Of a stretch of 64,000 nucleotides of DNA, positions 1-64,000 are shown piece by piece. The stretch comes from Pseudarthrobacter sp. ATCC 49987 (GTDB lineage Bacteria; Actinomycetota; Actinomycetes; Actinomycetales; Micrococcaceae), in NCBI RefSeq assembly GCF_009928425.1, contig NZ_JAABNS010000001.1, forward strand, positions 2,108,001-2,172,000, written 5' to 3'. The position numbers and the translations under genes are program-made. A model generated the notes under the pieces. The model saw nothing but the letters and a program-made list of their open reading frames with translations, searched no databases and was not told the DNA's origin. The stretch's first letter is position 1. Every line of letters begins with the position of its first letter.

Positions 1-2
1 CC

Positions 3-596
3 GGCCTGGCGCCGGAGACAATGGTGTGTGCCAGCGATGCCATTTCTGCACGGATCGACGAACTGCAGTTCGACCTGGGTGAAGGCCCGCGCTGGGAAGC
101 CCTGCAAACCCGCAGACCCGTGCTTATGCCGGATGTGCGCCGGGGGCCGCATGGCGCATGGCCGGTCTTTGCAAAATCCCTGGTGGAACTGGATGTGGCG
201 GCACTCTTCGTTTTCCCGCTCACGCTCGGCGCGCTGGATATCGGCGTAGTGGAGCTTTACAGTTCTGAACCCGGCCCCCTTAGCCCGGCGAAGCATTCCA
301 TGGCCCTGCAGCTCGCCGACGCCGCAACCTGGCACTTGCTGCGCCAGCTCCTGACCCTTGACCCCGGACACGGCGCTGACGCCCCGCCGGATGGCTCTCC
401 CTTGTCACGGCGCGAGGTACACCAGGCCACCGGTATGGTCCTGGCACAAAGCGGAACGACTGCCCGGGACGCACTCCTGCTGATCCGGGCACACGCATTT
501 GCCCATGGACGTACCGTCAGGGAGGTCGCCCGGGACGTGGTCAGCCGATGCCTTGACTTCAGCCCCGAACGCGGCTCAGCCGGGCGAGTGCAGTAG
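3..596 (+). CDS. GAF and ANTAR domain regulator, 5' end missing
   Basis: The reading frame is open to the left edge of the window, so the gene starts upstream; an internal ATG at 21 falls inside what reads as the GAF domain (GLAPETMVCASDA) and is unlikely to be the start. About 130 visible residues are a GAF-type sensor segment. The last 55 or so form an ANTAR domain, recognisable from REVHQATGMVLAQSG and a following amphipathic helix ending in VREVARDVV. ANTAR domains bind paired RNA hairpins and act as antiterminators, so the likely role is signal-dependent control of transcription elongation. The ligand cannot be told from sequence. The stop codon overlaps the putative -10 of the next gene, which has the same domain pair. 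Confidence 0.85.
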   Translation, partial: GLAPETMVCASDAISARIDELQFDLGEGPRWEALQTRRPVLMPDVRRGPHGAWPVFAKSLVELDVAALFVFPLTLGALDIGVVELYSSEPGPLSPAKHSMALQLADAATWHLLRQLLTLDPGHGADAPPDGSPLSRREVHQATGMVLAQSGTTARDALLLIRAHAFAHGRTVREVARDVVSRCLDFSPERGSAGRVQ

Positions 597-605
597 AATC
601 CGAAT
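594..605 (+). promoter_or_regulatory. -10 element of leaderless GAF-ANTAR gene
   Basis: TAGAAT at 594-599 is 6 nt before the ATG at 606. No good -35 is visible. The element overlaps the stop codon of the preceding gene. Confidence 0.45.
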
Positions 606-1319
606 ATGGCGATGATAGGCCGCGCCGGACGCGTGAGTGCCGCATTCGTCAAGATAGCGGACACACTCGTGGCGGACTATGACGTCTTCGACCTCCTCCA
701 CACACTGGTGGATGAATCAGTCGGCATTCTTGACGCCGCCGCCGCAGGACTCGTTCTGGTCGACCCGGATGGAGACCTCCAGGTAATGGCCTCGACGAGC
801 GAGGAAAGCCAACTGGTGGAAGTCCTCCAGCTCGAGGCTGGTGCCGGTCCGTGCGTGGACTGCTACCGGACCGGAGCCGTGGTAGCCATCGATGACATCG
901 CAACGCAGGGCTCCCGATGGCCCCTGTTCCAGTCCTCTGCACTCTCCCAGGGATTCCGGTCCCTGCACGCCGTCCCCATGCGCCTGCGCAGCCGGACCAT
1001 CGGCGCCTTGAACCTTTTTGGCCACGAGGTCGGTCCCCTCACCGCCGACGACGCCGCCATTGCCCAAGCCTTCGCCGACGTGGCAACCATCACCCTCCTG
1101 CAGGAACGCGCCGCGAGGGAAAGCGCCCTGATCAACGAACAGCTGCAGCGTGCCCTCAACAGCCGCATCCTGATCGAACAGGCCAAGGGCGTCATTGCCC
1201 ACACTTCCAAGGTCGACATGAATGCGGCATTCGCGCTGCTGCGCGGCTATGCCCGCGCCCACAACCAGACCATCTACGAAACAGCGGACAAGATCATCAA
1301 CCGCAGAATTACCCTTTAG
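606..1319 (+). CDS. GAF and ANTAR domain regulator
   Basis: This 237-residue protein has a GAF domain at roughly residues 20-160 and an ANTAR domain at roughly 175-230 (SRILIEQAKGVIAH, then LRGYARAHNQTIYETADKII). ANTAR proteins bind nascent RNA hairpins to prevent termination; the GAF part would sense a small ligand or redox state. There is no Shine-Dalgarno before the ATG. Instead TAGAAT lies exactly 6 nt upstream, which suggests a leaderless transcript. It lies 9 nt after a second GAF-ANTAR gene in the same direction, so the two may be paralogues from a duplication, although their sequences are clearly diverged. Confidence 0.88.
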   Translation: MAMIGRAGRVSAAFVKIADTLVADYDVFDLLHTLVDESVGILDAAAAGLVLVDPDGDLQVMASTSEESQLVEVLQLEAGAGPCVDCYRTGAVVAIDDIATQGSRWPLFQSSALSQGFRSLHAVPMRLRSRTIGALNLFGHEVGPLTADDAAIAQAFADVATITLLQERAARESALINEQLQRALNSRILIEQAKGVIAHTSKVDMNAAFALLRGYARAHNQTIYETADKIINRRITL

Positions 1320-1475
1320 CCCACGGAGCAATGGCTCCAGCTGGCTCATCGATTGTCGCCTCGCTGCTCCCTCGCCCGCTCCACCGGCGCACTCCCGGCT
1401 GATGCATAGTCGGCCGGCCTTTCAGCGTCGGGCAATCCGGCAGGCAGCGATCAAACGGGCGACACGGGCCAGCAC

Positions 1476-1492
1476 TTCTACCTCATGTAGAA
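1476..1492. promoter_or_regulatory. Candidate BlaI operator
   Basis: TTCTAC-N5-GTAGAA is a perfect 6-bp-arm palindrome in the 268-bp gap before the BlaI-type gene. BlaI/MecI repressors bind dyads built on TACA/TGTA-like half sites and usually control their own operon. The match is by form and position only. Confidence 0.4.
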
Positions 1493-1587
1493 ACTATCCG
1501 CAAAACACGGTAAATTTAAGACTGAGGTATTCACAGACCGCCCGCAGAGTCGATTGGCCGGAGCGGCATTTACGAAGGACGTACGGA

Positions 1588-1974
1588 ATGGCAAGTCTCG
1601 GTGAACTGGAACGGGCAGTGATGGATCTGCTCTGGGCAGGCCATGAGGCTGCAACAGCAAACACCTTGCGGGACCTGCTCGCACAGAGTACACGCGCCGA
1701 AAACGGCACCGCAGGACACGAGGGCAAGGATCTGGCCGTCACGACGGTACTGACCGTGCTCTCCCGCCTTGAACGCAAAGGCCTGGTCGAGCGTGAACGC
1801 GGCACCCGCCCGCACCGCTACCAGGCAGTCTCCAGCCGCGAGGACCACACCGCTGAACTGATGCACGAGGTTCTGGGCTCCGCACCGGACCGCGAGGCGG
1901 TGCTGGCGCGCTTTATTGGTTCCGTCACCGATACCGAGGCAGAAACGCTGCGCAAGCTGCTGGGACTCAGCTAG
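1588..1974 (+). CDS. BlaI/MecI/CopY family transcriptional repressor
   Basis: This is a 128-residue winged-helix repressor. Visible marks are LGELERAVMDLLW at the N-terminus, TTVLTVLSRLERKGLVERE as the recognition helix and wing, and a C-terminal dimerisation helix ending LRKLLGLS. The ATG at 1588 is preceded by GAAGGACG; an in-frame extension upstream to 1222 overlaps the previous gene and is not coding. Six bases separate its stop from the M56 peptidase gene, the usual BlaI-BlaR1 pairing. In that system the membrane peptidase triggers inactivation of the repressor. No beta-lactamase gene is nearby, so the regulated target is unknown. Confidence 0.9.
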   Translation: MASLGELERAVMDLLWAGHEAATANTLRDLLAQSTRAENGTAGHEGKDLAVTTVLTVLSRLERKGLVERERGTRPHRYQAVSSREDHTAELMHEVLGSAPDREAVLARFIGSVTDTEAETLRKLLGLS

Positions 1975-1980
1975 CGCCCG

Positions 1981-2970
1981 ATGTTCTGGACCTCATGGTT
2001 TCTGGCGGTCCTCGCGATAGTGCTGGCCTGGCCGGTGCCTGTCCTGCTTTCGCGCGCCCAGTGGCCGGCGCGTTCGCCGTTCACAGCCATGCTGCTGTGG
2101 CAGGCGATCGCCCTCGCCGGCGGGCTGTCCATGATCGGCGCCATGCTGGTCTACGGCCTGGAGCCGGTCGGAGACAACCTGCTGGCCGGCCTGCGCGCCC
2201 TTGCCGGGATGGTCTTCAACAACGCGCCCACCACCGCGCTGGGCTTCTGGCACATTTTCGCGCTGTCTGCCGCGGCCCTGCTGACGGCCCACCTGGTGTT
2301 CACCCTGCTGCTGACCTACTACAAGATCCAGCGCCAGCGGCGGCGCCACCGCGAACTGCTGGCGCTGCTCGCCTCACCCTCCGCCGACGGCCCTCGGACC
2401 ATGGTGATCAATGTCGACTCGCCCGTCGCGTACTGCCTGCCCGGAGGCGCCCGCTCGGTCACCGTCCTCTCCGACGGTCTTATGGCGGCCCTCGAACCCG
2501 CCGAACTCCGTGCGGTCCTGAACCATGAGAACGCCCACCTGGACCAGCGCCACCATCTGCTGCTCTGGGCCTTTGCAGCCTGGCGGCAAGCCCTTCCGTG
2601 GCTGCCCACCACCCGCCTGGCGCAGGAGGCGGTTAGCTCGCTGATCGAGATGCTCGCCGACGACGTCGCGCTGAGAACCGAAAGCAAGGCGACATTGATC
2701 AAGGCGATCGCGATTGTCGCCAGCGGCTCCGCCGGCGCCCCCGGCGCACGGATGGCCTTCGGCGAGCCGGAACTGTCCGACGTCGAACCCGGCCAGCCGG
2801 GTGCCACCGGCGGCGCCGGTTCGGCCCGGACGACGGCGTCGCGCGTCAGCCGCCTGCTCTCCCCGCAGCCGCCGCTCCCGGAACCCCTGCGCGCGGCTGT
2901 GCTGGCCGCATGCCTGCTGCTGCTCGCGGTCCCGACGGCACTGCTGATTGTTCCCGGCATGCTGGGCTAA
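1981..2970 (+). CDS. M56 family membrane metallopeptidase (BlaR1-like)
   Basis: The 329-residue protein has predicted membrane segments near residues 5-25, 40-60, 85-108 and a C-terminal one at about 303-325. A zinc-protease motif HENAH (His182, Glu183, His186) lies in the loop after the third segment. This is the BlaR1/MecR1 protease core without the extracellular penicillin-binding sensor domain, so it cannot sense beta-lactams in the BlaR1 manner. A Gly/Ala/Pro-rich stretch (about 255-285) precedes the last membrane segment. It is almost certainly co-transcribed with the BlaI-type gene and probably controls that repressor by proteolysis. Confidence 0.88.
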   Translation: MFWTSWFLAVLAIVLAWPVPVLLSRAQWPARSPFTAMLLWQAIALAGGLSMIGAMLVYGLEPVGDNLLAGLRALAGMVFNNAPTTALGFWHIFALSAAALLTAHLVFTLLLTYYKIQRQRRRHRELLALLASPSADGPRTMVINVDSPVAYCLPGGARSVTVLSDGLMAALEPAELRAVLNHENAHLDQRHHLLLWAFAAWRQALPWLPTTRLAQEAVSSLIEMLADDVALRTESKATLIKAIAIVASGSAGAPGARMAFGEPELSDVEPGQPGATGGAGSARTTASRVSRLLSPQPPLPEPLRAAVLAACLLLLAVPTALLIVPGMLG

Positions 2971-3027
2971 CTCCCCTCGGCGGAGGCGGCAGCGGCGGCC
3001 GCCGCCGCCGAAGGCAGCGCACACAAG

Positions 3028-3066
3028 ACGCGGGGCCGCCCCACCCTCAGGCGGGGCGGCCCGCGT
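3028..3066. terminator. Bidirectional hairpin terminator
   Basis: Arms 3033-3042 and 3053-3062 (GGGCCGCCCC/GGGGCGGCCC) are perfectly complementary, extended by ACGC/GCGT across a single-base bulge. It lies between the M56 gene and the oppositely oriented peptidase pseudogene. Confidence 0.7.
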
Positions 3067-3098
3067 CTGTTGTACCGCTGCACTGCCGCCGCCAGTGG

Positions 3099-4621
3099 CT
3101 ACTTGATCAGCTTGTTGGCCTTGTACTCGAGGTCCACGTTGCCGGTACCGTTGCCCTTGGTGGTGCCATTGACTGTCGAGGTGGTCATCGCGAAGGTGAG
3201 CGTGGAGTGGGCAATCGCGTCCGCCATTTGCTCCAGCACTGTGTCGTTCACCCTGTCGATGGTGTCGCACGCCTGGTGGTAGCAGGAATCGTGGGCCACA
3301 CCGGCAGTGCCGCCGAAGACGGCCGCCTCGTCAGCGGTTTTCAGGTCTTCCGCACCGGTGAACAGTCCTCCGGCCGGGATGCCGTTGTTGATGAAACCGA
3401 AGTAGTCGGATCTCCCGTCGAAGGCGGTCGGCACAACGGGCAGGTTCTGGGACTTGAAGTAGTCCAGGAAGACCTTCTCCACCAACGCGGAACCGTTGGG
3501 GCCCTTTTCGCCGAATGCCGAGCCGTCGCCGTCTTACACGTAGCGGACAAAGTTTGGCGAGCCCACCATGTCGAAGTTGAGGTTGACGGCATGGTCCTTG
3601 ATCTGGCGCGCCGTGAGCTGGGAGACATAGTAATCCGAGCCGATCAGCCCGGCCTCTTCCCGCCCCAGAAGGCGAAGCGCACCCGGTTCGTCAGGGCCGG
3701 GCTGCCGGGCTTCTTGAGCTGGATCGCGGTTTCCAGGATGGAGGCCGTGCCGGTGCCGTTGTCGTTGATGCCGGGCCCTTCGGGCACCGAGTCCAGGTGC
3801 GCGCCCACCAGGACGGTCCGGTCCGCACGGCCGCCGGTATCGGCCAGGATGTTGAAGGACGCGGTCTGGGTGATAGTGGCGTCGACGGCGAGGTGCATCA
3901 CGGCGTTTTGCAGCCCGGCGAGTTCGGAGCCGTTGTCGAAGCTCGTGCTGACCACCGGGATGGCCGGCTGCGGCGCGCCGAGGGTGCCGCCAAACAGACC
4001 GAGGCGGTCTTCGCCGGGGACGGCGTTGCCCTGGTTGAAGATGATGGCTCCCGCGGCCCCGGCGGCGGCGGCGTTGTCCGCCTTGATCCGGAACGTGCAG
4101 GTGCCGCGCTGGATCAGCGCGATGTTCCCCGGTGTGAAGCCGGCAAAGTCGCCCGCTTCGCAGCCGCTGGTCGACGCACGGTCACCGGCCAAATTGATGT
4201 CCACGGCCGACACGGGGGCGGTGATGTCCCCCTCGCCGGAGTAGTCCATGTCGAGGAAGCCGTCCCCGTAGGCATAGGCCTTGGGCGTCGGCGACACCCG
4301 TTCCAGCGTGGCTCCAACGGTGGCGTACTGTTCGTACGTGAACGGCTGCCGGACCGTCATGTAGCCGGCCGCCGCGAGCTTCGTTTCGATGTACCGGGCG
4401 GAGGCCTCGTAGCCTGGGGTTCCCGCCGCACGGTTGCCGCCGTTGGCGGTCGCGATGGCCTGGAGGGCTTGCAGGTGTGCCTTGATGTTTGGGGCCGACA
4501 CCGCCGAACGCAGGGCTTCCGAGCTGGTTCCGGTTGCTGCAAGGGCCGGAGGCGCGAAGCTGACCGCCAGTCCGATCGTGGCGGCGATGGCCGCGCGCTG
4601 GATATTCCGAGTTTGCCTCAT
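3099..4621 (-). pseudogene. Secreted M28 family peptidase, disrupted by frameshift and nonsense codon
   Basis: The N-terminal 322 or so residues read well: a signal peptide (RAAIAATIGLAVSFAPPALA), a PA insert and the metal-binding GAHLDSVPEGPG-N-DNGTG region. The frame then breaks at about 3658-3664, where WGAEEAG is expected but WGGKRPG-stop is read; restoring one base gives a continuous M28 sequence. Downstream in the restored frame a second lesion at 3534-3536 turns an expected Tyr codon into TAA (RYV-stop-DGDGS). The rest, to YKANKLIK, is in frame and keeps the late histidine (DSCYHQACD). With one base restored the gene would be about 507 codons, normal for an actinobacterial M28 aminopeptidase. 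The frameshift hits the catalytic glutamate motif. The start ATG at 4621 has AGGAG upstream. Confidence 0.85.
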
Positions 4622-4791
4622 AGGGGTCTCCTGGATTCGTGCTGCGGAATCCGGCTCCGGGCGTCATTGCCCGGAGCCGTGAGACGACACTATCGGAACG
4701 AGTCAGTACGGTTTAGAGGGCATTTAGGCACTGGCGCAAATGCCCCGCGACGCGGAGGATGCGGGCCGCAGCAGCCCTCGTGCGCCTGGCG

Positions 4792-6900
4792 TCAGGCGTC
4801 GATGCGCTCCCGGTCCAGGCTCGCCGCGCCGGCGATGATGAAGTCCTTGCGGGGCGCGACGTCGGATCCCATCAGGAGGTCAAAGGTCTCTTCGGCGTCC
4901 TTGGCATTTTCGATGCCGACCTTGCGCAGGGTGCGGTGCCGCGGGTCCATGGTGGTTTCGGCCAGCTGCTCCGCGTCCATCTCGCCCAGGCCCTTATAGC
5001 GCTGGATCGGTTCCTTGTACCGCTTGCCGTCCTTGGCGAGCCGGTCCAGCAGGACGTGCAGTTCAGCCTCGGAGTAGGTGTAGATCATCTCGTTGGCCTT
5101 CTGGCCGGCGTTGATGACCTCCACCCGGTGCAGCGGCGGCACGGCAGCGAAGACCCGGCCCTGCTCAATCATCGGCCGCATGTAGCGGAAAAACAGCGTC
5201 AGCAGGAGCGTGCGGATGTGGGCGCCGTCGACGTCGGCGTCAGTCATCAGGATGACCTTGCCGTACCGGGCGGCGCTGATGTCGAAGCTCCGGCCGGAGC
5301 CCGCGCCCACGACCTGGATGAGGGCCGCACACTCGGCATTGGAAAGCATGTCGCCCACCGAGGCCTTCTGCACGTTGAGGATCTTGCCGCGGATGGGAAG
5401 CAGCGCCTGGAAGTCGGAAGAGCGTGCCAGCTTGGCGGTTCCGAGCGCCGAGTCGCCTTCGACAATGAACAGTTCGGAGCGGGCGACGTCGTCCGTGCGG
5501 CAGTCCGCGAGCTTGGTGGGCATGGAGGACGTTTCCAGGGCGTTTTTGCGCCGCTGGGTCTCCTTGTGGACGCGCGCGGAGATGCGCGACTTCATCTCGC
5601 TGACGATCTTTTCCAGCAGCAGCGCCGACTGGGCCTTGTCGTTCCGGTGGGACGAGGTCAGCTTGGCGTTGATCTCCTGTTCCACCACCTTGGCGACGAT
5701 GGCCCGCACGGCGGAGGTGCCCAGGATTTCCTTGGTCTGGCCCTCGAACTGTGGTTCGGCAAGCCGGACGGTGAGGACGGCGGTAAGTCCCGCGAAGATG
5801 TCGTCCTTTTCGATCTTGTCGTTGCCGGCCTTGAGCTTCCGGGCATTGGTTTCGACGGCTTTGCGGAAGGTCTTCAGGAGCGCCTGTTCGAAGCCGGCCT
5901 GGTGGGTGCCGCCCTTGGGGGTGGAGATGATGTTGACGAAAGTGCGCACGGTGCTGTCGTAGCCGATGCCCCAGCGAAGCGCGACGTCGACCTCGCAGTC
6001 CCGTTCGACCTCGGTGAGCTGGCTGTGGCCCTTCTCATCGATGACCGGGACAGTTTCCTTGAACTTGCCGGCGCCATGCAGCCGCCAGATGTCCGTGACG
6101 GCAGGGTCTGCGGCGAGGTACTCAACGAACTCGGAGATGCCGCCGTCGTGGTGGAACACTTCCTCATGCGGGCCGGACTCGCCCGGGGTGCCGGGGAGCT
6201 TGCGCTCGTCCCGGACGGTGAGCTTCAGGCCGGGGACCAGGAAGGAGGTCTGGCGGGCGCGGGCGGCCAGTTCGTCGTAGGAGAACTTGGCGTCCGGGGT
6301 GAAGATCTGCCGGTCCGCCCAGTAGCGGATCCGTGTGCCGGTGACGCCGCGCTTGGTCTTGCCCACGATGTCCAGGACGGACCCGTCGACGAAGGGCGCG
6401 AAGACCGAAGCCGGGTCGGGCCTGGTGCCGGTGTCCTTGAAGCGGCCGGGCTCGCCACGGCGGAAGGACATCTTGTAGGTCTTGCCGCCGCGGTCGACTT
6501 CCACGTCAAGCCGGGCGGACAGGGCATTGACAACGGATGCGCCGACGCCGTGCAGTCCGCCGGAGGCGGTGTAGGAACCGCCGCCGAACTTGCCGCCGGC
6601 GTGCAGCTTGGTGAAGACAACCTCGACGCCGCTCAGCCCGGTTTTCGGTTCGATGTCCACCGGGACGCCGCGTCCGTCGTCGTGGATCTCCACCGAGTTG
6701 TCCGCGTGCAGGATGATTTTGATGTCATGGCCAAAGCCGGCGAGGGCCTCGTCGACGGAGTTGTCGATGATTTCCCAGAGGCAGTGCATGAGTCCGCGGG
6801 AATCGGTGGAACCGATGTACATCCCCGGGCGCTTTCGGACGGCCTCGAGGCCCTCCAGCACGGAGAGATGCCGGGCGGTGTAATCAGAACTTGGGGCCAC
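4792..6900 (-). CDS. parE: DNA topoisomerase (ATP-hydrolysing) subunit B, GyrB/ParE type
   Basis: The 702-residue protein has the full type IIA B-subunit layout. The GHKL ATPase region shows NSVDEALAG, DDGRGVPVD and GGLHGVGASVVNALS. The TOPRIM domain has EGDSALGTA at about residue 479 and TDADVDGAH near 550, and the C-terminus has QRYKGLGEMDAEQL. It relaxes or decatenates DNA together with an A subunit, which is not in this window. In actinobacteria the copy beside the principal sigma factor is normally annotated as topoisomerase IV B, distinct from GyrB near the origin; this assignment rests on that context. The start is GTG at 6900 with GAAGGAG about 10 nt upstream. Confidence 0.9.
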   Translation of the reverse strand: MAPSSDYTARHLSVLEGLEAVRKRPGMYIGSTDSRGLMHCLWEIIDNSVDEALAGFGHDIKIILHADNSVEIHDDGRGVPVDIEPKTGLSGVEVVFTKLHAGGKFGGGSYTASGGLHGVGASVVNALSARLDVEVDRGGKTYKMSFRRGEPGRFKDTGTRPDPASVFAPFVDGSVLDIVGKTKRGVTGTRIRYWADRQIFTPDAKFSYDELAARARQTSFLVPGLKLTVRDERKLPGTPGESGPHEEVFHHDGGISEFVEYLAADPAVTDIWRLHGAGKFKETVPVIDEKGHSQLTEVERDCEVDVALRWGIGYDSTVRTFVNIISTPKGGTHQAGFEQALLKTFRKAVETNARKLKAGNDKIEKDDIFAGLTAVLTVRLAEPQFEGQTKEILGTSAVRAIVAKVVEQEINAKLTSSHRNDKAQSALLLEKIVSEMKSRISARVHKETQRRKNALETSSMPTKLADCRTDDVARSELFIVEGDSALGTAKLARSSDFQALLPIRGKILNVQKASVGDMLSNAECAALIQVVGAGSGRSFDISAARYGKVILMTDADVDGAHIRTLLLTLFFRYMRPMIEQGRVFAAVPPLHRVEVINAGQKANEMIYTYSEAELHVLLDRLAKDGKRYKEPIQRYKGLGEMDAEQLAETTMDPRHRTLRKVGIENAKDAEETFDLLMGSDVAPRKDFIIAGAASLDRERIDA

Positions 6901-7099
6901 GGGGCGGAAACTCCTTCAGGAACGGGACCGTCGCCATTGGACGGGCAAAGCATTTTGGCGCTCTTCCTAGGGTAGTCGGAGTGCCGCCGTCCGGCGTGCT
7001 GCCACTCCCCCGTAGCCCGACGCGCCGGACGCCGTTATCGAGACGTGATACGCGTACAGCGAAAGTGGCCCATCCAAGCCATGGATTCGCCGCGAATGC

Positions 7100-7120
7100 T
7101 GGTTATATAGGTATACCGAT
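7100..7120 (+). promoter_or_regulatory. Putative promoter of the DUF7455 gene
   Basis: TTATATAGGTATACC is conspicuously AT-rich against GC-rich flanks and lies 20-35 nt before a strong ribosome binding site. The exact hexamer is not certain. Confidence 0.4.
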
Positions 7121-7138
7121 CTACCAAGGAGGCCGAAC

Positions 7139-7360
7139 ATGACAACAGCAGTTGCGGACCGCACACTCAGCACCGTCGACCGGTGCGATCGTTGCGGAGC
7201 ACAGGCATATGTCCGGGTTGTTCTCGGCGCCTCCGGGGGTGAGCTTCTTTTCTGCGGCCACCACGCCCGCGCCGTGGAGCCGACGCTACGGCCGCTCAGC
7301 TCAGACTGGCACGACGAGACTGGACGCCTTCACGAGAAGCCGCCGGTCCCGGTCGACTAG
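7139..7360 (+). CDS. DUF7455-type small cysteine/histidine protein
   Basis: This 73-residue protein carries CDRCGAQAYVRV and LLFCGHHAR. Three cysteines and two histidines in CxxC...CxHH spacing suggest one bound zinc. No enzyme motif is present. Genes of this type are regularly found next to the principal sigma factor gene in actinobacteria, and here the two are convergent. The function is unknown; a role in transcription is only a guess from position. A strong AAGGAGG lies about 6 nt before the ATG. The upstream AT-rich stretch 7100-7120 (TTATATAGGTATACC) is the only -10-like sequence in the 238-bp gap. Confidence 0.82.
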   Translation: MTTAVADRTLSTVDRCDRCGAQAYVRVVLGASGGELLFCGHHARAVEPTLRPLSSDWHDETGRLHEKPPVPVD

Positions 7361-7370
7361 ACCATTTGAG

Positions 7371-7400
7371 AAAGGCCCCTCCGAATCCGGAGGGGCCTTT
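7371..7400 (+). terminator. Hairpin terminator after the DUF7455 gene
   Basis: Perfect 13-bp arms (AAAGGCCCCTCCG and complement) with a 4-nt loop start 11 nt after the stop codon. Confidence 0.8.
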
Positions 7401-7412
7401 CCGCTTTAACGA

Positions 7413-7476
7413 ACAACGCGGGGTCACTTCCCGCCCATCCTCCGAAGATGATGGGCGGGAAGTGACCCCGCGTTGT
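7413..7476. terminator. 27-bp perfect inverted repeat between convergent genes
   Basis: Arms 7413-7439 and 7450-7476 are perfectly complementary over 27 bp with a 10-nt loop. The repeat is just outside the sigma factor stop codon (7488-7490). A bidirectional terminator is the simplest reading; it is much longer than needed for that. Confidence 0.7.
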
Positions 7477-7487
7477 GTGGTACCTGC

Positions 7488-8822
<1,335 letters not shown>

Positions 8823-9127
8823 AGAAAACCTTTCTAGCGGCGGTCTGTGGAATCACCATACGGGCAACACCACTATGACCCTGTCAAGTCCGTGTTTCAC
8901 ATCAGGTGCAATCACGACCAGCAGAGCCACTAAGTAGAACTCCTGGGGCGACCGTAATGTTCCTTGTTTCCAAGGTCGATTGCGAGCACTTAATACACGG
9001 ACCCAACCGGGTCTCGGCAACCATTGTCTCACGATTTTCGCAATCGGCACCGACCCGCGGTGCAGGCGCCGCAATATCCGCCGCCGGGACCATGGCGCCA
9101 CTGTCCCGGCCCTGCGGTGGCTTGGCG
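8823..9127 (-). promoter_or_regulatory. 305-bp region upstream of rpoD
   Basis: No gene is seen here. On the minus strand a TTGACA at about 8885-8890 is followed by CGTATGGT roughly 20 nt on, a possible but over-spaced promoter. Farther up, GGAAACAAGGAACATT resembles an ECF-type element only loosely. The region must carry the sigma factor promoter, but I cannot place it firmly. Confidence 0.35.
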
Positions 9128-10393
9128 TCAGGCCACGTCCGGCTCGAACCGCTGCCAGGCGGCCTCCCTTCGGCCCGCCCAGCCGCAGAGCGTCCCGCGG
9201 CGGACCAGTTCTGCCAGCAGCTCCGCCAGCCGGTAGCCGGGGTGTTCCTCGTCCGCGCGGCTGAACAGCGCATCGGCGAACGATCCTTTGCCGCGGCACC
9301 ATTCAATCCAGCCCCGCCCGGTCAGTGCGGCAGCGCCCGCTTCGCCGCCAGCCGCGCCCAGCTGCACCAGCACCCGCTCCAGGCAAGCCATCACGGTCCA
9401 GTCCGGCAGCGGAGGCGCCAGACCCAGGAGGACCTCGCCGTAGCCGGACACCTCCGGAGGTTCATGACCGGGGCGGCCCCGGCCCCGGGGCGGGAAACCT
9501 TCGAGCGGCGGCAAGGGAGCCAGCGGGCGGCCGGAGTGTCCGGATACAGGCAGCGAACCGCCCCATCCGGAATCCGGTGCCGCGCCGTCGAACACCCCGA
9601 AGTCCTCGGCGCCGCGCTCCGCCGCCTCCGCCCCTGCGGCCGCCATTACCAGCACCGCGTCGCGCCAGGCCGGGACGCACAGGGTCGCGCGGAGGTAGCC
9701 GGTGAGCGTCGCCGTCAGTCTGGGGCCCGGCGCCGGGGCGTGCAGCACCCGCGTCCACACGTCCAGGACCTGGCCGAACTGGCGCCTGTCCCGCGTACGG
9801 ACCGAAAACAGCTGTGCCCAGTCCCGCTGAGCCTCCAGCACGGCGGGATCCGGCTCACCCGACGCCATCGCGGGCGGTTCGGTGCCGGGGGCCGGCCCGA
9901 CAGTACTGCCGCGGAAGATCATCTCGGCGTTGAGCCTGCTGTTCCTGATCTCCTCCACGGGACGCCCGGGCGGAGCGCAGCACGAAGGGTCCACGCAATA
10001 GGCGTTGCGCCAGTAGTCGGCGCCGACCAGCCAGGCGTCCCGCACGGGCATGCCGGCGTCGGCCAGCGCATTCTCGAGCTCCGCCAGGAGCGTGGCCCAC
10101 GGCGCGCCGTCCCCGTCGGCTTCGGTAAAGAAGGCCAGCAGCGAGCCATCCGCCACGTCGTCGGCCTCGAGGTAGGACGCCACGGAACGGGCGAAGCCTG
10201 CCGGTCCGGCCGAACCGGACCAGTCGGGGCTGCCGGCGTCACCGGGGAGGTCCACCCGAAGCGTGGCTCCGAGCCGTTTGCCCTGCATGGTCATGGCCAC
10301 GAGACTGTGGGCCGGCCAGTAGCCCAGGGAATGCGGGATGAACCCGAGGATGTCCTCCGGGCCGGTGATTCTCAGGTGATCGGGGGCTGTCAT
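9128..10393 (-). CDS. DUF4192 domain-containing protein
   Basis: The 421-residue protein begins LRITGPEDILGFIPHSLGYW, the characteristic opening of DUF4192 proteins. They are widespread in actinobacteria and have no known function. No signal peptide, membrane span or catalytic motif is evident. The middle (about 290-330) is Pro/Gly-rich and the C-terminal third is rich in Trp and Glu. It sits between the MFS gene and rpoD, all on the minus strand, 75 nt after the MFS stop. The ATG at 10393 has no clear Shine-Dalgarno. Confidence 0.8.
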   Translation of the reverse strand: MTAPDHLRITGPEDILGFIPHSLGYWPAHSLVAMTMQGKRLGATLRVDLPGDAGSPDWSGSAGPAGFARSVASYLEADDVADGSLLAFFTEADGDGAPWATLLAELENALADAGMPVRDAWLVGADYWRNAYCVDPSCCAPPGRPVEEIRNSRLNAEMIFRGSTVGPAPGTEPPAMASGEPDPAVLEAQRDWAQLFSVRTRDRRQFGQVLDVWTRVLHAPAPGPRLTATLTGYLRATLCVPAWRDAVLVMAAAGAEAAERGAEDFGVFDGAAPDSGWGGSLPVSGHSGRPLAPLPPLEGFPPRGRGRPGHEPPEVSGYGEVLLGLAPPLPDWTVMACLERVLVQLGAAGGEAGAAALTGRGWIEWCRGKGSFADALFSRADEEHPGYRLAELLAELVRRGTLCGWAGRREAAWQRFEPDVA

Positions 10394-10468
10394 AAGGCCA
10401 GCCTCGCTGCCCCCGGGGGCCCGCGTTAGTGCCGGACTATCCTATGTGGACAACCCGCAGCCCGCGAA

Positions 10469-11800
10469 TCAGGGCGTGCGGCGCCGCTCCGCGCTGAGTC
10501 GGCGCTGTTCGGCGAGTGCCGCCAGCAGCGGGGGGACTACAACGCCCTGGGCCGCCATCTGCTTCCGGACTTTCCGGCGGATGACCACGATGGCTCCCGC
10601 CCCGCCTGCCAGCAGCACGAACTGCACACTCAGCGCGATCCGGAACGGATCGAGCCCGTACAGCTCGCCCTGTGAGAATCCGCTGGCGTGCAGAACGTCA
10701 AGGACCAGGCCGATCAGGTAGATGGCAATGAGGGAGGCGATGAAGCCGCCCACGTTCACGATCCCGGTCGCAGTGCCGATCCGGTGGGCCGGGTTAAAAG
10801 TGCGGGCGAAGTCGAAGCCGATCATGGAGCCGGGGCCGCCGATGGCGAGCACCACCACCAGCCCGGCCAGCAGCCACAGCGGGGAGCGTCCCGGGATGAG
10901 CAGCACTGCAGCCCAGGCGACGGCAGTAGCGGCGGAGATCAGCAGCACCATGGTGGAGCGCCGGAGCGGGTGGCGTGCAACGAAGCTGCCCATCAGCGGC
11001 CCGGCGGCGATGGCCGTGGCCACGTACAGCGTCATCAGTGCCGAAACGGTGGGTCCGTCCAGGCCCTGGGCGGAGATCAGGAACGGGTAGCCCCACGTCA
11101 TGGCGAAGACGGTGCCGCTGAACTGGACGGTGAAGTGGCTCCAGAGGCCCAGCCGGGTGCCGGGCTGCCGCCAGGCGCGCGACAGCGAGACCCCCGTGGC
11201 GCGCAGCCCCTGGGACGGTTCCGGTGCCGGGTGCCCGGGTGGCCGGTCCTGGAGCAGGACCAGCACGAGCACCACGGCGAGGGCTGACATGGCCGCGAGC
11301 GTCAGGAACGCGGGGGTCCAGCCGGCGAGGTGCAGGATCATGGCGAACGGCACCACGCTGAAGAGCTGGCCCAGCTGCCCGGACATCCCGGTGAGCTGGG
11401 TGAGCAACGGGACACGGGTGGGGACGAACCAGATCGGGATCAGCCGGATCACCGAGATGAAGGTCATGGCGTCCCCGGCACCGACCAGCACCCGGCCCAG
11501 CACGCCTCCCGGGATGTTTTCCGCAAAGGCCAGCTGGAGCTGCCCCAGCCCCATCAGGAGGGCGCCGCCGGCGATCATGGCCCGGGAACCGAACCTGTCC
11601 ACGAGGATGCCGACCGGAATCTGCAGGGCTGCGTAGACGAGGAGCTGCAGGACGGTGAAGAAGGAAATTTCGGCCGCGCTGGCCTGGAAGCGCTCCGTGG
11701 CCTCCAGTCCCACTACGCCAAAGGAGGTGCGCTGGCTGACCGCCACGAGGTACGCGAAGACCCCGACGATCCAGATCAGCCAGGCGCGGGGTGAAGTCAC
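10469..11800 (-). CDS. MFS family transporter
   Basis: The 443-residue protein has about twelve hydrophobic segments in two sets of six. The MFS signature is degenerate but visible between segments 2 and 3 (GILVDRFGSRAMIAGGALLM). The first segment (LIWIVGVFAYLVAVSQRTSF) immediately follows the start, so there is no extension. The substrate cannot be named. The GTG start at 11800 has CATAAT exactly 6 nt upstream, pointing to leaderless initiation. It follows the PAC2 gene by 35 nt on the same strand. Confidence 0.88.
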   Translation of the reverse strand: MTSPRAWLIWIVGVFAYLVAVSQRTSFGVVGLEATERFQASAAEISFFTVLQLLVYAALQIPVGILVDRFGSRAMIAGGALLMGLGQLQLAFAENIPGGVLGRVLVGAGDAMTFISVIRLIPIWFVPTRVPLLTQLTGMSGQLGQLFSVVPFAMILHLAGWTPAFLTLAAMSALAVVLVLVLLQDRPPGHPAPEPSQGLRATGVSLSRAWRQPGTRLGLWSHFTVQFSGTVFAMTWGYPFLISAQGLDGPTVSALMTLYVATAIAAGPLMGSFVARHPLRRSTMVLLISAATAVAWAAVLLIPGRSPLWLLAGLVVVLAIGGPGSMIGFDFARTFNPAHRIGTATGIVNVGGFIASLIAIYLIGLVLDVLHASGFSQGELYGLDPFRIALSVQFVLLAGGAGAIVVIRRKVRKQMAAQGVVVPPLLAALAEQRRLSAERRRTP

Positions 11801-11812
11801 CCCTCCATTATG
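11801..11812 (-). promoter_or_regulatory. -10 element of leaderless MFS gene
   Basis: On the minus strand CATAAT (11807-11812) is followed by 6 nt and the GTG start. GGAGGG lies in those 6 nt, too close to the start to serve as a normal Shine-Dalgarno. Confidence 0.5.
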
Positions 11813-11835
11813 CCCAGTCGACAGAAAAATAGTAT

Positions 11836-12774
11836 TTATTCGCCGGGTTGTTCACGGGCCAGGTAGGCCTCGACGGCGGCACCGAGGGCATCCGCGTTGG
11901 GCAGCTGGTCGTTCTCGTCGGCGAGCAGGGACCGGCGCACGGTGCCTTCGGCGTTCTCGTCGTACCGGGTTTCGAGCCGCGAGACCACCTGCTGCACGTC
12001 CTCCGACGCGTCAATCTGCTCGGCGATCTGGCGCCCGACTTCCCGGCCGGCTTCGCGGAGCCGGTCGGCGGGCAGCATTAGCGAGGTGGCCGCGCCCAGG
12101 TATTCGAGTCCGGCGACGGCCGCCGTCGGGTATTCCGCTTCGGCAAGGTAGTGCGGCACATGCATCACGTAGCCGGCGACGTTGCGCCCGGCGTCCGTCA
12201 GCCGCAGTTCAAGGAGGTGGCCGACGGCGGCGGGCACCTCGACGGTGGGCTTCCACACCGAGATGCCCTCGATGAGGTCCGGTCGGTTGCCGTGGACCGT
12301 CACTCCGACGGGCCGGGTGTGCGGTACGGGCATGGGGATGGAATGGATCCACGTGACGAGGTTGACGTCCAGGTCCTCGACGATGCCCACGACGGCGCGC
12401 GCGAACCGCTCCCATTGCAGGTCCGGTTCAAACCCGGCCAGGAACAGGAACGGGCTGCCAAGCCCGTCCACCAGCCGGTACAGTGCCAGGCGCGGCGCCT
12501 GGTAGTCCTGCAGATGGTCCTCGACGAAACTGATCTGCGGGCGGCGGGAGCGGTAGTCGATCAGCTGGTCGGCGTCGAACTCGGCCACCATCGTGGAATC
12601 CAGCGTGTCCAGCAGTTCGGCGGTGATCTGCCTGACGACGTGTCCTGCATCGGCAAATCCGGTGAAGCCCATGACGAGGTTCAGACCGCGCAGTTCGGGG
12701 CTGCGGAACAGCGCGTCATCACGCCGGTACAGCGATTCGGGGTCCAGCAGGGAGCCGGAAATCCGTTCAAGCAC
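11836..12774 (-). CDS. PAC2 family (proteasome assembly chaperone-like) protein
   Basis: The 312-residue protein matches the PAC2/DUF75 type common in actinobacteria: an N-terminal GFTGFADAGHVVRQI segment, a central WIHSIPMPVPHTRP and a VGHLLELRLTDAGRNVAGYV region. In archaea and eukaryotes related proteins help assemble proteasomes; in actinobacteria the function is unproven. It has no membrane span. The likely start is GTG at 12774 with AAAGGA upstream; a nearby ATG at 12779 is out of frame. It is divergent from pepA. Confidence 0.82.
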   Translation of the reverse strand: MLERISGSLLDPESLYRRDDALFRSPELRGLNLVMGFTGFADAGHVVRQITAELLDTLDSTMVAEFDADQLIDYRSRRPQISFVEDHLQDYQAPRLALYRLVDGLGSPFLFLAGFEPDLQWERFARAVVGIVEDLDVNLVTWIHSIPMPVPHTRPVGVTVHGNRPDLIEGISVWKPTVEVPAAVGHLLELRLTDAGRNVAGYVMHVPHYLAEAEYPTAAVAGLEYLGAATSLMLPADRLREAGREVGRQIAEQIDASEDVQQVVSRLETRYDENAEGTVRRSLLADENDQLPNADALGAAVEAYLAREQPGE

Positions 12775-13082
12775 GGCATGTTCCTTTCGTCGTAGTCAGT
12801 GGGGGTCGTAGTCAGCGGGGGCAGCCGGGCGCGCCCTGCCGGGCGGCGGCGCCGATATCGGGTATAACACGCCGGAGGACGGGCGCATTCCTCATCGGGG
12901 TGTGCTCCAGCTCTCATTCAATTGAACACCCATGCCGGGGAGAGACTACGATCGGAGCTGGCCTTATGACGGCTTGAAGACACCTGGGTGACGTCTCAAA
13001 CCGGCAGCGGCCCAGGTTCCATGGCAGGACGCCAAACATGCAGTTCCTGCCCTAAAAACTCAGAGAATTGAGGACTGTCCTC
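12775..13082. promoter_or_regulatory. 308-bp divergent intergenic region, PAC2/pepA
   Basis: No gene is seen. A near-perfect 16-bp direct repeat (TCGTAGTCAG followed by GGGGG) lies at about 12790-12822 just upstream of the PAC2 gene. GTTATACCC on the minus strand near 12860 is a candidate -10 for that gene. A short palindrome TTCAATTGAA at 12917-12926 and TACGAT near 12949 could belong to the pepA promoter. Confidence 0.35.
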
Positions 13083-14609
13083 GTGGTCAAGAATACGGAA
13101 GTCAAACTTAGTGCAGTTGCAGGGGACCTCAAGAAGTCCCCCAGCGACGCCCTTGTCATCGGCGTGGGCCAAGGCACGGACGGTCCCGTCCTGCTCAGCA
13201 ACCCCCTGACCGCCAAGGCCGCCGAAGCCCTGGCCGAATCACTGAGTGTTCTTGGCATCACCGGGGCAGCGGACCAGGCCCACCGCTTGCCGGGCCTGAG
13301 CGAGGCCGGCGCGAAAGTCCTCGTGCTCGCCGGCGTCGGAAAGGTCTCCGCGGCGCAGCCGCTCACCGAGGAGGCGCTGCGCCGCGCCGCCGGCTCGGCG
13401 GTCCGCCAGCTGGCCGGCGTCAGCACGGTCACTTTGGCCCTCCCGACGACGTCGCTTGGGGATGTCGCGGCCGTCGCCGAGGGCGCGGCCATGGGCGCCT
13501 ACTCGTTCACCGAATACCGCTCCGCCAAGGACGGCCTGAAGGATCCCGTCAACAACGTCGTGATTGTCACCGATTTTGCCGCCGACAAGGCCCTGAAACC
13601 GGTGCTGGACCGTGCCGCACTGATTGGCAAGGCGGTCAACGCGACCCGCTCGCTGGTCAACCAGCCGCCCAGCCACCTCTACCCCGAATCCTTCGCAGAA
13701 GCGGCCAAGGAACTGTCCAAGGGCCTGCCGGTCAAGGTGACCGTGTGGGACGAGAAGCGCCTGGAAAAGGAAGGCTTCGGCGGAATCCTCGGCGTCGGCA
13801 AGGGCTCCACCCGGCAGCCGCGCCTTGTCAAGGTCGAATACTCCCCCGCCAGGGCCACCGCCAAGATCGCCCTCGTGGGCAAGGGCATCACCTTCGACAC
13901 CGGCGGCATCTCGCTCAAGCCGCACCTCGGCATGGGCGACATGAAGTCCGACATGGCGGGCGCCGCCGTCGTACTGAACACCGTCCTGGCCCTCGCCGGC
14001 CTGGGCCTGCCGGTCAAGGCGACCGCCTGGCTCTGCATCGCGGAAAACATGCCCTCGGGTGCCGCGCAGCGTCCCGCCGACGTGCTCACCATGTTCGGCG
14101 GCAAGACCGTTGAGGTCCTGAACACCGACGCCGAGGGCCGCCTGGTCATGGCCGACGGCATCGTCGCCGCCAGCCAGGAGTACCCGGACGCGATCATCGA
14201 CGTCGCCACCCTCACCGGCGCGCAACTCATCGCCCTCGGCGACCGCACGGCCGGCGTGATGGGCTCCGAATCCGTTACCGGCCCGCTCAAGGCTGCTGCT
14301 GACCGCGCCGGCGAACTGGTCTGGCCGATGCCGCTGCCTGAAGAGCTGCGCCCCAGCCTCGACTCGCAGGTCGCGGACCTCGCCAACATCGGCGAACGCC
14401 ATGGCGGCATGATGACGGCTGCCGTTTTCCTGCGCGAATTCGTGGGCAAGGGCAAGGACGGCGAACAGATCCCCTGGGCCCACATCGATATTGCCGGCCC
14501 GTCCTTCAACAACGGCAGCCCCTACGGCTACAACCACAAGCAGGGCACGGGCTGCACCGTGCGCACGCTCGTGGCCTACGTCGAGGACATCCTGGCCAAA
14601 ACCGCCTAG
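13083..14609 (+). CDS. pepA: Leucyl aminopeptidase, M17 family
   Basis: The 508-residue cytosolic protein has the M17 layout: a variable N-terminal domain to about residue 180 and a C-terminal di-metal catalytic domain. Key marks are VGKGITFDTGGISLKP (Lys and Asp metal site) and NTDAEGRLVMADG at about residue 347, with the expected Asp, Glu and Arg. It removes N-terminal leucine and other residues from peptides during protein turnover. GTG at 13083 has GAGGAC 8 nt upstream; an in-frame TTG at 13068 has no ribosome site. It is followed by two copies of a 16-bp repeat and a strong hairpin. Confidence 0.94.
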   Translation: MVKNTEVKLSAVAGDLKKSPSDALVIGVGQGTDGPVLLSNPLTAKAAEALAESLSVLGITGAADQAHRLPGLSEAGAKVLVLAGVGKVSAAQPLTEEALRRAAGSAVRQLAGVSTVTLALPTTSLGDVAAVAEGAAMGAYSFTEYRSAKDGLKDPVNNVVIVTDFAADKALKPVLDRAALIGKAVNATRSLVNQPPSHLYPESFAEAAKELSKGLPVKVTVWDEKRLEKEGFGGILGVGKGSTRQPRLVKVEYSPARATAKIALVGKGITFDTGGISLKPHLGMGDMKSDMAGAAVVLNTVLALAGLGLPVKATAWLCIAENMPSGAAQRPADVLTMFGGKTVEVLNTDAEGRLVMADGIVAASQEYPDAIIDVATLTGAQLIALGDRTAGVMGSESVTGPLKAAADRAGELVWPMPLPEELRPSLDSQVADLANIGERHGGMMTAAVFLREFVGKGKDGEQIPWAHIDIAGPSFNNGSPYGYNHKQGTGCTVRTLVAYVEDILAKTA

Positions 14610-14639
14610 GACCAAAACCGTCCAGGACCAAAACCGTCC
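14608..14639 (+). repeat. Tandem 16-bp repeat after pepA
   Basis: Two exact copies of AGGACCAAAACCGTCC lie head to tail, starting inside the pepA stop codon. A single duplication event explains it. Confidence 0.9.
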
Positions 14640-14653
14640 AGGCGTCCGCGCCA

Positions 14654-14689
14654 GCCGGTGGCCGGGGCTTCGCTGCCCCGGCCACCGGC
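14654..14689 (+). terminator. pepA hairpin terminator
   Basis: Perfect 15-bp arms (GCCGGTGGCCGGGGC and complement) with a 6-nt loop TTCGCT. No long T run follows. Confidence 0.8.
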
Positions 14690-14878
14690 CGCGTGAGACT
14701 GGACACAAGCGCTCCACAAACGCCACGGCAAGGTGGAGCATGTATTAGTGGTTCGCTAAGGTGAACTCCGGTAGTCACAAATGAAAGGGAACAGCCCTGC
14801 TGGCATAATCACGGCAGGAAGTTCCAAGACCAGATGATGCGTACTCTCGTGTCATCGTTCACGCGAGGGAGCGTTTTA

Positions 14879-16264
14879 GTGGCCGATCAGGCAACTGCGC
14901 AAGAATTCGACATCCTGGTACTCGGCGGCGGCAGCGGCGGCTACGCAACTGCCCTGCGTGCCGTTCAGCTTGGCCTCACGGTTGGCCTGATCGAAAAGGG
15001 CAAGCTCGGCGGCACCTGCCTGCACAACGGCTGTATCCCCACCAAGGCCCTGCTGCACTCCGCGGAACTGGCCGACCACGCCCGTGACTCGGCGAAGTAC
15101 GGCGTCAACGTCACCCTGGACAGCATCGACATCACCGCTGTCAACGCCTACAAAGACGGCATCATCGCCGGCAAGTTCAAGGGCCTGCAGGGCCTCATCA
15201 AGGGCAAAAAGGGCATCACCGTCATCGAGGGCGAAGGCAAGCTCCAGGGCACCGACACCATCGTCGTGAACGGCACCGCGTACAAGGGCAAGAACATTGT
15301 CCTCGCGACCGGCTCCTACTCCCGCTCGCTGCCGGGCCTGGAAATCGGCGGCAAGGTCATCACCTCCGACGAAGCCCTCACCATGGATTTCATCCCCAAG
15401 AGCGCGATCATCCTGGGCGGCGGCGTGATCGGCGTCGAGTTCGCTTCAGTGTGGAAGTCCTTCGGCGTCGACGTCACCATCATCGAGGGCCTGCCGTCGC
15501 TGGTCCCGAACGAGGACGCGACGATCGTCAAGGCCTTCGAGCGCGCCTTCAAGAAGCGCGGCATCAAGTTCTCCACCGGCACCTTCTTCCAGGGCGTTGA
15601 GCAGAACGCCGACGGCGTCAAGGTCACCCTCGTGGACGGCAAGACCTTCGAGGCGGACCTTATGCTCGTCGCGGTCGGCCGCGGCCCCGTCACGGCCAAC
15701 CTTGGCTACGAGGAAGCCGGCCTGACCATCGACCGCGGCTTCGTTATCACCAACGAACGCCTGCACACCGGCGTTGGCAACGTCTACGCCGTCGGCGACA
15801 TCGTCCCGGGCGTCCAGCTGGCCCACCGCGGATACCAGCAGGGCATCTTCGTCGCCGAGGAAATCGCCGGCCTGAAGCCGGTTGTCGTCGAGGACGTCAA
15901 CATCCCCAAGGTCACCTACTCCGAGCCGGAAATCGCGACTGTCGGTTACACGGAGAAGGCCGCCAAGGCCAAGTTCGGTGACGACCAGGTCCTGACCCAG
16001 GAATACAACCTTGCCGGCAACGGCAAGAGCTCCATCCTGGGCACCAGCGGCCTCGTGAAGCTGGTCCGCCAGAAGGACGGCCCCGTCGTCGGGGTCCACA
16101 TGATCGGCTCCCGTATGGGCGAGCAGATCGGTGAAGCCCAGCTGATCGTGAACTGGGAAGCCTACCCGGAAGACGTGGCCCAGCTGGTCCACGCCCACCC
16201 GACGCAGAACGAGTCCCTCGGCGAGGCCCACCTGGCCCTGGCCGGCAAGGCCCTCCACGGCTAG
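14879..16264 (+). CDS. lpdA: Dihydrolipoyl dehydrogenase (E3)
   Basis: The 461-residue flavoprotein reoxidises dihydrolipoamide of 2-oxoacid dehydrogenase complexes, passing electrons through FAD to NAD. Visible are the FAD-binding ILVLGGGSGGYATALRA, the redox disulphide in GGTCLHNGCIPTKA (Cys47 and Cys52), the NAD-binding AIILGGGVIGVEFASVW and the C-terminal HAHPTQNESLGEA with the catalytic His. GTG at 14879 follows GAGGGAGC and starts right at MADQATAQEFDILV; an in-frame ATG 45 nt upstream lacks a ribosome site. The E2 gene follows after a hairpin. Confidence 0.95.
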   Translation: MADQATAQEFDILVLGGGSGGYATALRAVQLGLTVGLIEKGKLGGTCLHNGCIPTKALLHSAELADHARDSAKYGVNVTLDSIDITAVNAYKDGIIAGKFKGLQGLIKGKKGITVIEGEGKLQGTDTIVVNGTAYKGKNIVLATGSYSRSLPGLEIGGKVITSDEALTMDFIPKSAIILGGGVIGVEFASVWKSFGVDVTIIEGLPSLVPNEDATIVKAFERAFKKRGIKFSTGTFFQGVEQNADGVKVTLVDGKTFEADLMLVAVGRGPVTANLGYEEAGLTIDRGFVITNERLHTGVGNVYAVGDIVPGVQLAHRGYQQGIFVAEEIAGLKPVVVEDVNIPKVTYSEPEIATVGYTEKAAKAKFGDDQVLTQEYNLAGNGKSSILGTSGLVKLVRQKDGPVVGVHMIGSRMGEQIGEAQLIVNWEAYPEDVAQLVHAHPTQNESLGEAHLALAGKALHG

Positions 16265-16299
16265 CAGTTCCGCCGCACCACCGCAAGAACACCGTGCGT

Positions 16300-16330
16300 A
16301 GTGCACCCGGCCCGAAATGCCGGGTGCACT
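16300..16330 (+). terminator. Hairpin between lpdA and the E2 gene
   Basis: Perfect 12-bp arms (AGTGCACCCGGC and complement) with a 7-nt loop. It may end lpdA transcripts or adjust E2 expression by partial termination. Confidence 0.65.
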
Positions 16331-16389
16331 AAGCTCGACCAAGGCAGCAATCATCCGCACTAAAGATCAATAAGGAGAACGGGGACGAC

Positions 16390-18147
16390 ATGTCTGAATC
16401 CGTTAACTTGCCCGCCCTCGGTGAGAGTGTCACCGAAGGAACCGTCACCCGCTGGCTCAAGCAGGTAGGTGACCGGGTAGAGGTGGACGAGCCGCTGCTC
16501 GAGGTTTCCACCGACAAAGTAGACACCGAGATCCCCTCTCCGATCGCCGGCGTGATCGAGGAAATCCTCGTCGCCGAAGACGAGACCGCTGAAGTTGGCG
16601 CACCTCTGGTCCGCATCGGCGACGGTTCCGGCTCCGCCGGCTCGGGCGAAGCCCCCGCCGCCGCAGCCCCGGCCGAGGAAGCACCGGCCCCGGCGGCTGC
16701 CGAGTCCCCGGCGGCTGCCGAAGCACCGGCCCCCGAAGCCGAAGCACCCGCCGCGCCGGCCGCACCGGCTGCTGCTCCCGCCGGCGAAGGCCACGAAGTC
16801 ACGCTCCCCGCCCTGGGCGAGAGCGTCACCGAAGGCACCGTCACCCGCTGGCTCAAGAGCATCGGCGACACCGTCGAGGTCGACGAGCCGCTGCTGGAGG
16901 TTTCCACCGACAAGGTTGACACCGAGATCCCGTCCCCGGTTGCCGGCGTTCTGCAGGAAATCCGCGTCGCCGAGGACGAAACGGCCGAGGTCGGCTCTGT
17001 CCTCGCCGTGATCGGTTCCGGCGCCGCTGCCCCCGCTGCGGCTCCTGCCGCTGAGGCGCCGAAGGAAGCAGCGGCACCGAAGCAGGAAGCTCCCAAGGAA
17101 GCTGCTCCGGCTGAGGCACCGAAGCAGGAAGCTCCCAAGCAGGAGGCACCCGCCCCGGCACAGGAAGCCGCTGCCCCCGTTGCTGCCCCGGCAGCCTCGT
17201 CCGCAGAGTCCGGCTACGTTACGCCGCTTGTCCGCAAGCTGGCCAACCAGCAGGGCGTGGACATCACCTCCCTGACCGGCACCGGCGTCGGCGGCCGCAT
17301 CCGCAAGCAGGACGTGCTGGCAGCAGCAGAAGCCAAGGCAGCCCCGGCCCCCGCCGCGGCCGCCGCACCTTCGGCAGCCCCTTCCGCTGCTCCGGCCGCG
17401 CGTCCGTCCGCTGACCTCTCCTCGTTGCGCGGCACCGTGCAGAAGGCCCCGCGGATCCGCCAGGTCATTGCCCGCCGCATGCGCGAGTCGCTGGACATCT
17501 CCACCCAGCTGACCCAGGTGCACGAGGTCGACATGACCAAGGTCGCCAAGCTCCGTGCCAAGGCCAAGAACTCCTTCCAGGCCCAGAACGGCTCCAAGCT
17601 GACCTTCCTGCCCTTCATCGCCAAGGCTGTTGCCGAGGCCCTGAAGCAGCACCCGAAGGTCAACGCGTCCTACGACGAGGACAAGCAGGAGATCACGTAC
17701 CACAACGCCGAGCACCTGGCGATTGCGGTGGACACCGACAAGGGTCTGCTGGTTCCGGTCATCGCCGACGCCGGCAACCTGAACCTGGCCGGCCTGGCCG
17801 GCAAGATCGCCGACGTCGCGGACCGCACCCGCAACGGCAAGATCGGACCGGACGAGCTCTCCGGCGGAACCTTCAGCATCACCAACATCGGTTCCGTGGG
17901 CGCCCTGTTCGACACCCCGATCATCAACCAGCCGCAGGTTGCCATCCTCGGCACCGGTGCGATCGTCAAGCGCGCCGTTGTGGTGGCCGACGAGAACGGC
18001 GATGACTCGCTGGCCATCCGCTCGATGATGTACCTCTCCCTCACGTACGATCACCGACTGGTCGACGGTGCGGACGCGGGACGCTTCCTGCAGACGCTGA
18101 AGGCACGCCTTGAAGAAGGCGCCTTCGAAGCGGACCTGGGCCTTTAG
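16390..18147 (+). CDS. sucB: 2-oxoglutarate dehydrogenase E2 component, dihydrolipoamide succinyltransferase
   Basis: The 585-residue protein carries two N-terminal lipoyl domains, each with the lipoylation motif [16 protein letters not shown] (Lys near 45 and 175). They are separated by Ala/Pro/Glu-rich flexible linkers. A peripheral E3-binding domain lies at about 275-312 ([14 protein letters not shown]...[13 protein letters not shown]), then the acyltransferase domain from about 340, with the active-site [14 protein letters not shown] near residue 555. It transfers succinyl (or another acyl) groups to CoA. Sequence alone does not fully separate succinyl- from acetyl- or branched-chain specificity. 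It follows lpdA; lipB and lipA are about 10 kb away. Confidence 0.9.
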
Positions 18148-18164
18148 CGCCTGAAATCAGGCAG

Positions 18165-18202
18165 CTGCAGGGCACCATCCCGCAAGGGAGGGTGCCCTGC
18201 AG
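18165..18202 (+). terminator. sucB hairpin terminator
   Basis: 17-bp arms starting CTGCAGGGCACC with one mismatch and a GCAA loop, followed by TGTTT. Confidence 0.8.
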
Positions 18203-18223
18203 TGTTTACCGACAGTTTGTCGC

Positions 18224-18235
18224 TAAGCTGAAGCC
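18224..18235 (+). promoter_or_regulatory. -10 element of leaderless membrane protein gene
   Basis: TAAGCT at 18224-18229 ends 6 nt before the ATG. The same TAAGCT with a 7-nt gap precedes lipB. Confidence 0.45.
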
Positions 18236-18586
18236 ATGGACATTCTCAAATATCTTCTGGTATTCCTGCACATCCTCGGCGCCGCCGCGATCGTCGGTGG
18301 CTGGTTCGCCACGTTCAAGAAGCCCACGGTCCTGCCGGTGCAGCTGTACGGCGCCATTGCGCAGCTGGTCACCGGGCTGGCACTCGTAGGGATCGCGGGC
18401 GCCACCCACGATCCGCTGAACTACGGCAAGATCGCCGTCAAACTGGTGATCGCCATCGTTGTGCTGGTCGCCGCTGTAATCGGGTACCGCAAGGCAACGT
18501 CCGGTGCGGGCGTTCCCAAGGGCCTGGCACACGCCGTCGGCGGGATGGGACTTATCAACATCGCAGTCGCCACCCTCTGGCAGTAG
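18236..18586 (+). CDS. Small four-helix membrane protein
   Basis: The 116-residue protein has four hydrophobic segments and few charged residues outside loops. It opens MDILKYLLVFLHILGAAAIV with a conserved-looking His in the first helix. This type is common in Arthrobacter relatives and has no known function. TAAGCT lies 6 nt before the ATG and there is no Shine-Dalgarno, so the mRNA is probably leaderless. A strong hairpin follows, so it is probably monocistronic. Confidence 0.75.
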   Translation: MDILKYLLVFLHILGAAAIVGGWFATFKKPTVLPVQLYGAIAQLVTGLALVGIAGATHDPLNYGKIAVKLVIAIVVLVAAVIGYRKATSGAGVPKGLAHAVGGMGLINIAVATLWQ

Positions 18587-18612
18587 TCCTGTAGGCCTGT
18601 AGTCCCGTAGCC

Positions 18613-18656
18613 CGACGACGGCGACGCACCCCGCATGGGGAGCGTCGCCGTCGTCG
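18613..18656 (+). terminator. Hairpin terminator
   Basis: Perfect 15-bp arms (CGACGACGGCGACGC and complement) enclose an inner CCCC-GCAT-GGGG stem, 26 nt after the stop codon. Confidence 0.8.
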
Positions 18657-18788
18657 TTCAAGGGATGGTCACAATCCACTGACAGCGGAACCCCGGTGCG
18701 GCGCCGGCGCTGAATCCCTAGGATGGGACACGGCACGATCCGGCGCTGCGCCGGTTCCGTGGCACGACAACAATCTTGAGGAGTGGAC

Positions 18789-19217
18789 ATGGCAGCAACA
18801 CGCACCGCACACACTGTATGGAACGGCGACCTGATGACCGGCGCCGGCAACACCACGCTGGACAGCTCGGACCTGGGCAACTTCGACGTCACCTGGAAGG
18901 CGCGGGCCGAGGCCTCCGAGGGCAAGACCAGCCCGGAAGAACTCATCGCCGCGGCACATTCGGCCTGTTTCTCCATGGCCTTCAGCCTCGCCGTCGCCCA
19001 GGCCGGCCACACCCCCGAGGAAGTCAACACCAAGGCGGATGTCACCTTCGTACCCGGCACCGGCATCACGGACAGCCACCTGACCGTCAGTGCCCGGATC
19101 CCGGGGATCACGGAGGACGAGTTCCAGCGCATCGCTGAGGAAGCCAAGGTCGGCTGCCCCGTCTCAGCCGCCCTCACCGGCATCAAGATCACCCTGGACG
19201 CCACCCTGGCCTCCTAG
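18789..19217 (+). CDS. OsmC family peroxiredoxin-like protein
   Basis: The 142-residue protein has the two OsmC cysteines, in AAHSACFSMAFSLA and KVGCPVSAALTG. OsmC proteins reduce organic hydroperoxides through this cysteine pair, often with lipoylated proteins as reductant. The ATG at 18789 has GAGGAG 5 nt upstream; a GTG 6 nt earlier lies inside that ribosome site. The terminator that once followed is now split by an insertion of two IS elements, so transcripts may run into the IS30 element antisense to its transposase. Confidence 0.9.
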   Translation: MAATRTAHTVWNGDLMTGAGNTTLDSSDLGNFDVTWKARAEASEGKTSPEELIAAAHSACFSMAFSLAVAQAGHTPEEVNTKADVTFVPGTGITDSHLTVSARIPGITEDEFQRIAEEAKVGCPVSAALTGIKITLDATLAS

Positions 19218-19231
19218 CGCCCCACGCGCCA

Positions 19232-19264
19232 ACGGCGAAGGCCCCCGTTCCCTGCTGGTCAGGG
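19232..19264 (+). other. Left half of the split osmC/tricorn terminator
   Basis: The arm ACGGCGAAGGCCCCCGT (19232-19248), then T and CCCTG-CTGGT-CAGGG, is the left side and tip of a hairpin. Its matching arm is at 22173-22189. The two were adjacent before the insertion. Confidence 0.85.
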
Positions 19265-19279
19265 CGGTTTCTAGGGGTC

Positions 19280-20751
19280 GTTGCAACACCGGGTGGTTAG
19301 GTGGTTAGTAGTAGATCACGTAGACGCTCGGCTGGGGTATCCCAGCCGAGCGTTTTGCGTGGGCGGCCGTTGAGCTCCTGGGCGACGTGTTCGAGGTCTT
19401 CAGGTCCGTAGGCGGACAGGTCGGTGCTTTTGGGGAAGTACTGGCGCAGCAGCCCGTTGGTGTTCTCGTTCGAACCGCGCTGCCAGGGGCTGGCTGGGTC
19501 GCAGAAGTAAACCTGCATTTCGGTGGCCAGGGTGAAGGTCTTGTGGGCGGCCATTTCCGCGCCCTGGTCCCAGGTCAGAGAGCCTCGCAGATGTGCCGGC
19601 AGGGCAGAGATGGTGTTGATGAGCCCGTCCCGGACGGTTTCGGCGGTGTGGTCATTTGGCAGGTGGACGAGCATCACGTAGCGGGTGGTGCGTTCGACCA
19701 GGGTTCCGATCGCGGACTGGTTGTAGGCGCCGGTGATGAGATCCCCCTCCCAATGGCCGGGTACTGCGCGGTCCTCGATCTCGGGTGGACGCTCGGAGAT
19801 CATGACCATCGGATCCACCAACCGGGAGGTGCGCTGTTCCCCGCTCTGGTGGTGTTTCCGGCGGGTCCGGCCTGTGCGCAGCGCGGCCTGTATTTCGCGT
19901 TTGAGTCCGCCTCTGGCCTGGACGTAGAGGGCTTGATAAATCGTCTCTGGACTCACACGCATCTCCGGTTGGTCGGGGAACTTTTTGACCAGGGTGTGGC
20001 TGATCTGCTCCGGAGACCAGCGTATGAGCAGCTTGGCCTCACATAGTCGCGCAGGTCCGACTCGCCAGCGAGCTTGGCGGTTTTGGGTCGTGCCCGCCGG
20101 GCAGCGGCCTTCCGCTGCGCCCCGTGGGGCAGATAGCCCAACAGGGCATCGGCATTTCGGCCCAGCTCGCGGCTGATCGTTGAAGCCGAACGGCCAAGCG
20201 CGCTGGCGATCGCCCGCATCGACGAACCCGAGGCTTTCAGGTCCCGGATCATCTCCCGCTCCTGCACGCTAAGAAATCGCGGGTCGATGAGTTTCTCGAG
20301 AGCCGCTGTCGGTGGGGCGAGGGCCGGCGAGGTCATAGTGGTCACACCACGTTTGTAATCGACCACCCGCCCATCAGCGTAAATGCGTCGGCCGCCTGAC
20401 TTACGAATCCCCAGGTCCCACTCCGCCGCGGTCCTGGTATGCACGCTGACCGCTGCGGCCGCCTCCCGCCGACTCAAGCCGGCCTTGCGTAACCGGAAGT
20501 ACTCATCCCGGCCCCGGTGGGGGCGCGCCCCCGGTTTACCATGGCTCTTCAGTCCGGCTTTACGCACCCAGCCGGCGCACGTATCGGGGCTCAATCCCAG
20601 CTCCCTGGCCGCCGCCCCCGTGCTCTTGAGCCGGTCGAACACGACGAAGAACTCATCCTTCTGCTCCTGTGCGTACTTCCTGTTGGTTCGAGGTTCTCCC
20701 GTTAAAGACGACACGGTCGTTGCAACTCCCAAAAATTCTGGGTGTTGCGAC
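19280..20751 (-). mobile_element. IS30-family insertion sequence
   Basis: Terminal sequences GTTGCAACACC (19280-19290) and, inverted, GTCGCAACACC (20741-20751) differ at one base and bound about 1.47 kb holding a single transposase frame on the minus strand. The right end also forms a hairpin with a third copy of the GTCGTTGCAAC motif, which could block incoming transcripts. The exact ends and the target duplication are not certain. It abuts the IS110 element. Confidence 0.75.
19297..20714 (-). pseudogene. IS30-family transposase, one-base frameshift
   Basis: Two overlapping frames make one protein of about 472 residues. The N-terminal part has helix-turn-helix regions (VQEREMIRDLKASGSSMRAI, then ALGRSASTISRELGRN). 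After LAGESDLRDYV the frame is lost at about 20037-20043, where one added base would restore a continuous reading (VEAKLLIRWSPEQISHTLV). The C-terminal DDE core is intact: EGDLITGA, TWDQGAEM and NENTNGLLRQYFPK. The likely start is GTG at 20714; the frame extends to 20909 but that lies beyond the terminal repeat. Programmed slippage cannot be excluded, but there is no homopolymer slip site at the break, so decay is more likely. Confidence 0.8.
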
Positions 20752-21045
20752 TGTGAGTATTGGTTGTAGCTGGTCTGGGACTGGCTGGCAGGATAGATAT
20801 CGGCCGTTCCATCCCGTGGACGTGACTCCTGTTGCGACTGACCCCCAGGTGTCATTCGATCGACTTGTCCGTCCATCGGGGTGGTCCGGCCGGCACCTGT
20901 CCGGCCCACCTCGGTAGCTTGATCAGAAGATTGTCCACCCCTTGCGGGGCGTGACCCATCACAGTGCTGTTCCTTTGGTGACCTCTACCCGGACTGGCGC
21001 TGGCCGGTGACGGCCATGACCACATCCGTGAAGAGGAAGGTAGGA
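20752..21045 (+). ncRNA. Candidate IS110 bridge RNA region
   Basis: This stretch between the IS30 end and the transposase start has no convincing gene. In IS110-group elements the left non-coding end encodes a structured bridge RNA whose two loops pair with target and donor DNA. Visible structure includes a stem GGGGTGG/CCACCTC around a repeated TCCGGCC (about 20874-20912), and a CCCC-TTGC-GGGG hairpin near 20937-20950. GCTGGTCTGGGAC (20769-20781) resembles the reconstructed empty target GCTGGTCAGGGGAC. RNA ends and fold are not determined. Confidence 0.4.
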
Positions 21046-22125
21046 ATGACCGCCATGTCTATCGTCGCGCATGCCCATCCATTTGTCGTGGGTGTCGACA
21101 CGCACGCCCGAAACCATGTTTACGCCATCCTCGACGCCACCAACGGCGCACTACTGGATACGCAGTCATTCCCCACCACCACAGCCGGGATCAACCGGGC
21201 CATTAAATGGATCGCACGCCGCACCAACGCCGACGCAGACACCCTCTGGGTCATCGAAGGAGCCGCATCCTACGGAGCGATCCTCGCCGGCACCGTGGCA
21301 ACCCACGGATTCCCAGTCGCCGAAGCGCCGCGCATGGATGCCAAGAAGCGCCGTGGCGTGGGCAAGTCCGATGCCCTGGACGCCCACCAGATCGCCATGG
21401 CCGTTCTGCCCCTGCCGGTGGACAAGCTGCGCCGACCACGCCTTCATGACGGGGTCCGCCAGGGCGTGCGGATCCTGGTCACAGCGCGGGGGTCCATGAG
21501 CAAGGACCGGACCCGGTCGGTCAACGCGCTCAACGCCCTGGTGCGGGGCAATGACCTGGGCATCGATGCCCGCCAGAAGCTCACAGGCGCCCAGATCACC
21601 GAGGTCTCAAAGTGGCGTTCCCGCGAGGAAGAGCTCGCCTTGTCCATCGCCCGTGCTGAGGCCGTGCGGCTGGCCAAACACGTCCTGGCGCTGGATGAGC
21701 AACTCACGGCCAACGAGAACCAGCTGGACGAGCTGGTGAAGGTCAGCGATGCCGCACCCTTGCTGGAGGAGACGGGGTTCAGGGCGATCAGCGCCGCGAA
21801 GTGCCTCGCCGCGTGGTCGCACGAAGGCAGAGTCCGCAACGAGGCAGCATTTGCCTCCCTGGCCGGGGTAAATCCGATCCCCGCGTCCTCCGGGAACACT
21901 GTCCGCCACCGCTTGAACCGGGGCGGTGACCGGTCCCTGAACAGCGCCTTGCACATGGTCGCGGTCGTCAGGATGACCCATGATGGCGAAACCCGCCAGT
22001 ACGTGGCAAAGCGACGCGCCGAGGGTCGTACGGACAAGGAAATTCGTCGTTGCACCAAACGCTACCTGGCCCGCCGCATCTACCGCACGCTCAGCGCGGC
22101 GGCAATAGCGATAAACGCGGCTTGA
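21046..22125 (+). CDS. IS110-family transposase (DEDD recombinase)
   Basis: The 359-residue protein has the N-terminal RuvC-like DEDD domain: Asp in FVVGVDTHARN, Glu in LWVIEGAASYG, and Asp residues in GVGKSDALDAHQ. The C-terminal Tnp domain has NPIPASSGNTVRHRLNRGGD with the conserved serine. Such enzymes exchange DNA guided by a bridge RNA encoded in the same element. The ATG at 21046 has AGGAAGG 5-6 nt upstream; an in-frame GTG at 21007 lacks one. No disabling mutation is seen, so it may be active. The TGxG turn before the C-terminal domain reads ETGFRAISAA, slightly off the usual form. Confidence 0.9.
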   Translation: MTAMSIVAHAHPFVVGVDTHARNHVYAILDATNGALLDTQSFPTTTAGINRAIKWIARRTNADADTLWVIEGAASYGAILAGTVATHGFPVAEAPRMDAKKRRGVGKSDALDAHQIAMAVLPLPVDKLRRPRLHDGVRQGVRILVTARGSMSKDRTRSVNALNALVRGNDLGIDARQKLTGAQITEVSKWRSREEELALSIARAEAVRLAKHVLALDEQLTANENQLDELVKVSDAAPLLEETGFRAISAAKCLAAWSHEGRVRNEAAFASLAGVNPIPASSGNTVRHRLNRGGDRSLNSALHMVAVVRMTHDGETRQYVAKRRAEGRTDKEIRRCTKRYLARRIYRTLSAAAIAINAA

Positions 22126-22162
22126 CAGACATAGAAGAGTCGACCGCTAGAACCCAAGCTGA

Positions 22163-22189
22163 TGGTCAGGGGACGGGGGCCTTCGCCGT
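22163..22189 (-). other. Right half of the split osmC/tricorn terminator
   Basis: TGGTCAGGG (22163-22171) repeats 19256-19264 directly, and ACGGGGGCCTTCGCCGT (22173-22189) is the exact complement of the left arm at 19232-19248. This is the host sequence where the insertion ends. Confidence 0.85.
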
Positions 22190-22193
22190 CGCG

Positions 22194-22231
22194 CGGACAC
22201 GAGTCCGGGCGGCCGCCCGGACTCGTGTCCG
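22194..22231 (-). terminator. 38-nt perfect palindrome after the tricorn gene
   Basis: The sequence is self-complementary over all 38 nt (19-bp half, beginning CGGACACGAGTCCGG) without any loop. It is 10 nt from the tricorn stop codon and would fold into a stable terminator hairpin. Confidence 0.75.
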
Positions 22232-22240
22232 GATCCGGGC

Positions 22241-25200
22241 CTAGTGTCCGGCCTGGCGGGCCGGCAGCGGTGCCGGCTTCACGCGGCGGTAGCCCTCGCG
22301 CAGCGGCGGCCGGTCGGTGGGCAGCTCCTGGATCATTTCCTTGAGCGCTCCAATGCCGTATTCCAGCTGCGGGTCGGTGCCGGCGGCGTAGGCGTGCGGC
22401 GGGAAGGTGACTTCGATGTCGGGGGCAACGCCGAAGTTCTCGACACCCCACCCCACGCCTCCGGAGAACCAGGTGGCGTAGCGCGGCTGCGTCACGCCGG
22501 TCCCGTCAGCGAGGGCGAAGCGGTTGTCGATGCCCACGACGCCGCCCCAGGTCCGGGTGCCGATGACCGGGCCGATCCCCCGCAGTTTGGAGACCTGGGT
22601 GATGATGTCGCCGTCGGAGCCGGCGAATTCGTCGGTCAGGATGATGACGGGACCGCGCGGTGCGTGGTGCGGATAGGTCCGCGGCTTCTCCCCGCGCGGC
22701 ATGCTCCAGCCGGTGACCTTGCGGCCGATGAGTTCCGCGACGAGCTGGGAGGTGTGCCCTCCCCGGTTGCGGCGGACGTCGACGATCAGTCCGTCGAGGG
22801 CTGTTTCGGTGTCGAGGTCGCGGTGGAGCTGGGCCCAGCCGTTGGCCATCATGTCGGGGATGTGCAGGTACCCGAAGGTTCCCTGCGAGGCCTGCCGGAC
22901 CGTCCGGCGGTTGGCGGCCACCCATTCCTGGTACCGCAGCCGCTCCTCGTCGCGGACCGGGACCACGGCGACCCGGCGCTGCTGCCCGGCCTGGCTTCCG
23001 TGCCCGGCGCCGTTGCACAGGGTGAGCTCGACGGCGCGTCCCGCGGCGCCGACCAGTTGCATGGCGGGGGTGCGCGCTTCGGTGAGTTCCACGCCGTCGA
23101 TCGCCAGCAGCACGTCGCCGGGTTTCGCATCAGCGCCCGGGCGGGTCAGCGGCGAGGTGGCGAGCGGGTCGGAGGACTCCCCCGCGAGGATCCGGGTGAT
23201 CTCCCAGCCCCCGCCCGTGAACGCAAGGTCGGCGCCGAGCCGGCCCTGGCCGTTGCTGCCGTTCTCGGTGACGGCGGCCGGACGGACGTAGGCATGCGAG
23301 GTGCCCAGCTCGCCGTGGAGCTCCCAGAGCAGGTCCACGAGGTCGTCATGCGAGCCCAGGCGGTCCACAATCGGACGGTAGCGGGCGTGCACCGAATCCC
23401 AGTCCTGCCCGGCCATGTCCTCCGTCCAGAAGAAGTCGCGCTGGAGCCGCCAGGCTTCATCGAAGGCCTGGCCCCAGACGCTGAGCGGGTCGAGCTGCAC
23501 GCGGATGCGGCTGAGGTCCACCTTGACCAGCTGGCCGGACTCCTCGTCAGCCTTCGCGTTGGCGGGCGAGACGCGGATCTGCTTGTCGTGCAGGACCACG
23601 ACCTTTTCGCCGTCGCCGGAGAGCCGGTAGCTGTCGGCGGCGTCCACGATGGTGCTGGTTTTGCGCCGGGCCAGGTCGAAACGGACAAGGGAGGGTGCAG
23701 CGTTTTTGTCCTCGAGGCTGGCGCGGCCCTCGCCGGTGACCCCGGAGAGCTCGCTGTCGAGCCAGAGCAGCGCCCCGGCAGTGGCGGTGAGGGCGGAGTA
23801 GTTTCCCTGCGGCACGGGCACGCTGATGACCCGGTGCGCGAGGCCTTCGGCATCGACCCGGACCGCGGGAACCGGGTCCTTCACTGTGCCGTCCGCGGCG
23901 TCAGTGGCAGAAGTGGCTGCGGCGTCGGCGTCCTCGGGCAGGTCAACACCCGGGCCGAACGGCGAGGGGGTGTCCGCGGCGAGGGCGACGAGATAAGGCT
24001 TGATCGGGCTCGGGAAAGACAGGTCGAAGGAGTGCCCGTCGTAGACCGGGTCGAAGCTGCGGTTGGAGAGGAAGGCGAGGTACTTGCCGTCGGGGGTGAA
24101 CGACGGCGATTCGTCCCGGAAGCGGCCGTCGGTGACGTCGATGATGGTGCGCGTCCCCTCCGCTGCGGCGTCGTCGACCGCGGTGAGGCGCAGCCGGCTG
24201 CGGGAGCCGAAGGAGGTGACCGGCTCGGACCAGCCGAGCCAGGCCGAGTCCGGGGACCAGCTGAAGCCTTCGATGCTGCCCTCGCCGATGCTGCTCACGA
24301 GGGACAGCGTGCCGGTCCGGGTGTCGGCGAGGTAGATGTCACCGAATGCGGTGCCGACGGCCAGCCAGTTGCCGTCCGGGCTGGCCTCGATGGCGCTGGC
24401 CCGCGACGGCCTGGGAAAATCGATCCGGGTCAGCTCGGGGGACGCGCCGTGCTGCGCCGGGGCATTTCCCTCCGCCGGCCCGGCGGTGTCTGCGGCGTCG
24501 ACGGTGGATTCGGCGGTGGCGTCAACGGTGGCCGTGCGGCCGGTTCCCGCCGCGGATGGTGCCGGGACCGCGGCCACGGCGTCACCCCGGATAAAGGACG
24601 CAGCCGGGACGGGCCTGGGCAGGGATGTGCCGGCGTCGGAATCCGCGCCTGGCAGGGCTGGATTCTGCGGCGCCGGGACGGCCGGGGAATACTGCGCTCC
24701 GACGCCGAGGGGCGCCGCGATTGCCTTCAGGTACAGGGCTTCGACGCCGTCGTGGTCGGCAACGTAGGCGATCCGGCCCGCGCCGAAGGGGCGGGGCAGG
24801 CGTGCCCGGACGCCGGGGGTGGCTTCCAGGACGCGCGAGGGACCGTCCTTGTGCCGCAGCCAGTGCAGGGTGCCGTGGGCCTCCACGGCGCTGGAGCCGC
24901 CGGTGCGGTCCGGAACCACGTCGCCCAGATGCCGTGACGGCTTCAGCGGCGCGGCGCGGCGGGCCTGGGAGGCGGATCCCAGGGAGATCCCGAGTTTGAC
25001 GGCGTCCGCGCCGAGGTCCGGCAGCAGCCACAGCTCACCGGCCGATTCGAAGACGACGCGCCGGCCGTCGGTGGCGGCGTGCCGGACGTAGAAGTCCTCG
25101 TGGTCCGTGTGGCGGCGCAGATCGGAACCGTTGGGCAGCACAGAGTACAGGTTGCCGTAGCCCTCGTGGTCGGACAGGAAGGCGATCCGGCCGTCGACCC

Positions 25201-25798
25201 ACATGGGGTCGGTCAGGTTGCCGTCCAGCTCGGCGGCGAGGCGTTCGAATTCGCCGTTTCCGTCGGCGTCGATCCACAGCTTGCCGGCGGCCCCACCCCG
25301 GTAGCGCTTCCACCATGCCGGCTCCCGCGAGAGCACGCTGGCGAGGACCACGGGGCGCTCGTCGCCGACGACCGGCCCGAACGCGACGGATTCCACCGGT
25401 CCCAGCGGGAGTTCAGTGGCCCAACCGCCCGTGACGGGCAGGCTGTAGGCGTGGGTGTGCCGGCTGTCGGCCTGGCGGAAGGCGCTGGTGACCAGGACGT
25501 CGCCGTCGGGGGTGAAGCCCTTGACCCTGGTAGTGGCGTGGCCGAAGTAGCTCAACTGGCGGTAGCCGCCGCCGTCGACCTCCGCGGTGACAACTTCCGG
25601 GGACGTTCCCTGGACGACCGTCCACACCAGCCGCTTGCCGTCCGGCGTGAAGCGGGGGTTGCGGGCGGGCAGCTGCAGCGAGGAAACGCGCCAGGCGCGG
25701 CCCCCGCCGAGGGGCGCAATCCAGACGTCGTCCTCGGCCACGAAAGTGACCAGATCGCCGTGCAGATGCGGGAAACGGAAGTAACTCGAAGAGGTCAT
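22241..25798 (-). CDS. Tricorn protease homologue (S41 family)
   Basis: The 1185-residue protein matches tricorn in length and order. The N-terminal 700 residues are beta-propeller repeats (for example GNLYSVLPNGSDLRRHTDH and SPDGNWLAVGTAFG). A tricorn C1 segment is followed by a PDZ domain (about 905-960, GDVLLAIDGVEL) and the C-terminal S41 protease core. The nucleophile Ser near 1062 sits in TDEFAGSDGDIITQ, preceded by GLIVDVRRNRGGHTSQL. Tricorn cuts oligopeptides released by the proteasome. An Ala/Pro-rich linker at about 390-440 interrupts the propellers. The start ATG has TATGAT 6 nt upstream and no Shine-Dalgarno. Confidence 0.9.
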   Translation of the reverse strand: MTSSSYFRFPHLHGDLVTFVAEDDVWIAPLGGGRAWRVSSLQLPARNPRFTPDGKRLVWTVVQGTSPEVVTAEVDGGGYRQLSYFGHATTRVKGFTPDGDVLVTSAFRQADSRHTHAYSLPVTGGWATELPLGPVESVAFGPVVGDERPVVLASVLSREPAWWKRYRGGAAGKLWIDADGNGEFERLAAELDGNLTDPMWVDGRIAFLSDHEGYGNLYSVLPNGSDLRRHTDHEDFYVRHAATDGRRVVFESAGELWLLPDLGADAVKLGISLGSASQARRAAPLKPSRHLGDVVPDRTGGSSAVEAHGTLHWLRHKDGPSRVLEATPGVRARLPRPFGAGRIAYVADHDGVEALYLKAIAAPLGVGAQYSPAVPAPQNPALPGADSDAGTSLPRPVPAASFIRGDAVAAVPAPSAAGTGRTATVDATAESTVDAADTAGPAEGNAPAQHGASPELTRIDFPRPSRASAIEASPDGNWLAVGTAFGDIYLADTRTGTLSLVSSIGEGSIEGFSWSPDSAWLGWSEPVTSFGSRSRLRLTAVDDAAAEGTRTIIDVTDGRFRDESPSFTPDGKYLAFLSNRSFDPVYDGHSFDLSFPSPIKPYLVALAADTPSPFGPGVDLPEDADAAATSATDAADGTVKDPVPAVRVDAEGLAHRVISVPVPQGNYSALTATAGALLWLDSELSGVTGEGRASLEDKNAAPSLVRFDLARRKTSTIVDAADSYRLSGDGEKVVVLHDKQIRVSPANAKADEESGQLVKVDLSRIRVQLDPLSVWGQAFDEAWRLQRDFFWTEDMAGQDWDSVHARYRPIVDRLGSHDDLVDLLWELHGELGTSHAYVRPAAVTENGSNGQGRLGADLAFTGGGWEITRILAGESSDPLATSPLTRPGADAKPGDVLLAIDGVELTEARTPAMQLVGAAGRAVELTLCNGAGHGSQAGQQRRVAVVPVRDEERLRYQEWVAANRRTVRQASQGTFGYLHIPDMMANGWAQLHRDLDTETALDGLIVDVRRNRGGHTSQLVAELIGRKVTGWSMPRGEKPRTYPHHAPRGPVIILTDEFAGSDGDIITQVSKLRGIGPVIGTRTWGGVVGIDNRFALADGTGVTQPRYATWFSGGVGWGVENFGVAPDIEVTFPPHAYAAGTDPQLEYGIGALKEMIQELPTDRPPLREGYRRVKPAPLPARQAGH

Positions 25799-25810
25799 CG
25801 TTCGATCATA
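25799..25810 (-). promoter_or_regulatory. -10 element of leaderless tricorn gene
   Basis: On the minus strand TATGAT ends 6 nt before the ATG at 25798. No ribosome site is visible. Confidence 0.55.
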
Positions 25811-25872
25811 GTCAAGACCGGCCGTCCCGCCCGGGAGGTGTCCCCGCCGTGCCGGGCATGGTGAGATGGATC

Positions 25873-26775
25873 ATGAGAATCATTGTTGCCGGAGCCTCAG
25901 GGCTGATCGGAACCGCCATTTCCCGCACCCTGCGCAGCGCCGGGCACGACGTCGGCACACTGGTCAGGCGTCCGCCCGCCTCGCCGGCCGAGTTCCAGTG
26001 GAACCCCGGAGAGGGCAGCATCGACGACACCGCGCTGAAGGGGGCCGACGCCGTCGTCAACCTTTCCGGCGCCGGTATTGGAGACCGGCCCTGGACCCGG
26101 TCCCGCATCAACGAACTCCGTGCCTCTCGGCTGGGGGCGACGCGGACCCTGACGGCGGCCATGGGGCGCCTGGACACTCCCCCGGCGGTCTTCCTGAGCC
26201 AGTCGGCCTCCGGCTACTACGGCGACGCGGGCCCGGCGGTGCTCCGGGAGAACGCCCCCGCCGGCAGCGGCGTGCTCGCCCGGATCTGCATCGACTGGGA
26301 GGCAGCCGCGCACGAGGCCCCCGCCGGCGTCCGGGTGGTCACGCCCCGCACCGGCGTCGTCCTGAGCCGTTCCGGGGGCGCGTTGGGACGGCTGATGCCG
26401 CTGCTCCGCCTGGGTGTGGGCGGACCGCTGGGCAGCGGCCGGCAGTACTGGCCCTGGGTCACGCTCCCCGATGTTGCCGGCGCCTATGCCTTCCTGCTCA
26501 GCAGTCCACTATCCGGGCCGGTGAACCTGTGTGCCCCGGAAAGCGCGGATGTGAACTCGCTGATCGCCCAGCTGGCAGGTGCCCTGCACCGCCCGGCGGT
26601 GCTCCGCGTCCCCGCCCCGGTGTTGCGCCTGGTGATGGGCCAGCTCGCCAATGAACTGCTGCTCGCCAGCCAGCGGATGGAACCGGCTGCCCTGGTTGGG
26701 GCCGGCTTTGAATGGCAGCACCCGTCGCTCGCCCAGGCAGCCGCCTGGGTGGCGGACCGCGGTCCAGACTCCTGA
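25873..26775 (+). CDS. TIGR01777-type NAD(P)-dependent epimerase-like protein
   Basis: The 300-residue protein starts MRIIVAGASGLIGTAISRTL, a Rossmann nucleotide-binding motif. The SDR-like core continues with DAVVNLSGAGIGD and SQSASGYYGDAG, where the Ser and Tyr of the SDR active site are expected. The C-terminal DUF1731 region ends FEWQHPSLAQAAAWVAD. Proteins of this type (YfcH/SulA-like) have no established substrate. The ATG at 25873 is chosen because it begins directly with the Rossmann strand; GTG 25861 and ATG 25849 are in frame alternatives. It converges with the kinase gene, 33 nt away. Confidence 0.85.
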   Translation: MRIIVAGASGLIGTAISRTLRSAGHDVGTLVRRPPASPAEFQWNPGEGSIDDTALKGADAVVNLSGAGIGDRPWTRSRINELRASRLGATRTLTAAMGRLDTPPAVFLSQSASGYYGDAGPAVLRENAPAGSGVLARICIDWEAAAHEAPAGVRVVTPRTGVVLSRSGGALGRLMPLLRLGVGGPLGSGRQYWPWVTLPDVAGAYAFLLSSPLSGPVNLCAPESADVNSLIAQLAGALHRPAVLRVPAPVLRLVMGQLANELLLASQRMEPAALVGAGFEWQHPSLAQAAAWVADRGPDS

Positions 26776-26808
26776 GGAGCCCCGAGGTCCTGTGGAGCCC
26801 GGCGGCCG

Positions 26809-28593
26809 TCAGCCGCCGGAGCTGCCTGGGGCCCTGGTGTCGGCCGGGACGTGGGCCGCGGGATCTCCGGTGTCTCCGATGTCTCCGTCGGGGAGGATGT
26901 CCTGGATCCGCCAGCGGCCCTCGACCGGCGCCAGCACCAGCCGCAACCGCTGTTCCGGCCCCTCTGCCGCCTCGGCCAGCACCGCACCGGTTGCGTCGCG
27001 TTCCTGGTAGGCGGGCGTGCTCGCGGTGACGACCACCACCGCCTGGCCGTGGCCGGCATCCCCCTCCGCGGCCACACGGGTCAGGAGGATGGTGAATCCG
27101 GCCAGCACCCGGCCGGATTCCTTGAGCCCGGCGCTGATCCGGCCGTCCGCCGCGGCCGCGGTCGACGCCGGCACGTTGACCTGCTCCAGCAGCCCGAAGT
27201 CCCCCGAACTGAACGCCAGGGAGCGAAGCCGGGCGAGTCCGCGGACTGCTTCACCGGGGTCCGGGGATGCCAGCTGTGCCTCCAGCCCAGGAGGGAGGCC
27301 GGCACCACCGGGGGCCGGCGCCGCGGATGCCGGCGCCGCGGATGCCGGCGCCGCGGATGCCGGGGCGGATTCCGTGACGGCACCGGGGTCCCTGGCGGAG
27401 AAACCCGGAATCAGGCCGGCACCGGCGGACCCCCAGACGGCGACAAGGATCCCCAGGAGTGCCACGCCCACGGCCACGGCCCGGAAGGCGCGGCCCGGAG
27501 GTGCCGGGCGGGCCGCGGAGGGCCGGAAGGAGCGCGTGCCCGCCGGACTCTGGCGGCCCGAGTGGCGGGCGGAGTGGCGCGCGCTGAGGCTCCCGGCCCG
27601 GCGCCCGGCCCCCGGATGCACGGCGGCAGGAAACGGCGCGGCTACGCGGGGCCCGCGGAAGCGGTGCGGCAGGGACCGGAGCTGCTCAGCCCGCCGCTCC
27701 CGGGCGGTGCCGGGCAGGGAGCGGCGGGTCAGCAGCTGCGGAATGACCGTGGGGTGGACCGAGACGGAGAGGTCCACCGGTGCCGCTCCGGCGCTGCGGT
27801 GAACGGCGGCCGCCAGTTCGGCGGCGGTGGGCCGGAGCCTGCGGTCCTCCTGAAGTCCGGATTCCAGGGCTGCGGACAGCGCAGGCGGAACCCCGGGAAC
27901 CAGCAGCGGCAGCGGCGGACGCTGCGCCCCGGGCTCTGGAGGGTGGCCGGTGAGGCAGAACCAGCCCACGGCAGCGAGTGAATACACATCGCGCTCCGGT
28001 TGCAGCCCGGCGCGGACGGCGTCCACCGGGGCAGGGTCGCTGAAGCCCTCGGTCCCGGCCCCGGATACCGCCCTGGCGTCAGCCACCATGCGTGCCACGC
28101 CCAGATCGGCGAGCAGCGGTTTGCCGTGTGCCGTAAACAGCACATTGCCGGGTGAGACGTCGCCGTGGGTGAAGCCCTGGCCATGCAGGTACGCGAGGGC
28201 CTGCGCGATCGGAGTCAGGACAGTCACCGTCTCCCCCGGCCCCAGCGTCCCCCGGCTGGCCACGAGCTGCCCCAGCGAACCGCCCGCCGCGTAATCCATG
28301 GTCAGCCCGAGGTTTCCCGCGGCTCCCCCGCCCAGCCGGACGACGTCGTGCGCCCTCACCAGGTGCTCATGGTCCAGGACGGAGAGTATTCGGGTCTCTC
28401 GCCGGGCAGCGTCCTCCGCGTCATCCCGGCCGGGCCCGTCGCCGGCGGAGAAGCATTTCAGCGCATACTCGCGCCCGGTCGACTGTGCAGTCACCAGCCA
28501 CACCTTGGCGCTGCCGCCGCGCCCCAGGCAACGGCCGACGTCGTATCCGGGAACCTCGGGCGCCGAAGCGCCGGACGGCGAGAAATCTTCCAT
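26809..28593 (-). CDS. Membrane Ser/Thr protein kinase
   Basis: The 594-residue protein has an N-terminal kinase domain (about 14-270), one membrane helix near 385 (AVAVGVALLGILVAVWG) and an extracellular C-terminal domain of about 185 residues. Catalytic residues are present: LGRGGSAKV glycine loop, ALKCF lysine, HGDVSPGN with the catalytic Asp and Asn, and DLGVARM in place of DFG. The HRD arginine is glycine, so this is a non-RD kinase. Just outside the membrane there is a short ASAAP repeat coded by three exact 15-bp copies. The ATG at 28593 has TATTCC 6 nt upstream; a TTG 6 nt further up is less likely. Confidence 0.85.
   Translation of the reverse strand: MEDFSPSGASAPEVPGYDVGRCLGRGGSAKVWLVTAQSTGREYALKCFSAGDGPGRDDAEDAARRETRILSVLDHEHLVRAHDVVRLGGGAAGNLGLTMDYAAGGSLGQLVASRGTLGPGETVTVLTPIAQALAYLHGQGFTHGDVSPGNVLFTAHGKPLLADLGVARMVADARAVSGAGTEGFSDPAPVDAVRAGLQPERDVYSLAAVGWFCLTGHPPEPGAQRPPLPLLVPGVPPALSAALESGLQEDRRLRPTAAELAAAVHRSAGAAPVDLSVSVHPTVIPQLLTRRSLPGTARERRAEQLRSLPHRFRGPRVAAPFPAAVHPGAGRRAGSLSARHSARHSGRQSPAGTRSFRPSAARPAPPGRAFRAVAVGVALLGILVAVWGSAGAGLIPGFSARDPGAVTESAPASAAPASAAPASAAPAPGGAGLPPGLEAQLASPDPGEAVRGLARLRSLAFSSGDFGLLEQVNVPASTAAAADGRISAGLKESGRVLAGFTILLTRVAAEGDAGHGQAVVVVTASTPAYQERDATGAVLAEAAEGPEQRLRLVLAPVEGRWRIQDILPDGDIGDTGDPAAHVPADTRAPGSSGG
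27317..27361 (-). repeat. Three 15-bp tandem repeats in the kinase gene
   Basis: Three exact copies of GGCGCCGCGGATGCC encode successive ASAAP units in the extracellular linker. Copy number may vary between strains. Confidence 0.9.
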
Positions 28594-28599
28594 AACCAA

Positions 28600-28605
28600 G
28601 GAATA
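28600..28605 (-). promoter_or_regulatory. -10 element of leaderless kinase gene
   Basis: TATTCC on the minus strand ends 6 nt before the ATG at 28593. Confidence 0.4.
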
Positions 28606-28688
28606 GCCGATCCCGCGGAATCCCGCAGAAGTTATCCACAGGCCATGAGAGCTTCACCACAGAATCGGTCGCCGCGACAGCCGGGGTC

Positions 28689-28701
28689 TAAGCTGGATGC
28701 C
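28689..28701 (+). promoter_or_regulatory. -10 element of leaderless lipB
   Basis: TAAGCT at 28689-28694 ends 7 nt before the lipB ATG. There is no Shine-Dalgarno. Confidence 0.45.
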
Positions 28702-29370
28702 ATGACTCTTGAGTTCTCCCAGCTGGGTCTCGCCCCGGAATTCGTCGAATATACCCGCGGCTGGGACATCCAGCGCGAACTCCATGGGAGGGTCCTCGCC
28801 GGCACTGCCCCCAGTACGGTCCTCCTGCTCGAACACGCCGCCGTGTACACGGCAGGCAAGCGCACCGAGGACCACGAACGCCCCTTTGACGGCACTCCCG
28901 TGGTTCCCGTGGACCGCGGCGGCAAACTCACCTGGCACGGTCCGGGACAACTCGTTGGCTACCCCATCATCAAGCTCAGGAACAAGGCCGGCATCCGCGA
29001 CTACGTGGAGCGGCTCGAAGCCGTGATCATCGCCGTCCTGGCCGACTACGGCATCCACGCGGTCCGGATCAAGGGCCGCGCCGGCGTCTGGATCGACCAG
29101 GACGCGAACGGTCCAGCGCGGAAGATCGCCGCGATCGGCATCCGCGTCCACGAGGGCGTCACCATGCACGGCTTTGCGATCAACTGCAACAACGACCTCG
29201 CGCCCTACGCCCAGATCATCGCCTGCGGCATTACCGACGCCGGCGTCACCACCATCTCGCAGGAGACGGGCCGGGACGTCACCCCCGCCGACCTCGTTTC
29301 GCGGATCATCGAAGAACTGCGCAACAATGAAGAAGCGCTAGTTGCAACCCACGAAGGAGCTCTACTGTGA
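28702..29370 (+). CDS. lipB: Lipoyl(octanoyl) transferase
   Basis: The 222-residue protein moves the octanoyl group from acyl carrier protein to the lipoyl domains of E2 subunits and GcvH. Family marks are [19 protein letters not shown], the catalytic Lys in [13 protein letters not shown] and the thiol Cys in IIACGIT. The frame is open far upstream, but protein similarity starts at this ATG. Its TGA overlaps the GTG start of lipA, so translation is coupled. Its product acts on the E2 encoded at 16390-18147. Confidence 0.94.
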
Positions 29371-30374
29371 CCCTGGCACCAGAAGGCCGGAAAATGCTGC
29401 GTATCGAGCAGCGCAATGCGGCCACCCCGGTGGAACGCAAACCGGATTGGATCAAGGCCAAGGTCCAGATGGGTCCCGAGTTCGTCCAGCTCAAGAAACT
29501 CGTCAAGAAGGAAGGCCTCCACACGGTGTGTGAAGAGGCCGGCTGCCCCAACATCTTCGAGTGCTGGGAAGACAAGGAAGCCACGTTCCTGATCGGCGGC
29601 TCCGAATGCACCCGGCGCTGCGACTTCTGCCAGATCGACACCGGCAAGCCCTCCCCCGTGGACGTCTTCGAACCCACCAAGGTGGCCCGCTCGGTCCAGG
29701 CGATGCAGCTCCGCTACGCCACCGTCACCGGGGTGGCCCGCGACGACCTCGCGGACGAGGGCGTCTGGCTCTACGCCGAAACGGTCCGCAAGATCCATGA
29801 ACTCAACCCGGGCACCGGCGTCGAGCTCCTGATCCCGGACTTCTCCGGCAAGCCCGAGCACATCGAAGCGATCTGCGACTCCAAGCCCGAGGTATTCGCC
29901 CACAACGTTGAGACCGTGCCGCGGATTTTCAAGCGCATCCGTCCCGCGTTCCGTTACGAGCGGTCGCTGGACGTCATCACCCAGGGCCGCAAGCTCGGCA
30001 TGGTCACCAAGTCCAACCTGATCCTGGGCATGGGCGAGACCCGCGAGGAAATCTCCGAGGCGCTGCGCGACCTGCACGAGGCCGGCTGCGACCTGATCAC
30101 CATCACCCAGTACCTGCGCCCGTCCGAGCGGCACCTCCCGGTTGACCGGTGGGTCAAGCCCCAGGAGTTCGTGGACCTGCAGCAGGAAGCCGACGAGATC
30201 GGTTTCCTGGGCGTCATGTCCGGGCCGCTGGTGCGTTCTTCCTACCGCGCCGGCCGGCTCTGGGCCACCGCAATGCGCAAGAAGGGTTGGGAAATCCCGG
30301 CCCAGCTCGCACACATCGAAAGCTCGGGCAGCACCCGCCAGGAAGCCAGCTCGCTGCTCGCGGCGCACTCCTGA
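29367..30374 (+). CDS. lipA: Lipoyl synthase (radical SAM)
   Basis: The 335-residue enzyme inserts two sulfur atoms into the octanoyl chain. The auxiliary cluster cysteines are in [13 protein letters not shown], the radical-SAM cluster in [10 protein letters not shown], and the C-terminal serine ligand in [15 protein letters not shown] at 29367 overlaps the lipB stop (GTGA). A hairpin follows the gene. Confidence 0.95.
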
Positions 30375-30394
30375 ATCCAGCCGTAACGATCACG

Positions 30395-30437
30395 GCGAAG
30401 GGCCGGCACCGGAGGAATCCGGCGTCCGGCCCTTCGC
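30395..30437 (+). terminator. lipBA hairpin terminator
   Basis: 12-bp perfect arms (GCGAAGGGCCGG and complement) with a 19-nt loop that can form a smaller inner stem. Confidence 0.7.
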
Positions 30438-30463
30438 GGTCCATCACGTAGAATTAAGGCACT

Positions 30464-31225
30464 ATGGCGAACTCCCCTGATTCCAGCAACTCCACTCCGG
30501 CTTCTGATGCTCCGAAGCGCGGCCTTTTTTCGCGCAAGCCCAAGGCGGCCAAGGTCAAGAAGCCGAGCCGCCTGAAGCAGATCGGCGAGGTCTTCCAGAT
30601 GACCCGCCAGCACGATCCCATGGTCCCGTGGCTCATGCTGCTGGCGTTCCTCGGCGTCGTGGCTGTCAGCTTCGTCATTGGATTCCTGCTGGACAACTGG
30701 ATCACCGGCCTGATCATCGGCATCCCGCTGGGCGTCCTCGCGGCAACCCTGGTCCTGTCCCGGCGCGCCGAGCGGGCCGCCTTCGCCCGGATTGAAAACC
30801 AGCCCGGCGCCTCGGGTGCCGCACTGGGCACGCTCAAGCGCGGCTGGATCGTCGAAGAACAGCCCGTCGCCGTAAACCCCCGCACCCAGGACGCCGTCTT
30901 CCGCGCTATCGGCCGTCCCGGCGTCGTGCTCGTCAGCGAGGGCCCCAGCACCCGGGTCAAGCCGCTGCTCGACGCCGAACGCAAGCGGCTCGCCCGCATC
31001 CTGCCCAACGTCACCATCCACGTGATTGAAAGCGGCCGCGGCGAGGGCCAGGTTCCGATCAGCCAGGTCGCCAAGAAGATGACCAAGATGAAGAACGAAC
31101 TGACCAAGCTCGAGGTCAGCACGGTCTCCAAACGCATCTCCTCGCTCGGCAGCCGCCTGCCCATCCCCAAGGGCATCGATCCTTACAAGGCCCGTCCGGA
31201 CCGCAAAGCAGCCCGCGGACGTTAG
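30464..31225 (+). CDS. DUF4191 family membrane protein
   Basis: The 253-residue protein has a basic N-terminus (KRGLFSRKPKAAKVKK), two hydrophobic segments at about 50-95 (VPWLMLLAFLGVVAVSFVIG and TGLIIGIPLGVLAATLVL) and a soluble C-terminal domain ending in a basic tail. DUF4191 proteins regularly follow lipA in actinobacteria; their function is unknown. TAGAAT lies 9 nt before the ATG and leaves room for a leader of only 2-3 nt. It is probably transcribed separately from lipBA because a hairpin lies between. Confidence 0.85.
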   Translation: MANSPDSSNSTPASDAPKRGLFSRKPKAAKVKKPSRLKQIGEVFQMTRQHDPMVPWLMLLAFLGVVAVSFVIGFLLDNWITGLIIGIPLGVLAATLVLSRRAERAAFARIENQPGASGAALGTLKRGWIVEEQPVAVNPRTQDAVFRAIGRPGVVLVSEGPSTRVKPLLDAERKRLARILPNVTIHVIESGRGEGQVPISQVAKKMTKMKNELTKLEVSTVSKRISSLGSRLPIPKGIDPYKARPDRKAARGR

Positions 31226-31370
31226 GCCACCAGCCAGAGAACAGGTTCGCCCCGGTCACCGCCTTCCAGGTCGGCAGCCGGGGCGTTTCCTTTTGCCCGC
31301 GCTATCCTTGCGTCCGCCTTCGTCCCACTGTGTCCCCTGCGTCCCTCGGGACAGAATCTGGAGCTCCGCC

Positions 31371-31745
31371 ATGAAAGTGCCGTCCACGTCTGCCGTAATT
31401 CGGATCTTCCGGGCCCTGGCTGTCGCCGAGGCCTTCAGCTGGGCCGCGCTCCTGGTGGGCATGTTCCTCAAGTGGGTCACCCGGACCACGGAGCTCGGCG
31501 TTGAGATCGCGGGACCGATCCACGGGGCTTTCTTCATTGGCTACGGGATCTCAGCACTGAGCCTGTGGGGCATGCAGCGCTGGCCCTTCCGGGTGGCCTT
31601 GTTCGCCGGGCTCTCCGCGGTGTTCCCGTTCGCCACGGTGGGGTTTGAGCGCTGGGCGGGCTGCCGCGGCTACCTGACAGTCCGGGCCGCGCAGGCTGCT
31701 TCAACGCCGGCCCGGCAGCGTGCGGGCGAGAAGGCCGGAGTCTAG
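31371..31745 (+). CDS. DUF3817 family membrane protein
   Basis: The 124-residue protein has three hydrophobic segments and matches the DUF3817 type: FRALAVAEAFSWAALLVGMF, then IAGPIHGAFFIGYGIS and RVALFAGLSAVFPFATVGFE. DUF3817 regions also occur as tails on some transporters, and the function is unknown. The ATG at 31371 has GGAGCTC upstream. It converges on the RDD gene with a hairpin between. Confidence 0.8.
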   Translation: MKVPSTSAVIRIFRALAVAEAFSWAALLVGMFLKWVTRTTELGVEIAGPIHGAFFIGYGISALSLWGMQRWPFRVALFAGLSAVFPFATVGFERWAGCRGYLTVRAAQAASTPARQRAGEKAGV

Positions 31746-31818
31746 CCCCGCCCGGAACTTCGGCGCCGGCGGGCGATACGGCCGGGTTCCGGCACCACCT
31801 ACACATCCATCTGACGCA

Positions 31819-31857
31819 AATGGCCGCTAGAAACCGCCAGGAAGTTTAGCGGCCATT
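31819..31857. terminator. Bidirectional hairpin terminator
   Basis: AATGGCCGCT and AGCGGCCATT are perfect arms, extended inward by GAAAC/GTTT across a bulge. It lies between the convergent DUF3817 and RDD genes. Confidence 0.75.
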
Positions 31858-31892
31858 CGTGGCAAACGGACGACATGCGAGGAGGCTAGGAG

Positions 31893-32330
31893 CTACATCC
31901 GGATCAGGACGGTGTTCATGGCCTTGTCGTGGAGTCCGCGGTGGTCCGGGTCAAAGATGACGGCGGGGATCACAAGGCACAGCAGGATGCTGCGGACCAG
32001 GGCCGGCAGCGGACCGGCCGGGCCGCCGCCGAGCCGGATCACGTGGATCCCCACGATGCGGTGGCCGATGCTGTAGCCGAGGGTGCCGACCAGCAGCGCC
32101 TGTTCGATCGCGAAAACGGCAAGGGTTGCCCAGGAGTCTCCGGCGAATGCGTAATTGCTGATCAGCAGCGCGATGCCCCAGTCGATGCAGATGGCGACGA
32201 TGCGCCGGCCGGCGCGGGCAATGGACCCCGGTCCGGACTCGGGCAGGCCCAGCCGCTCCCCCGGGTACTTTGAAATGCCGGATGTGTCCGGCCCGCTGAG
32301 CCATGAGCCTATATCTTTGCGATCAACCAC
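31893..32330 (-). CDS. RDD family membrane protein
   Basis: The 145-residue protein has the RDD-family opening Ala-Gly-Arg-Arg with Asp in the first helix (GRRIVAICIDWGIALLIS), two further hydrophobic segments and the typical GYSIGHRIVGIHVIR loop. The function is unknown; the family is often proposed to be transporters. The GTG start at 32330 has TAGTCT 6 nt upstream, consistent with a leaderless transcript. It is divergent from glnA. Confidence 0.85.
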   Translation of the reverse strand: MVDRKDIGSWLSGPDTSGISKYPGERLGLPESGPGSIARAGRRIVAICIDWGIALLISNYAFAGDSWATLAVFAIEQALLVGTLGYSIGHRIVGIHVIRLGGGPAGPLPALVRSILLCLVIPAVIFDPDHRGLHDKAMNTVLIRM

Positions 32331-32371
32331 CCTCCAAGACTATCGGCAATGGACGCCCGCCCGGCGCTGTT

Positions 32372-32402
32372 CAGAGTGTGGACACCTGGCGGCCACACTC
32401 TG
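32372..32402. promoter_or_regulatory. 10-bp inverted repeat between RDD gene and glnA
   Basis: CAGAGTGTGG and CCACACTCTG are perfect arms separated by 11 nt in the 297-bp divergent region. It could be an operator or a cruciform; no family is recognised. Confidence 0.45.
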
Positions 32403-32458
32403 GTCGCGGATAGGCCACGTTGTGGACAGCGACTACCGTTTACCCGTCAGGGCATTCT

Positions 32459-32496
32459 GTAACCTGCCGGAAACAAAGCGGACACCATCGGGAAAT
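32459..32496 (+). promoter_or_regulatory. Candidate GlnR site upstream of glnA
   Basis: The sequence reads GTAAC-N6-GAAAC-N6-GACAC-N6-GAAAT. The actinobacterial GlnR consensus is two a-b pairs, GTNAC-N6-GAAAC, spaced in this way. The first pair is exact; the second has one mismatch in each block. It lies about 130 nt before the glnA start. Confidence 0.7.
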
Positions 32497-32627
32497 CCCT
32501 TGTCCTTAGGGTGGTAACAGTTGCTAGCGGCATAGGAGCGGGGCAGACCTTTGTGTTTCCCCGCTGTCGGATTGCGCTGGACCACACGGCCTGACGGCCA
32601 GATCTTTCACATGCATAAGGAGCATAG

Positions 32628-34052
32628 ATGTTCAAGACTGCGGACGAAGTCCTCAAGTTCATCAAAGACGAAGACATCAAATTCGTTGATATCCGCTTCA
32701 CCGACCTCCCGGGCGTTCAGCAGCACTTCAACGTCCCCGCGAAGAGCGTTGACGCAGACTTCTTCGTCAACGGCCAGCTCTTCGACGGATCGTCGATCCG
32801 CGGCTTCCAGGGCATCGCCGAGTCTGACATGCAGCTCATCCCGGACGTCACGACGGCGTTCGTGGACACCTTCCGCATTGAGAAGACGCTCGCGCTGAAC
32901 TTCTCGATCGTGAACCCGCGCACCGGTGACCCGTACCACCGCGATCCCCGCGGCGTGGCCGAGAAGGCCGAGGCCTACCTGGCTTCCACCGGCATCGCCG
33001 ACACCGCATTCTTTGCCCCCGAGGCCGAGTTCTTCGTCTTCGACAACGTCCAGTACCAGTCCTCCCCGCAGGGCAGCTTCTACAAGATCGACTCCGAGGA
33101 AGCACACTGGAACACCGGCCGCGAAGAAGAGGGCGGAAACCTCGGCTACAAGACCCCGGTCAAGGGCGGCTACTTCCCGGTCTCCCCCACCGACAAGCAG
33201 GCCGACCTCCGCGACGCCATGTGCATCGCCCTGGACGAGGCCGGCCTCGAGGTCGAGCGCAGCCACCACGAGGTCGGTTCCGCCGGCCAGGCTGAGATCA
33301 ACTACAAGTTCACCACCCTGACCCACGCGGCTGATGACCTGCAGAAGTTCAAGTACGTCATCAAGAACACCGCCGATGCCTGGGGCAAGTCGGTCACCTT
33401 CATGCCGAAGCCGGTCTTCGGTGACAATGGCTCGGGCATGCACTGCCACCAGTCGCTGTGGAACGGTGGCGAGCCGCTGTTCTACGACGAAAAGGGCTAC
33501 GCAGGACTCTCCGACATGGCCCGCTGGTACATCGGCGGCCTGCTGAAGCACTCCTCGGCCGTCCTGGCCTTCACCAACCCGACGGTGAACTCCTACCGCC
33601 GCCTGGTCAAGGGCTTCGAAGCTCCGGTCAACATGGTCTACTCGCAGGGCAACCGCTCCGCCGGTATCCGCATCCCGATCACCGGCTCCAACCCGAAGGC
33701 CAAGCGCATCGAGTTCCGCGCTCCGGACCCCTCCTCCAACCCGTACCTGGCCTTCGCGGCCCAGCTGATGGCCGGCATTGACGGCATCCGCAACCGCATC
33801 GAACCGCCGGCTCCGATCGACAAGGACCTCTACGAGCTCCCCGCCGAGGAAGCCAAGGACATCCCCAAGGCTCCCGGCACGCTCGAAGAAGCCCTGGATG
33901 CCCTGGCCGAGGACAACGAGTTCCTCCAGGCTGGCGGCGTCTTCACCCAGGACCTGATCGACACCTGGATCGAGTACAAGTACGAGTACGAGATCCGTCC
34001 GCTCTCGCTGCGCCCGAACCCGTACGAGTTCGAGCTGTACTACGGCGTCTAG
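32628..34052 (+). CDS. glnA: Glutamine synthetase, type I
   Basis: The 474-residue enzyme makes glutamine from glutamate, ammonia and ATP. Family marks include [10 protein letters not shown], the metal and glutamate site [14 protein letters not shown], the ATP region GMHCHQSLW and [12 protein letters not shown]. Tyr402 in [10 protein letters not shown] is the position adenylylated by GlnE, encoded at 35609-38620. AAGGAG precedes the ATG. A GlnR-like site lies upstream and a 13-bp hairpin follows. Confidence 0.97.
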
Positions 34053-34086
34053 CCACCAGCGGCGTTCCGTCACAGGATTGCACGAC

Positions 34087-34116
34087 GGCGGCCCCCACCT
34101 TTTGGTGGGGGCCGCC
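34087..34116 (+). terminator. glnA hairpin terminator
   Basis: 13-bp perfect arms (GGCGGCCCCCACC and complement) with a TTTT loop, followed by GGTCTTT. Confidence 0.85.
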
Positions 34117-34164
34117 GGTCTTTAAGTCATGGCCTCTTGATGCCGCTTCCACGCACAGTCCGCT

Positions 34165-34365
34165 TCAGCGCTTTCCGTATTTCCGATGGACCGCCTGCTT
34201 GCTCACGCCGAGGCACGTCGCGATGGCTTCCCATGACAGGCCTGCGCGGCGCGCGCGCAGCACCGCTTCCGACTCTGTCCGGGCTACTTCCTTGCGCAGT
34301 TCGGCGACCGCGTACAGCGCCTCCGCCGGACCCGTGCCGTCCATCGAACCGATCAGTGTTTCCAT
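34165..34365 (-). CDS. Small helix-turn-helix protein
   Basis: The 66-residue protein is mostly one helical arm (AELRKEVARTESEAVLRARR) followed by a helix-turn-helix at about 45-64 (AGLSWEAIATCLGVSKQAVH) and a basic end. There is no other domain. It resembles the short HTH proteins of Arthrobacter relatives, whose targets are unknown. GGAGG lies 6 nt before the ATG, and a promoter overlapped by two identical-form palindromes lies directly upstream, suggesting that it represses itself. Confidence 0.75.
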   Translation of the reverse strand: METLIGSMDGTGPAEALYAVAELRKEVARTESEAVLRARRAGLSWEAIATCLGVSKQAVHRKYGKR

Positions 34366-34379
34366 CAGGACCTCCTGCC

Positions 34380-34423
34380 GTCAACCTTAGTTGACAACGA
34401 AAGAAACGTCAACGAAGGTTGAC
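34380..34423 (-). promoter_or_regulatory. Promoter with two palindromic operators for the HTH gene
   Basis: GTCAACCTTAGTTGAC (34380-34395) and GTCAACGAAGGTTGAC (34408-34423) share GTCAAC-N4-GTTGAC, with centres 28 bp apart. On the minus strand TTGACG (34407-34412) and TAAGGT (34384-34389), 17 nt apart, form a promoter. One operator covers the -10 and the other the -35. Confidence 0.7.
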
Positions 34424-34496
34424 ACAACTCGGAACTGCAGCCGTGGCGCCCTGCCTGGCCGCCGGCCGCGCCAACGATCCGTTGACGGCGGGCCGG

Positions 34497-35012
34497 TCAG
34501 AACGCCCGGTAGAACGTCCGCTGCGGCCCGGCGCCGCCGCCCAAATACTGCCCGCGGTCCTCGAACCCGGCCCTGCGGTAGGCGGCCTGCCCGGCAGGGT
34601 TTTCCTCGTTGACGGACAGCACGACGCCGGCCTGGCCGCCGCCGAGGGCTGCCGTCAGTTTCGCGGCCGCCCGCACGGCGGCATCGGCAGCCAGCGTGCC
34701 GAGCCCCCGGCCCTGCTGCCGGCGGTCGATCAGGAAGCCGCGCAGCAGCCAGGCCGAGTCGTCGTCCGCCCAGCCGGCCAGTGTCGCGGCGCCGGCCTGC
34801 AGCGTCAGGACCCCGACTGCGGATCCGTTGGCGTCGATCGCAAAGGGCTGGCGGGAGTCCTCTTCGAGCCCGATAAGCACCATCCGCAGCGGGTCGCCGA
34901 CGAATCTGCGCTGGTCTTCGGTGACTTCGAGCCCGGCGATCTCGCCCAGCTTGATGGCGCGCGCGTCGTCGTCGAGGTTCTTCAGCAGCAGCAGCCACAC
35001 ATTTTCAGGCAT
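34497..35012 (-). CDS. GNAT family N-acetyltransferase
   Basis: The 171-residue protein has the acetyl-CoA loop in LLRGFLIDRRQQGRGLGTLA (RRQQGRGLG being the Q/RxxGxG/A motif) and a C-terminal NEENPAGQAAYRRAGFEDRG. The N-terminus (MPENVWLLLLKNLDDD) is unlike aminoglycoside acetyltransferases; the substrate is unknown. The ATG at 35012 has TACGCT 6 nt upstream and no Shine-Dalgarno. It precedes the small HTH gene on the same strand. Confidence 0.82.
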   Translation of the reverse strand: MPENVWLLLLKNLDDDARAIKLGEIAGLEVTEDQRRFVGDPLRMVLIGLEEDSRQPFAIDANGSAVGVLTLQAGAATLAGWADDDSAWLLRGFLIDRRQQGRGLGTLAADAAVRAAAKLTAALGGGQAGVVLSVNEENPAGQAAYRRAGFEDRGQYLGGGAGPQRTFYRAF

Positions 35013-35024
35013 AACAGAAGCGTA
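35013..35024 (-). promoter_or_regulatory. -10 element of leaderless GNAT gene
   Basis: TACGCT on the minus strand ends 6 nt before the ATG. The same hexamer and spacing precede panB. Confidence 0.45.
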
Positions 35025-35054
35025 CCCAAACCGGCGGGCGCGCCCGCGCCGGCT

Positions 35055-35093
35055 GCTGGGCCGGCCGGCTGGGCCGGCCGGCTGGGCCGGCCG
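35055..35093. repeat. Three 13-bp GC-only-core tandem repeats
   Basis: Three exact copies of GCTGGGCCGGCCG lie between the VOC gene and the GNAT promoter. GGCCGGCC in each is palindromic, so the block can fold in several ways and may act as the VOC gene terminator. Confidence 0.85.
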
Positions 35094-35095
35094 GC

Positions 35096-35527
35096 TCAGA
35101 GCGCCGCGTCCTTCGGCGGCCCGGCCGGGTCCATCCAGAAGACTTCCCACAGGTGGCCGTCCGGGTCCTGGAAGCTGTGGGTGTACATAAAGCCGTAGTC
35201 CTGGGCTTCCTGGGACGGTGCGCCGCCGGCGGTCAGGGCCTTCCGGATGAGCTCGTCGACGGCTTCGCGGCTGTCCAGCGAGAAGGACATGATGACTTCG
35301 GCGGCCCCGGATACGTCCGCGACGGCCTTGGACGTGAAGGTCTTGGACGTGAAGGTCTTGAAATACGACTCGACGAGCAGCATCACAAAAGCGTCGTCGT
35401 TGACAATCATGCATGTGGCGTTCTCATCGGTGAAGTCAGGATTGAACGAAAAACCCAACGCGGTGAAGAACTCCACCGTCTTGTCGAGGTCCTTGACGGG
35501 GAGATTCACAAAGAGTTGTCTGGCCAT
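35096..35527 (-). CDS. VOC family (glyoxalase/bleomycin-resistance-like) protein
   Basis: The 143-residue protein has the paired beta-alpha-beta VOC fold: LFVNLPVKDLDKTVEFFTAL at the start and HSFQDPDGHLWEVFWMD at the end, with the likely metal Glu in WEVFW. The reaction is unknown. In the middle, TFTSKTFTSK arises from an exact 15-bp tandem duplication; relatives usually have a single copy. The ATG at 35527 has TACTTT 6 nt upstream and no Shine-Dalgarno. Confidence 0.8.
   Translation of the reverse strand: MARQLFVNLPVKDLDKTVEFFTALGFSFNPDFTDENATCMIVNDDAFVMLLVESYFKTFTSKTFTSKAVADVSGAAEVIMSFSLDSREAVDELIRKALTAGGAPSQEAQDYGFMYTHSFQDPDGHLWEVFWMDPAGPPKDAAL
35331..35360 (-). repeat. 15-bp tandem duplication inside the VOC gene
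   Basis: GACGTGAAGGTCTTG is present twice in a row and keeps the frame, adding five residues. Confidence 0.92.
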
Positions 35528-35608
35528 GCGGATAAAGTAGCACCGCACCTGCGGAGTGTCAGCCCGCGGATGCTCCGCTCCGGCAACCCGCCGGAGCGCC
35601 GGAGGGAG

Positions 35609-38600
35609 TCACTGGCCGTAGAAAACGCGCTCAAACACACTCCGCGCCCGGCGGCTGAGCCGGAGGTAGTCCTCCTCGAGGGCGGCGGCGTTGCCCTGCC
35701 CGTAACCGCACCAGCGGGCCACCGCCTCCAGGTCCCGGCGTGAGGACGGCAGCACGTCCGAGGCCCGGCCGGTCCAGATTACATTGGCGGAGCGGATCCG
35801 GCTCGCCAGGCGCCAGGCCCGGAGCAGGATCACCACGTCCCCCGCGTCGAGGAGGCCGACGGCGGCCGCCGCCTCGAGCGCCTCGACGGTGGACGTGGTC
35901 CGCAGCCCGGGGTGCTGTCCGGCGTGCTGCAGCTGCAGCAGCTGGGCCAGCCATTCGACGTCGCCGAGGCCGCCGCGGCCCAGCTTCAGGTGCCGGGCAG
36001 GGTCCGCTCCGCGGGGCAGCCGCTCAGCTTCCACCCGGGCTTTGACGCGCCGGACCTCGCGCACGTCCTGCTCGGAGAGCGATTCGGGGTAACGGATGGT
36101 GTCGATCAGTGCCACGAAGTCGGCGGCCAGCCCGTCGTCGCCCGCCATCGGGCGTGCCCGCAGCAACGCCTGCGCCTCCCAGACCAGCGACCACCGGCGG
36201 TAGTACTCGGCGTAGGACTCCAGCGACCGCACCATCGGCCCGCTCCTGCCCTCCGGGCGCAGGTCTGCATCCACCATCAGGACGCGCTCGGCGAGGATGG
36301 CGGGCTTGAGCGGCTGGGTGAGCAGGTTGGAGAGTCTGCTGACGATCTGCAGCGCCTGATGCTGTGCTTCGTCCTCCGGGACCCCGGGAAGCCCGCGGTG
36401 CACGTACATGACGTCAGCGTCAGAGCCGTAGCCGATCTCCCGGCCGCCCTGGCGTCCCATCGCCACCACGAGCACGTGCGTCTTGAGCGGCCCTTCGGCC
36501 GCGACCATGGTTTCCGCGACGCGCAGTGCGCCCAGGACCGCGGCCCGGTCGGTGTCGGCCAGCGCTGCGCCGACCTGGTCCTGGTCCAACAGCCCCGCGC
36601 TGTCCGCGATCGCGATCCGCAGGATCTCGCGACGCCGGATCAGCCGGATGAGGCGCATGGCGCTTTCCGGCTCGGCGTGCCGGGACATCTTCGAGGCGAT
36701 CTCCAGCCACTGCGCTTCGAAGCTCAGCGGCACCAGTTCCTTGTCCGAGCCGAGCCAGGCCACGGATTCGGGCGAGACCTCCAGCAGGTCCGCGATCAGC
36801 CGGGAGTTGGACAGCACGTGGCACAGGCGTTCGGCCGCCGCCGTCGAGTCCCGGAGCATGCCGAGGTACCAGTGGGTGGTGCCGAGGGCTTCACTGACGC
36901 GGCGGAAGGCCAGCAGGCCGGCGTCGGGGTCCACGCCTTCCGCGAGCCAGCCGAGCAGGATGGGCAGGAGCTGGCGCTGCAGCGCGGCCCGCCGGCTGAC
37001 TCCGCCCGTCAGCGCTTCGATGTGCCGCATGGCGCCGACCGGGTCGAGGTAGCCCAGCGCGGCGAGGCGCCCCTGCGCGGCTTCCGGGCTGAGCCTGGCT
37101 TCCTCGCTGCTGAGCGATGCGGCGGTGTTGAGCAGCGGGCGGTAGAAGATCCGCTCGTGCAGCTCCCGGACAGAGCGCTTGGTTTTCCGCCAGGTTTCTT
37201 CCAGGGCGTCGGGTTTGGGCCGTCCGCTGGAGAAAGGTCCGAGGACGGCTTTGGCGAGGGAGCGCAGCGCGGCTTCCGAGACCGGCATGAGGTGCGTGCG
37301 GCGCAGCTGGAAGAGCTGGATCCGGTGTTCCAGCAGCCGGAGGTACCGGTAGCAGCGGTCGAACTCGGCCGCGTCGGAGCGGCCGATGTAGCCGCCGGCG
37401 GACAGGGCGGCGATGGCCGAGGTGGTGTCGCGGCAGCGCAGCGTCTCGTCGGATTTGCCGTGCACCAGCTGCAGCAGCTGGACGGTGAATTCGACGTCGC
37501 GGAGTCCCCCGCGGCCCAGCTTGATCTGCCGCTGTTCCTCCTCGGCGGGGATGTGTTCAGTGACCCGGCGGCGCATCGACCGGACCGACTCCACGAAACC
37601 TTCGCGGCCGGCGGAGGACCAGATCAGCGGCGCGACGGCGGCTTCGTAGCGGGCGCCGAGATCGAGGTCCCCGGCGATGGTCCGCGCTTTCAGCAGCGCC
37701 TGGAATTCCCAGCTTTCGGCCCAGCGGGCGTAGTAGCTCTCGTGCGAGGCCAGGGTCCTGACCAGCGGCCCGGACTTGCCCTCCGGGCGCAGGTTCGCGT
37801 CGACCTCCCACAGCCCGGGTTCGCGGCCGACGGACATGATGGCCCGGGAGATGCCGGTGGCCAGGGCTGTACCGATCGTGTTGGCACGCGGGTCATCGAG
37901 CCCGCCGGAATCAATGACGTAGATGACGTCGACGTCGGAGATGTAGTTGAGTTCGCGGGCGCCGCATTTGCCCATGCCGATGACGGCAAGCCCGACGTCG
38001 GCCACCTCCCCGGCGCTGAAGTGCTCGGCGGCCTCAGCCCGGGAGACGGCCAGGGCGGCCTCGATCGCGGCGCCGGCCAGGTCCGCCAGTTCGGCGCCGG
38101 CGGCGGGCAGGAAGTCCAGCGGGTCGGCGGCGCAGAGGTCTTTGACGGCCAGCTCGACCAGGCCCCGCCGGTACTCGGTGCGGAGCGCCACGTACCCTTC
38201 CTGGCCGGTCAAACCGGCCACCGGGCGGGCGGATTTCGGATCCGCCCGCACCGAGCGCAGCAACCGGGCGCGCAGGCCGGCGGCATCCGCGGCCCGCGGT
38301 TCCGGGCTGGCCGTCACCTCGAAGGAGTCAAGGTGTTCCGGGTGGCGGATCAGGAATTCACCCAGCGCCTCGGAGGCACCCAGCACCCGGTACATGGGCT
38401 CGCTGCGTTCCAGCTCCGCGACTGCCAGCTTCCGCAGGTCCGGGTGCTTTTCGATCAGCCGGACGAGGCACTGCAGCGCCGTGTCCGGGTTCGCGGCCAG
38501 CTGCAGCCCGGCGAAAAGAATCTCCAGGTCCAGTTCCGCCAGCTCCGGGGCGGCCAGGAACCGTTCGCCCTTTTCCAGATCGCTGAAACCGGCCGCGATC

Positions 38601-38620
38601 AGGCGTCGTGCCAGGCTCAC
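35609..38620 (-). CDS. glnE: Glutamine synthetase adenylyltransferase/deadenylylase
   Basis: The 1003-residue protein has two nucleotidyltransferase domains. The N-terminal one (deadenylylation) has GKCGARELNYISDVDVIYV and the C-terminal one (adenylylation) has GRQGGREIGYGSDADVMYVH. Each is followed by a GlnD/GlnE helical region (KLGRGGLRDVEFTVQLLQL and KLGRGGLGDVEWLAQLLQL). It attaches and removes AMP on GlnA, matching ammonia assimilation to nitrogen supply. GTG at 38620 is 9 nt after the stop of the second glutamine synthetase gene, so the two form an operon. Confidence 0.96.
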   Translation of the reverse strand: MSLARRLIAAGFSDLEKGERFLAAPELAELDLEILFAGLQLAANPDTALQCLVRLIEKHPDLRKLAVAELERSEPMYRVLGASEALGEFLIRHPEHLDSFEVTASPEPRAADAAGLRARLLRSVRADPKSARPVAGLTGQEGYVALRTEYRRGLVELAVKDLCAADPLDFLPAAGAELADLAGAAIEAALAVSRAEAAEHFSAGEVADVGLAVIGMGKCGARELNYISDVDVIYVIDSGGLDDPRANTIGTALATGISRAIMSVGREPGLWEVDANLRPEGKSGPLVRTLASHESYYARWAESWEFQALLKARTIAGDLDLGARYEAAVAPLIWSSAGREGFVESVRSMRRRVTEHIPAEEEQRQIKLGRGGLRDVEFTVQLLQLVHGKSDETLRCRDTTSAIAALSAGGYIGRSDAAEFDRCYRYLRLLEHRIQLFQLRRTHLMPVSEAALRSLAKAVLGPFSSGRPKPDALEETWRKTKRSVRELHERIFYRPLLNTAASLSSEEARLSPEAAQGRLAALGYLDPVGAMRHIEALTGGVSRRAALQRQLLPILLGWLAEGVDPDAGLLAFRRVSEALGTTHWYLGMLRDSTAAAERLCHVLSNSRLIADLLEVSPESVAWLGSDKELVPLSFEAQWLEIASKMSRHAEPESAMRLIRLIRRREILRIAIADSAGLLDQDQVGAALADTDRAAVLGALRVAETMVAAEGPLKTHVLVVAMGRQGGREIGYGSDADVMYVHRGLPGVPEDEAQHQALQIVSRLSNLLTQPLKPAILAERVLMVDADLRPEGRSGPMVRSLESYAEYYRRWSLVWEAQALLRARPMAGDDGLAADFVALIDTIRYPESLSEQDVREVRRVKARVEAERLPRGADPARHLKLGRGGLGDVEWLAQLLQLQHAGQHPGLRTTSTVEALEAAAAVGLLDAGDVVILLRAWRLASRIRSANVIWTGRASDVLPSSRRDLEAVARWCGYGQGNAAALEEDYLRLSRRARSVFERVFYGQ

Positions 38621-38629
38621 CCGGGCCGC

Positions 38630-39970
38630 CTAAAGGATGCCGAGGTTGCGCTGCAGCTCGTAGGGCGTGACCTGGAGACGGTAGTCCTGCCACTCGGCAC
38701 GCTTGTTGCGCAGGAAGTGCTCGAACACCTGCTCGCCGAGGATCTGCGGCATCAGCTCGGAATCCTCCATGGTCCGGATGGCTTCGTGCAGGGACGCCGG
38801 GAGCGGATCGTGGCCCATCGCGCGGCGCTCGGCCGAGCTCAGCGACCAGATATCGTCCTCGGCGGCAGCGGGGAGCTGGTAGCCCTCCTCGATGCCCTTG
38901 AGCCCGGCACCAAGCAGCACGGCGTAGGCCAGGTACGGGTTGGCCGCCGAGTCGATGCCGCGGTACTCGATCCGGGCGGACTGGCCCTTGCCCGGCTTGT
39001 ACAGCGGAACCCGGACCAGGGCAGAGCGGTTGTTGTGGCCCCAGCTGAGGTAGCTCGGCGCCTCTCCCCCGCCCCAGAGCCGCTTGTAGGAGTTCACGAA
39101 CTGATTGGTGACGGCGGTGAACTCCGGGGCGTGCTTGAGGATGCCGGCCATGAACTGCCGCGCCGTCTCGGAGAGCTGGAACTCCGCTCCGGCCTCGTAG
39201 AAGGCGTTCGTGTCGCCCTCGAAGAGCGAGAAGTGGGTGTGCATGCCGGAACCCGGGTGGGCGGTGAACGGCTTCGGCATGAAAGTGGCGTAGGTGCCCT
39301 GTTGCAGCGCGACCTCCTTGATCACCGTGCGGAACGTCATGATGTTGTCTGCGGTCTGCAGGGCATCCGCGTAACGCAGGTCGATCTCGTTCTGGCCCGG
39401 GCCGGCCTCGTGGTGGCTGAACTCGACCGAGATGCCCACCGATTCCAGCATGGTCACGGCCGTGCGGCGGAAATCCTGCGCCACGCCGCCGGGAACGTGG
39501 TCGAAGTAGCCACCCTCATCCACCGGGACCGGCGAACCGTCAGGACCGGGATGCTGGGACTTCAGCAGGTAAAACTCGATCTCGGGGTGCGTGTAGCAGG
39601 TGAAGCCCATGTCCGCGGCCTTGGCGAGGTTGCGCTTGAGGACGTTGCGGGGATCAGCGGCGGAGGGTTCGCCGTCGGGAGTCAGGATGTCGCAGAACAT
39701 CCGCGACGTCGCTTCGGTCTCTCCGCGCCACGGCAGGATCTGGAAGGTGGCGGGATCCGGCTGCGCCAGCATGTCGGACTCGAACACGCGGGCCAGGCCC
39801 TCGATGGAGGAGCCGTCAAAGCCCAGGCCCTCCTCGAACGCGCCTTCCACTTCGGCCGGGGCCAGTGCCACGGACTTCAGCGATCCGACGACGTCGGTGA
39901 ACCACAGCCGCACGAACCGCACGTCGCGCTCTTCGATCGTCCGCAGGACAAACTCTTGCTGGCGGTCCAT
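38630..39970 (-). CDS. glnA2: Second glutamine synthetase, GlnA2 type
   Basis: The 446-residue protein carries the glutamine synthetase core: FDGSSIEGLARVFES, SHHEAGPGQNEIDLRY, GSGMHTHFSLFEG and NNRSALVRVPLYKPG. At the position of the GlnA adenylylation tyrosine it has DDIWSLSS, with tryptophan, so GlnE should not modify it there. The order glnA2-glnE matches other actinobacteria, where GlnA2 is dispensable for bulk glutamine synthesis. The ATG at 39970 with AAAGAGG upstream is chosen over a longer frame. Confidence 0.92.
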   Translation of the reverse strand: MDRQQEFVLRTIEERDVRFVRLWFTDVVGSLKSVALAPAEVEGAFEEGLGFDGSSIEGLARVFESDMLAQPDPATFQILPWRGETEATSRMFCDILTPDGEPSAADPRNVLKRNLAKAADMGFTCYTHPEIEFYLLKSQHPGPDGSPVPVDEGGYFDHVPGGVAQDFRRTAVTMLESVGISVEFSHHEAGPGQNEIDLRYADALQTADNIMTFRTVIKEVALQQGTYATFMPKPFTAHPGSGMHTHFSLFEGDTNAFYEAGAEFQLSETARQFMAGILKHAPEFTAVTNQFVNSYKRLWGGGEAPSYLSWGHNNRSALVRVPLYKPGKGQSARIEYRGIDSAANPYLAYAVLLGAGLKGIEEGYQLPAAAEDDIWSLSSAERRAMGHDPLPASLHEAIRTMEDSELMPQILGEQVFEHFLRNKRAEWQDYRLQVTPYELQRNLGIL

Positions 39971-40222
39971 ACTGGCCTCTTTCCGGGTCTTTCGTCCGTG
40001 CCCCAGGCCCGTCGTGCATGGGTCCCGCAGCTGCTCACCGTTCACTTTACTAATCATTGCCACCGATTGCTGGCACAGCTGCCCTGCGTAACACAGCGTT
40101 AACACTTGGAGGCGGAAATTAGCCGCCCCGGGGCACCGCAGCGGCATCCCGCCGGCGCCCGTGTGATGTGATTCACCTGACCACGGGTTGGAGCCCGGTA
40201 GCTAGGACCCGCGGTATCGCAC

Positions 40223-40234
40223 TACGCTCGTGCC
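40223..40234 (+). promoter_or_regulatory. -10 element of leaderless panB
   Basis: TACGCT ends 6 nt before the ATG; no Shine-Dalgarno is seen. Confidence 0.45.
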
Positions 40235-41188
40235 ATGGCCACAAGCACCAGCCCCGATTCCAGCATGCCCGCAGAACTAGCCGCCCCGTATGGCAACGGC
40301 CCGGCAGCGCAGGCCGCAGGCACGCCCGCGGCCCCGGCCGCAGCTTCGGCCACAGCTCCGCCCGCAGGGCACGAGCCCGGCGGACGGAAGCCCGTGGCGA
40401 AGATCCGCACCCACCACCTGCGCCAGGCCAAGCTCAACGGTGAGCGCTTTGCCATGCTGACCGCCTACGACCAGTACACGGCGGAGATCTTCGACCAGGC
40501 CGGCATCGAAGTCCTCCTGGTGGGAGACTCGGCCTCCAACAACGTCTTCGGCAACGAGACCAGCCTGCCCGTCACCGTGGACGAGCTGCTCCCGCTGTGC
40601 CGCGCTGTCACCCGTTCCGCCAAGCGTGCCCTCGTCGTGGCAGACCTGCCTTTCGGCAGCTATGAGGTCTCCGCGCAGCAGGCTGTGGCCACCGGCGTCC
40701 GGTTCCTGAAGGAGGGACTCGCCCACGCGGTCAAGATCGAGGGCGGAAAGTTCTACACCGAGACCGTCCGGGCCATGGTCCAGGCCGGCATCCCGGTGAT
40801 GGCGCACATCGGATTCACCCCACAGAGCGAGCACGCCCTCGGCGGCTACCGCGTCCAGGGCCGCGGCGATGACGCCCAGCGGCTGATTGACGACGCCGTC
40901 GCCCTCGCCGACGCCGGGGCGTTCTGCGTCCTGATGGAGATGGTTCCGGCGGCGACGGCGGCAGCCGTGGACGCCGCCGTCGACGTCCCCACCATAGGCA
41001 TCGGCGCCGGCAACGCAACTACCGGACAGGTGCTCGTGTGGCAGGACATGGCGGGCCTGCGCGGCGGCAGGATGGCCAAGTTCGTCAAACAGTATGCGGA
41101 CCTGCGCACCTCCCTCAGCGACGCCGCCAAGGCCTACGGCGAGGACGTGCGCTCCGGCCAGTTCCCCGGCCCCGAGCACTCCTTCTAG
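40235..41188 (+). CDS. panB: 3-methyl-2-oxobutanoate hydroxymethyltransferase
   Basis: The 317-residue enzyme makes ketopantoate from 2-oxoisovalerate and methylenetetrahydrofolate in the pantothenate pathway. Marks are [26 protein letters not shown] with the metal Asp, [14 protein letters not shown] and [14 protein letters not shown]. About 50 Ala/Pro-rich residues precede the catalytic domain and are longer than in most relatives; they look disordered. It is divergent from glnA2. No other pantothenate gene is nearby. Confidence 0.93.
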
Positions 41189-41412
41189 GCCAAAGCTCCT
41201 CCCGGACCGGCGCGGCGGCCCGATCTTCCACGCCTGCGCTGCGGGCTTGCAACGCCACCTCATCCTTCACGGGCGATGCGGCAGGCCGCCAGTCCGGGCA
41301 GGCTGGCCAGTACAGGCCTGCATCGGGCCTCAGCAGATGTTCCGCCGTCCCGGACGGATTCGTGCGCGAAGCGACGGGCCGGGCCCCGGCGGGCACTAGT
41401 GGAGGAGTAGCC

Positions 41413-41808
41413 ATGGACTCAATTTCGACTGACTTCTGGAATGTCCTGCTGTGGAGCTTCTGGTTCTTCATCTGGATCTCCGCACTGATGGTGTGGTTCC
41501 GCTGCCTGTTTGACATGTTCGGCGACAGCACACTCAGCGGCTGGGGCAAGGCCGGCTGGGCGATCCTGTTGGTCTTCCTGCCGTGGCTGGGCGCCCTCAT
41601 CTACCTGATCGCCCGGGGCCGCAGCATGGCCGACCGGCAGATGGCCGAAGTGGCCCGGCAGCAGGCCGCCCAGCAGGAGTACATCCAGCACGTCGCGGGC
41701 AAGTCGGCCAGCCCGGCCAGCCAGATCGCCGATGCCAAGGCCCTGCTCGACTCCGGGGCCATCAGCCAGACCGAGTTTGAGTCCCTCAAGTCAAAGGCCA
41801 TGGCCTGA
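41413..41808 (+). CDS. Membrane protein with PLDc_N and SHOCT domains
   Basis: The 131-residue protein has two N-terminal membrane helices (WNVLLWSFWFFIWISALMVW and GWAILLVFLPWLGALIYLIA) of the phospholipase D nuclease N-terminal type. A Gln/Ala-rich helix and a C-terminal SHOCT motif follow (QIADAKALLDSGAISQTEFE). SHOCT motifs are short oligomerisation or tethering segments; no enzyme domain is present. GGAGGAG precedes the ATG at 41413. Confidence 0.82.
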   Translation: MDSISTDFWNVLLWSFWFFIWISALMVWFRCLFDMFGDSTLSGWGKAGWAILLVFLPWLGALIYLIARGRSMADRQMAEVARQQAAQQEYIQHVAGKSASPASQIADAKALLDSGAISQTEFESLKSKAMA

Positions 41809-41914
41809 GCAGAGCTGCCGGGCCGTGCCCAAGCCCGGTGCGTGTTTCTTCGTGCTGACGATTGGCAGCCCCGCCCGGGGCTGTCATGGCAACCCCCCGT
41901 GAAGGAGATCAACT

Positions 41915-42232
41915 ATGTCCGCTCAGAGCGAGAACCCGGTGCTCGAGACCATCGGCGCCATTACCAACGCCTCCCTGGGACGCTCAGACCTGCCGGCCGA
42001 CGCGCTGCTCATGATTCGCATCGCCGCCCTGGCCGCCGTCGATGCCCGGCCTGTCTCCTACCTGGCCCATGTGGGCCCCTCGATCGAGTCAGGCGTCACG
42101 GCCAGGGATGTCCAAAACGTGCTCGTCGCCGTGGCGCCCATCATCGGAACGGCCCGGACGATGTCAGCCGCGATCAACATCACCGAAGCGCTCGGTTTCG
42201 CGATCGCAGTGCTGGAGGAAGAGACGAAGTAG
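41915..42232 (+). CDS. Carboxymuconolactone decarboxylase-like (AhpD fold) protein
   Basis: The 105-residue protein is all-helical and matches the CMD family (LMIRIAALAAVDARPVSYLA, then GVTARDVQNVLVAVAPIIG). The CxxC redox pair of AhpD-type peroxidases is absent, so a peroxidase role is unlikely. GAAGGAG lies before the ATG. The MBL-fold gene follows after 13 nt and may share its transcript. Confidence 0.82.
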   Translation: MSAQSENPVLETIGAITNASLGRSDLPADALLMIRIAALAAVDARPVSYLAHVGPSIESGVTARDVQNVLVAVAPIIGTARTMSAAINITEALGFAIAVLEEETK

Positions 42233-42245
42233 CGCAGGACCCGGC

Positions 42246-43004
42246 ATGAGACTCACCTGGCTGGGTCACTCCACTGTGGTCCTTGATCTCGACGGCGTAC
42301 GGGTCCTGACCGATCCGCTGCTTCGTCCTCATGCCGGGCTGCTGCGGCGCCTGGCACCCCGGCCGGACCCCACGGCGTGGAACCGGCCCGACGTCGTGCT
42401 CCTGTCCCACCTGCACCACGACCATGCCGAACTGCGCTCCCTCCGCATGGTCCAGGGAGCAGTCCTGATGAGCGCTCCGGCGAACGTCGCCTGGCTGCGC
42501 CGCCGGTCGCTGTCGCCTGCAGTTCCGCTGGGGGACGGCTGGACCCCGGTACGCAGCGGGGTCGGGATTCGCCAGGTGCCGGCCGAGCACCGCCACCGCC
42601 CCATGCTGCACCGTCCCAACGACGCCAATGGCCAGCTGGTCCGCGGCCCCTCGGGCATCGTCTGGATCGCCGGCGACACGGGGTTGTACCCGGAGATGGC
42701 CGGTATCCCCGCCATGGCGGGCGGCCCCATCTCCGTCGCCCTGGTCCCGGTCTGGGGGTGGGGACCGAGGCTCTCGGCCGGCCACCTGTCCCCGGAGACC
42801 GCCGCGCTGGCTGTCGCCATGAGCGGCGCGCGGTTCGCCCTGCCGGTGCACTGGGGAACGCTGCACCCTCCCTTCGTCACCCACTTTGCCCGCAGCTGGC
42901 TGGAGCTGCCCGGGCGCCGGTTTGCTGACGCCGTGGCGGAACACGCCCCTGGCTGCACGGCAGTTGTCCTCTCCCCTGGCCAATCATGGGTGGCACCGGC
43001 GTGA
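42246..43004 (+). CDS. MBL-fold metallohydrolase
   Basis: The 252-residue protein has the metallo-beta-lactamase fold motifs: WLGHSTVVLDLDGVRVLTDP, the metal site SHLHHDHAE, a further Asp in WIAGDTGLYPE and a late His in LPVHWGTLHPP. It resembles UlaG-like or YcbL-like hydrolases; the substrate is unknown. No signal peptide is visible. A perfect 14-nt palindrome (43016-43029) lies 12 nt after the stop, before the convergent phosphatase gene. Confidence 0.85.
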   Translation: MRLTWLGHSTVVLDLDGVRVLTDPLLRPHAGLLRRLAPRPDPTAWNRPDVVLLSHLHHDHAELRSLRMVQGAVLMSAPANVAWLRRRSLSPAVPLGDGWTPVRSGVGIRQVPAEHRHRPMLHRPNDANGQLVRGPSGIVWIAGDTGLYPEMAGIPAMAGGPISVALVPVWGWGPRLSAGHLSPETAALAVAMSGARFALPVHWGTLHPPFVTHFARSWLELPGRRFADAVAEHAPGCTAVVLSPGQSWVAPA

Positions 43005-43058
43005 ACTTACGGCCTGCGGGCCGGCCCGCCGGCCGGCCACCCGGAATTGTTCGCTCAC

Positions 43059-45092
43059 TTAGCGGGGGAACACCATCGCGGGACGCTGGCCACACGACTC
43101 GAGCATCGCCACCAGAACACGGTGCAGCTCATCGGCGCCCTCGATCCGCTCCGGCAGCCCCGCCATGAGATCGGCCGGGCCGAGCAGCACCGCGCGGTCC
43201 TGCCACCCGCCGAGGCCCCCGTGGGAACCGACGAGGCCCTCGAACGCCGCAACGTCGTTGGTCACCGGATCCACCGCACTGTTGACGTAGAGATCCGGCG
43301 CCTCGGGGTCCATCAGCGCACGCTCAAGCACCCGGGCCGCGTGGGACCCGAAGACAGCCAACGGGTCGTCACCCTCCACCCCACCGCTTGCGAGGTTGAC
43401 GCGGCCACCGCCACCGATCGCCCACGCCCGGCCCTCGTCATCGATGCCGGCGACAAAGCCGACGCCGGGATGACCGGCCAGGCCCGGGATCAGGGCCGGC
43501 CACTCCCGGTCGAGTCCCTGGAGCGTCCGCCGCCGGTCGCCCCGCACGTAGACCAGTCCCAGATTGCCCGAACCCAGCACCACAACCGGCTCCTCGGCGG
43601 TTTCGCGGGGAGCCGACGTCTGCTGGGCCCTGGCCAGCCCCTCATCGGCACGGACCGCGAGTTTCCCGGCCATCCGGCCGGACGCGATGTCTCCGGCTAA
43701 GGAGTCCGCGCGCCCCAGCCCTTCGACGGACGCGTCCACGTTCTGTACGTGTTCGTGCATAAGTTCCGCGCACAGGCCGCCGAGCGTCTGGCCATAGCGG
43801 TCGGCGAACGGGGTGCCCTGGGACTGGCCGTGGTCCGAGAGCACGACCAGCCGGTAGCGGCGGGGAGCGGATGCGGCGAGCAGGGCCAGGGATCCCAGCG
43901 TGCGGTCCAGGCCGTCCAGTGCGGCGAGCGACTCGGGCCGGAACACGCCGGCGTGGTGGGCGATCTCGTCGTAGTCAACGTAGTCGACGTAGATGCTCTT
44001 CGTGCCGCGACGCAGCTCCTCGGCCACCAGGACCGTGTTCAGGTCACGCAGGAGACTGTTGGTGACTGCCCGTAGCAGGGCGAAGGTCCAGTCCCGGCGC
44101 ACGCGCGGGTCGAGGTCATTCTTGACCTGGCGCCGGGCCTGCCACCGTTCCTTGAGGAGCTCCCCGACGGTCCGGGTGAGGCTGCGCATGAACCCGTTCG
44201 GCGACGTGAAAAACCAGGCGAATGCACGACGGGTTTGGGCGGATCCGCGCCTGACTTCCACCCGGCTCATCGTCAGCAGCGACCGGGGCGCGTCACCGGT
44301 GAACAGGTTCGAAATGGAGACCCCGTCATCGCAGAGCAGGCCCTGGCCGGTGCGGTGCTTTTCCTCGATCACCCTGGCATCGGCCGGCCGGTTGGCCACC
44401 AGGACCCGGTTGAGCTTCCGGTCGTACCACCGGAACGCCGGGACCCCGTCAACGGTGCCGTGCAGGATGCCCAGCTGGCTGGCCGGCGTGGTGCAGGGCA
44501 GCTGCGGTGTCCATTCGCGGAACGTGTACTCCCCCGAAGACAGCCAGCGCCGGATGTGGGGAACCGCACCGGACTGGACCGCCCACTGCAGCACCGGGAA
44601 GGGGACGCCGTCGAGCTGCACGAACAGGACGCCGTCAATTTCGGGATCAGTCACCGGATTCTGCCGGCGTGCCCTGCCGGCCAGCGAGGTGATGAGGCCG
44701 TCATCCGTTCCGGCTGTGGCGGCCCATGAGATGAGCGTGCCCACCACAGCGCTGACCCAGGTTGCGGCGACGGCGGTCCACGCCGTCGACTCGATGCCGG
44801 GCACCAGACGGATGGCGAGGTACATGATCAGGGCCTGCCCGAGCAGGGCGGTCAGAAGAACTGCCAGCCAGCCCACCCTGGCCGAGATCTCGACCAGAGC
44901 GGGGCGCAAGACCAGACCGACAATGCCGGCCGCCGCCGCCACGGCTGCGTATGCCCACCAGCTGGTTGCAGAGAACCCCGGCAGCAGCGCACCGGTGACG
45001 ATCAGGGCCACAGTCGAGCCGGCCCAGGCAATGGCCAGCCTGGCCAGGTCGGTGACTCGGACGCCGCGGGTGCGGGCAGCGCGCGTCGGCAT
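43059..45092 (-). CDS. Phage-holin-family membrane domain fused to alkaline-phosphatase-family domain
   Basis: The 677-residue protein starts with about 130 residues holding four hydrophobic segments of the mycobacterial phage holin superfamily IV type (LLPGFSATSWWAYAAVAAAA). The remaining 540 residues are a type I phosphodiesterase/alkaline-phosphatase-like domain, with metal-site candidates FVQLDGVPFPVLQWA, VDYVDYDEIAHHAG and VVLSDHGQSQGTPF. The active site is probably outside the membrane. The substrate is unknown. CATACT lies 6 nt before the ATG. Confidence 0.82.
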   Translation of the reverse strand: MPTRAARTRGVRVTDLARLAIAWAGSTVALIVTGALLPGFSATSWWAYAAVAAAAGIVGLVLRPALVEISARVGWLAVLLTALLGQALIMYLAIRLVPGIESTAWTAVAATWVSAVVGTLISWAATAGTDDGLITSLAGRARRQNPVTDPEIDGVLFVQLDGVPFPVLQWAVQSGAVPHIRRWLSSGEYTFREWTPQLPCTTPASQLGILHGTVDGVPAFRWYDRKLNRVLVANRPADARVIEEKHRTGQGLLCDDGVSISNLFTGDAPRSLLTMSRVEVRRGSAQTRRAFAWFFTSPNGFMRSLTRTVGELLKERWQARRQVKNDLDPRVRRDWTFALLRAVTNSLLRDLNTVLVAEELRRGTKSIYVDYVDYDEIAHHAGVFRPESLAALDGLDRTLGSLALLAASAPRRYRLVVLSDHGQSQGTPFADRYGQTLGGLCAELMHEHVQNVDASVEGLGRADSLAGDIASGRMAGKLAVRADEGLARAQQTSAPRETAEEPVVVLGSGNLGLVYVRGDRRRTLQGLDREWPALIPGLAGHPGVGFVAGIDDEGRAWAIGGGGRVNLASGGVEGDDPLAVFGSHAARVLERALMDPEAPDLYVNSAVDPVTNDVAAFEGLVGSHGGLGGWQDRAVLLGPADLMAGLPERIEGADELHRVLVAMLESCGQRPAMVFPR

Positions 45093-45104
45093 TTTCCCAG
45101 TATG
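45093..45104 (-). promoter_or_regulatory. -10 element of leaderless holin/phosphatase gene
   Basis: CATACT on the minus strand ends 6 nt before the ATG at 45092. Confidence 0.45.
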
Positions 45105-45222
45105 TCCGGCCGTGGCCTGCCGGCACTCATCCGCACCGGGTGAGAAAAATCAGCCCCTGGCAGCGGCGCCTGGCCCGCGGTTGCCGTCCACGCGCTCTCC
45201 GGCGCGGCACGGCGGCCGGTGC

Positions 45223-45390
45223 CTAGTCGTCCTCGTCGCCTTTTTCCCAGGATTCGTTGCGGGCTTTGACCTTCTCGAGGGCGTGTTCGGCCTCTTCCCG
45301 CGTCTTGTACGGGCCAATCAGCTGGCTCCAGTCGGACATGGCGTCCTCTTCAACCTCGTGCGTGTTGACGTTGTACCAGTACTCCGGCAT
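45223..45390 (-). CDS. 55-residue SPOR-like small protein
   Basis: The short frame encodes [20 protein letters not shown], then a [20 protein letters not shown] segment and an acidic end. The [13 protein letters not shown] stretch resembles half of a SPOR-type repeat. Small proteins of this kind are found beside map in Arthrobacter relatives, which is family knowledge and not shown here. Base use (third-position G or C, few rare codons) is typical of a real gene. Upstream GAGGAGC is 6 nt before the ATG. It is divergent from map. Confidence 0.78.
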
Positions 45391-45482
45391 CGATGCTCCT
45401 CAGCTCTTATGGTGGCGGCCCGCGGGCGTCGCGGGGCGTTTGTATCGCGGCGTTTGTTTCTGTGCCTCCGGCCGGGGCCTTA

Positions 45483-45494
45483 TATGATCAATGT
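45483..45494 (+). promoter_or_regulatory. -10 element of leaderless map
   Basis: TATGAT ends 6 nt before the ATG at 45495 and no Shine-Dalgarno is present. The same hexamer and spacing precede the tricorn gene. Confidence 0.6.
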
Positions 45495-46373
45495 ATGCCT
45501 TCTCTAGCCTCGACTGCACCCATCGGCACCCTGGTCCCGGGAGCTGTCAGCCCGCAGCTGCCCGTTCCGGCGTCGATCCCGCGCCCCGAATACGTGGGCA
45601 AGCCCGCGCCGGCCAAGTTCACCGGTTCCGAGGTCAAATCGGCGGAGACCATCGAGAAGATCCGCGTCGCCTCGCGGATTGCCGCGCAGGCCATCGTGGA
45701 GGTCGGCAAGCACATCCAGCCCGGCGTCACCACGGACCAGCTGGACCGGGTGGGCCACGAGTTCCTGCTCGACCACCATGCCTATCCGTCCACCCTCGGC
45801 TACCGGGGCTTTCCCAAGTCCCTGTGCTCGTCGTTGAACGAAGTCATCTGCCACGGCATCCCGGACAGCACCGTGGTTCAGGACGGGGACATCGTCAACA
45901 TCGACATCACGGCCTTTATCGGCGGCGTGCACGGCGACACCAACTACACGTTCCTGGCCGGCGACGTTGACGAGGAATCCCGCCTGCTCGTCGAGCGGAC
46001 CCAGGAATCCCTGAACCGGGCCATCCGCGCTGTCGCCCCGGGCCGCGAAATCAACGTGATCGGCCGCACCATCGAGTCCTACGCCAAGCGTTTCGGCTAC
46101 GGCGTCGTCCGCGACTTCACCGGCCACGGCGTGGGTGAGGCCTTCCACACCGGCCTGATCATCCCGCACTACGATGCTGCCCCGGCCTACAACACGGTCA
46201 TGGAGACCGGCATGGTCTTCACGATCGAACCGATGCTGACACTGGGCACCGTGGACTGGGACATGTGGGCCGATGACTGGACCGTGGTCACCCGCGACCG
46301 GAAACGCACCGCGCAGTTCGAGCACACCCTGCTGGTCACCGAGACCGGCGCCGAGGTGCTGACCCTCCCCTGA
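45495..46373 (+). CDS. map: Type I methionine aminopeptidase
   Basis: The 292-residue enzyme removes the initiator methionine. The five metal ligands are visible: two Asp in [19 protein letters not shown], His in [12 protein letters not shown], Glu in VFTIEPM and Glu in AQFEHTLLV. An N-terminal extension of about 45 residues (Pro-rich, [16 protein letters not shown]) matches the actinobacterial MetAP1c-type form. The ATG is chosen for its position 6 nt after a good -10. Confidence 0.94.
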
Positions 46374-46462
46374 TTCCCGCTCCACCAGAAGATCCCGGTC
46401 TTCGCCCCCCGGCCCTGGGCCGCACCCTCCTAGCTCCGCCCCCTGCCACGAACGGAACCACA

Positions 46463-47266
46463 TTGGCCAAGAAGGACGAGAAGTCGAAGAAGAACGCCCC
46501 GCTGATCGGCATCGACATCGGCGGCACCGGGATCAAGGGCGGGATCGTCGACCTGAAGAAGGGCAAGCTGATCGGTGACCGCCTGCGCATCCCCACCCCG
46601 CAGCCCTCGACGCCCGAATCCGTTGCCGAAGTCGTGGCCCAGGTTGTCGCCGAACTGTCCGCCCGACCCGACGCGCCGGCACCGGACTCGCCAGTGGGCG
46701 TCACCTTCCCGGGCATCATCCAGCACGGTGTGGTCCACTCCGCCGCCAATGTGGACAAGTCGTGGCTGGAAATGGACATCGATGCCCTGCTGACGGCCCG
46801 TCTCGGCCGCCCGGTGGAGGTCATCAACGACGCCGACGCCGCCGGCCTGGCAGAGGCACGCTTCGGCGCGGGCGAGTTCGTCGAGGGGACAGTGCTGGTC
46901 ATCACGCTCGGCACCGGGATCGGCTCCGCCTTTATCTTCGACGGCAAGCTTGTTCCCAACGCCGAGCTCGGCCACCTTGAAATCGATGGGTTCGACGCCG
47001 AGAGCAAGGCCTCAGCCGTGGCCCGCGAGCGGGACGGCCTGAGCTGGGAGGAGTACAGCGTGCTGCTCCAGCGGTACTTCTCCCACGTGGAGTTCCTCTT
47101 CTCCCCCGAACTGTTCATCGTCGGCGGCGGCATCTCGAAACGGGCCGACGAATACCTGCCGCGGCTGCAGCTGCGCACGCCGATCGTCCCGGCCGAGCTG
47201 AAGAACGACGCCGGAATCGTCGGCGCCGCCCTCGAGATCGCGCTGAAGCACAAACTGGCCAAGTAG
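46463..47266 (+). CDS. ppgK: Polyphosphate glucokinase
   Basis: The 267-residue ROK-family kinase phosphorylates glucose using polyphosphate (and often ATP). Marks are the phosphate loop IGIDIGGTGIKGGIVDL, PVGVTFPGIIQHG, the glucose site INDADAAGLAEARFG, VITLGTGIGSAFIF and AELGHLEIDG. The specificity call rests on family likeness in length and on the LGHLEIDG motif. The start appears to be TTG at 46463, giving MAKKDEKSKKNAPLIGIDIG; no ATG or GTG fits as well. A long hairpin follows the stop. Confidence 0.9.
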   Translation: MAKKDEKSKKNAPLIGIDIGGTGIKGGIVDLKKGKLIGDRLRIPTPQPSTPESVAEVVAQVVAELSARPDAPAPDSPVGVTFPGIIQHGVVHSAANVDKSWLEMDIDALLTARLGRPVEVINDADAAGLAEARFGAGEFVEGTVLVITLGTGIGSAFIFDGKLVPNAELGHLEIDGFDAESKASAVARERDGLSWEEYSVLLQRYFSHVEFLFSPELFIVGGGISKRADEYLPRLQLRTPIVPAELKNDAGIVGAALEIALKHKLAK

Positions 47267-47268
47267 CC

Positions 47269-47328
47269 AATGAGCTATCACTCCGGGTCGTCCTGAACGC
47301 TGGGAACGACCCGGAGTGATAGCTCATT
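47269..47328. terminator. 23-bp perfect hairpin between convergent ppgK and nrdR
   Basis: Arms 47269-47291 and 47306-47328 are perfectly complementary over 23 bp with a 14-nt loop. On the plus strand TTTTTATTT follows, a classic intrinsic terminator for ppgK. It begins 2 nt after the ppgK stop. Confidence 0.88.
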
Positions 47329-47422
47329 TTTTATTTGGTGCCGGTGGCGGCTGCGGCTTCCCCTCCGCTGCCACCACCGGAGTCTGTGGGCCGGTGGCGC
47401 TGGTACTGGAGCCCGGTGCTCC

Positions 47423-47914
47423 TTAGAGCGGGCTCTTCTGCTGGCTTGTGCCTTCACGGCCCTTGGTCTCGGCCTCATGGCGGAGCAGGGAGATGGCGGC
47501 TTCGAAGTCCTCAAGGGATTCGAAGGCCTGGTAGACGCTCGCGAAGCGCAGGTAAGCAACCTCGTCGAGCCGCTGGAGCGGGTTGAGGATGGCGAGGCCA
47601 ACTTCATGGGCATCGATCTCCGCGGCGCCGGAGGCCCGGATGGTCTCTTCGACTTCCTGGGCCAGCATGGCGAGGTCGTCCTCGGTGACGGGACGGCCCT
47701 GGCAGGCCTTGCGGACGCCGTTGATGACCTTGCTGCGGCTGAACGGCTCACCAATGCCTGACCGCTTGATCACGGTGAGGCTGGTGGTCTCGACAGTGGT
47801 GAAGCGTCGCCCGCACTCGGGGCACTGCCGGCGTCGTCGGATAGCCGAGCCGTCGTCGGCGATCCGGCTGTCCACCACACGCGAATCAGGGTTCCGGCAA
47901 AACGGGCAATACAT
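47423..47914 (-). CDS. nrdR: Transcriptional repressor NrdR
   Basis: The 163-residue protein has the N-terminal zinc ribbon ([17 protein letters not shown] then [12 protein letters not shown]) and an ATP-cone domain ([20 protein letters not shown]). NrdR senses ATP/dATP and represses ribonucleotide reductase genes. No reductase gene is in this window. The ATG at 47914, with GGGAGGAAAC upstream, is chosen over an in-frame extension because family members start at MYCPFC. Two sites of NrdR-box form lie upstream, so it probably regulates itself. Confidence 0.95.
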
Positions 47915-47987
47915 GGCGTTTCCTCCCCTGTCGCAAGTCCATGTCAGGTCGCACATCGATGTCACTTGGCTCCGCCATCAGTTTACG

Positions 47988-48031
47988 ACTAGATGTAGCT
48001 GAATAACAAGCCTGTAATTACTACATGTAGT
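47988..48031 (-). promoter_or_regulatory. Pair of candidate NrdR boxes
   Basis: ACTAGATGTAGC (47988-47999) and ACTACATGTAGT (48020-48031) both match the NrdR-box pattern aCwAtATaTwGt closely, and their centres are 32 bp apart, three helical turns. They lie between hisD and nrdR, with the second box 3 nt from the hisD stop codon. Confidence 0.72.
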
Positions 48032-48033
48032 GG

Positions 48034-49425
48034 TCAGGCGTCCTGGGCGAACCGAATAGTGACCGCTTCGCCGTGCGCCGGGAGGTCCTCCGCCCCGGAC
48101 AGGCTCACAATGTGCCCGCTCACCTCTTCCAGGGCGGCGCGGGAGTAGTTGATCACCTGGATGGCGCGCAGGAAGGTGGTCACGTTCAGTCCGGAGGAGA
48201 ACGCCGCCGTGCCGCTGGTCGGCAGCACGTGGTTGGAGCCGGCGCAGTAGTCGCCCAGGCTTACGGGGCTGTAGTCCCCGACGAAGATCGCCCCGGCGCT
48301 GCGGATCCGGCCCGCGACCGTGGCCGCGTCAGCCGTCATGATTTCCAGGTGTTCGGCGGCGTAGGCGTTGCACGCCGCGATGCCCTGTTCGAGGTTGTCC
48401 ACCAGGACGACTCCGGACTGCGGGCCTGAGAGTGCCTCACGGACCCGGCTGCTGTGTTTGGTCAGTGCCGCCTGGCGATCGAGTTCCACCCGTACGGCGG
48501 CGGCGAGGGCCTCGGAGTCCGTGATCAGCACGGATGCCGCTTTGGGGTCGTGCTCGGCCTGGCTGATCAGGTCGGCCGCGACCAGGCCCGGCTGCGCCGT
48601 GGCGTCGGCCAGAATCGCAATCTCCGTGGTGCCGGCCTCGGAATCGATGCCCACCACGCCCTTGACGAGACGCTTCGCGGTGGCGACAAAGACGTTGCCC
48701 GGGCCTGTGACGACGTCCACCGGGTCCAGCCCGGCCTTCCCCCCTGAGGCGGGGACGCCGTAGGCGAAAGCCGCGATGGCCTGGGCGCCGCCGATCGCGT
48801 AGACCTCTTCGATCCCGAGCAGGCACGCTGCGGCAAGGATCGTGGGGTGTGGGAGGCCGTCGAAGTCCTTCTGCGGCGGGGATGCCAGTGCGATGGATTC
48901 GACACCGGCTGCGAGGGCCGGGACAACGTTCATGATCACGGAGGACGGGTAGACCGCCAGGCCGCCGGGCACGTAGAGGCCGACGCGTGCCACGGGGACC
49001 CAGTTCTGGCTGACCACCGCGCCTTCTCCGAGTTCGACGTCGGTGTCCGCCGGGCGCTGGGCATCGGCAAAGCGGCGGGCACGCTTGATGGACTCTTCCA
49101 GGGCTGCCCGCACGGCGGGGTCGAGCCCGGCCAGGGCAGCCGTGAGCGCTTCCGCGGGGACCCGGGGATGCGCCTGCTCCACGCCGTCGAACGTCCGGGC
49201 CAGTTCGCTGAGTGCCTCGAAGCCCCGGGTGCGGACGGCGTGGATGATGTCCAGGACCTTCTGCTCGGCATCAGCCATGGTGCCGGCCCTGGCCCGGGGT
49301 ACCGCGGCACGGAGACCCGCGAGGGTCAGGCGCTGGCCGCGGAGGTCGACGGTGCGGAAGTCTGGGTCGGCGGGTGCCTGGGGCGCAGTTGCGGCCGGTA
49401 CGGAGCTGTCAGCTGAAAGGGTCAC
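48034..49425 (-). CDS. hisD: Histidinol dehydrogenase
   Basis: The 463-residue zinc enzyme oxidises L-histidinol to histidine in the last two steps of histidine synthesis. Visible marks are [54 protein letters not shown], the QAEHDPKA metal/substrate site and [16 protein letters not shown]. About 20 residues precede the conserved start (FRTVDLRGQ). GTG at 49425 has TAAAAT exactly 6 nt upstream and no Shine-Dalgarno. No other his gene is adjacent. Confidence 0.95.
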
Positions 49426-49437
49426 CCGTTCATTTTA
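49426..49437 (-). promoter_or_regulatory. -10 element of leaderless hisD
   Basis: TAAAAT on the minus strand ends 6 nt before the GTG start. Confidence 0.55.
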
Positions 49438-49479
49438 CGTGCCGCGCCGGCGAGTCCCGCGCCTGTTACTTCGGGGCCG

Positions 49480-50118
49480 CTACCCGGAAGGCTGTTCGGT
49501 ATCCCCGAGGTCAGCCGCGTGGCCTGCATCCGGAGCCGGCTTGCTGAAGACGGTGTTCAGGAAGACAGCCAGGGCGGTGGCGGCCGGCCAGATCGCCAGG
49601 ACGGCCAGGGACCGCAGCGAGAAGGCGATGCTGGCGCTGGCCGTGTCTTCCGGCGCGCCCCACCACAGGCCGCACAGCACGCCGGTCCCCCAGGCCGCGA
49701 GGGCGCCCAGCGCTCCAGCGCCGACTGCCAGGAGCACGTCCCCGCCGGACGGGCCTTTGTGCCTGCTGCCCGACGCAACAGCGCCCGAAATGCAGCCGGC
49801 CAGCAGGAACAGGCCCGCCAGGATGAGGTCCCGCAGCAGCCACCCTTCCGTGTTTCCGCCGCTCCGCAGCTCCGGATTGCCGGACAGCAGGTTCAGTCCC
49901 GAGGGGGCCAGGAGCCACCACAGCAGCCCCGCCGGGATGCCGGCAGCGGCGATGGCCGCGGCTTTCCGCCACGTCACGGCGCGGACGCCGGGTTCCCGTC
50001 CCGGCCGGCCTGAAGCAGTGCCGGGCGGGAAGCCCTGGACCGGGTTCCGGGCGGAACCGTGCGGGGCGTCCTGCGGGGCGTCCTGTCGGAACTGGCCGTG
50101 TACTGCGGGCTGTGTCAT
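49480..50118 (-). CDS. Uncharacterised four-helix membrane protein
   Basis: The 212-residue protein has a 55-residue polar N-terminus and then four hydrophobic segments (KAAAIAAAGIPAGLLWWLLA, LILAGLFLLAGCISGAVASG, VLLAVGAGALGALAAWGTGV and a last one near 175-195). No motif of a known transporter or enzyme is seen. The ATG at 50118 is a good fit; a longer frame upstream runs into the region before the flavin reductase gene. It lies 54 nt upstream of hisD on the same strand. Confidence 0.72.
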   Translation of the reverse strand: MTQPAVHGQFRQDAPQDAPHGSARNPVQGFPPGTASGRPGREPGVRAVTWRKAAAIAAAGIPAGLLWWLLAPSGLNLLSGNPELRSGGNTEGWLLRDLILAGLFLLAGCISGAVASGSRHKGPSGGDVLLAVGAGALGALAAWGTGVLCGLWWGAPEDTASASIAFSLRSLAVLAIWPAATALAVFLNTVFSKPAPDAGHAADLGDTEQPSG

Positions 50119-50286
50119 GCAACAAACCTTAACAAGCTTTCCGGCGCCGGGGCACATGACATCGCGCGTCCGGCGGATGACGTTCCACATGACGGCTCCG
50201 GGTAAACAAGTAACGCCGCCGTTCGCAGGCGCAATACGCTGGCAGGGTAGGAACATCACACACGTGCAGCAGGGAGTTGGATCGCA

Positions 50287-50787
50287 GTGGCCACAGAGGA
50301 CCAAGCCTTCGAGGGAACGTTCCGGGAGATGTTCCGCCGGCACGCGGCCGGAGTGGCCATTATCACCGCCAACTTCAACGGCGTCCCCTTCGGCTTCACG
50401 GCGACCTCGGTGGCCTCGCTCTCGGCGAAGCCGCCCCGGTTCACGTTCAACATGGCCCGCACGTCCAGTTCCTGGCCGGCCGTGGCCAACACCACGTACA
50501 TCGGCGTCCACATGCTGGGGCTGGACAACCAGGAGCTTGCGGACCGGTTTGCCCGGACCAGCAACCGATTCGAGGGGGATCACTGGGCGCTCGGACCCCA
50601 TGAGGTGCCGATCCTGAACGACGTCGCCGGCTGGCTGATCGGCAAGGTCCAGATGCGGCTCTCCTTCGAGAACAACGCCGTGGTGGTGGTCGAGGTCGTG
50701 GAAGGCGAAGTCGGTGCCGACGGCGCCCCCCTGCTCTACCACTCCGGCTCCTATGGCCAGCCCGTGCCGCTCGACTACGAGATCTGA
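50287..50787 (+). CDS. Flavin reductase family protein
   Basis: The 166-residue protein has the FMN-binding split-barrel fold: REMFRRHAAGVAIITANFNG, the flavin-contact GFTATSVASLSAKPPRFTFN and a C-terminal LLYHSGSYGQPVPLD. Such proteins supply reduced flavin to two-component monooxygenases or use it directly; no partner gene is adjacent. The start is GTG at 50287 with GGGAG upstream. Confidence 0.87.
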   Translation: MATEDQAFEGTFREMFRRHAAGVAIITANFNGVPFGFTATSVASLSAKPPRFTFNMARTSSSWPAVANTTYIGVHMLGLDNQELADRFARTSNRFEGDHWALGPHEVPILNDVAGWLIGKVQMRLSFENNAVVVVEVVEGEVGADGAPLLYHSGSYGQPVPLDYEI

Positions 50788-50790
50788 CCT

Positions 50791-50852
50791 GTCACCTCTC
50801 GAGGTGACACTTAATGCCCATGTCTTTGAGCGGCATGGGCATTAACTGTCAC
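50791..50852. terminator. Overlapping hairpins between convergent flavin reductase and dnaE
   Basis: A larger hairpin has arms 50804-50822 and 50834-50852 (19 bp, one mismatch, around AATGCCCATG). A small one, GTCACCTC-TC-GAGGTGAC (50791-50808), shares GTGAC with it, so the two cannot form together on one strand. Confidence 0.72.
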
Positions 50853-50878
50853 TTCGGCGGGGGTCGAGCCCGTATAGA

Positions 50879-53800
50879 TCAGCTGTCCAGGCAGGTGGGG
50901 CCGAGCAGCACCTTCAGGTCGCCGAACAGCGACGGGCTCGGGTTGACCCTCAGGTGTACGGGCAGGCCCATGACTTCCACCCGGGTGTCACCCTGCAGGT
51001 GCAGCCGGACTTCGGATTTGCCGCGGTGGGTCCGCAGCACGTCTCCGAGTTCGGTCACGACGGCTTCGGTCGCCTTGTGTGTCGGCATGGTGATCACGAG
51101 CGGGCCGTTGAGGCCCTCGCTGAGGTCCGGGACGGACAGTTCCATGCAGTTCAGGGCGACGGCGCCGTCATCGCGGCGCTGCAGCCGCCCCTTGACGACG
51201 ACGATCAGGTCCTCTGCCAGCACCGAGGCGATGGGCCCGTAGACCTGGCCAAAGAACATGACCTCGACCGAACCGCCCAGGTCCTCGATCTCGGCACGGG
51301 CGTAGGCGTTGCCGCTGGCTTTCGCGATCCGCCGGCTCAGTGAGGTGATCATGCCCGCGATGGTGACGATGGCGCCGTCGTGCGGGCCGTCCTCGGCGAT
51401 GATCGAGGTGATGGACTGGTCGGCATGCTGGCTCAGGACCCCTTCGAGCCCCTGCAGCGGGTGGTCCGAGACGTACAGGCCCAGCATGTCCCGTTCGAAG
51501 GAGAGCTTGTCCTTTTTCTCCCATTCGGGAAGGTCCGGGATTTCGATGCTCAGGGACGCCTCGGATTCGGCCTCGTCGAAACCGGCGAAGAGGTCGAACT
51601 GGCCGATCGCCTCGTTGCGCTTGAGGGTGATGACCGAGTCGATGGCTTCTTCATGGATCATGGCCAGGGCGCGCCGGTGGTGGTTCAGGGAGTCGAAGGC
51701 GCCGGCCTTGATCAGGGATTCGATGGTGCGCTTGTTGCACACCACGGCCGGGACCTTCACGAGGTAGTCCTTGAAGGACGTGTAGGCGCCCTCTTTTTCG
51801 CGGGCCGCCACCATGGCTTCGACGGCGTTGACGCCGACGTTGCGGATGGCCCCCATGCCGAAGCGGATATCGGTGCCGACCGGGGTGAAGTTCAGCGCAG
51901 ACTCGTTGACGTCCGGCGGCAGCACCGTGATGCCCATGCGCCGGCATTCGTTGAGGTAGATGGCCGATTTGTCCTTGTCGTCGCCGACCGAGGTGAGCAG
52001 GGCCGCCATGTACTCCGGCGCGTAGTGCGCCTTCAGGTAGGCGGTCCAGTAGGAGATCACGCCGTAGGCGGCCGAGTGCGCCTTGTTGAAGGCGTAGTCG
52101 GAGAACGGCAGCAGGATGTCCCAGAGGGTCTTGACCGCAGCCATGGAGTAGCCGTTGTCCTGCATGCCCTGGGAGAAGCCGGCGAACTGCTTGTCCAGTT
52201 CCGATTTCTTTTTCTTGCCCATGGCGCGGCGCAGGATGTCGGCCTGGCCCAGCGTGTAGCCGGCGAGCTTCTGGGCCACGGCCATGACCTGCTCCTGGTA
52301 CACGATCAGGCCGTAGGTGCCACCGAGGATCTCGGAGAGCGGTTCCTCGAGCTCCGGGTGGATCGGGATGACTTCCTGGATCTTGTTCTTGCGCAGGGCG
52401 TAGTCGGTGTGCGCGTTGGCCCCCATGGGTCCGGGCCGGTAGAGCGCCAGGACGGCGGAGATGTCTTCGAAGTTGTCAGGCTTCATCAGCTTGAGCAGGG
52501 AGCGCATCGGGCCGCCGTCGAGCTGGAACACCCCCAGGGTGTCGCCGCGGGCAAGCAGCTCGTACGACGCCACGTCGTCCAGTTCCAGGGACTCCAGGTC
52601 GAGGTCGATCCCGCGGTTCATCTTGATGTTTTCCAGGGCGTCGGAAATGATCGTCAGGTTCCGCAGGCCCAGGAAGTCCATCTTGATCAGGCCGAGGCCC
52701 TCGGACGTCGGGTAGTCGAACTGGGTGATGACCTGGCCATCCTGGAAGCGGCGCATGACCGGGATGACGTCGATGATGGGGTCCGAGGACATGATGACGC
52801 CGGCCGCGTGGACACCCCACTGGCGTTTCAGGCCCTCGATGCCGAGCGCCGTTTCGAACACCTTGGCGGCTTCCGGGTCCGTGGCGATCAGCTGGCGGAA
52901 GTCCCCCGCCTCGCTGTAGCGCTTGGAGTCCTTGTTCTGGATGTCGGCCAACGGGATGTCCTTGGCCATCACGGCCGGCGGCAGCGCCTTGGTCAGCTGC
53001 TCGCCCATGCTGAACGGGTAGCCCAGCACGCGCGAGGAGTCCTTGAGGGCCTGCTTGGTCTTGATGGTGCCGTAGGTGACGATCATCGCGACGCGTTCGT
53101 CCCCGTATTTACGCGTGACGTAGTCGATCACCTCGGAGCGGCGCCGGTCATCGAAGTCGACGTCGAAGTCAGGCATGGAGACGCGGTCCGGGTTGAGGAA
53201 TCGCTCGAAGATCAGGCCGTGGTGCAGCGGATCGAGGTCGGTGATGCGCATGGCGTACGCCACCATCGAGCCTGCGCCCGAGCCACGTCCGGGACCCACC
53301 CGGATGCCGTTGTTCTTGGCCCAGTTGATGAAGTCGGCCACCACCAGGAAGTAGCCCGGGAAACCCATGGACGTGATGACGCCGAGTTCGTAGTCCGCCT
53401 GGGTGCGGACCTTGTCCGGGATGCCCTGGGGGTAGCGGTACTGGAGTCCCTTGTCGACTTCCTTGACCAGCCAGGACGTTTCGTCCTCCCCCTCCGGGCA
53501 GGGGAACCGGGGCATGTAGTTGGCGCCGGTGTTGAACGAGACTTCGCAGCGCTCGGCGATCAGGAGTGTGTTGTCGCACGCCTCCGGGTGGTCGCGGAAC
53601 AGTTCCCGCATTTCCCGCGGTGACTTCAGGTAGTACCCGCTGCCGGAGAAGGCGAAGCGCGAGCCGCCGTTGTCGTACGTCGGCTCCAGGAGGGTGGAAC
53701 CGGACTGGATGGCCAACAGGGCCTCGTGCGCCTTCGCGTCGTGCTCGTGCGTGTAGTGGAGATCGTTGGTGGCCACGAGCGGAAGGTTCAGTTCCTTGGC

Positions 53801-54436
53801 CAGGCGCAGCAGGTCCCCCGTGACGCGCCGCTCGATGTCCAGGCCATGGTCCATGAGTTCGCAGAAGTAGTTCTCGGCTCCGAAGATGTCGCGGAACTCG
53901 GCGGCCGCTTCGACGGCTTCCCGGTACTGGCCGAGCCTGAGCCGGGTCTGGACCTCACCGGACGGGCACCCGGTGGTCGCAATCAGGCCATCCGCATAGG
54001 TGTTCAGGAGTTCGCGGTCCAGGCGGGGCCATTTGCCGAAGACCGAATCAAGGGACGCGATCGAGGAGGCCCGGAACAGGTTCCGCATGCCCACGTTGTT
54101 GTAGCTGAGCAGCGTCATGTGGGTGTAGGCGCCACCGCCGGAGATGTCGTCCTTGCGCTGGTTCTCCTCGCCCCAGCGGACGCGGGTCTTGTCCGTGCGC
54201 GCGGTGCCGGGGGTTACATAGGCCTCGACGCCGATGATCGGCTTGATGCCCTGGTCCGTGGCCCGCTTCCAGAAATCGAAGGCGCCGAACAGGTAACCGT
54301 GGTCCGTTGTGGCAAGGGCCGGCATGCCGAGCCGTTCAGTTTCGTCGAACAGTTCACTGAGCCGGGCGGCGCCGTCCAGCATCGAGTACTCGGTGTGGTT
54401 GTGGAGATGGACAAACGAGTCGTTGCTGGAAGTCAC
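50879..54436 (-). CDS. dnaE: DNA polymerase III alpha subunit
   Basis: The 1185-residue replicative polymerase has an N-terminal PHP domain (FVHLHNHTEYSMLDGAARL), the polymerase core with catalytic Asp residues in MPDFDVDFDD, the thumb and fingers around VIVTYGTIKTKQALKDSSRV, a helix-hairpin-helix region and a C-terminal OB domain (AIVTIAGMITSLSRRI). Length and order are those of DnaE1, the main replicase. GTG at 54436 has TAGAAT exactly 6 nt upstream and no Shine-Dalgarno, so an essential gene appears to be translated from a leaderless mRNA. Confidence 0.96.
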   Translation of the reverse strand: MTSSNDSFVHLHNHTEYSMLDGAARLSELFDETERLGMPALATTDHGYLFGAFDFWKRATDQGIKPIIGVEAYVTPGTARTDKTRVRWGEENQRKDDISGGGAYTHMTLLSYNNVGMRNLFRASSIASLDSVFGKWPRLDRELLNTYADGLIATTGCPSGEVQTRLRLGQYREAVEAAAEFRDIFGAENYFCELMDHGLDIERRVTGDLLRLAKELNLPLVATNDLHYTHEHDAKAHEALLAIQSGSTLLEPTYDNGGSRFAFSGSGYYLKSPREMRELFRDHPEACDNTLLIAERCEVSFNTGANYMPRFPCPEGEDETSWLVKEVDKGLQYRYPQGIPDKVRTQADYELGVITSMGFPGYFLVVADFINWAKNNGIRVGPGRGSGAGSMVAYAMRITDLDPLHHGLIFERFLNPDRVSMPDFDVDFDDRRRSEVIDYVTRKYGDERVAMIVTYGTIKTKQALKDSSRVLGYPFSMGEQLTKALPPAVMAKDIPLADIQNKDSKRYSEAGDFRQLIATDPEAAKVFETALGIEGLKRQWGVHAAGVIMSSDPIIDVIPVMRRFQDGQVITQFDYPTSEGLGLIKMDFLGLRNLTIISDALENIKMNRGIDLDLESLELDDVASYELLARGDTLGVFQLDGGPMRSLLKLMKPDNFEDISAVLALYRPGPMGANAHTDYALRKNKIQEVIPIHPELEEPLSEILGGTYGLIVYQEQVMAVAQKLAGYTLGQADILRRAMGKKKKSELDKQFAGFSQGMQDNGYSMAAVKTLWDILLPFSDYAFNKAHSAAYGVISYWTAYLKAHYAPEYMAALLTSVGDDKDKSAIYLNECRRMGITVLPPDVNESALNFTPVGTDIRFGMGAIRNVGVNAVEAMVAAREKEGAYTSFKDYLVKVPAVVCNKRTIESLIKAGAFDSLNHHRRALAMIHEEAIDSVITLKRNEAIGQFDLFAGFDEAESEASLSIEIPDLPEWEKKDKLSFERDMLGLYVSDHPLQGLEGVLSQHADQSITSIIAEDGPHDGAIVTIAGMITSLSRRIAKASGNAYARAEIEDLGGSVEVMFFGQVYGPIASVLAEDLIVVVKGRLQRRDDGAVALNCMELSVPDLSEGLNGPLVITMPTHKATEAVVTELGDVLRTHRGKSEVRLHLQGDTRVEVMGLPVHLRVNPSPSLFGDLKVLLGPTCLDS

Positions 54437-54448
54437 CGAATCATTCTA
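54437..54448 (-). promoter_or_regulatory. -10 element of leaderless dnaE
   Basis: TAGAAT on the minus strand ends 6 nt before the GTG start. Same hexamer and spacing as the GAF-ANTAR gene at 606. Confidence 0.55.
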
Positions 54449-54529
54449 GTGCCGCGCGCCGGCCATTCCACGCGGCACTCCGGCGGCCACCCGATTGGAC
54501 AGGTCCAACCCGGCGGCCACAGGGGCCCG

Positions 54530-55609
54530 TCAGGCCTGTCCGGACTCCAGGACTTCCAGCGCGTAGCGCAGGTCCTGCGGGTACTCGCTGGTGACCGTGA
54601 CCCGCTCCCCCGTCCGGGGGTGGTCGAAGGACAACTGCCGGGCGTGCAGCCACTGCCGGGTGAGCCCCAGCGTGGCGGCGAGCCGCGGGTCAGCGCCATA
54701 GGTCAGGTCGCCCGCACACGGGTGACGCAGCGCGGAGAAGTGGACCCGGATCTGGTGCGTGCGGCCGGTCTCGAGGTGGACTTCCACGAGCGAGGCCTTG
54801 CCGAACGCCTCAAGGACCTCGTAGTGCGTGATGGAGTCCCTGCCGTCCTCGATCACGGCGAACCGCCAGTCGTGGCCCGGATGGCGGCCGATCGGCGCGT
54901 CAATGGTGCCGGCCAGCGGATCCGGCAGGCCCTGCACGACGGCGTGGTAGACCTTATCCACGGTGCGCTCCTTGAAGGCACGCTTGAGCGCCGTGTAGGC
55001 CCGCTCCGTCTTGGCGACCACCATCACCCCGGAGGTCCCGACGTCGAGCCGGTGGACGATGCCGGCGCGCTCGGGCGAGCCCGACGTGGAGATCCGGTAG
55101 CCGAGGCCGGCGAGCCCGCCGACGACGGTGGGTCCCACCCAGCCCGGCGAGGGGTGGGCGGCCACACCGACCGGTTTGTCGATGACGACAAATTCGTCAT
55201 CGTCCAGCAGGATGAACAGGTCCTCCACGACTTCCTCCACGATTTCCAGGGGGTCCCGGCGTTCCGGGACGGCGACGTCGAGCACGGTGCCGGGGGCAAG
55301 CTTGAGCGATTTTCCGACCGCTTTGTCCTTGCTGATGACGTTGCCCTCGGCGATCAGTGTGGCGGCCTGCGAGCGGGAAATATCCATGAGTTTCGCCAGC
55401 CCGGCATCCACCCGGGTGCCCGCGAGTTCATCGGGGACCACGAAGCGGAACGATGACGCGGCCGTCGCGGACGCCCCGTGGGGCCCGCCCCCGGCGTCGT
55501 CGATGTCTTCCGGCAGGATGTCTTCGGGCAGCGTCCCAGCCGGCAAGGACCCCTCCGGCGTCAGGTCCTCGGGCGTGCTGTGTCCGGGCACCGGGTGCTC
55601 AGGAGTCAT
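54530..55609 (-). CDS. RluA family pseudouridine synthase
   Basis: The 359-residue protein has an S4 RNA-binding domain ([20 protein letters not shown]) and the catalytic motif [15 protein letters not shown] with the nucleophilic Asp, as in RluD-type enzymes that modify 23S rRNA. About 70 acidic Pro/Glu-rich residues (units such as PEDLTPEG and PEDILPED) precede the S4 domain and look disordered; a later start is possible. The ATG at 55609 overlaps the end of lspA by 11 nt, so the genes are coupled, an arrangement common in bacteria. Confidence 0.9.
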
Positions 55610-56213
55610 GTTTCACTGTGTCCTTGGTCAGGTGTGAGCCGTCCAGGGAGATTCCGCGCAGCGTCAGCAGGCAGATGATCACCACGGAGCACACAACGGC
55701 TGAGTCGGCGATGTTGAAAATCGCGAAATTGGGAAGCTGGATGAAGTCCACGACATGGCCCATGGCGAACGAAGGTTCGCGGAACAGGCGGTCCGTGAGG
55801 TTGCCGAGGGCACCGCCGAGCAGCAGCCCGAGCGCCAGCGCCCACCAGAGCGATCCGAGTTTCCGCAGCTGCGCCAGGATGGCGATCGATACTGCGGTCA
55901 TGATGATGGTGAACACCCAGGTGACGTTCTCGCCGATTGAGAAAGCGGCACCGGAGTTGCGGATGTAGTACCAGTGCAGCAGCGGCGGCAGGACGGGGAT
56001 CCGCTCGCCCTCGGTCATGTTGCCGGTGACCCACAGTTTGGTGAGCTGGTCGAAGACGTAGGCGAACACCGCCAGGCCAAAGAAGACGGCGAGCAGCAGG
56101 GCCCGCCGCGGCCGGGGCCCGGCGGGAATGGTTTGCGCGGACTCGGCTTGAGAGAACCCGGTCTGCGCGGACTCGGCGGGCTGCGTTGGGTCAGGTGATG
56201 GTGCGTCAGTCAT
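55599..56213 (-). CDS. lspA: Lipoprotein signal peptidase (signal peptidase II)
   Basis: The 204-residue membrane protein cuts the signal peptide from prolipoproteins. It has four membrane helices and the aspartyl-protease motifs [21 protein letters not shown] and FNIADSAVV, the last two with the catalytic Asp residues. About 40 polar N-terminal residues (two QAESAQT-like units) extend into the cytosol. The ATG at 56213 was chosen; a GTG 15 nt upstream is in frame. Confidence 0.93.
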
Positions 56214-56296
56214 AAGGCTTTCGTTCACGAGCCAGTGCGGGGACTGGGAACCGGGTGCTTGGGCACGGCCGCGGGCGGACCCGGCGGTTAATGCCA

Positions 56297-56333
56297 AAAG
56301 CCGGCGGCCGAGGAATCCTCAGCCACCGGCTTT
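56297..56333 (-). terminator. divIVA hairpin terminator
   Basis: 18-bp stem (AAAGCCGG at one end) that is fully paired on the minus-strand RNA if two G-U pairs are counted. It lies 21 nt after the divIVA stop. Confidence 0.75.
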
Positions 56334-56353
56334 CAGAATACTTGCTAAATACC

Positions 56354-57040
56354 TTAGCTGCTGGCTTCGACCTCAGGGGCAGCCACGGAGCCACGGGCAT
56401 CCAGGTCACGCAGCTGGCCTTCGATGTAGGCCTTCAGGCGTGAACGGTAGTCGCGCTCGAAGCCGCGGAGCTGCTCGACCTTGCGTTCCAGGACGGAGCG
56501 CTGCTGCTCGAGGGCACCGAGGATCTTGCGGGACTTCTCCTGGGCGTCGTTGACGAGGCTGCTGGCTTCGATCTGCGCTTCGGCGATGATCTTGTCGCGC
56601 TGCTGCTCGCCGTCGGCGACGTGCTTGTCGTGCATCTGCTGCGCCATTGCCAGCAGGCCCGCAGCGGACTCGGCTGCCGGGGTGGCGGCGGCGCGTGCCG
56701 GGGCAGCTGCCTGCTCGGCTTCCTTCTTCTTGGCAACTTCAGCAGCCTTGGCGGCTTCAGCGGCCTTGGCCTCGGCTTCAGCCTTGGCGCGGTCTTCCTT
56801 CTCGGCCTTGACGGGTGCCGGAACCTTTTCCACGACGGGAGCCGCGGCGGCGGAGCTGGCAGGCGTGCCGGCGCCCAGTTCGGCAAGCTTCTTGCGCAGC
56901 TCGTCGTTCTCCTGGTTCAGGCGTCGCAGTTCGACGACGATCTCGTCCAGGAAGTCATCAACTTCATCCTGGTCGTAGCCTTCGCGGAACTTGGTCGGCT
57001 GAAAGCGCTTGTTGACAACGTCTTCTGGCGTCAAAGCCAT
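56354..57040 (-). CDS. wag31: DivIVA/Wag31 polar growth and division scaffold
   Basis: The 228-residue protein begins ALTPEDVVNKRFQPTKFREG, the DivIVA membrane-binding domain, and continues as a coiled coil (DEVDDFLDEIVVELRRLNQE). A low-complexity Ala/Glu/Lys stretch (about 75-125) and a second coiled coil (QRSVLERKVEQLRGFERDYR) follow. In actinobacteria it marks cell poles and recruits wall synthesis. GAGGTGA lies 4 nt before the ATG. It has its own promoter and terminator, so it is probably expressed separately from the genes around it. Confidence 0.93.
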   Translation of the reverse strand: MALTPEDVVNKRFQPTKFREGYDQDEVDDFLDEIVVELRRLNQENDELRKKLAELGAGTPASSAAAAPVVEKVPAPVKAEKEDRAKAEAEAKAAEAAKAAEVAKKKEAEQAAAPARAAATPAAESAAGLLAMAQQMHDKHVADGEQQRDKIIAEAQIEASSLVNDAQEKSRKILGALEQQRSVLERKVEQLRGFERDYRSRLKAYIEGQLRDLDARGSVAAPEVEASS

Positions 57041-57100
57041 CTGGTCACCTCGTTGGTCTAGTTAGTCAGTAGGCCTTCCGGCCGTCAAAACTACGGTACC

Positions 57101-57128
57101 TAAATATGGTCTGGTTCCTCTAATTCAA
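57101..57128 (-). promoter_or_regulatory. Putative divIVA promoter
   Basis: On the minus strand TTGAAT (57123-57128) and TATTTA (57101-57106) are 16 nt apart, leaving a leader of about 55 nt. A further TTGACA lies a few nt upstream. Confidence 0.5.
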
Positions 57129-57190
57129 CACCGCAGTGTCAAACCGGAGTTTATATCTGTTTCGGGCCGCGGACCGGGTCCGCCGCCCGC

Positions 57191-57499
57191 CTACGCTGAG
57201 ATGGGCTGGGCGAACACCAGGTACTTGGCAACCGCCATGGCTATGGTGACTGCCACGAACAACAGCAGGAAGCCGAGGTCCAGTGATATTCCGCCCAGCC
57301 GCAGCGGCGGAATGAGCCGCCGCAGCAGCTTGATGGGCTTGTCTGTGACCGAATACACAGCGTGGGCGGCGACGAGCGCCGCGCCGCGCGGCCGCCAGCT
57401 TCGTGCGAACATCTGCACCCAGTCGAAAATCAGCCGGATGATGAGGGCAACCAGGAACAACAGCAGGGCGATATAGACAAGTCCGAAAACAATTCCCAT
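57191..57499 (-). CDS. YggT family membrane protein
   Basis: The 102-residue protein has two long hydrophobic segments (VFGLVYIALLLFLVALIIRL and LDLGFLLLFVAVTIAMAVAK) around a conserved loop with DKPIKLLRRLIPPLRLGGI. YggT genes sit between sepF and divIVA in many Gram-positive genomes and are thought to act in division or osmotic tolerance, without proof. TATGAG lies 7 nt before the ATG, so it may be leaderless too. Confidence 0.87.
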   Translation of the reverse strand: MGIVFGLVYIALLLFLVALIIRLIFDWVQMFARSWRPRGAALVAAHAVYSVTDKPIKLLRRLIPPLRLGGISLDLGFLLLFVAVTIAMAVAKYLVFAQPISA

Positions 57500-57585
57500 G
57501 AGTTAACTCATATCTCCATGTTCATTCCGGAAACCGCAGTGTCCTCTTGATAGTTACGCCTCTATTTCAACACGGATAATTCAGC

Positions 57586-57622
57586 AAGGATGCCAGACAA
57601 GGTGTCCTTGCCTGGCATCCTT
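57586..57622 (-). terminator. sepF hairpin terminator
   Basis: 17-bp arms beginning AAGGATGCCAG with one mismatch and a 3-nt loop, 15 nt after the sepF stop. Confidence 0.8.
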
Positions 57623-57637
57623 CGGGAGAATCCGGAT

Positions 57638-58168
57638 CTAGCTCTGGTTGAAAAAGGCCGCCTGGGTCTCGCTGACCTTCTTGTCGTCGCCGATGACTTC
57701 AACGTACGACGGCGACAGCAGGAAGACCTTGTTCGTGACGCGCTCGATGCTGCCGCGAAGTCCGAAGACCAATCCGGCAGAGAAGTCGACGAGCCGCTTC
57801 GCGTCCGCTTCACCCATGTCCGTGACGTTCATGATGACGGGGATGCCGTCACGGAAGCTCTCACCGATGAGTTTGGCGTCGTTGTAGGACCGCGGGTGGA
57901 TCGTGGTGATCTGGCGGAGTCCGGTGTGCTCTTCGCGGCTCGACGCCGCTCGCTTGATGGGTGTCACAGGTGCGCGATATTCCTCTTCAGCGGCGTAGGG
58001 CTCTTCCCTGGGGGCCTCGCGGACGGGCGCGGGTGCGCGGCGTTCCTCGCGGTCATGCTCCATGGAATCGTCCTCATCCTTGTGCGATGTTTGGTGCTCG
58101 GACTCGTAGTGCTCGTCGCCATCGGCGAGCCCAAGATAGATCATTGTCTTGCGCAGAGCGCCGGCCAT
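57638..58168 (-). CDS. sepF: Cell division protein SepF
   Basis: The 176-residue protein starts with a short amphipathic membrane anchor ([20 protein letters not shown]). A disordered acidic/basic linker follows to about residue 75, and then the SepF core: [40 protein letters not shown] and [11 protein letters not shown]. SepF ties FtsZ filaments to the membrane and is the main FtsZ anchor in actinobacteria, which lack FtsA. It lies downstream of yggS in the usual order. Confidence 0.94.
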
Positions 58169-58255
58169 GGTCGACTCCTAATCGTGTCCGTCAGCGGGCC
58201 GATCAATGACTTAGCAGCCTTGGAATCCCCGCCATTACCTTCCAATACGTTGAAC

Positions 58256-59026
58256 CTACCGCAACGCCGGACGCGGACCGAGAATATCGGAGCCAACACG
58301 AAGGTGTGTCGCCCCGAACCGGACGGCCTCTTCCAGGTCCTGGCTCATGCCCGCGGAAATGCCGGAGGCTCCGGGGTGGACGGCGGTCAGCCGGGCGGAA
58401 AGCTCCGCGAGCTTCTCGAAGGCCGGGGCCGGATCCGCACCGAAGGGGGCGACCGCCATCACGCCGGCGAGCCGGAGTCCTTCCGCCCCGGCCAGCTGCT
58501 CGGCCAGGGCCGGGACGTCTGCGGGAAGGGCGCCTCCGCGGTGACCGCCGGCGTCGTCGTCGAGGCTGACCTGGATGAAGCAGTCCAGTGGCGCCCGCCC
58601 GGTGCGTTCCTGGTCGGCCGCCATGGCCCTGGCCAGGGCACTGGCCAGCTGCGGCCGGTCCACGGAGTGCACGGCGTGGGCGTACTTCACGACGGACTTT
58701 GCCTTGTTGCTCTGCAGCTGGCCGATGAAGTGCCAGCGAAGATCCAGTCCACGCAGCGCAGCGGACTTCTCCGCTGCTTCCTGGTCCCGGTTCTCCCCGA
58801 CGTCCGTGATGCCGAGTGTGGCGAGCCGCCGGACATCCTCGGCGGGATGGAACTTGGTGACCACGATCAGCTGGGGCGGGCGCTCCTGCCGTCCGGCGGC
58901 CGCAACGGCAGTGTCGATGCGCTGCCGGACGGCCGCGAGCCGCTCCCTGAGCTGTTCCAGCCGGGCATCGGGCCGGCCGGTTGCGGTGTCCGGCCCCCGC
59001 GTCGGCTCATTCACCTGGCCGTTCAC
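58256..59026 (-). CDS. yggS: YggS family PLP-binding protein
   Basis: The 256-residue protein has the alanine-racemase-like barrel of the YggS/PROSC family. The PLP lysine is in QLIVVTKFHPAEDVRRLA, followed by DVGENRDQEAAEK, RWHFIGQLQSNKAK and the C-terminal SAGMSQDLEEAVRFGATHLR. It takes part in vitamin B6 balance and amino-acid metabolism. GTG at 59026 overlaps the TGA of pgeF by 4 nt, so the two are coupled. Confidence 0.92.
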   Translation of the reverse strand: MNGQVNEPTRGPDTATGRPDARLEQLRERLAAVRQRIDTAVAAAGRQERPPQLIVVTKFHPAEDVRRLATLGITDVGENRDQEAAEKSAALRGLDLRWHFIGQLQSNKAKSVVKYAHAVHSVDRPQLASALARAMAADQERTGRAPLDCFIQVSLDDDAGGHRGGALPADVPALAEQLAGAEGLRLAGVMAVAPFGADPAPAFEKLAELSARLTAVHPGASGISAGMSQDLEEAVRFGATHLRVGSDILGPRPALR

Positions 59027-59763
59027 GGCTGCCCCGTCCCGGCGTCCGTCCAGACGAGCCCGGCGAACCGCCCGGTGTTCGGGTCACGGCGGTAGGAGAA
59101 AAGGTTGGTGTCCTCCAGGGTGCAATGCCCGGAGTATTCGACCGCCACGCCGGCGTCCCGCAGCTGGCTGCGGACGGCGGCCGGCAGGTCCAGGCCGGGG
59201 GTGCCGCGGGATGTGGTGCACCGGGCCGCGGGCACGCGGGCGGCGACGTCGTCGCGCATGTCCGCGGGAACCTCGTAGCAGTTCCCGCAGACGGACGGGC
59301 CGATCCAGGCGCTGAGCGCTGACGCGCCGAGCCCCCGCATGCGCGCGACGGCCGCGGGGACCACGCCGGACGCGACGCCGGGGCGGCCGGCGTGCACGAC
59401 GGCCAGGACGGGGCGCTCCCCGCCGGCCCTGTCCCCCACCAGGACGATCGGCACGCAGTCGGCCACCATCACGGCCAGGGGCTCCCCGAGGGACACCATG
59501 GCATCCGCAGTCGGGCCTTCAGCTGTGACGGGATCAGCAGTTACGGGATCAGTGCCGGCCCCGATGCCGGCGACGTCGTTGCCGTGGACCTGGTTCATGT
59601 ACTGGAAGCGACGGGAGCCCAGGCCCAGCGCCACTTCGAGGTCCCTGCGCCGGCGCCCGACGTCCGCCGGATCGTCGCCGACATGGAGCGCGAGGTTGCC
59701 GGCAGCGGCGTCGGTGAAAGCCACCCAGACGCCAGGCCGGACTTCAGCCCGCCACGAGAACAC
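59023..59763 (-). CDS. pgeF: PgeF/YfiH family protein (peptidoglycan editing factor, laccase-like)
   Basis: The 246-residue protein has the family metal site: His in FQYMNQVHGNDVAG, Cys in VMVADCVPIVLVG and His in AVVHAGRPGV, with IGPSVCGNCYEV downstream. Family members hydrolyse wrongly incorporated amino acids from peptidoglycan precursors or act as purine nucleosidases. A TDPVTADPVTAEG stretch comes from a local near-repeat and adds about five residues. The start is GTG at 59763. It follows ftsZ after a strong terminator. Confidence 0.88.
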   Translation of the reverse strand: MFSWRAEVRPGVWVAFTDAAAGNLALHVGDDPADVGRRRRDLEVALGLGSRRFQYMNQVHGNDVAGIGAGTDPVTADPVTAEGPTADAMVSLGEPLAVMVADCVPIVLVGDRAGGERPVLAVVHAGRPGVASGVVPAAVARMRGLGASALSAWIGPSVCGNCYEVPADMRDDVAARVPAARCTTSRGTPGLDLPAAVRSQLRDAGVAVEYSGHCTLEDTNLFSYRRDPNTGRFAGLVWTDAGTGQP

Positions 59764-59825
59764 TCAGAACACCGCCAAACTCTTGTACAACTGCTTTGCT
59801 TCAGGACTGTGATCCTAACAAAAAA

Positions 59826-59859
59826 CACCATGGCACTGCCGGACAGCAGTGCCATGGTG
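59826..59859 (-). terminator. ftsZ intrinsic terminator
   Basis: 14-bp perfect arms (CACCATGGCACTGC and complement) with a 6-nt loop. On the minus strand a run of six T follows directly, a textbook intrinsic terminator. Confidence 0.93.
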
Positions 59860-59880
59860 CTTCAGGATCTACGCCGGGAC

Positions 59881-61107
59881 CTACTTGAGGAAGTCAGGGA
59901 CGTCCAGGTCATCGGAGTGACGGCCGGACAGGTCCGGCTCCACGACGGACGGCAGGTCGACGTCGAAGCCGGAGTCGGCCGGAACTGCGGACGGGCGCTG
60001 CTGGCCCCAGCCGCCGTAACCCGAGGCGCCGACCGTGGCGTGCAGCGGCTGGACGTGGGCCGAGGACGGGGCCTGGACCGGCGCGGGGGCAGCTGCCGGC
60101 GCCGCCGGACGCTGCGGGGCCGACTGCGGAAGCGACTGGTCCATGGACGGCGAGGTGGCCTTGACGTCGTCGAAGCCGGCCGCGATGACGGTGACACGGG
60201 CCTCGTCGCCGAGGGCGTCGTCGATGACGGCACCGAAGATGATGTTGGCCTCGGGGTGGGCGACTTCCTGGACCAGGCGGGCGGCCTCGTTGATCTCGAA
60301 GAGGCCAAGGTCCGAACCGCCCTGGATGGACAGCAGGACGCCATGGGCTCCGTCAATCGATGCTTCCAGCAGCGGGGAGGCGATGGCGAGCTCCGCAGCC
60401 TTGACGGCGCGGTCTTCGCCGCGCGCCGAGCCGATGCCCATCAGTGCGGAGCCTGCGCCCTGCATGACCGACTTGACGTCGGCGAAGTCAAGGTTGATCA
60501 GGCCGGGGGTGGTGATCAGGTCGGTGATGCCCTGGACGCCGGACAGCAGCACCTGGTCGGCGGAACGGAACGCGTCAAGGACGGAGACGTTGCGGTCGCT
60601 GATGGACAGCAGGCGGTCGTTCGGGATGACGATGAGTGTGTCGACTTCGTCGCGGAGGGCGTCGATGCCCGCCTCGGCGGAGCCGGCGCGGCGGCGGCCT
60701 TCGAAGGTGAAGGGACGGGTGACAACGCCGATCGTCAGTGCGCCGAGCGAGCGTGCGATGCGGGCCACGACGGGCGCGCCGCCGGTGCCGGTGCCGCCGC
60801 CTTCGCCGGCGGTGACGAAGACCATGTCAGCGCCGCGGATGACCTCTTCGATTTCCTCGGCATGGTCCTCGGCGGCCTGCCGGCCGACCTCGGGGTTCGC
60901 ACCGGCTCCCAGGCCGCGCGTCAGCTCACGCCCGATGTCGAGCTTGACGTCTGCATCGCTCATCAACAATGCCTGCGCATCGGTGTTGACCGCGATGAAT
61001 TCGACGCCGCGAAGACCGACCTCGATCATGCGGTTGACTGCGTTCACGCCACCGCCGCCGATGCCGACGACCTTGATGACGGCCAAGTAATTCTGCGGAG
61101 CTGCCAC
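59881..61107 (-). CDS. ftsZ: Cell division protein FtsZ
   Basis: The 408-residue tubulin homologue forms the division ring. Visible are the nucleotide-binding [17 protein letters not shown], the tubulin signature [17 protein letters not shown], the T7 loop [14 protein letters not shown] and a C-terminal peptide LDVPDFLK that binds partners such as SepF. A Pro/Ala/Gln-rich linker (about 325-385) separates core and peptide. GTG at 61107 has AAGGGA about 9 nt upstream; a longer frame to 61170 is not supported. Confidence 0.97.
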
Positions 61108-61380
61108 GTTACGTGTCCCTTGTTCGTGTTCTGTTGCGAAAACTGATGGAGTCGGGCTTGAAGCTTTCAACCTTAACCTTCGAGTTGAAGGTTATAGTTA
61201 TGTCAAGTAACTCATGCTGTGACGCTATTTCCTATGTAGATGACATTCAATAACCGGCCCCGCGTGTCGCAGGAATACCGCTGAAATAGCCTCTTTTGGT
61301 ACTGCGGTGGTGCCTGCGGCCGGCGGCTGGGCGGGGACAGTGCAGGTCCCGCTGCCCTTCCGCGGCTAAGTGATTCGCGG
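61108..61380 (-). promoter_or_regulatory. 273-bp ftsQ-ftsZ intergenic region
   Basis: No gene is seen. On the minus strand TTGACATAACTATAAC (about 61192-61207) contains promoter-like hexamers. An inverted repeat AACCTTC-N5-GAAGGTT (61175-61193) is next to it and could be an operator. The rest is GC-rich without clear structure. Confidence 0.4.
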
Positions 61381-62247
61381 CTATCGGGTGACCGGGTGCC
61401 GGGGCACGCTGACGTCGTAGACCCGGACCGGGTTTTTCGGGTCGGCGGGGGCCTTCAGCAGGGCCTCGAGGACCTTTGCCTTGAGCTCCTTCTCCCCCGC
61501 GTTGCCCCACACAATGGTCTGGCCGTCAACGAGTTTGAGTTCGACGGCGTCCGCCGACTTCGCCGAGGCGCTGGAGAGCCGGGCCAGCACGTCGGCGGGC
61601 AACGCCCCCAGGACCCCGGTGATGGCATGGAACAGGTCCTTGGGCAGGGTGCCGTTTCCGCCGTCGATGACCGGAAGGGGAATCGAGGCCGGGTCCGCGG
61701 TGTCGCTGAGCTTCACCCCGTCGGCATCGACCAGCTGGTGTGCCTCACCCTGCCTGACCAGGGCCACCGGCACGCGTTCAGTCACCTTGACCTGCAGCGT
61801 CGAGGGCGGGCGGGCCTGGACGGTGACTTCCTTGACCTGGACGAGAGGCTGCAGGAGGGCGGTGACGTCGCCGTCGCTGATCTGCGGCAGCGGCTTGCCC
61901 TGCAGCGGCGCGAGGGCCGTCTTGATCTGGTCCGCGGTCAGCAGTTTGGTGCCCTCCACGGTGACCGTCTGCAGCGCCAGGACGGGCGAGTAGACAGCGG
62001 CGGCGAGAATCCCTGCGATCAGTACCGCCAGGGCGCCGACGGTACCCAGCAGGATGCGCTTGCGGCGTTTGGCCTTGGGTTCCGGAAAGGACAATACGTT
62101 GTCCGGAGCGGGCGGGGTGCGGACGTCGGGGCCGGTTGCGGCGCTGTCCTTGGACGCGGAGATGACGTCGGCTGACGCCGAGTCACCGCGCGCCGACGGC
62201 GGGCGGCCCGCGCCTGCCTTGTAGCCGGGCCTGCGGGTGCTAGGCAC
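61381..62247 (-). CDS. ftsQ: Cell division protein FtsQ/DivIB
   Basis: The 288-residue protein has a cytosolic tail of about 80 residues, a single membrane helix (ILLGTVGALAVLIAGILAAA) and an extracellular POTRA domain (LQTVTVEGTKLLTADQIKTA) followed by the beta domain (DADGVKLSDTADPASIPLPV). It links early and late divisome proteins. GTG at 62247 overlaps the murC stop by 8 nt; the frame extends 10 codons farther into murC, but the overlap start is more usual. Confidence 0.92.
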   Translation of the reverse strand: MPSTRRPGYKAGAGRPPSARGDSASADVISASKDSAATGPDVRTPPAPDNVLSFPEPKAKRRKRILLGTVGALAVLIAGILAAAVYSPVLALQTVTVEGTKLLTADQIKTALAPLQGKPLPQISDGDVTALLQPLVQVKEVTVQARPPSTLQVKVTERVPVALVRQGEAHQLVDADGVKLSDTADPASIPLPVIDGGNGTLPKDLFHAITGVLGALPADVLARLSSASAKSADAVELKLVDGQTIVWGNAGEKELKAKVLEALLKAPADPKNPVRVYDVSVPRHPVTR

Positions 62248-63655
62248 CGAAAGAACCGTCGTTGAGGGCCGCCACAATCAGCGGCCCGTAGGCCGTGACG
62301 TCGCCGGCGCCGACCGTGAGCACTATGTCCCCCGGCCCCGCGGCGGACACCACCGCCTGCACGGCCTCTTCGCCCGGGCCGACGAGCCGGCCGCCGGCGC
62401 CAAGGTGTGCGGCGATCAGCTGGCTGCTGACCCCTGGAATCGGGTCCTCGCGGGCGGGGTAGATGTCCAGGACCAGGGCGGTGTCGGCGGTGTTGAGCGC
62501 TGCGGCGAACTCCGCGGCGAACTCCCGGGTCCGGGAGAACAGGTGCGGCTGGAAGAGGACGTGCAGCTTGTGGCCGCCGGCCACCGACCGCGCCGCGGCG
62601 AGGGCGGCCCGCACTTCGGTGGGGTGGTGGGCATAGTCGTCGTAGACCCGGACCCCGCGGCCCTCGCCCTTGAATTCGAAGCGCCGGGACGCACCTGTGA
62701 AGGCGGCCAGGGCACCGGCGGCAGTGCCGGGGTCCACACCGAGTTCCAGGGCGACGGCGAAAGCGGCCGCCGCATTGAGGGCGTTGTGCCGCCCGGGAAC
62801 GTGCAGGTCGAGGGGGAAGCGGCCGGCCGGGGTGGTGATCGAGACGTCGCCCGGGCCGCCGTCGTGCAGCAGGAGCTGGGCGTCACCGCCGGTGCCGTAA
62901 AGCACGACGCGTGTGTTGCCGCGCTCGAGTGTCCGCTGGGCAAGTGCCCTGGCTCCGGCGTCGTCCGCGCATGCGACCAGCACACCGTCGGCCGGGAGCA
63001 GTGCGGTGAAGCGGTCGAAGGAGGCGTAGACGGCCTCGGCGGTGCCGTAGTAATCGAGGTGGTCAGGTTCGACGTTGGTCACGACGGCGATCTGCGGACG
63101 GTAATTCAGGAAGGAGCCGTCGGATTCGTCGGCTTCGGCGACGAAGATCGGGGTGCTGCCGCTGGCGGCGTTGACGCCGAGCGCGGGAACATTCGCACCG
63201 ATGGCGAAGGACGGGTCCAGTCCCGCGCCCTGCAGGAGGACGGCGATCATCGACGTCGTGGTGGACTTGCCGTGGGTGCCGGCCACGGTGACGGCGGTGT
63301 CCTCCGCCATGGCGGCCGCCAGTGCCTCGGAGCGGTGCAGCACCGGGAGGCCGGCGGCCCGTGCGGCGGCCAGCTCAGGGTTGTCTGCGCGGATGGCCGA
63401 GCCGGCGACCACACTTTGCGCGTCACCGAGGTTGGCGGCGTCGTAGCCGACACAGATCCTGGCCCCGGCGGCGGCCAGGTCCGCCATGACCGGGAGGTCC
63501 TTGGCGTCTGAGCCGCTGACCGGCAGGCCGCGGGCCACCATGATGCGGGCCACGGCGGACATCCCGACGCCGCCGATGCCGATGAAGTGGACACGTCCGA
63601 GGGACTCCCCGGTGCGGGCAACCGTGGGGGCGTGGTGGTGTTCTGGCTCCGTCAT
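62240..63655 (-). CDS. murC: UDP-N-acetylmuramate--L-alanine ligase
   Basis: The 471-residue Mur ligase adds L-alanine to UDP-MurNAc. It has the N-terminal UDP-binding [20 protein letters not shown], the ATP loop [19 protein letters not shown], the central [11 protein letters not shown] and the C-terminal [14 protein letters not shown]. The ATG at 63655 overlaps the murG stop (ATGA), so the two are coupled. Confidence 0.96.
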
Positions 63656-64000
63656 TTCGCTACTGCTTCCTGCTGTGCTGCTTCAAGGACGAGATCGGCC
63701 ATGCGCCGGTCGGCGTCCCGGATGCCGAGCTTTTCGGCGCTGGCCGCCATCCGGGCGAGCCGGTCGGGGTCCTGGAGCAGCGGGATAATGTGTTCGCGGA
63801 CCCAGCCGGGGGAAAACGTGCTGTCCTCCACGAGCAGGGCGCCTCCTGCCTCCACGAGTCCGGCGGCGTTGAGTGCCTGCTCGCCGTTGCCGATGGGCAG
63901 CGGAACGAAGACGGCGGGAAGGCCGACGGCGGCGACCTCGCAGACGGTCGCGGCGCCGGAGCGGGCCAGCAGCAGGTCGGCGGCGGCGTACGCCGTTTCC
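63652..64000 (-). CDS. murG: MurG (lipid II synthase), C-terminal part
   Basis: The last 115 residues of MurG are present; the gene continues past the right edge. The visible part is the UDP-GlcNAc-binding C-terminal domain: [40 protein letters not shown] and a closing helix. MurG adds GlcNAc to lipid I at the inner membrane face. The stop overlaps the murC start by 4 nt. Confidence 0.93.

Follow-up and report, generated by a model that had tools for sequence, protein, structure and literature searches.

IS4321 and IS5075, of the IS1111 type, are reportedly DEDD elements inserted in Tn21-family terminal inverted repeats (IRs), and IS1655 is said to make a 3-bp target duplication. For IS30 itself, the accessible part of one report describes insertion hot spots that are nearly palindromic (PMC9333248). 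ISPsy8, a member of the IS3 family, duplicates 3 bp on inserting at the axis of symmetry of a predicted REP hairpin, according to the available portion of its description (PMC1525189). In the bridge RNA of IS621 and in seekRNA, a pair of guides located in one internal loop specifies the left and right targets, as set out in the accessible sections of two reports (PMC11208160, PMC11187229). A literature search conducted mostly outside subscription journals returned nothing on point about IS30 in relation to terminators or hairpins.

The locus considered here lies in a 64,000-nucleotide stretch of DNA (the window). We regard it as very probably a two-layer nested element, in which an apex-seeking IS30 carries a bridge-RNA-guided IS110 and both transpose together.

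Anatomy of the nested element and of its split hairpin

The features of the locus are collected in Table 1. A 1-base deletion near 20038 interrupts the window IS30 transposase gene, which reads as two ORFs here; the frame is open in the copies c2 and c4. The intact transposase matches the NCBIfam IS30 family NF033563 (E 9.8e-86) and carries HTH_38 and rve domains; its N-terminal helix-turn-helix (HTH) matches include PF13518 and a weak PF01527 (0.0048 in the c2 copy), a domain that also matches the N terminus of the IS30 relative L089 (3.5e-12). Membership of the IS30 family is also indicated by terminal IRs of about 24-28 bp in its own copies and in relatives, and by target duplications in the clade, mostly of 3 bp, though the window copy is without one. 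The inner element is assigned to the IS110 family by its DEDD and Transposase_20 recombinase domains and by a long structured 5' non-coding region whose guides match the targets, the right guide by eye only. A lone IS110 copy, c3, is also 1390 bp long. An assignment of the outer inverted repeat, CGGTTTCTAGGGGTCG / CGACCGCTAGAACCC, to the ends of IS110 was considered and discarded, as intact IS30s show this repeat to be the IS30 IR. Nor is the arrangement a composite transposon: it holds one IS30 with IS110 inside its IR, and no two like flanking IS.

Table 1. Coordinates of the nested element and its surroundings in the window
Feature	Position	Strand	Basis or remark
osmC	18783..19217	+	upstream convergent gene; ORF, Pfam OsmC PF02566
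Split hairpin, left half up to element end	19232..19262	+	contains left 11-bp imperfect repeat 19252-19262
IS30-IS110 unit, 2.9 kb	19263..22158	.	ends from comparison with c2, c4 and intact IS30 relatives
IS30 3' terminal IR (GGCGGTTTCTAGGGGTCGTTGCAACACC)	19263..19290	.	comparison with copies and relatives
IS30 transposase gene	19297..20708	-	extent of 470-aa match plus stop
IS30 5' terminal IR, inner part (GGTGTTGCGAC; c2/c4 GGTGTTGCAAC)	20741..20751	.	left target of IS110
IS110 element, 1390 bp, TGTGAG...GAAGAGTC	20752..22141	+	NCBIfam NF033542 IS110 family RNA-guided transposase
IS110 5' non-coding region (predicted to encode a bridge RNA)	20752..20966	+	conserved stems, two-sided internal loop
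Predicted left target guide TGTTGCGAC	20830..20838	+	agreement with left targets
Predicted right target guide CGATCG	20857..20862	+	target CGACCG, other strand, 1 mismatch; by eye
IS110 DEDD transposase/recombinase ORF	21007..22125	+	ORF, Pfam, NCBIfam
IS30 5' terminal IR, outer 17 bp (GACCGCTAGAACCCAAG)	22142..22158	.	separated from remainder by IS110
Split hairpin, right half	22159..22189	+	contains right 11-bp imperfect repeat 22159-22169
Tricorn-like protease gene	22241..25798	-	convergent with osmC; ORF, Pfam

The initial annotation of this DNA had proposed that a hairpin was split by the insertion. Its two halves, 19232-19248 and 22173-22189, are indeed exact reverse complements (17/17), and joining the flanks rebuilds the hairpin as it had been described, with 17 bp, a T-G pair and CCCTG/CAGGG around a 5-nt loop. 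A repeat search detected a longer inverted repeat of 49 nt and 80% identity (19232-19280 / 22141-22189), whose inner part consists of both IS30 ends. Simple arithmetic gives a chance expectation of about 0.0004 exact 17-nt inverted pairs per 3.8 kb; the empty sites of congeners constitute a stronger biological control. The island-free junction separates convergent osmC and tricorn genes in all 24 same-genus genomes fetched, and a hairpin was recovered there in 24/24 (self-alignment score of at least 9.5). Under a stricter criterion that allowed no gaps, 20/24 retained 10 bp or more, a few of these being a different hairpin. The empty site of the nearest relative, L002 (OsmC 99%), has the arms AAGGCCCCCGTTCCCTG/CAGGGAACGGGGGCCTT, of which the left is identical to that of the window. 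The DNA inserted in the loop between these convergent genes consists, as annotated, of two insertion sequences, IS30 and IS110.

The sequence TGGTCAGGG is found twice, at 19256-19264 and 22163-22171, and this 9-bp direct repeat was rightly called unusual because the IS30 clade mostly makes 3-bp duplications. When aligned to the element ends, the repeat measures 11 bp with 1 mismatch (19252-19262, CTGCTGGTCAG; 22159-22169, CTGATGGTCAG). An 8-nt one-sided excess, or an 11-bp duplication followed by one later change, would both fit this copy, which is without a 3-bp target duplication.

Target sites of the IS30 clade

IS30 loci were parsed at 128 positions (L088-L157, L207-L264). Removal of 22 loci without a pair of ends, 3 false matches of the own copies, 1 with a short flank and 2 duplicates, followed by addition of 3 own copies, left 103 sites; 44 distinct ones hold IS30s at least 65% identical to the window IS30, which define the clade. 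A rerun with wider spacing on 23 dropped loci (the 22 and the short-flank one) yielded ends for 12. Complementary flanks occurred in one of these (L111, 14.5), the scores of the other 11 ranging from 4.0 to 6.0. The low scorers include L230, a fragment at 79% identity with a doubtful 3' end (5.0); the rest are IS30s at 56-61%. Three incomplete loci (L105, L227 and L263, 81-87%) were left unscored. The three copies (82%) of G354, a genome of another species, were among the dropped loci and were read separately, giving flank scores of 10.5, 8.0 and 10.5, so that one unit of the three falls below threshold.

Complementary flanks, with a score of at least 9.5, are present at 42 of the 44 distinct clade sites, the exceptions being L122 and L249. 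Of 1025 points taken at random in these loci, 6 did so; cross-paired flanks reached this score in 7% of cases over all sites and in 19% within the clade. The insertion lies at most 5 nt from the predicted apex at 40/44 sites. Folding alone is a weak control here, since the apex falls near the junction for 91% of true flanks and still for 69% of mispaired ones. An exact 3-bp target duplication accompanies 33/44 insertions (null 2.9%) and an exact 4-bp one 5 more. Among more distant IS30s, 18 of 45 sites reach the threshold at 55-65% identity and 7 of 14 below 55%. Convergent neighbours surround 32/44 clade sites (the tricorn side of the window was scored as directed away despite its convergent gene, and was kept as scored), and at least one gene is directed toward the site at 43/44. 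In a divergent group of IS30s of about 390 aa only 3/18 sites are between convergent genes, and a group of 530-550 aa seems, by eye, to be located within other transposase genes.

Convergent gaps should rank among the least harmful sites of a genome, and their frequency could reflect selection that removes insertions elsewhere, with no active choice by the element. We find this very unlikely: tolerance would scatter insertions over the gap, whereas they gather at the predicted apex, and random points of the same loci are rarely complementary. It is easier to conceive, although still somewhat improbable in our judgement, that IS30 reads a degenerate palindromic sequence and not a folded structure, terminators merely fitting this requirement. 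The classical hot spots, nearly palindromic in the accessible part of their description (PMC9333248), would provide a precedent, and the largest cluster of stem sequences holds 16 of the 44 stems, so that sequence preference could explain part of the targeting. Yet the stems fall into 21 clusters, and the columns of the clade sites carry 0.12-0.67 bit, mostly below 0.45, which amounts to little sequence consensus, while the hairpin arms pair at 64-98% per position (30-44% expected) and pairing remains high as far as about 15 positions from the apex. Moreover, the right flank of the same site is strictly the best partner in 29/44. Taken together, these data favor an IS30-family transposase that would place its element at the tip of long hairpins, duplicating 3 bp of the target, and would read the symmetry of the site and not a fixed sequence, possibly by recognising a cruciform or hairpin that has been extruded. 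Such hairpins lie mostly between convergent genes, where bidirectional terminator action is expected.

The predicted IS110 guide and the IS30 terminal inverted repeat

The hairpin had initially been viewed as a possible programmed target of IS110. The insertion does look targeted, but IS110 is not what selects hairpins, since IS30 clade members without any IS110 are found at their apices. That IS110 itself picked the terminator hairpin, with IS30 arriving later in its end, is in its simple form refuted by these intact IS30-only copies, and we give it hardly any credence. Some IS110s do target REP palindromes, according to the available portions of two reports (PMC1525189; PMC11208160), and three of the four copies in G006 sit in imperfect palindromes (9.0, 10.5 and 9.0; the fourth 6.0). 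Against this, the ends of the window IS110 are nested inside the IS30 IR, its guide spells that same IR, and the lone copy c3 of the same genome has no hairpin (flank score 5.5).

The predicted bridge-RNA region has a z-score of -3.8 (20770-20966), and its consensus fold places the left and right guides within one internal loop. Guides of 8 elements or groups, read by hand as 9-mers, match 56/64 bases of their own left targets, and the true assignment is the only one of 40,320 to reach that value. An automatic parse covering 48 of 55 loci, with 7 unparsed, gave 13 guides with a mean match of 6.2/8 against 2.7 when mispaired, and none of 200,000 permutations was as good; L065 and L066 were mis-parsed, and poor matches out of 8 were returned for L071 (5), L072 (3), L073 (5), L287 (4), L292 (1), L295 and L296 (3 each). 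One base distinguishes the guide from the IS30 IR in c2 and c4. The junction pattern has 16 matches in 206 genomes of the genus, of which 14, from 7 genomes, contain this IS110; the guide reads TGTTGC[A/G]AC in every one of these, and IS30 transposase sequence was detected at 9 of them. Genome contigs were also scanned for GTGTTGCAACTGTGAG, which occurs at 49 loci; at the cut-off applied, this IS110 is present in only two of them, L174 and L166, and the IS30-IS110 pair of L174 (IS30 59%) has a flank score of 5.0 and no hairpin.

Judging from sequence identity, IS30 and IS110 seem to transpose together as a single unit: in G354 an IS30-IS110 unit of 3083 bp occupies three sites with 0-1 differences. 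Separate entry of IS110 into each IS30 copy, the unit not being mobile as one, seems unlikely to us. IS110 is site-specific, and SNPs among the four G000 copies leave the matter undecided; but IS110 is located in the 3' IR in all three full G354 units and in the 5' IR in all three G000 units, the same IR being used within each species though both carry target-like sequence, and separate entries poorly explain the near-identity of the G354 units.

In the mechanism that we infer for the nested element, chemistry included, the target loop of the bridge RNA would be programmed to the IS30 terminal IR (TGTTGC[A/G]AC^GACC), and IS110 would insert there; the outermost 17 bp of that end would be retained. 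An IS30 with IS110 inside one IR would still be able to transpose as a unit, so that IS110 would be carried into terminators, which are comparatively harmless sites, to its probable benefit. We tentatively extend this to a bolder proposal, close to evenly balanced in our estimation: the IS30 DDE transposase would choose its target at bidirectional terminators by shape, hairpin or cruciform, its extra N-terminal OrfA-like HTH being the candidate reader, and an IS110 lineage repeatedly programmed to IS30 ends would act as a hyperparasite sparing the mobility of its carrier by means of the outer 17 bp.

Significance and comparison with known systems

The clade offers many natural sites where a DDE transposase appears guided by palindromy with little consensus, and whether transposases read DNA hairpins or cruciforms thereby becomes testable. 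The IS110 guide RNA appears directed at the end of another mobile element, and its two separately formed products (in the 5' IR in one species, in the 3' IR in another), both seemingly mobile, bear on guide RNA evolution and on the length of IS30 end required for transposition.

E. coli IS30 and IS1655 belong to the same transposase family (NF033563) as the window IS30, and a short target duplication is common to both groups, of 2 bp in classical IS30 and mostly 3 bp in this clade. Unlike classical IS30, the clade occupies long hairpins with many different stems and little consensus, mostly between convergent genes. The extra N-terminal HTH matches of L089 and, weakly, of c2 presumably form a further contrast with E. 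coli IS30. Among these, PF01527 is shared with ISPsy8 OrfA, as stated in the available portion of its description (PMC1525189). ISPsy8 targets one repeated REP consensus, whereas the stems used by this clade, in 21 clusters of which the largest holds 16 of 44, do not correspond to a REP-targeting IS.

With IS4321 and IS5075, the nested element shares a DEDD recombinase lodged in the terminal IR of another element; it differs in that the host is an IS30, the unit is present at several sites, and the inserted element is of the IS110 type, its long non-coding region being 5' and not 3' as in the IS1111 type. Subterminal IRs of the latter type (11-13 bp) were likewise not seen, none of 22 inverted pairs (minimum 12 nt) joining the ends of 20752-22141, a limit above the length of an 11-nt IR. 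The CT core of IS621 is not seen at the right junction of the window IS110 (GTC^GACC). Like IS621, this IS110 would carry its paired guides in one internal loop; unlike IS621, it is directed at the terminus of a different IS.

The split hairpin and the nested elements

The two hairpin halves reported by the initial annotation on both sides of the IS30 and IS110 island, between the convergent osmC and tricorn genes, are exact in the sequence. At the junction without the island, the comparison it had called for, a hairpin lies between these genes in 24/24 same-genus genomes (self-alignment score of at least 9.5), with osmC and tricorn convergent in all 24; in the nearest relative (locus L002), the left hairpin arm is that of the window. 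Judging from their place, these hairpins would end transcription. The island is bordered by a direct repeat, exact over 9 bp and imperfect over 11 bp, where most relatives carry 3-bp duplications. Another terminator-like hairpin (CGACGACGGCGACGC...), downstream of an open reading frame, has a stem resembling the commonest IS30 target stem.

IS110 is placed within IS30 because the terminal inverted repeat (IR), intact in IS110-free IS30 relatives as GGTTCTAGCGGTCGTTGCAACACC, is interrupted by IS110 in the composite units. The broken repeat reads GTGTTGCAAC / IS110 / GACCGCTAGAACCCAAG in two further units of the same genome, c2 and c4, from which that of the window differs by one base (GTGTTGCGAC). 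Four copies of IS110, all nearly identical, and three of IS30 occur in this genome, arranged as three units (window, c2 and c4) and a lone IS110, c3. The arms around all three units are complementary but different, with flank scores, measuring the complementarity of left and right flanks, of 21.5, 19.5 and 15.0. The IS110 gene of c4 carries an internal deletion of ~93 bp.

Coordinates of features in the window
Feature	Position
Open reading frame upstream of the second hairpin	18236-18586
Second terminator-like hairpin	18613-18656
Direct repeat, left copy	19252-19262
IS30, including IS110	19263-22158
IS110	20752-22141
Part matching the c4 deletion	21759-21851
Direct repeat, right copy	22159-22169

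Hairpin choice by IS30

The initial annotation proposed that IS110 seeks the hairpin. The split hairpin is real; the chooser, however, is on sequence grounds IS30, at least in the clade of elements at least 65% identical to that of the window. With the cut-offs applied, searches of the family, genus and order found IS30 relatives in 55/295, 28/206 and 8/396 genomes, a count that includes the genome studied here. After exclusion of rows with no end pair, false own-copy matches, short flanks or duplicates, 103 distinct sites were kept, 44 of them in the clade. Flank scores reached at least 9.5 in 42 and at least 12 in 39 of these 44 sites, versus 6 and 1 of 1025 random points in the same loci; flanks cross-paired between sites reached 9.5 in 7% of cases over all 103 sites and 19% within the clade. 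The strictly best partner was the site's own right flank in 29/44. We regard this flank test as the main evidence for hairpin choice because the apex test has a weak null: insertion lies at most 5 nt from the predicted apex in 40/44 sites, yet mispaired flanks fold too (69% vs 91%).

The target duplication is an exact 3 bp in 33/44 clade sites (null 2.9%) and an exact 4 bp in five others. By automatic ORF calling, 32/44 sites lie between convergent genes, and in 43/44 one or more genes are directed towards the site. Aligned at the apex, the sites hold 0.12-0.67 bit per column and pair at 0.64-0.98 per position, where column composition alone predicts 0.30-0.44; this alignment was made by folding, which inflates the pairing figure and leaves the unfolded flank test unaffected. 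The 44 stems form 21 clusters, of which the largest has 16 members. Outside the clade, a group of ~390-aa IS30s has 3/18 sites between convergent genes and 3/18 with complementary flanks (L143, L145 and L148), and less similar IS30s are mixed, the threshold being reached in 18/45 sites at 55-65% identity and 7/14 below 55%.

Among three transposases scanned, the N-terminal HTH_Tnp_1 domain (PF01527) matched two stretches of a clade member (L089), c2 weakly and L145 not at all. The IS3-family element ISPsy8, whose OrfA contains PF01527, is reported to insert where a REP hairpin has its axis of symmetry, producing a 3-bp repeat, and gaps between convergent genes are described as prone to supercoiling (PMC1525189). 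An extruded hairpin may be read by HTH_Tnp_1 domains.

Several other IS30 loci deserve mention. Seven at 53-54% identity (L133-L137, L117 and L132, from G202, G103 and G245) have recurring stem sequences and flank scores of at least 9.5 in six. A group with CTTG/AAG ends and open frames of ~520-635 aa (L103, L104, L107, L112, L116, L131, L156 and L235-L238) apparently sits, by eye, mostly in other transposase genes and not in terminators; it includes very long complementary flanks (L103, 36.0; L237, 27.0). Two copies in G427 (L249 and L250) have 16 nt of left flank in common and different right flanks, which suggests recombination between copies.

The predicted IS110 guide and probable movement as a unit

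Among IS110 relatives, a variable segment of the 5' non-coding region, right after G[T/C]GACTC, equals the flank at the element's own left target, for example TGTTGCGAC in the genome studied here, CAAAACGA in G006, TACAATCA in L064 and AACAAGAAC in L044. In eight hand-read elements or groups, 56/64 guide bases match, a total reached by no other of the 40,320 assignments. Automatic parsing of 48/55 loci, in which L065 and L066 were mis-parsed, yielded 21 distinct flank/guide pairs with 13 guides and a mean match of 6.2/8 versus 2.7 when mispaired (0/200,000 permutations as good). Poor matches, some due to a register shift, were those of L071 and L073 (5 of 8), L287 (4), L072, L295 and L296 (3) and L292 (1).

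A genus-wide search with TGTTGCRACTRTGAG, which by design requires a left junction in the IS30 IR, gave 16 matches in 9/206 genomes: IS110 is present in 14 (7 genomes), only IS30 in one and neither in one. The guide is TGTTGC[A/G]AC in 14/14 matches with IS110. Nine of these contain IS30 transposase sequence, one as a remnant; of the other five, four have, by eye, an IS30-like outer end, and c3 has no clear one. Among the nine, L174 (in G454) is a unit outside a hairpin (score 5.0) with a distant IS30 (59%). The target chosen by IS110, via its predicted guide, is IS30 itself. Elsewhere, related IS110s with a TACAATCA-type flank (L064 and L293) seemingly lie, by eye, inside another transposase gene, another mobile element as target. 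The G006 copies (L065-L067) sit off-centre in imperfect palindromes of ~60 bp, different between copies yet alike at both ends.

Three units of 3083 bp occupy three sites in G354, with pairwise differences of 0, 1 and 1 and flank scores of 10.5, 8.0 and 10.5. Each of them carries IS110 in the 3' IR, and each of the three units in the genome studied here carries it in the 5' IR. The simplest reading is that the two units formed separately and that each then multiplied, in which case transposition would need no more than the outer 17 bp at one of the IS30 ends.

Relation to known systems

Bridge RNAs are already known, as are palindromic hot spots of IS30 and the presence of IS110-type elements in the ends of transposons. 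Neither an IS30 clade located in terminator apices nor an IS110 programmed to the end of an IS30 was described in the literature searched, most subscription journals being outside it. In bridge RNAs, the guides are described as occupying opposite sides of one internal loop (PMC11208160). The predicted RNA of this IS110 resembles them in that, in the consensus fold, the left guide and the candidate right guide face each other across one internal loop.
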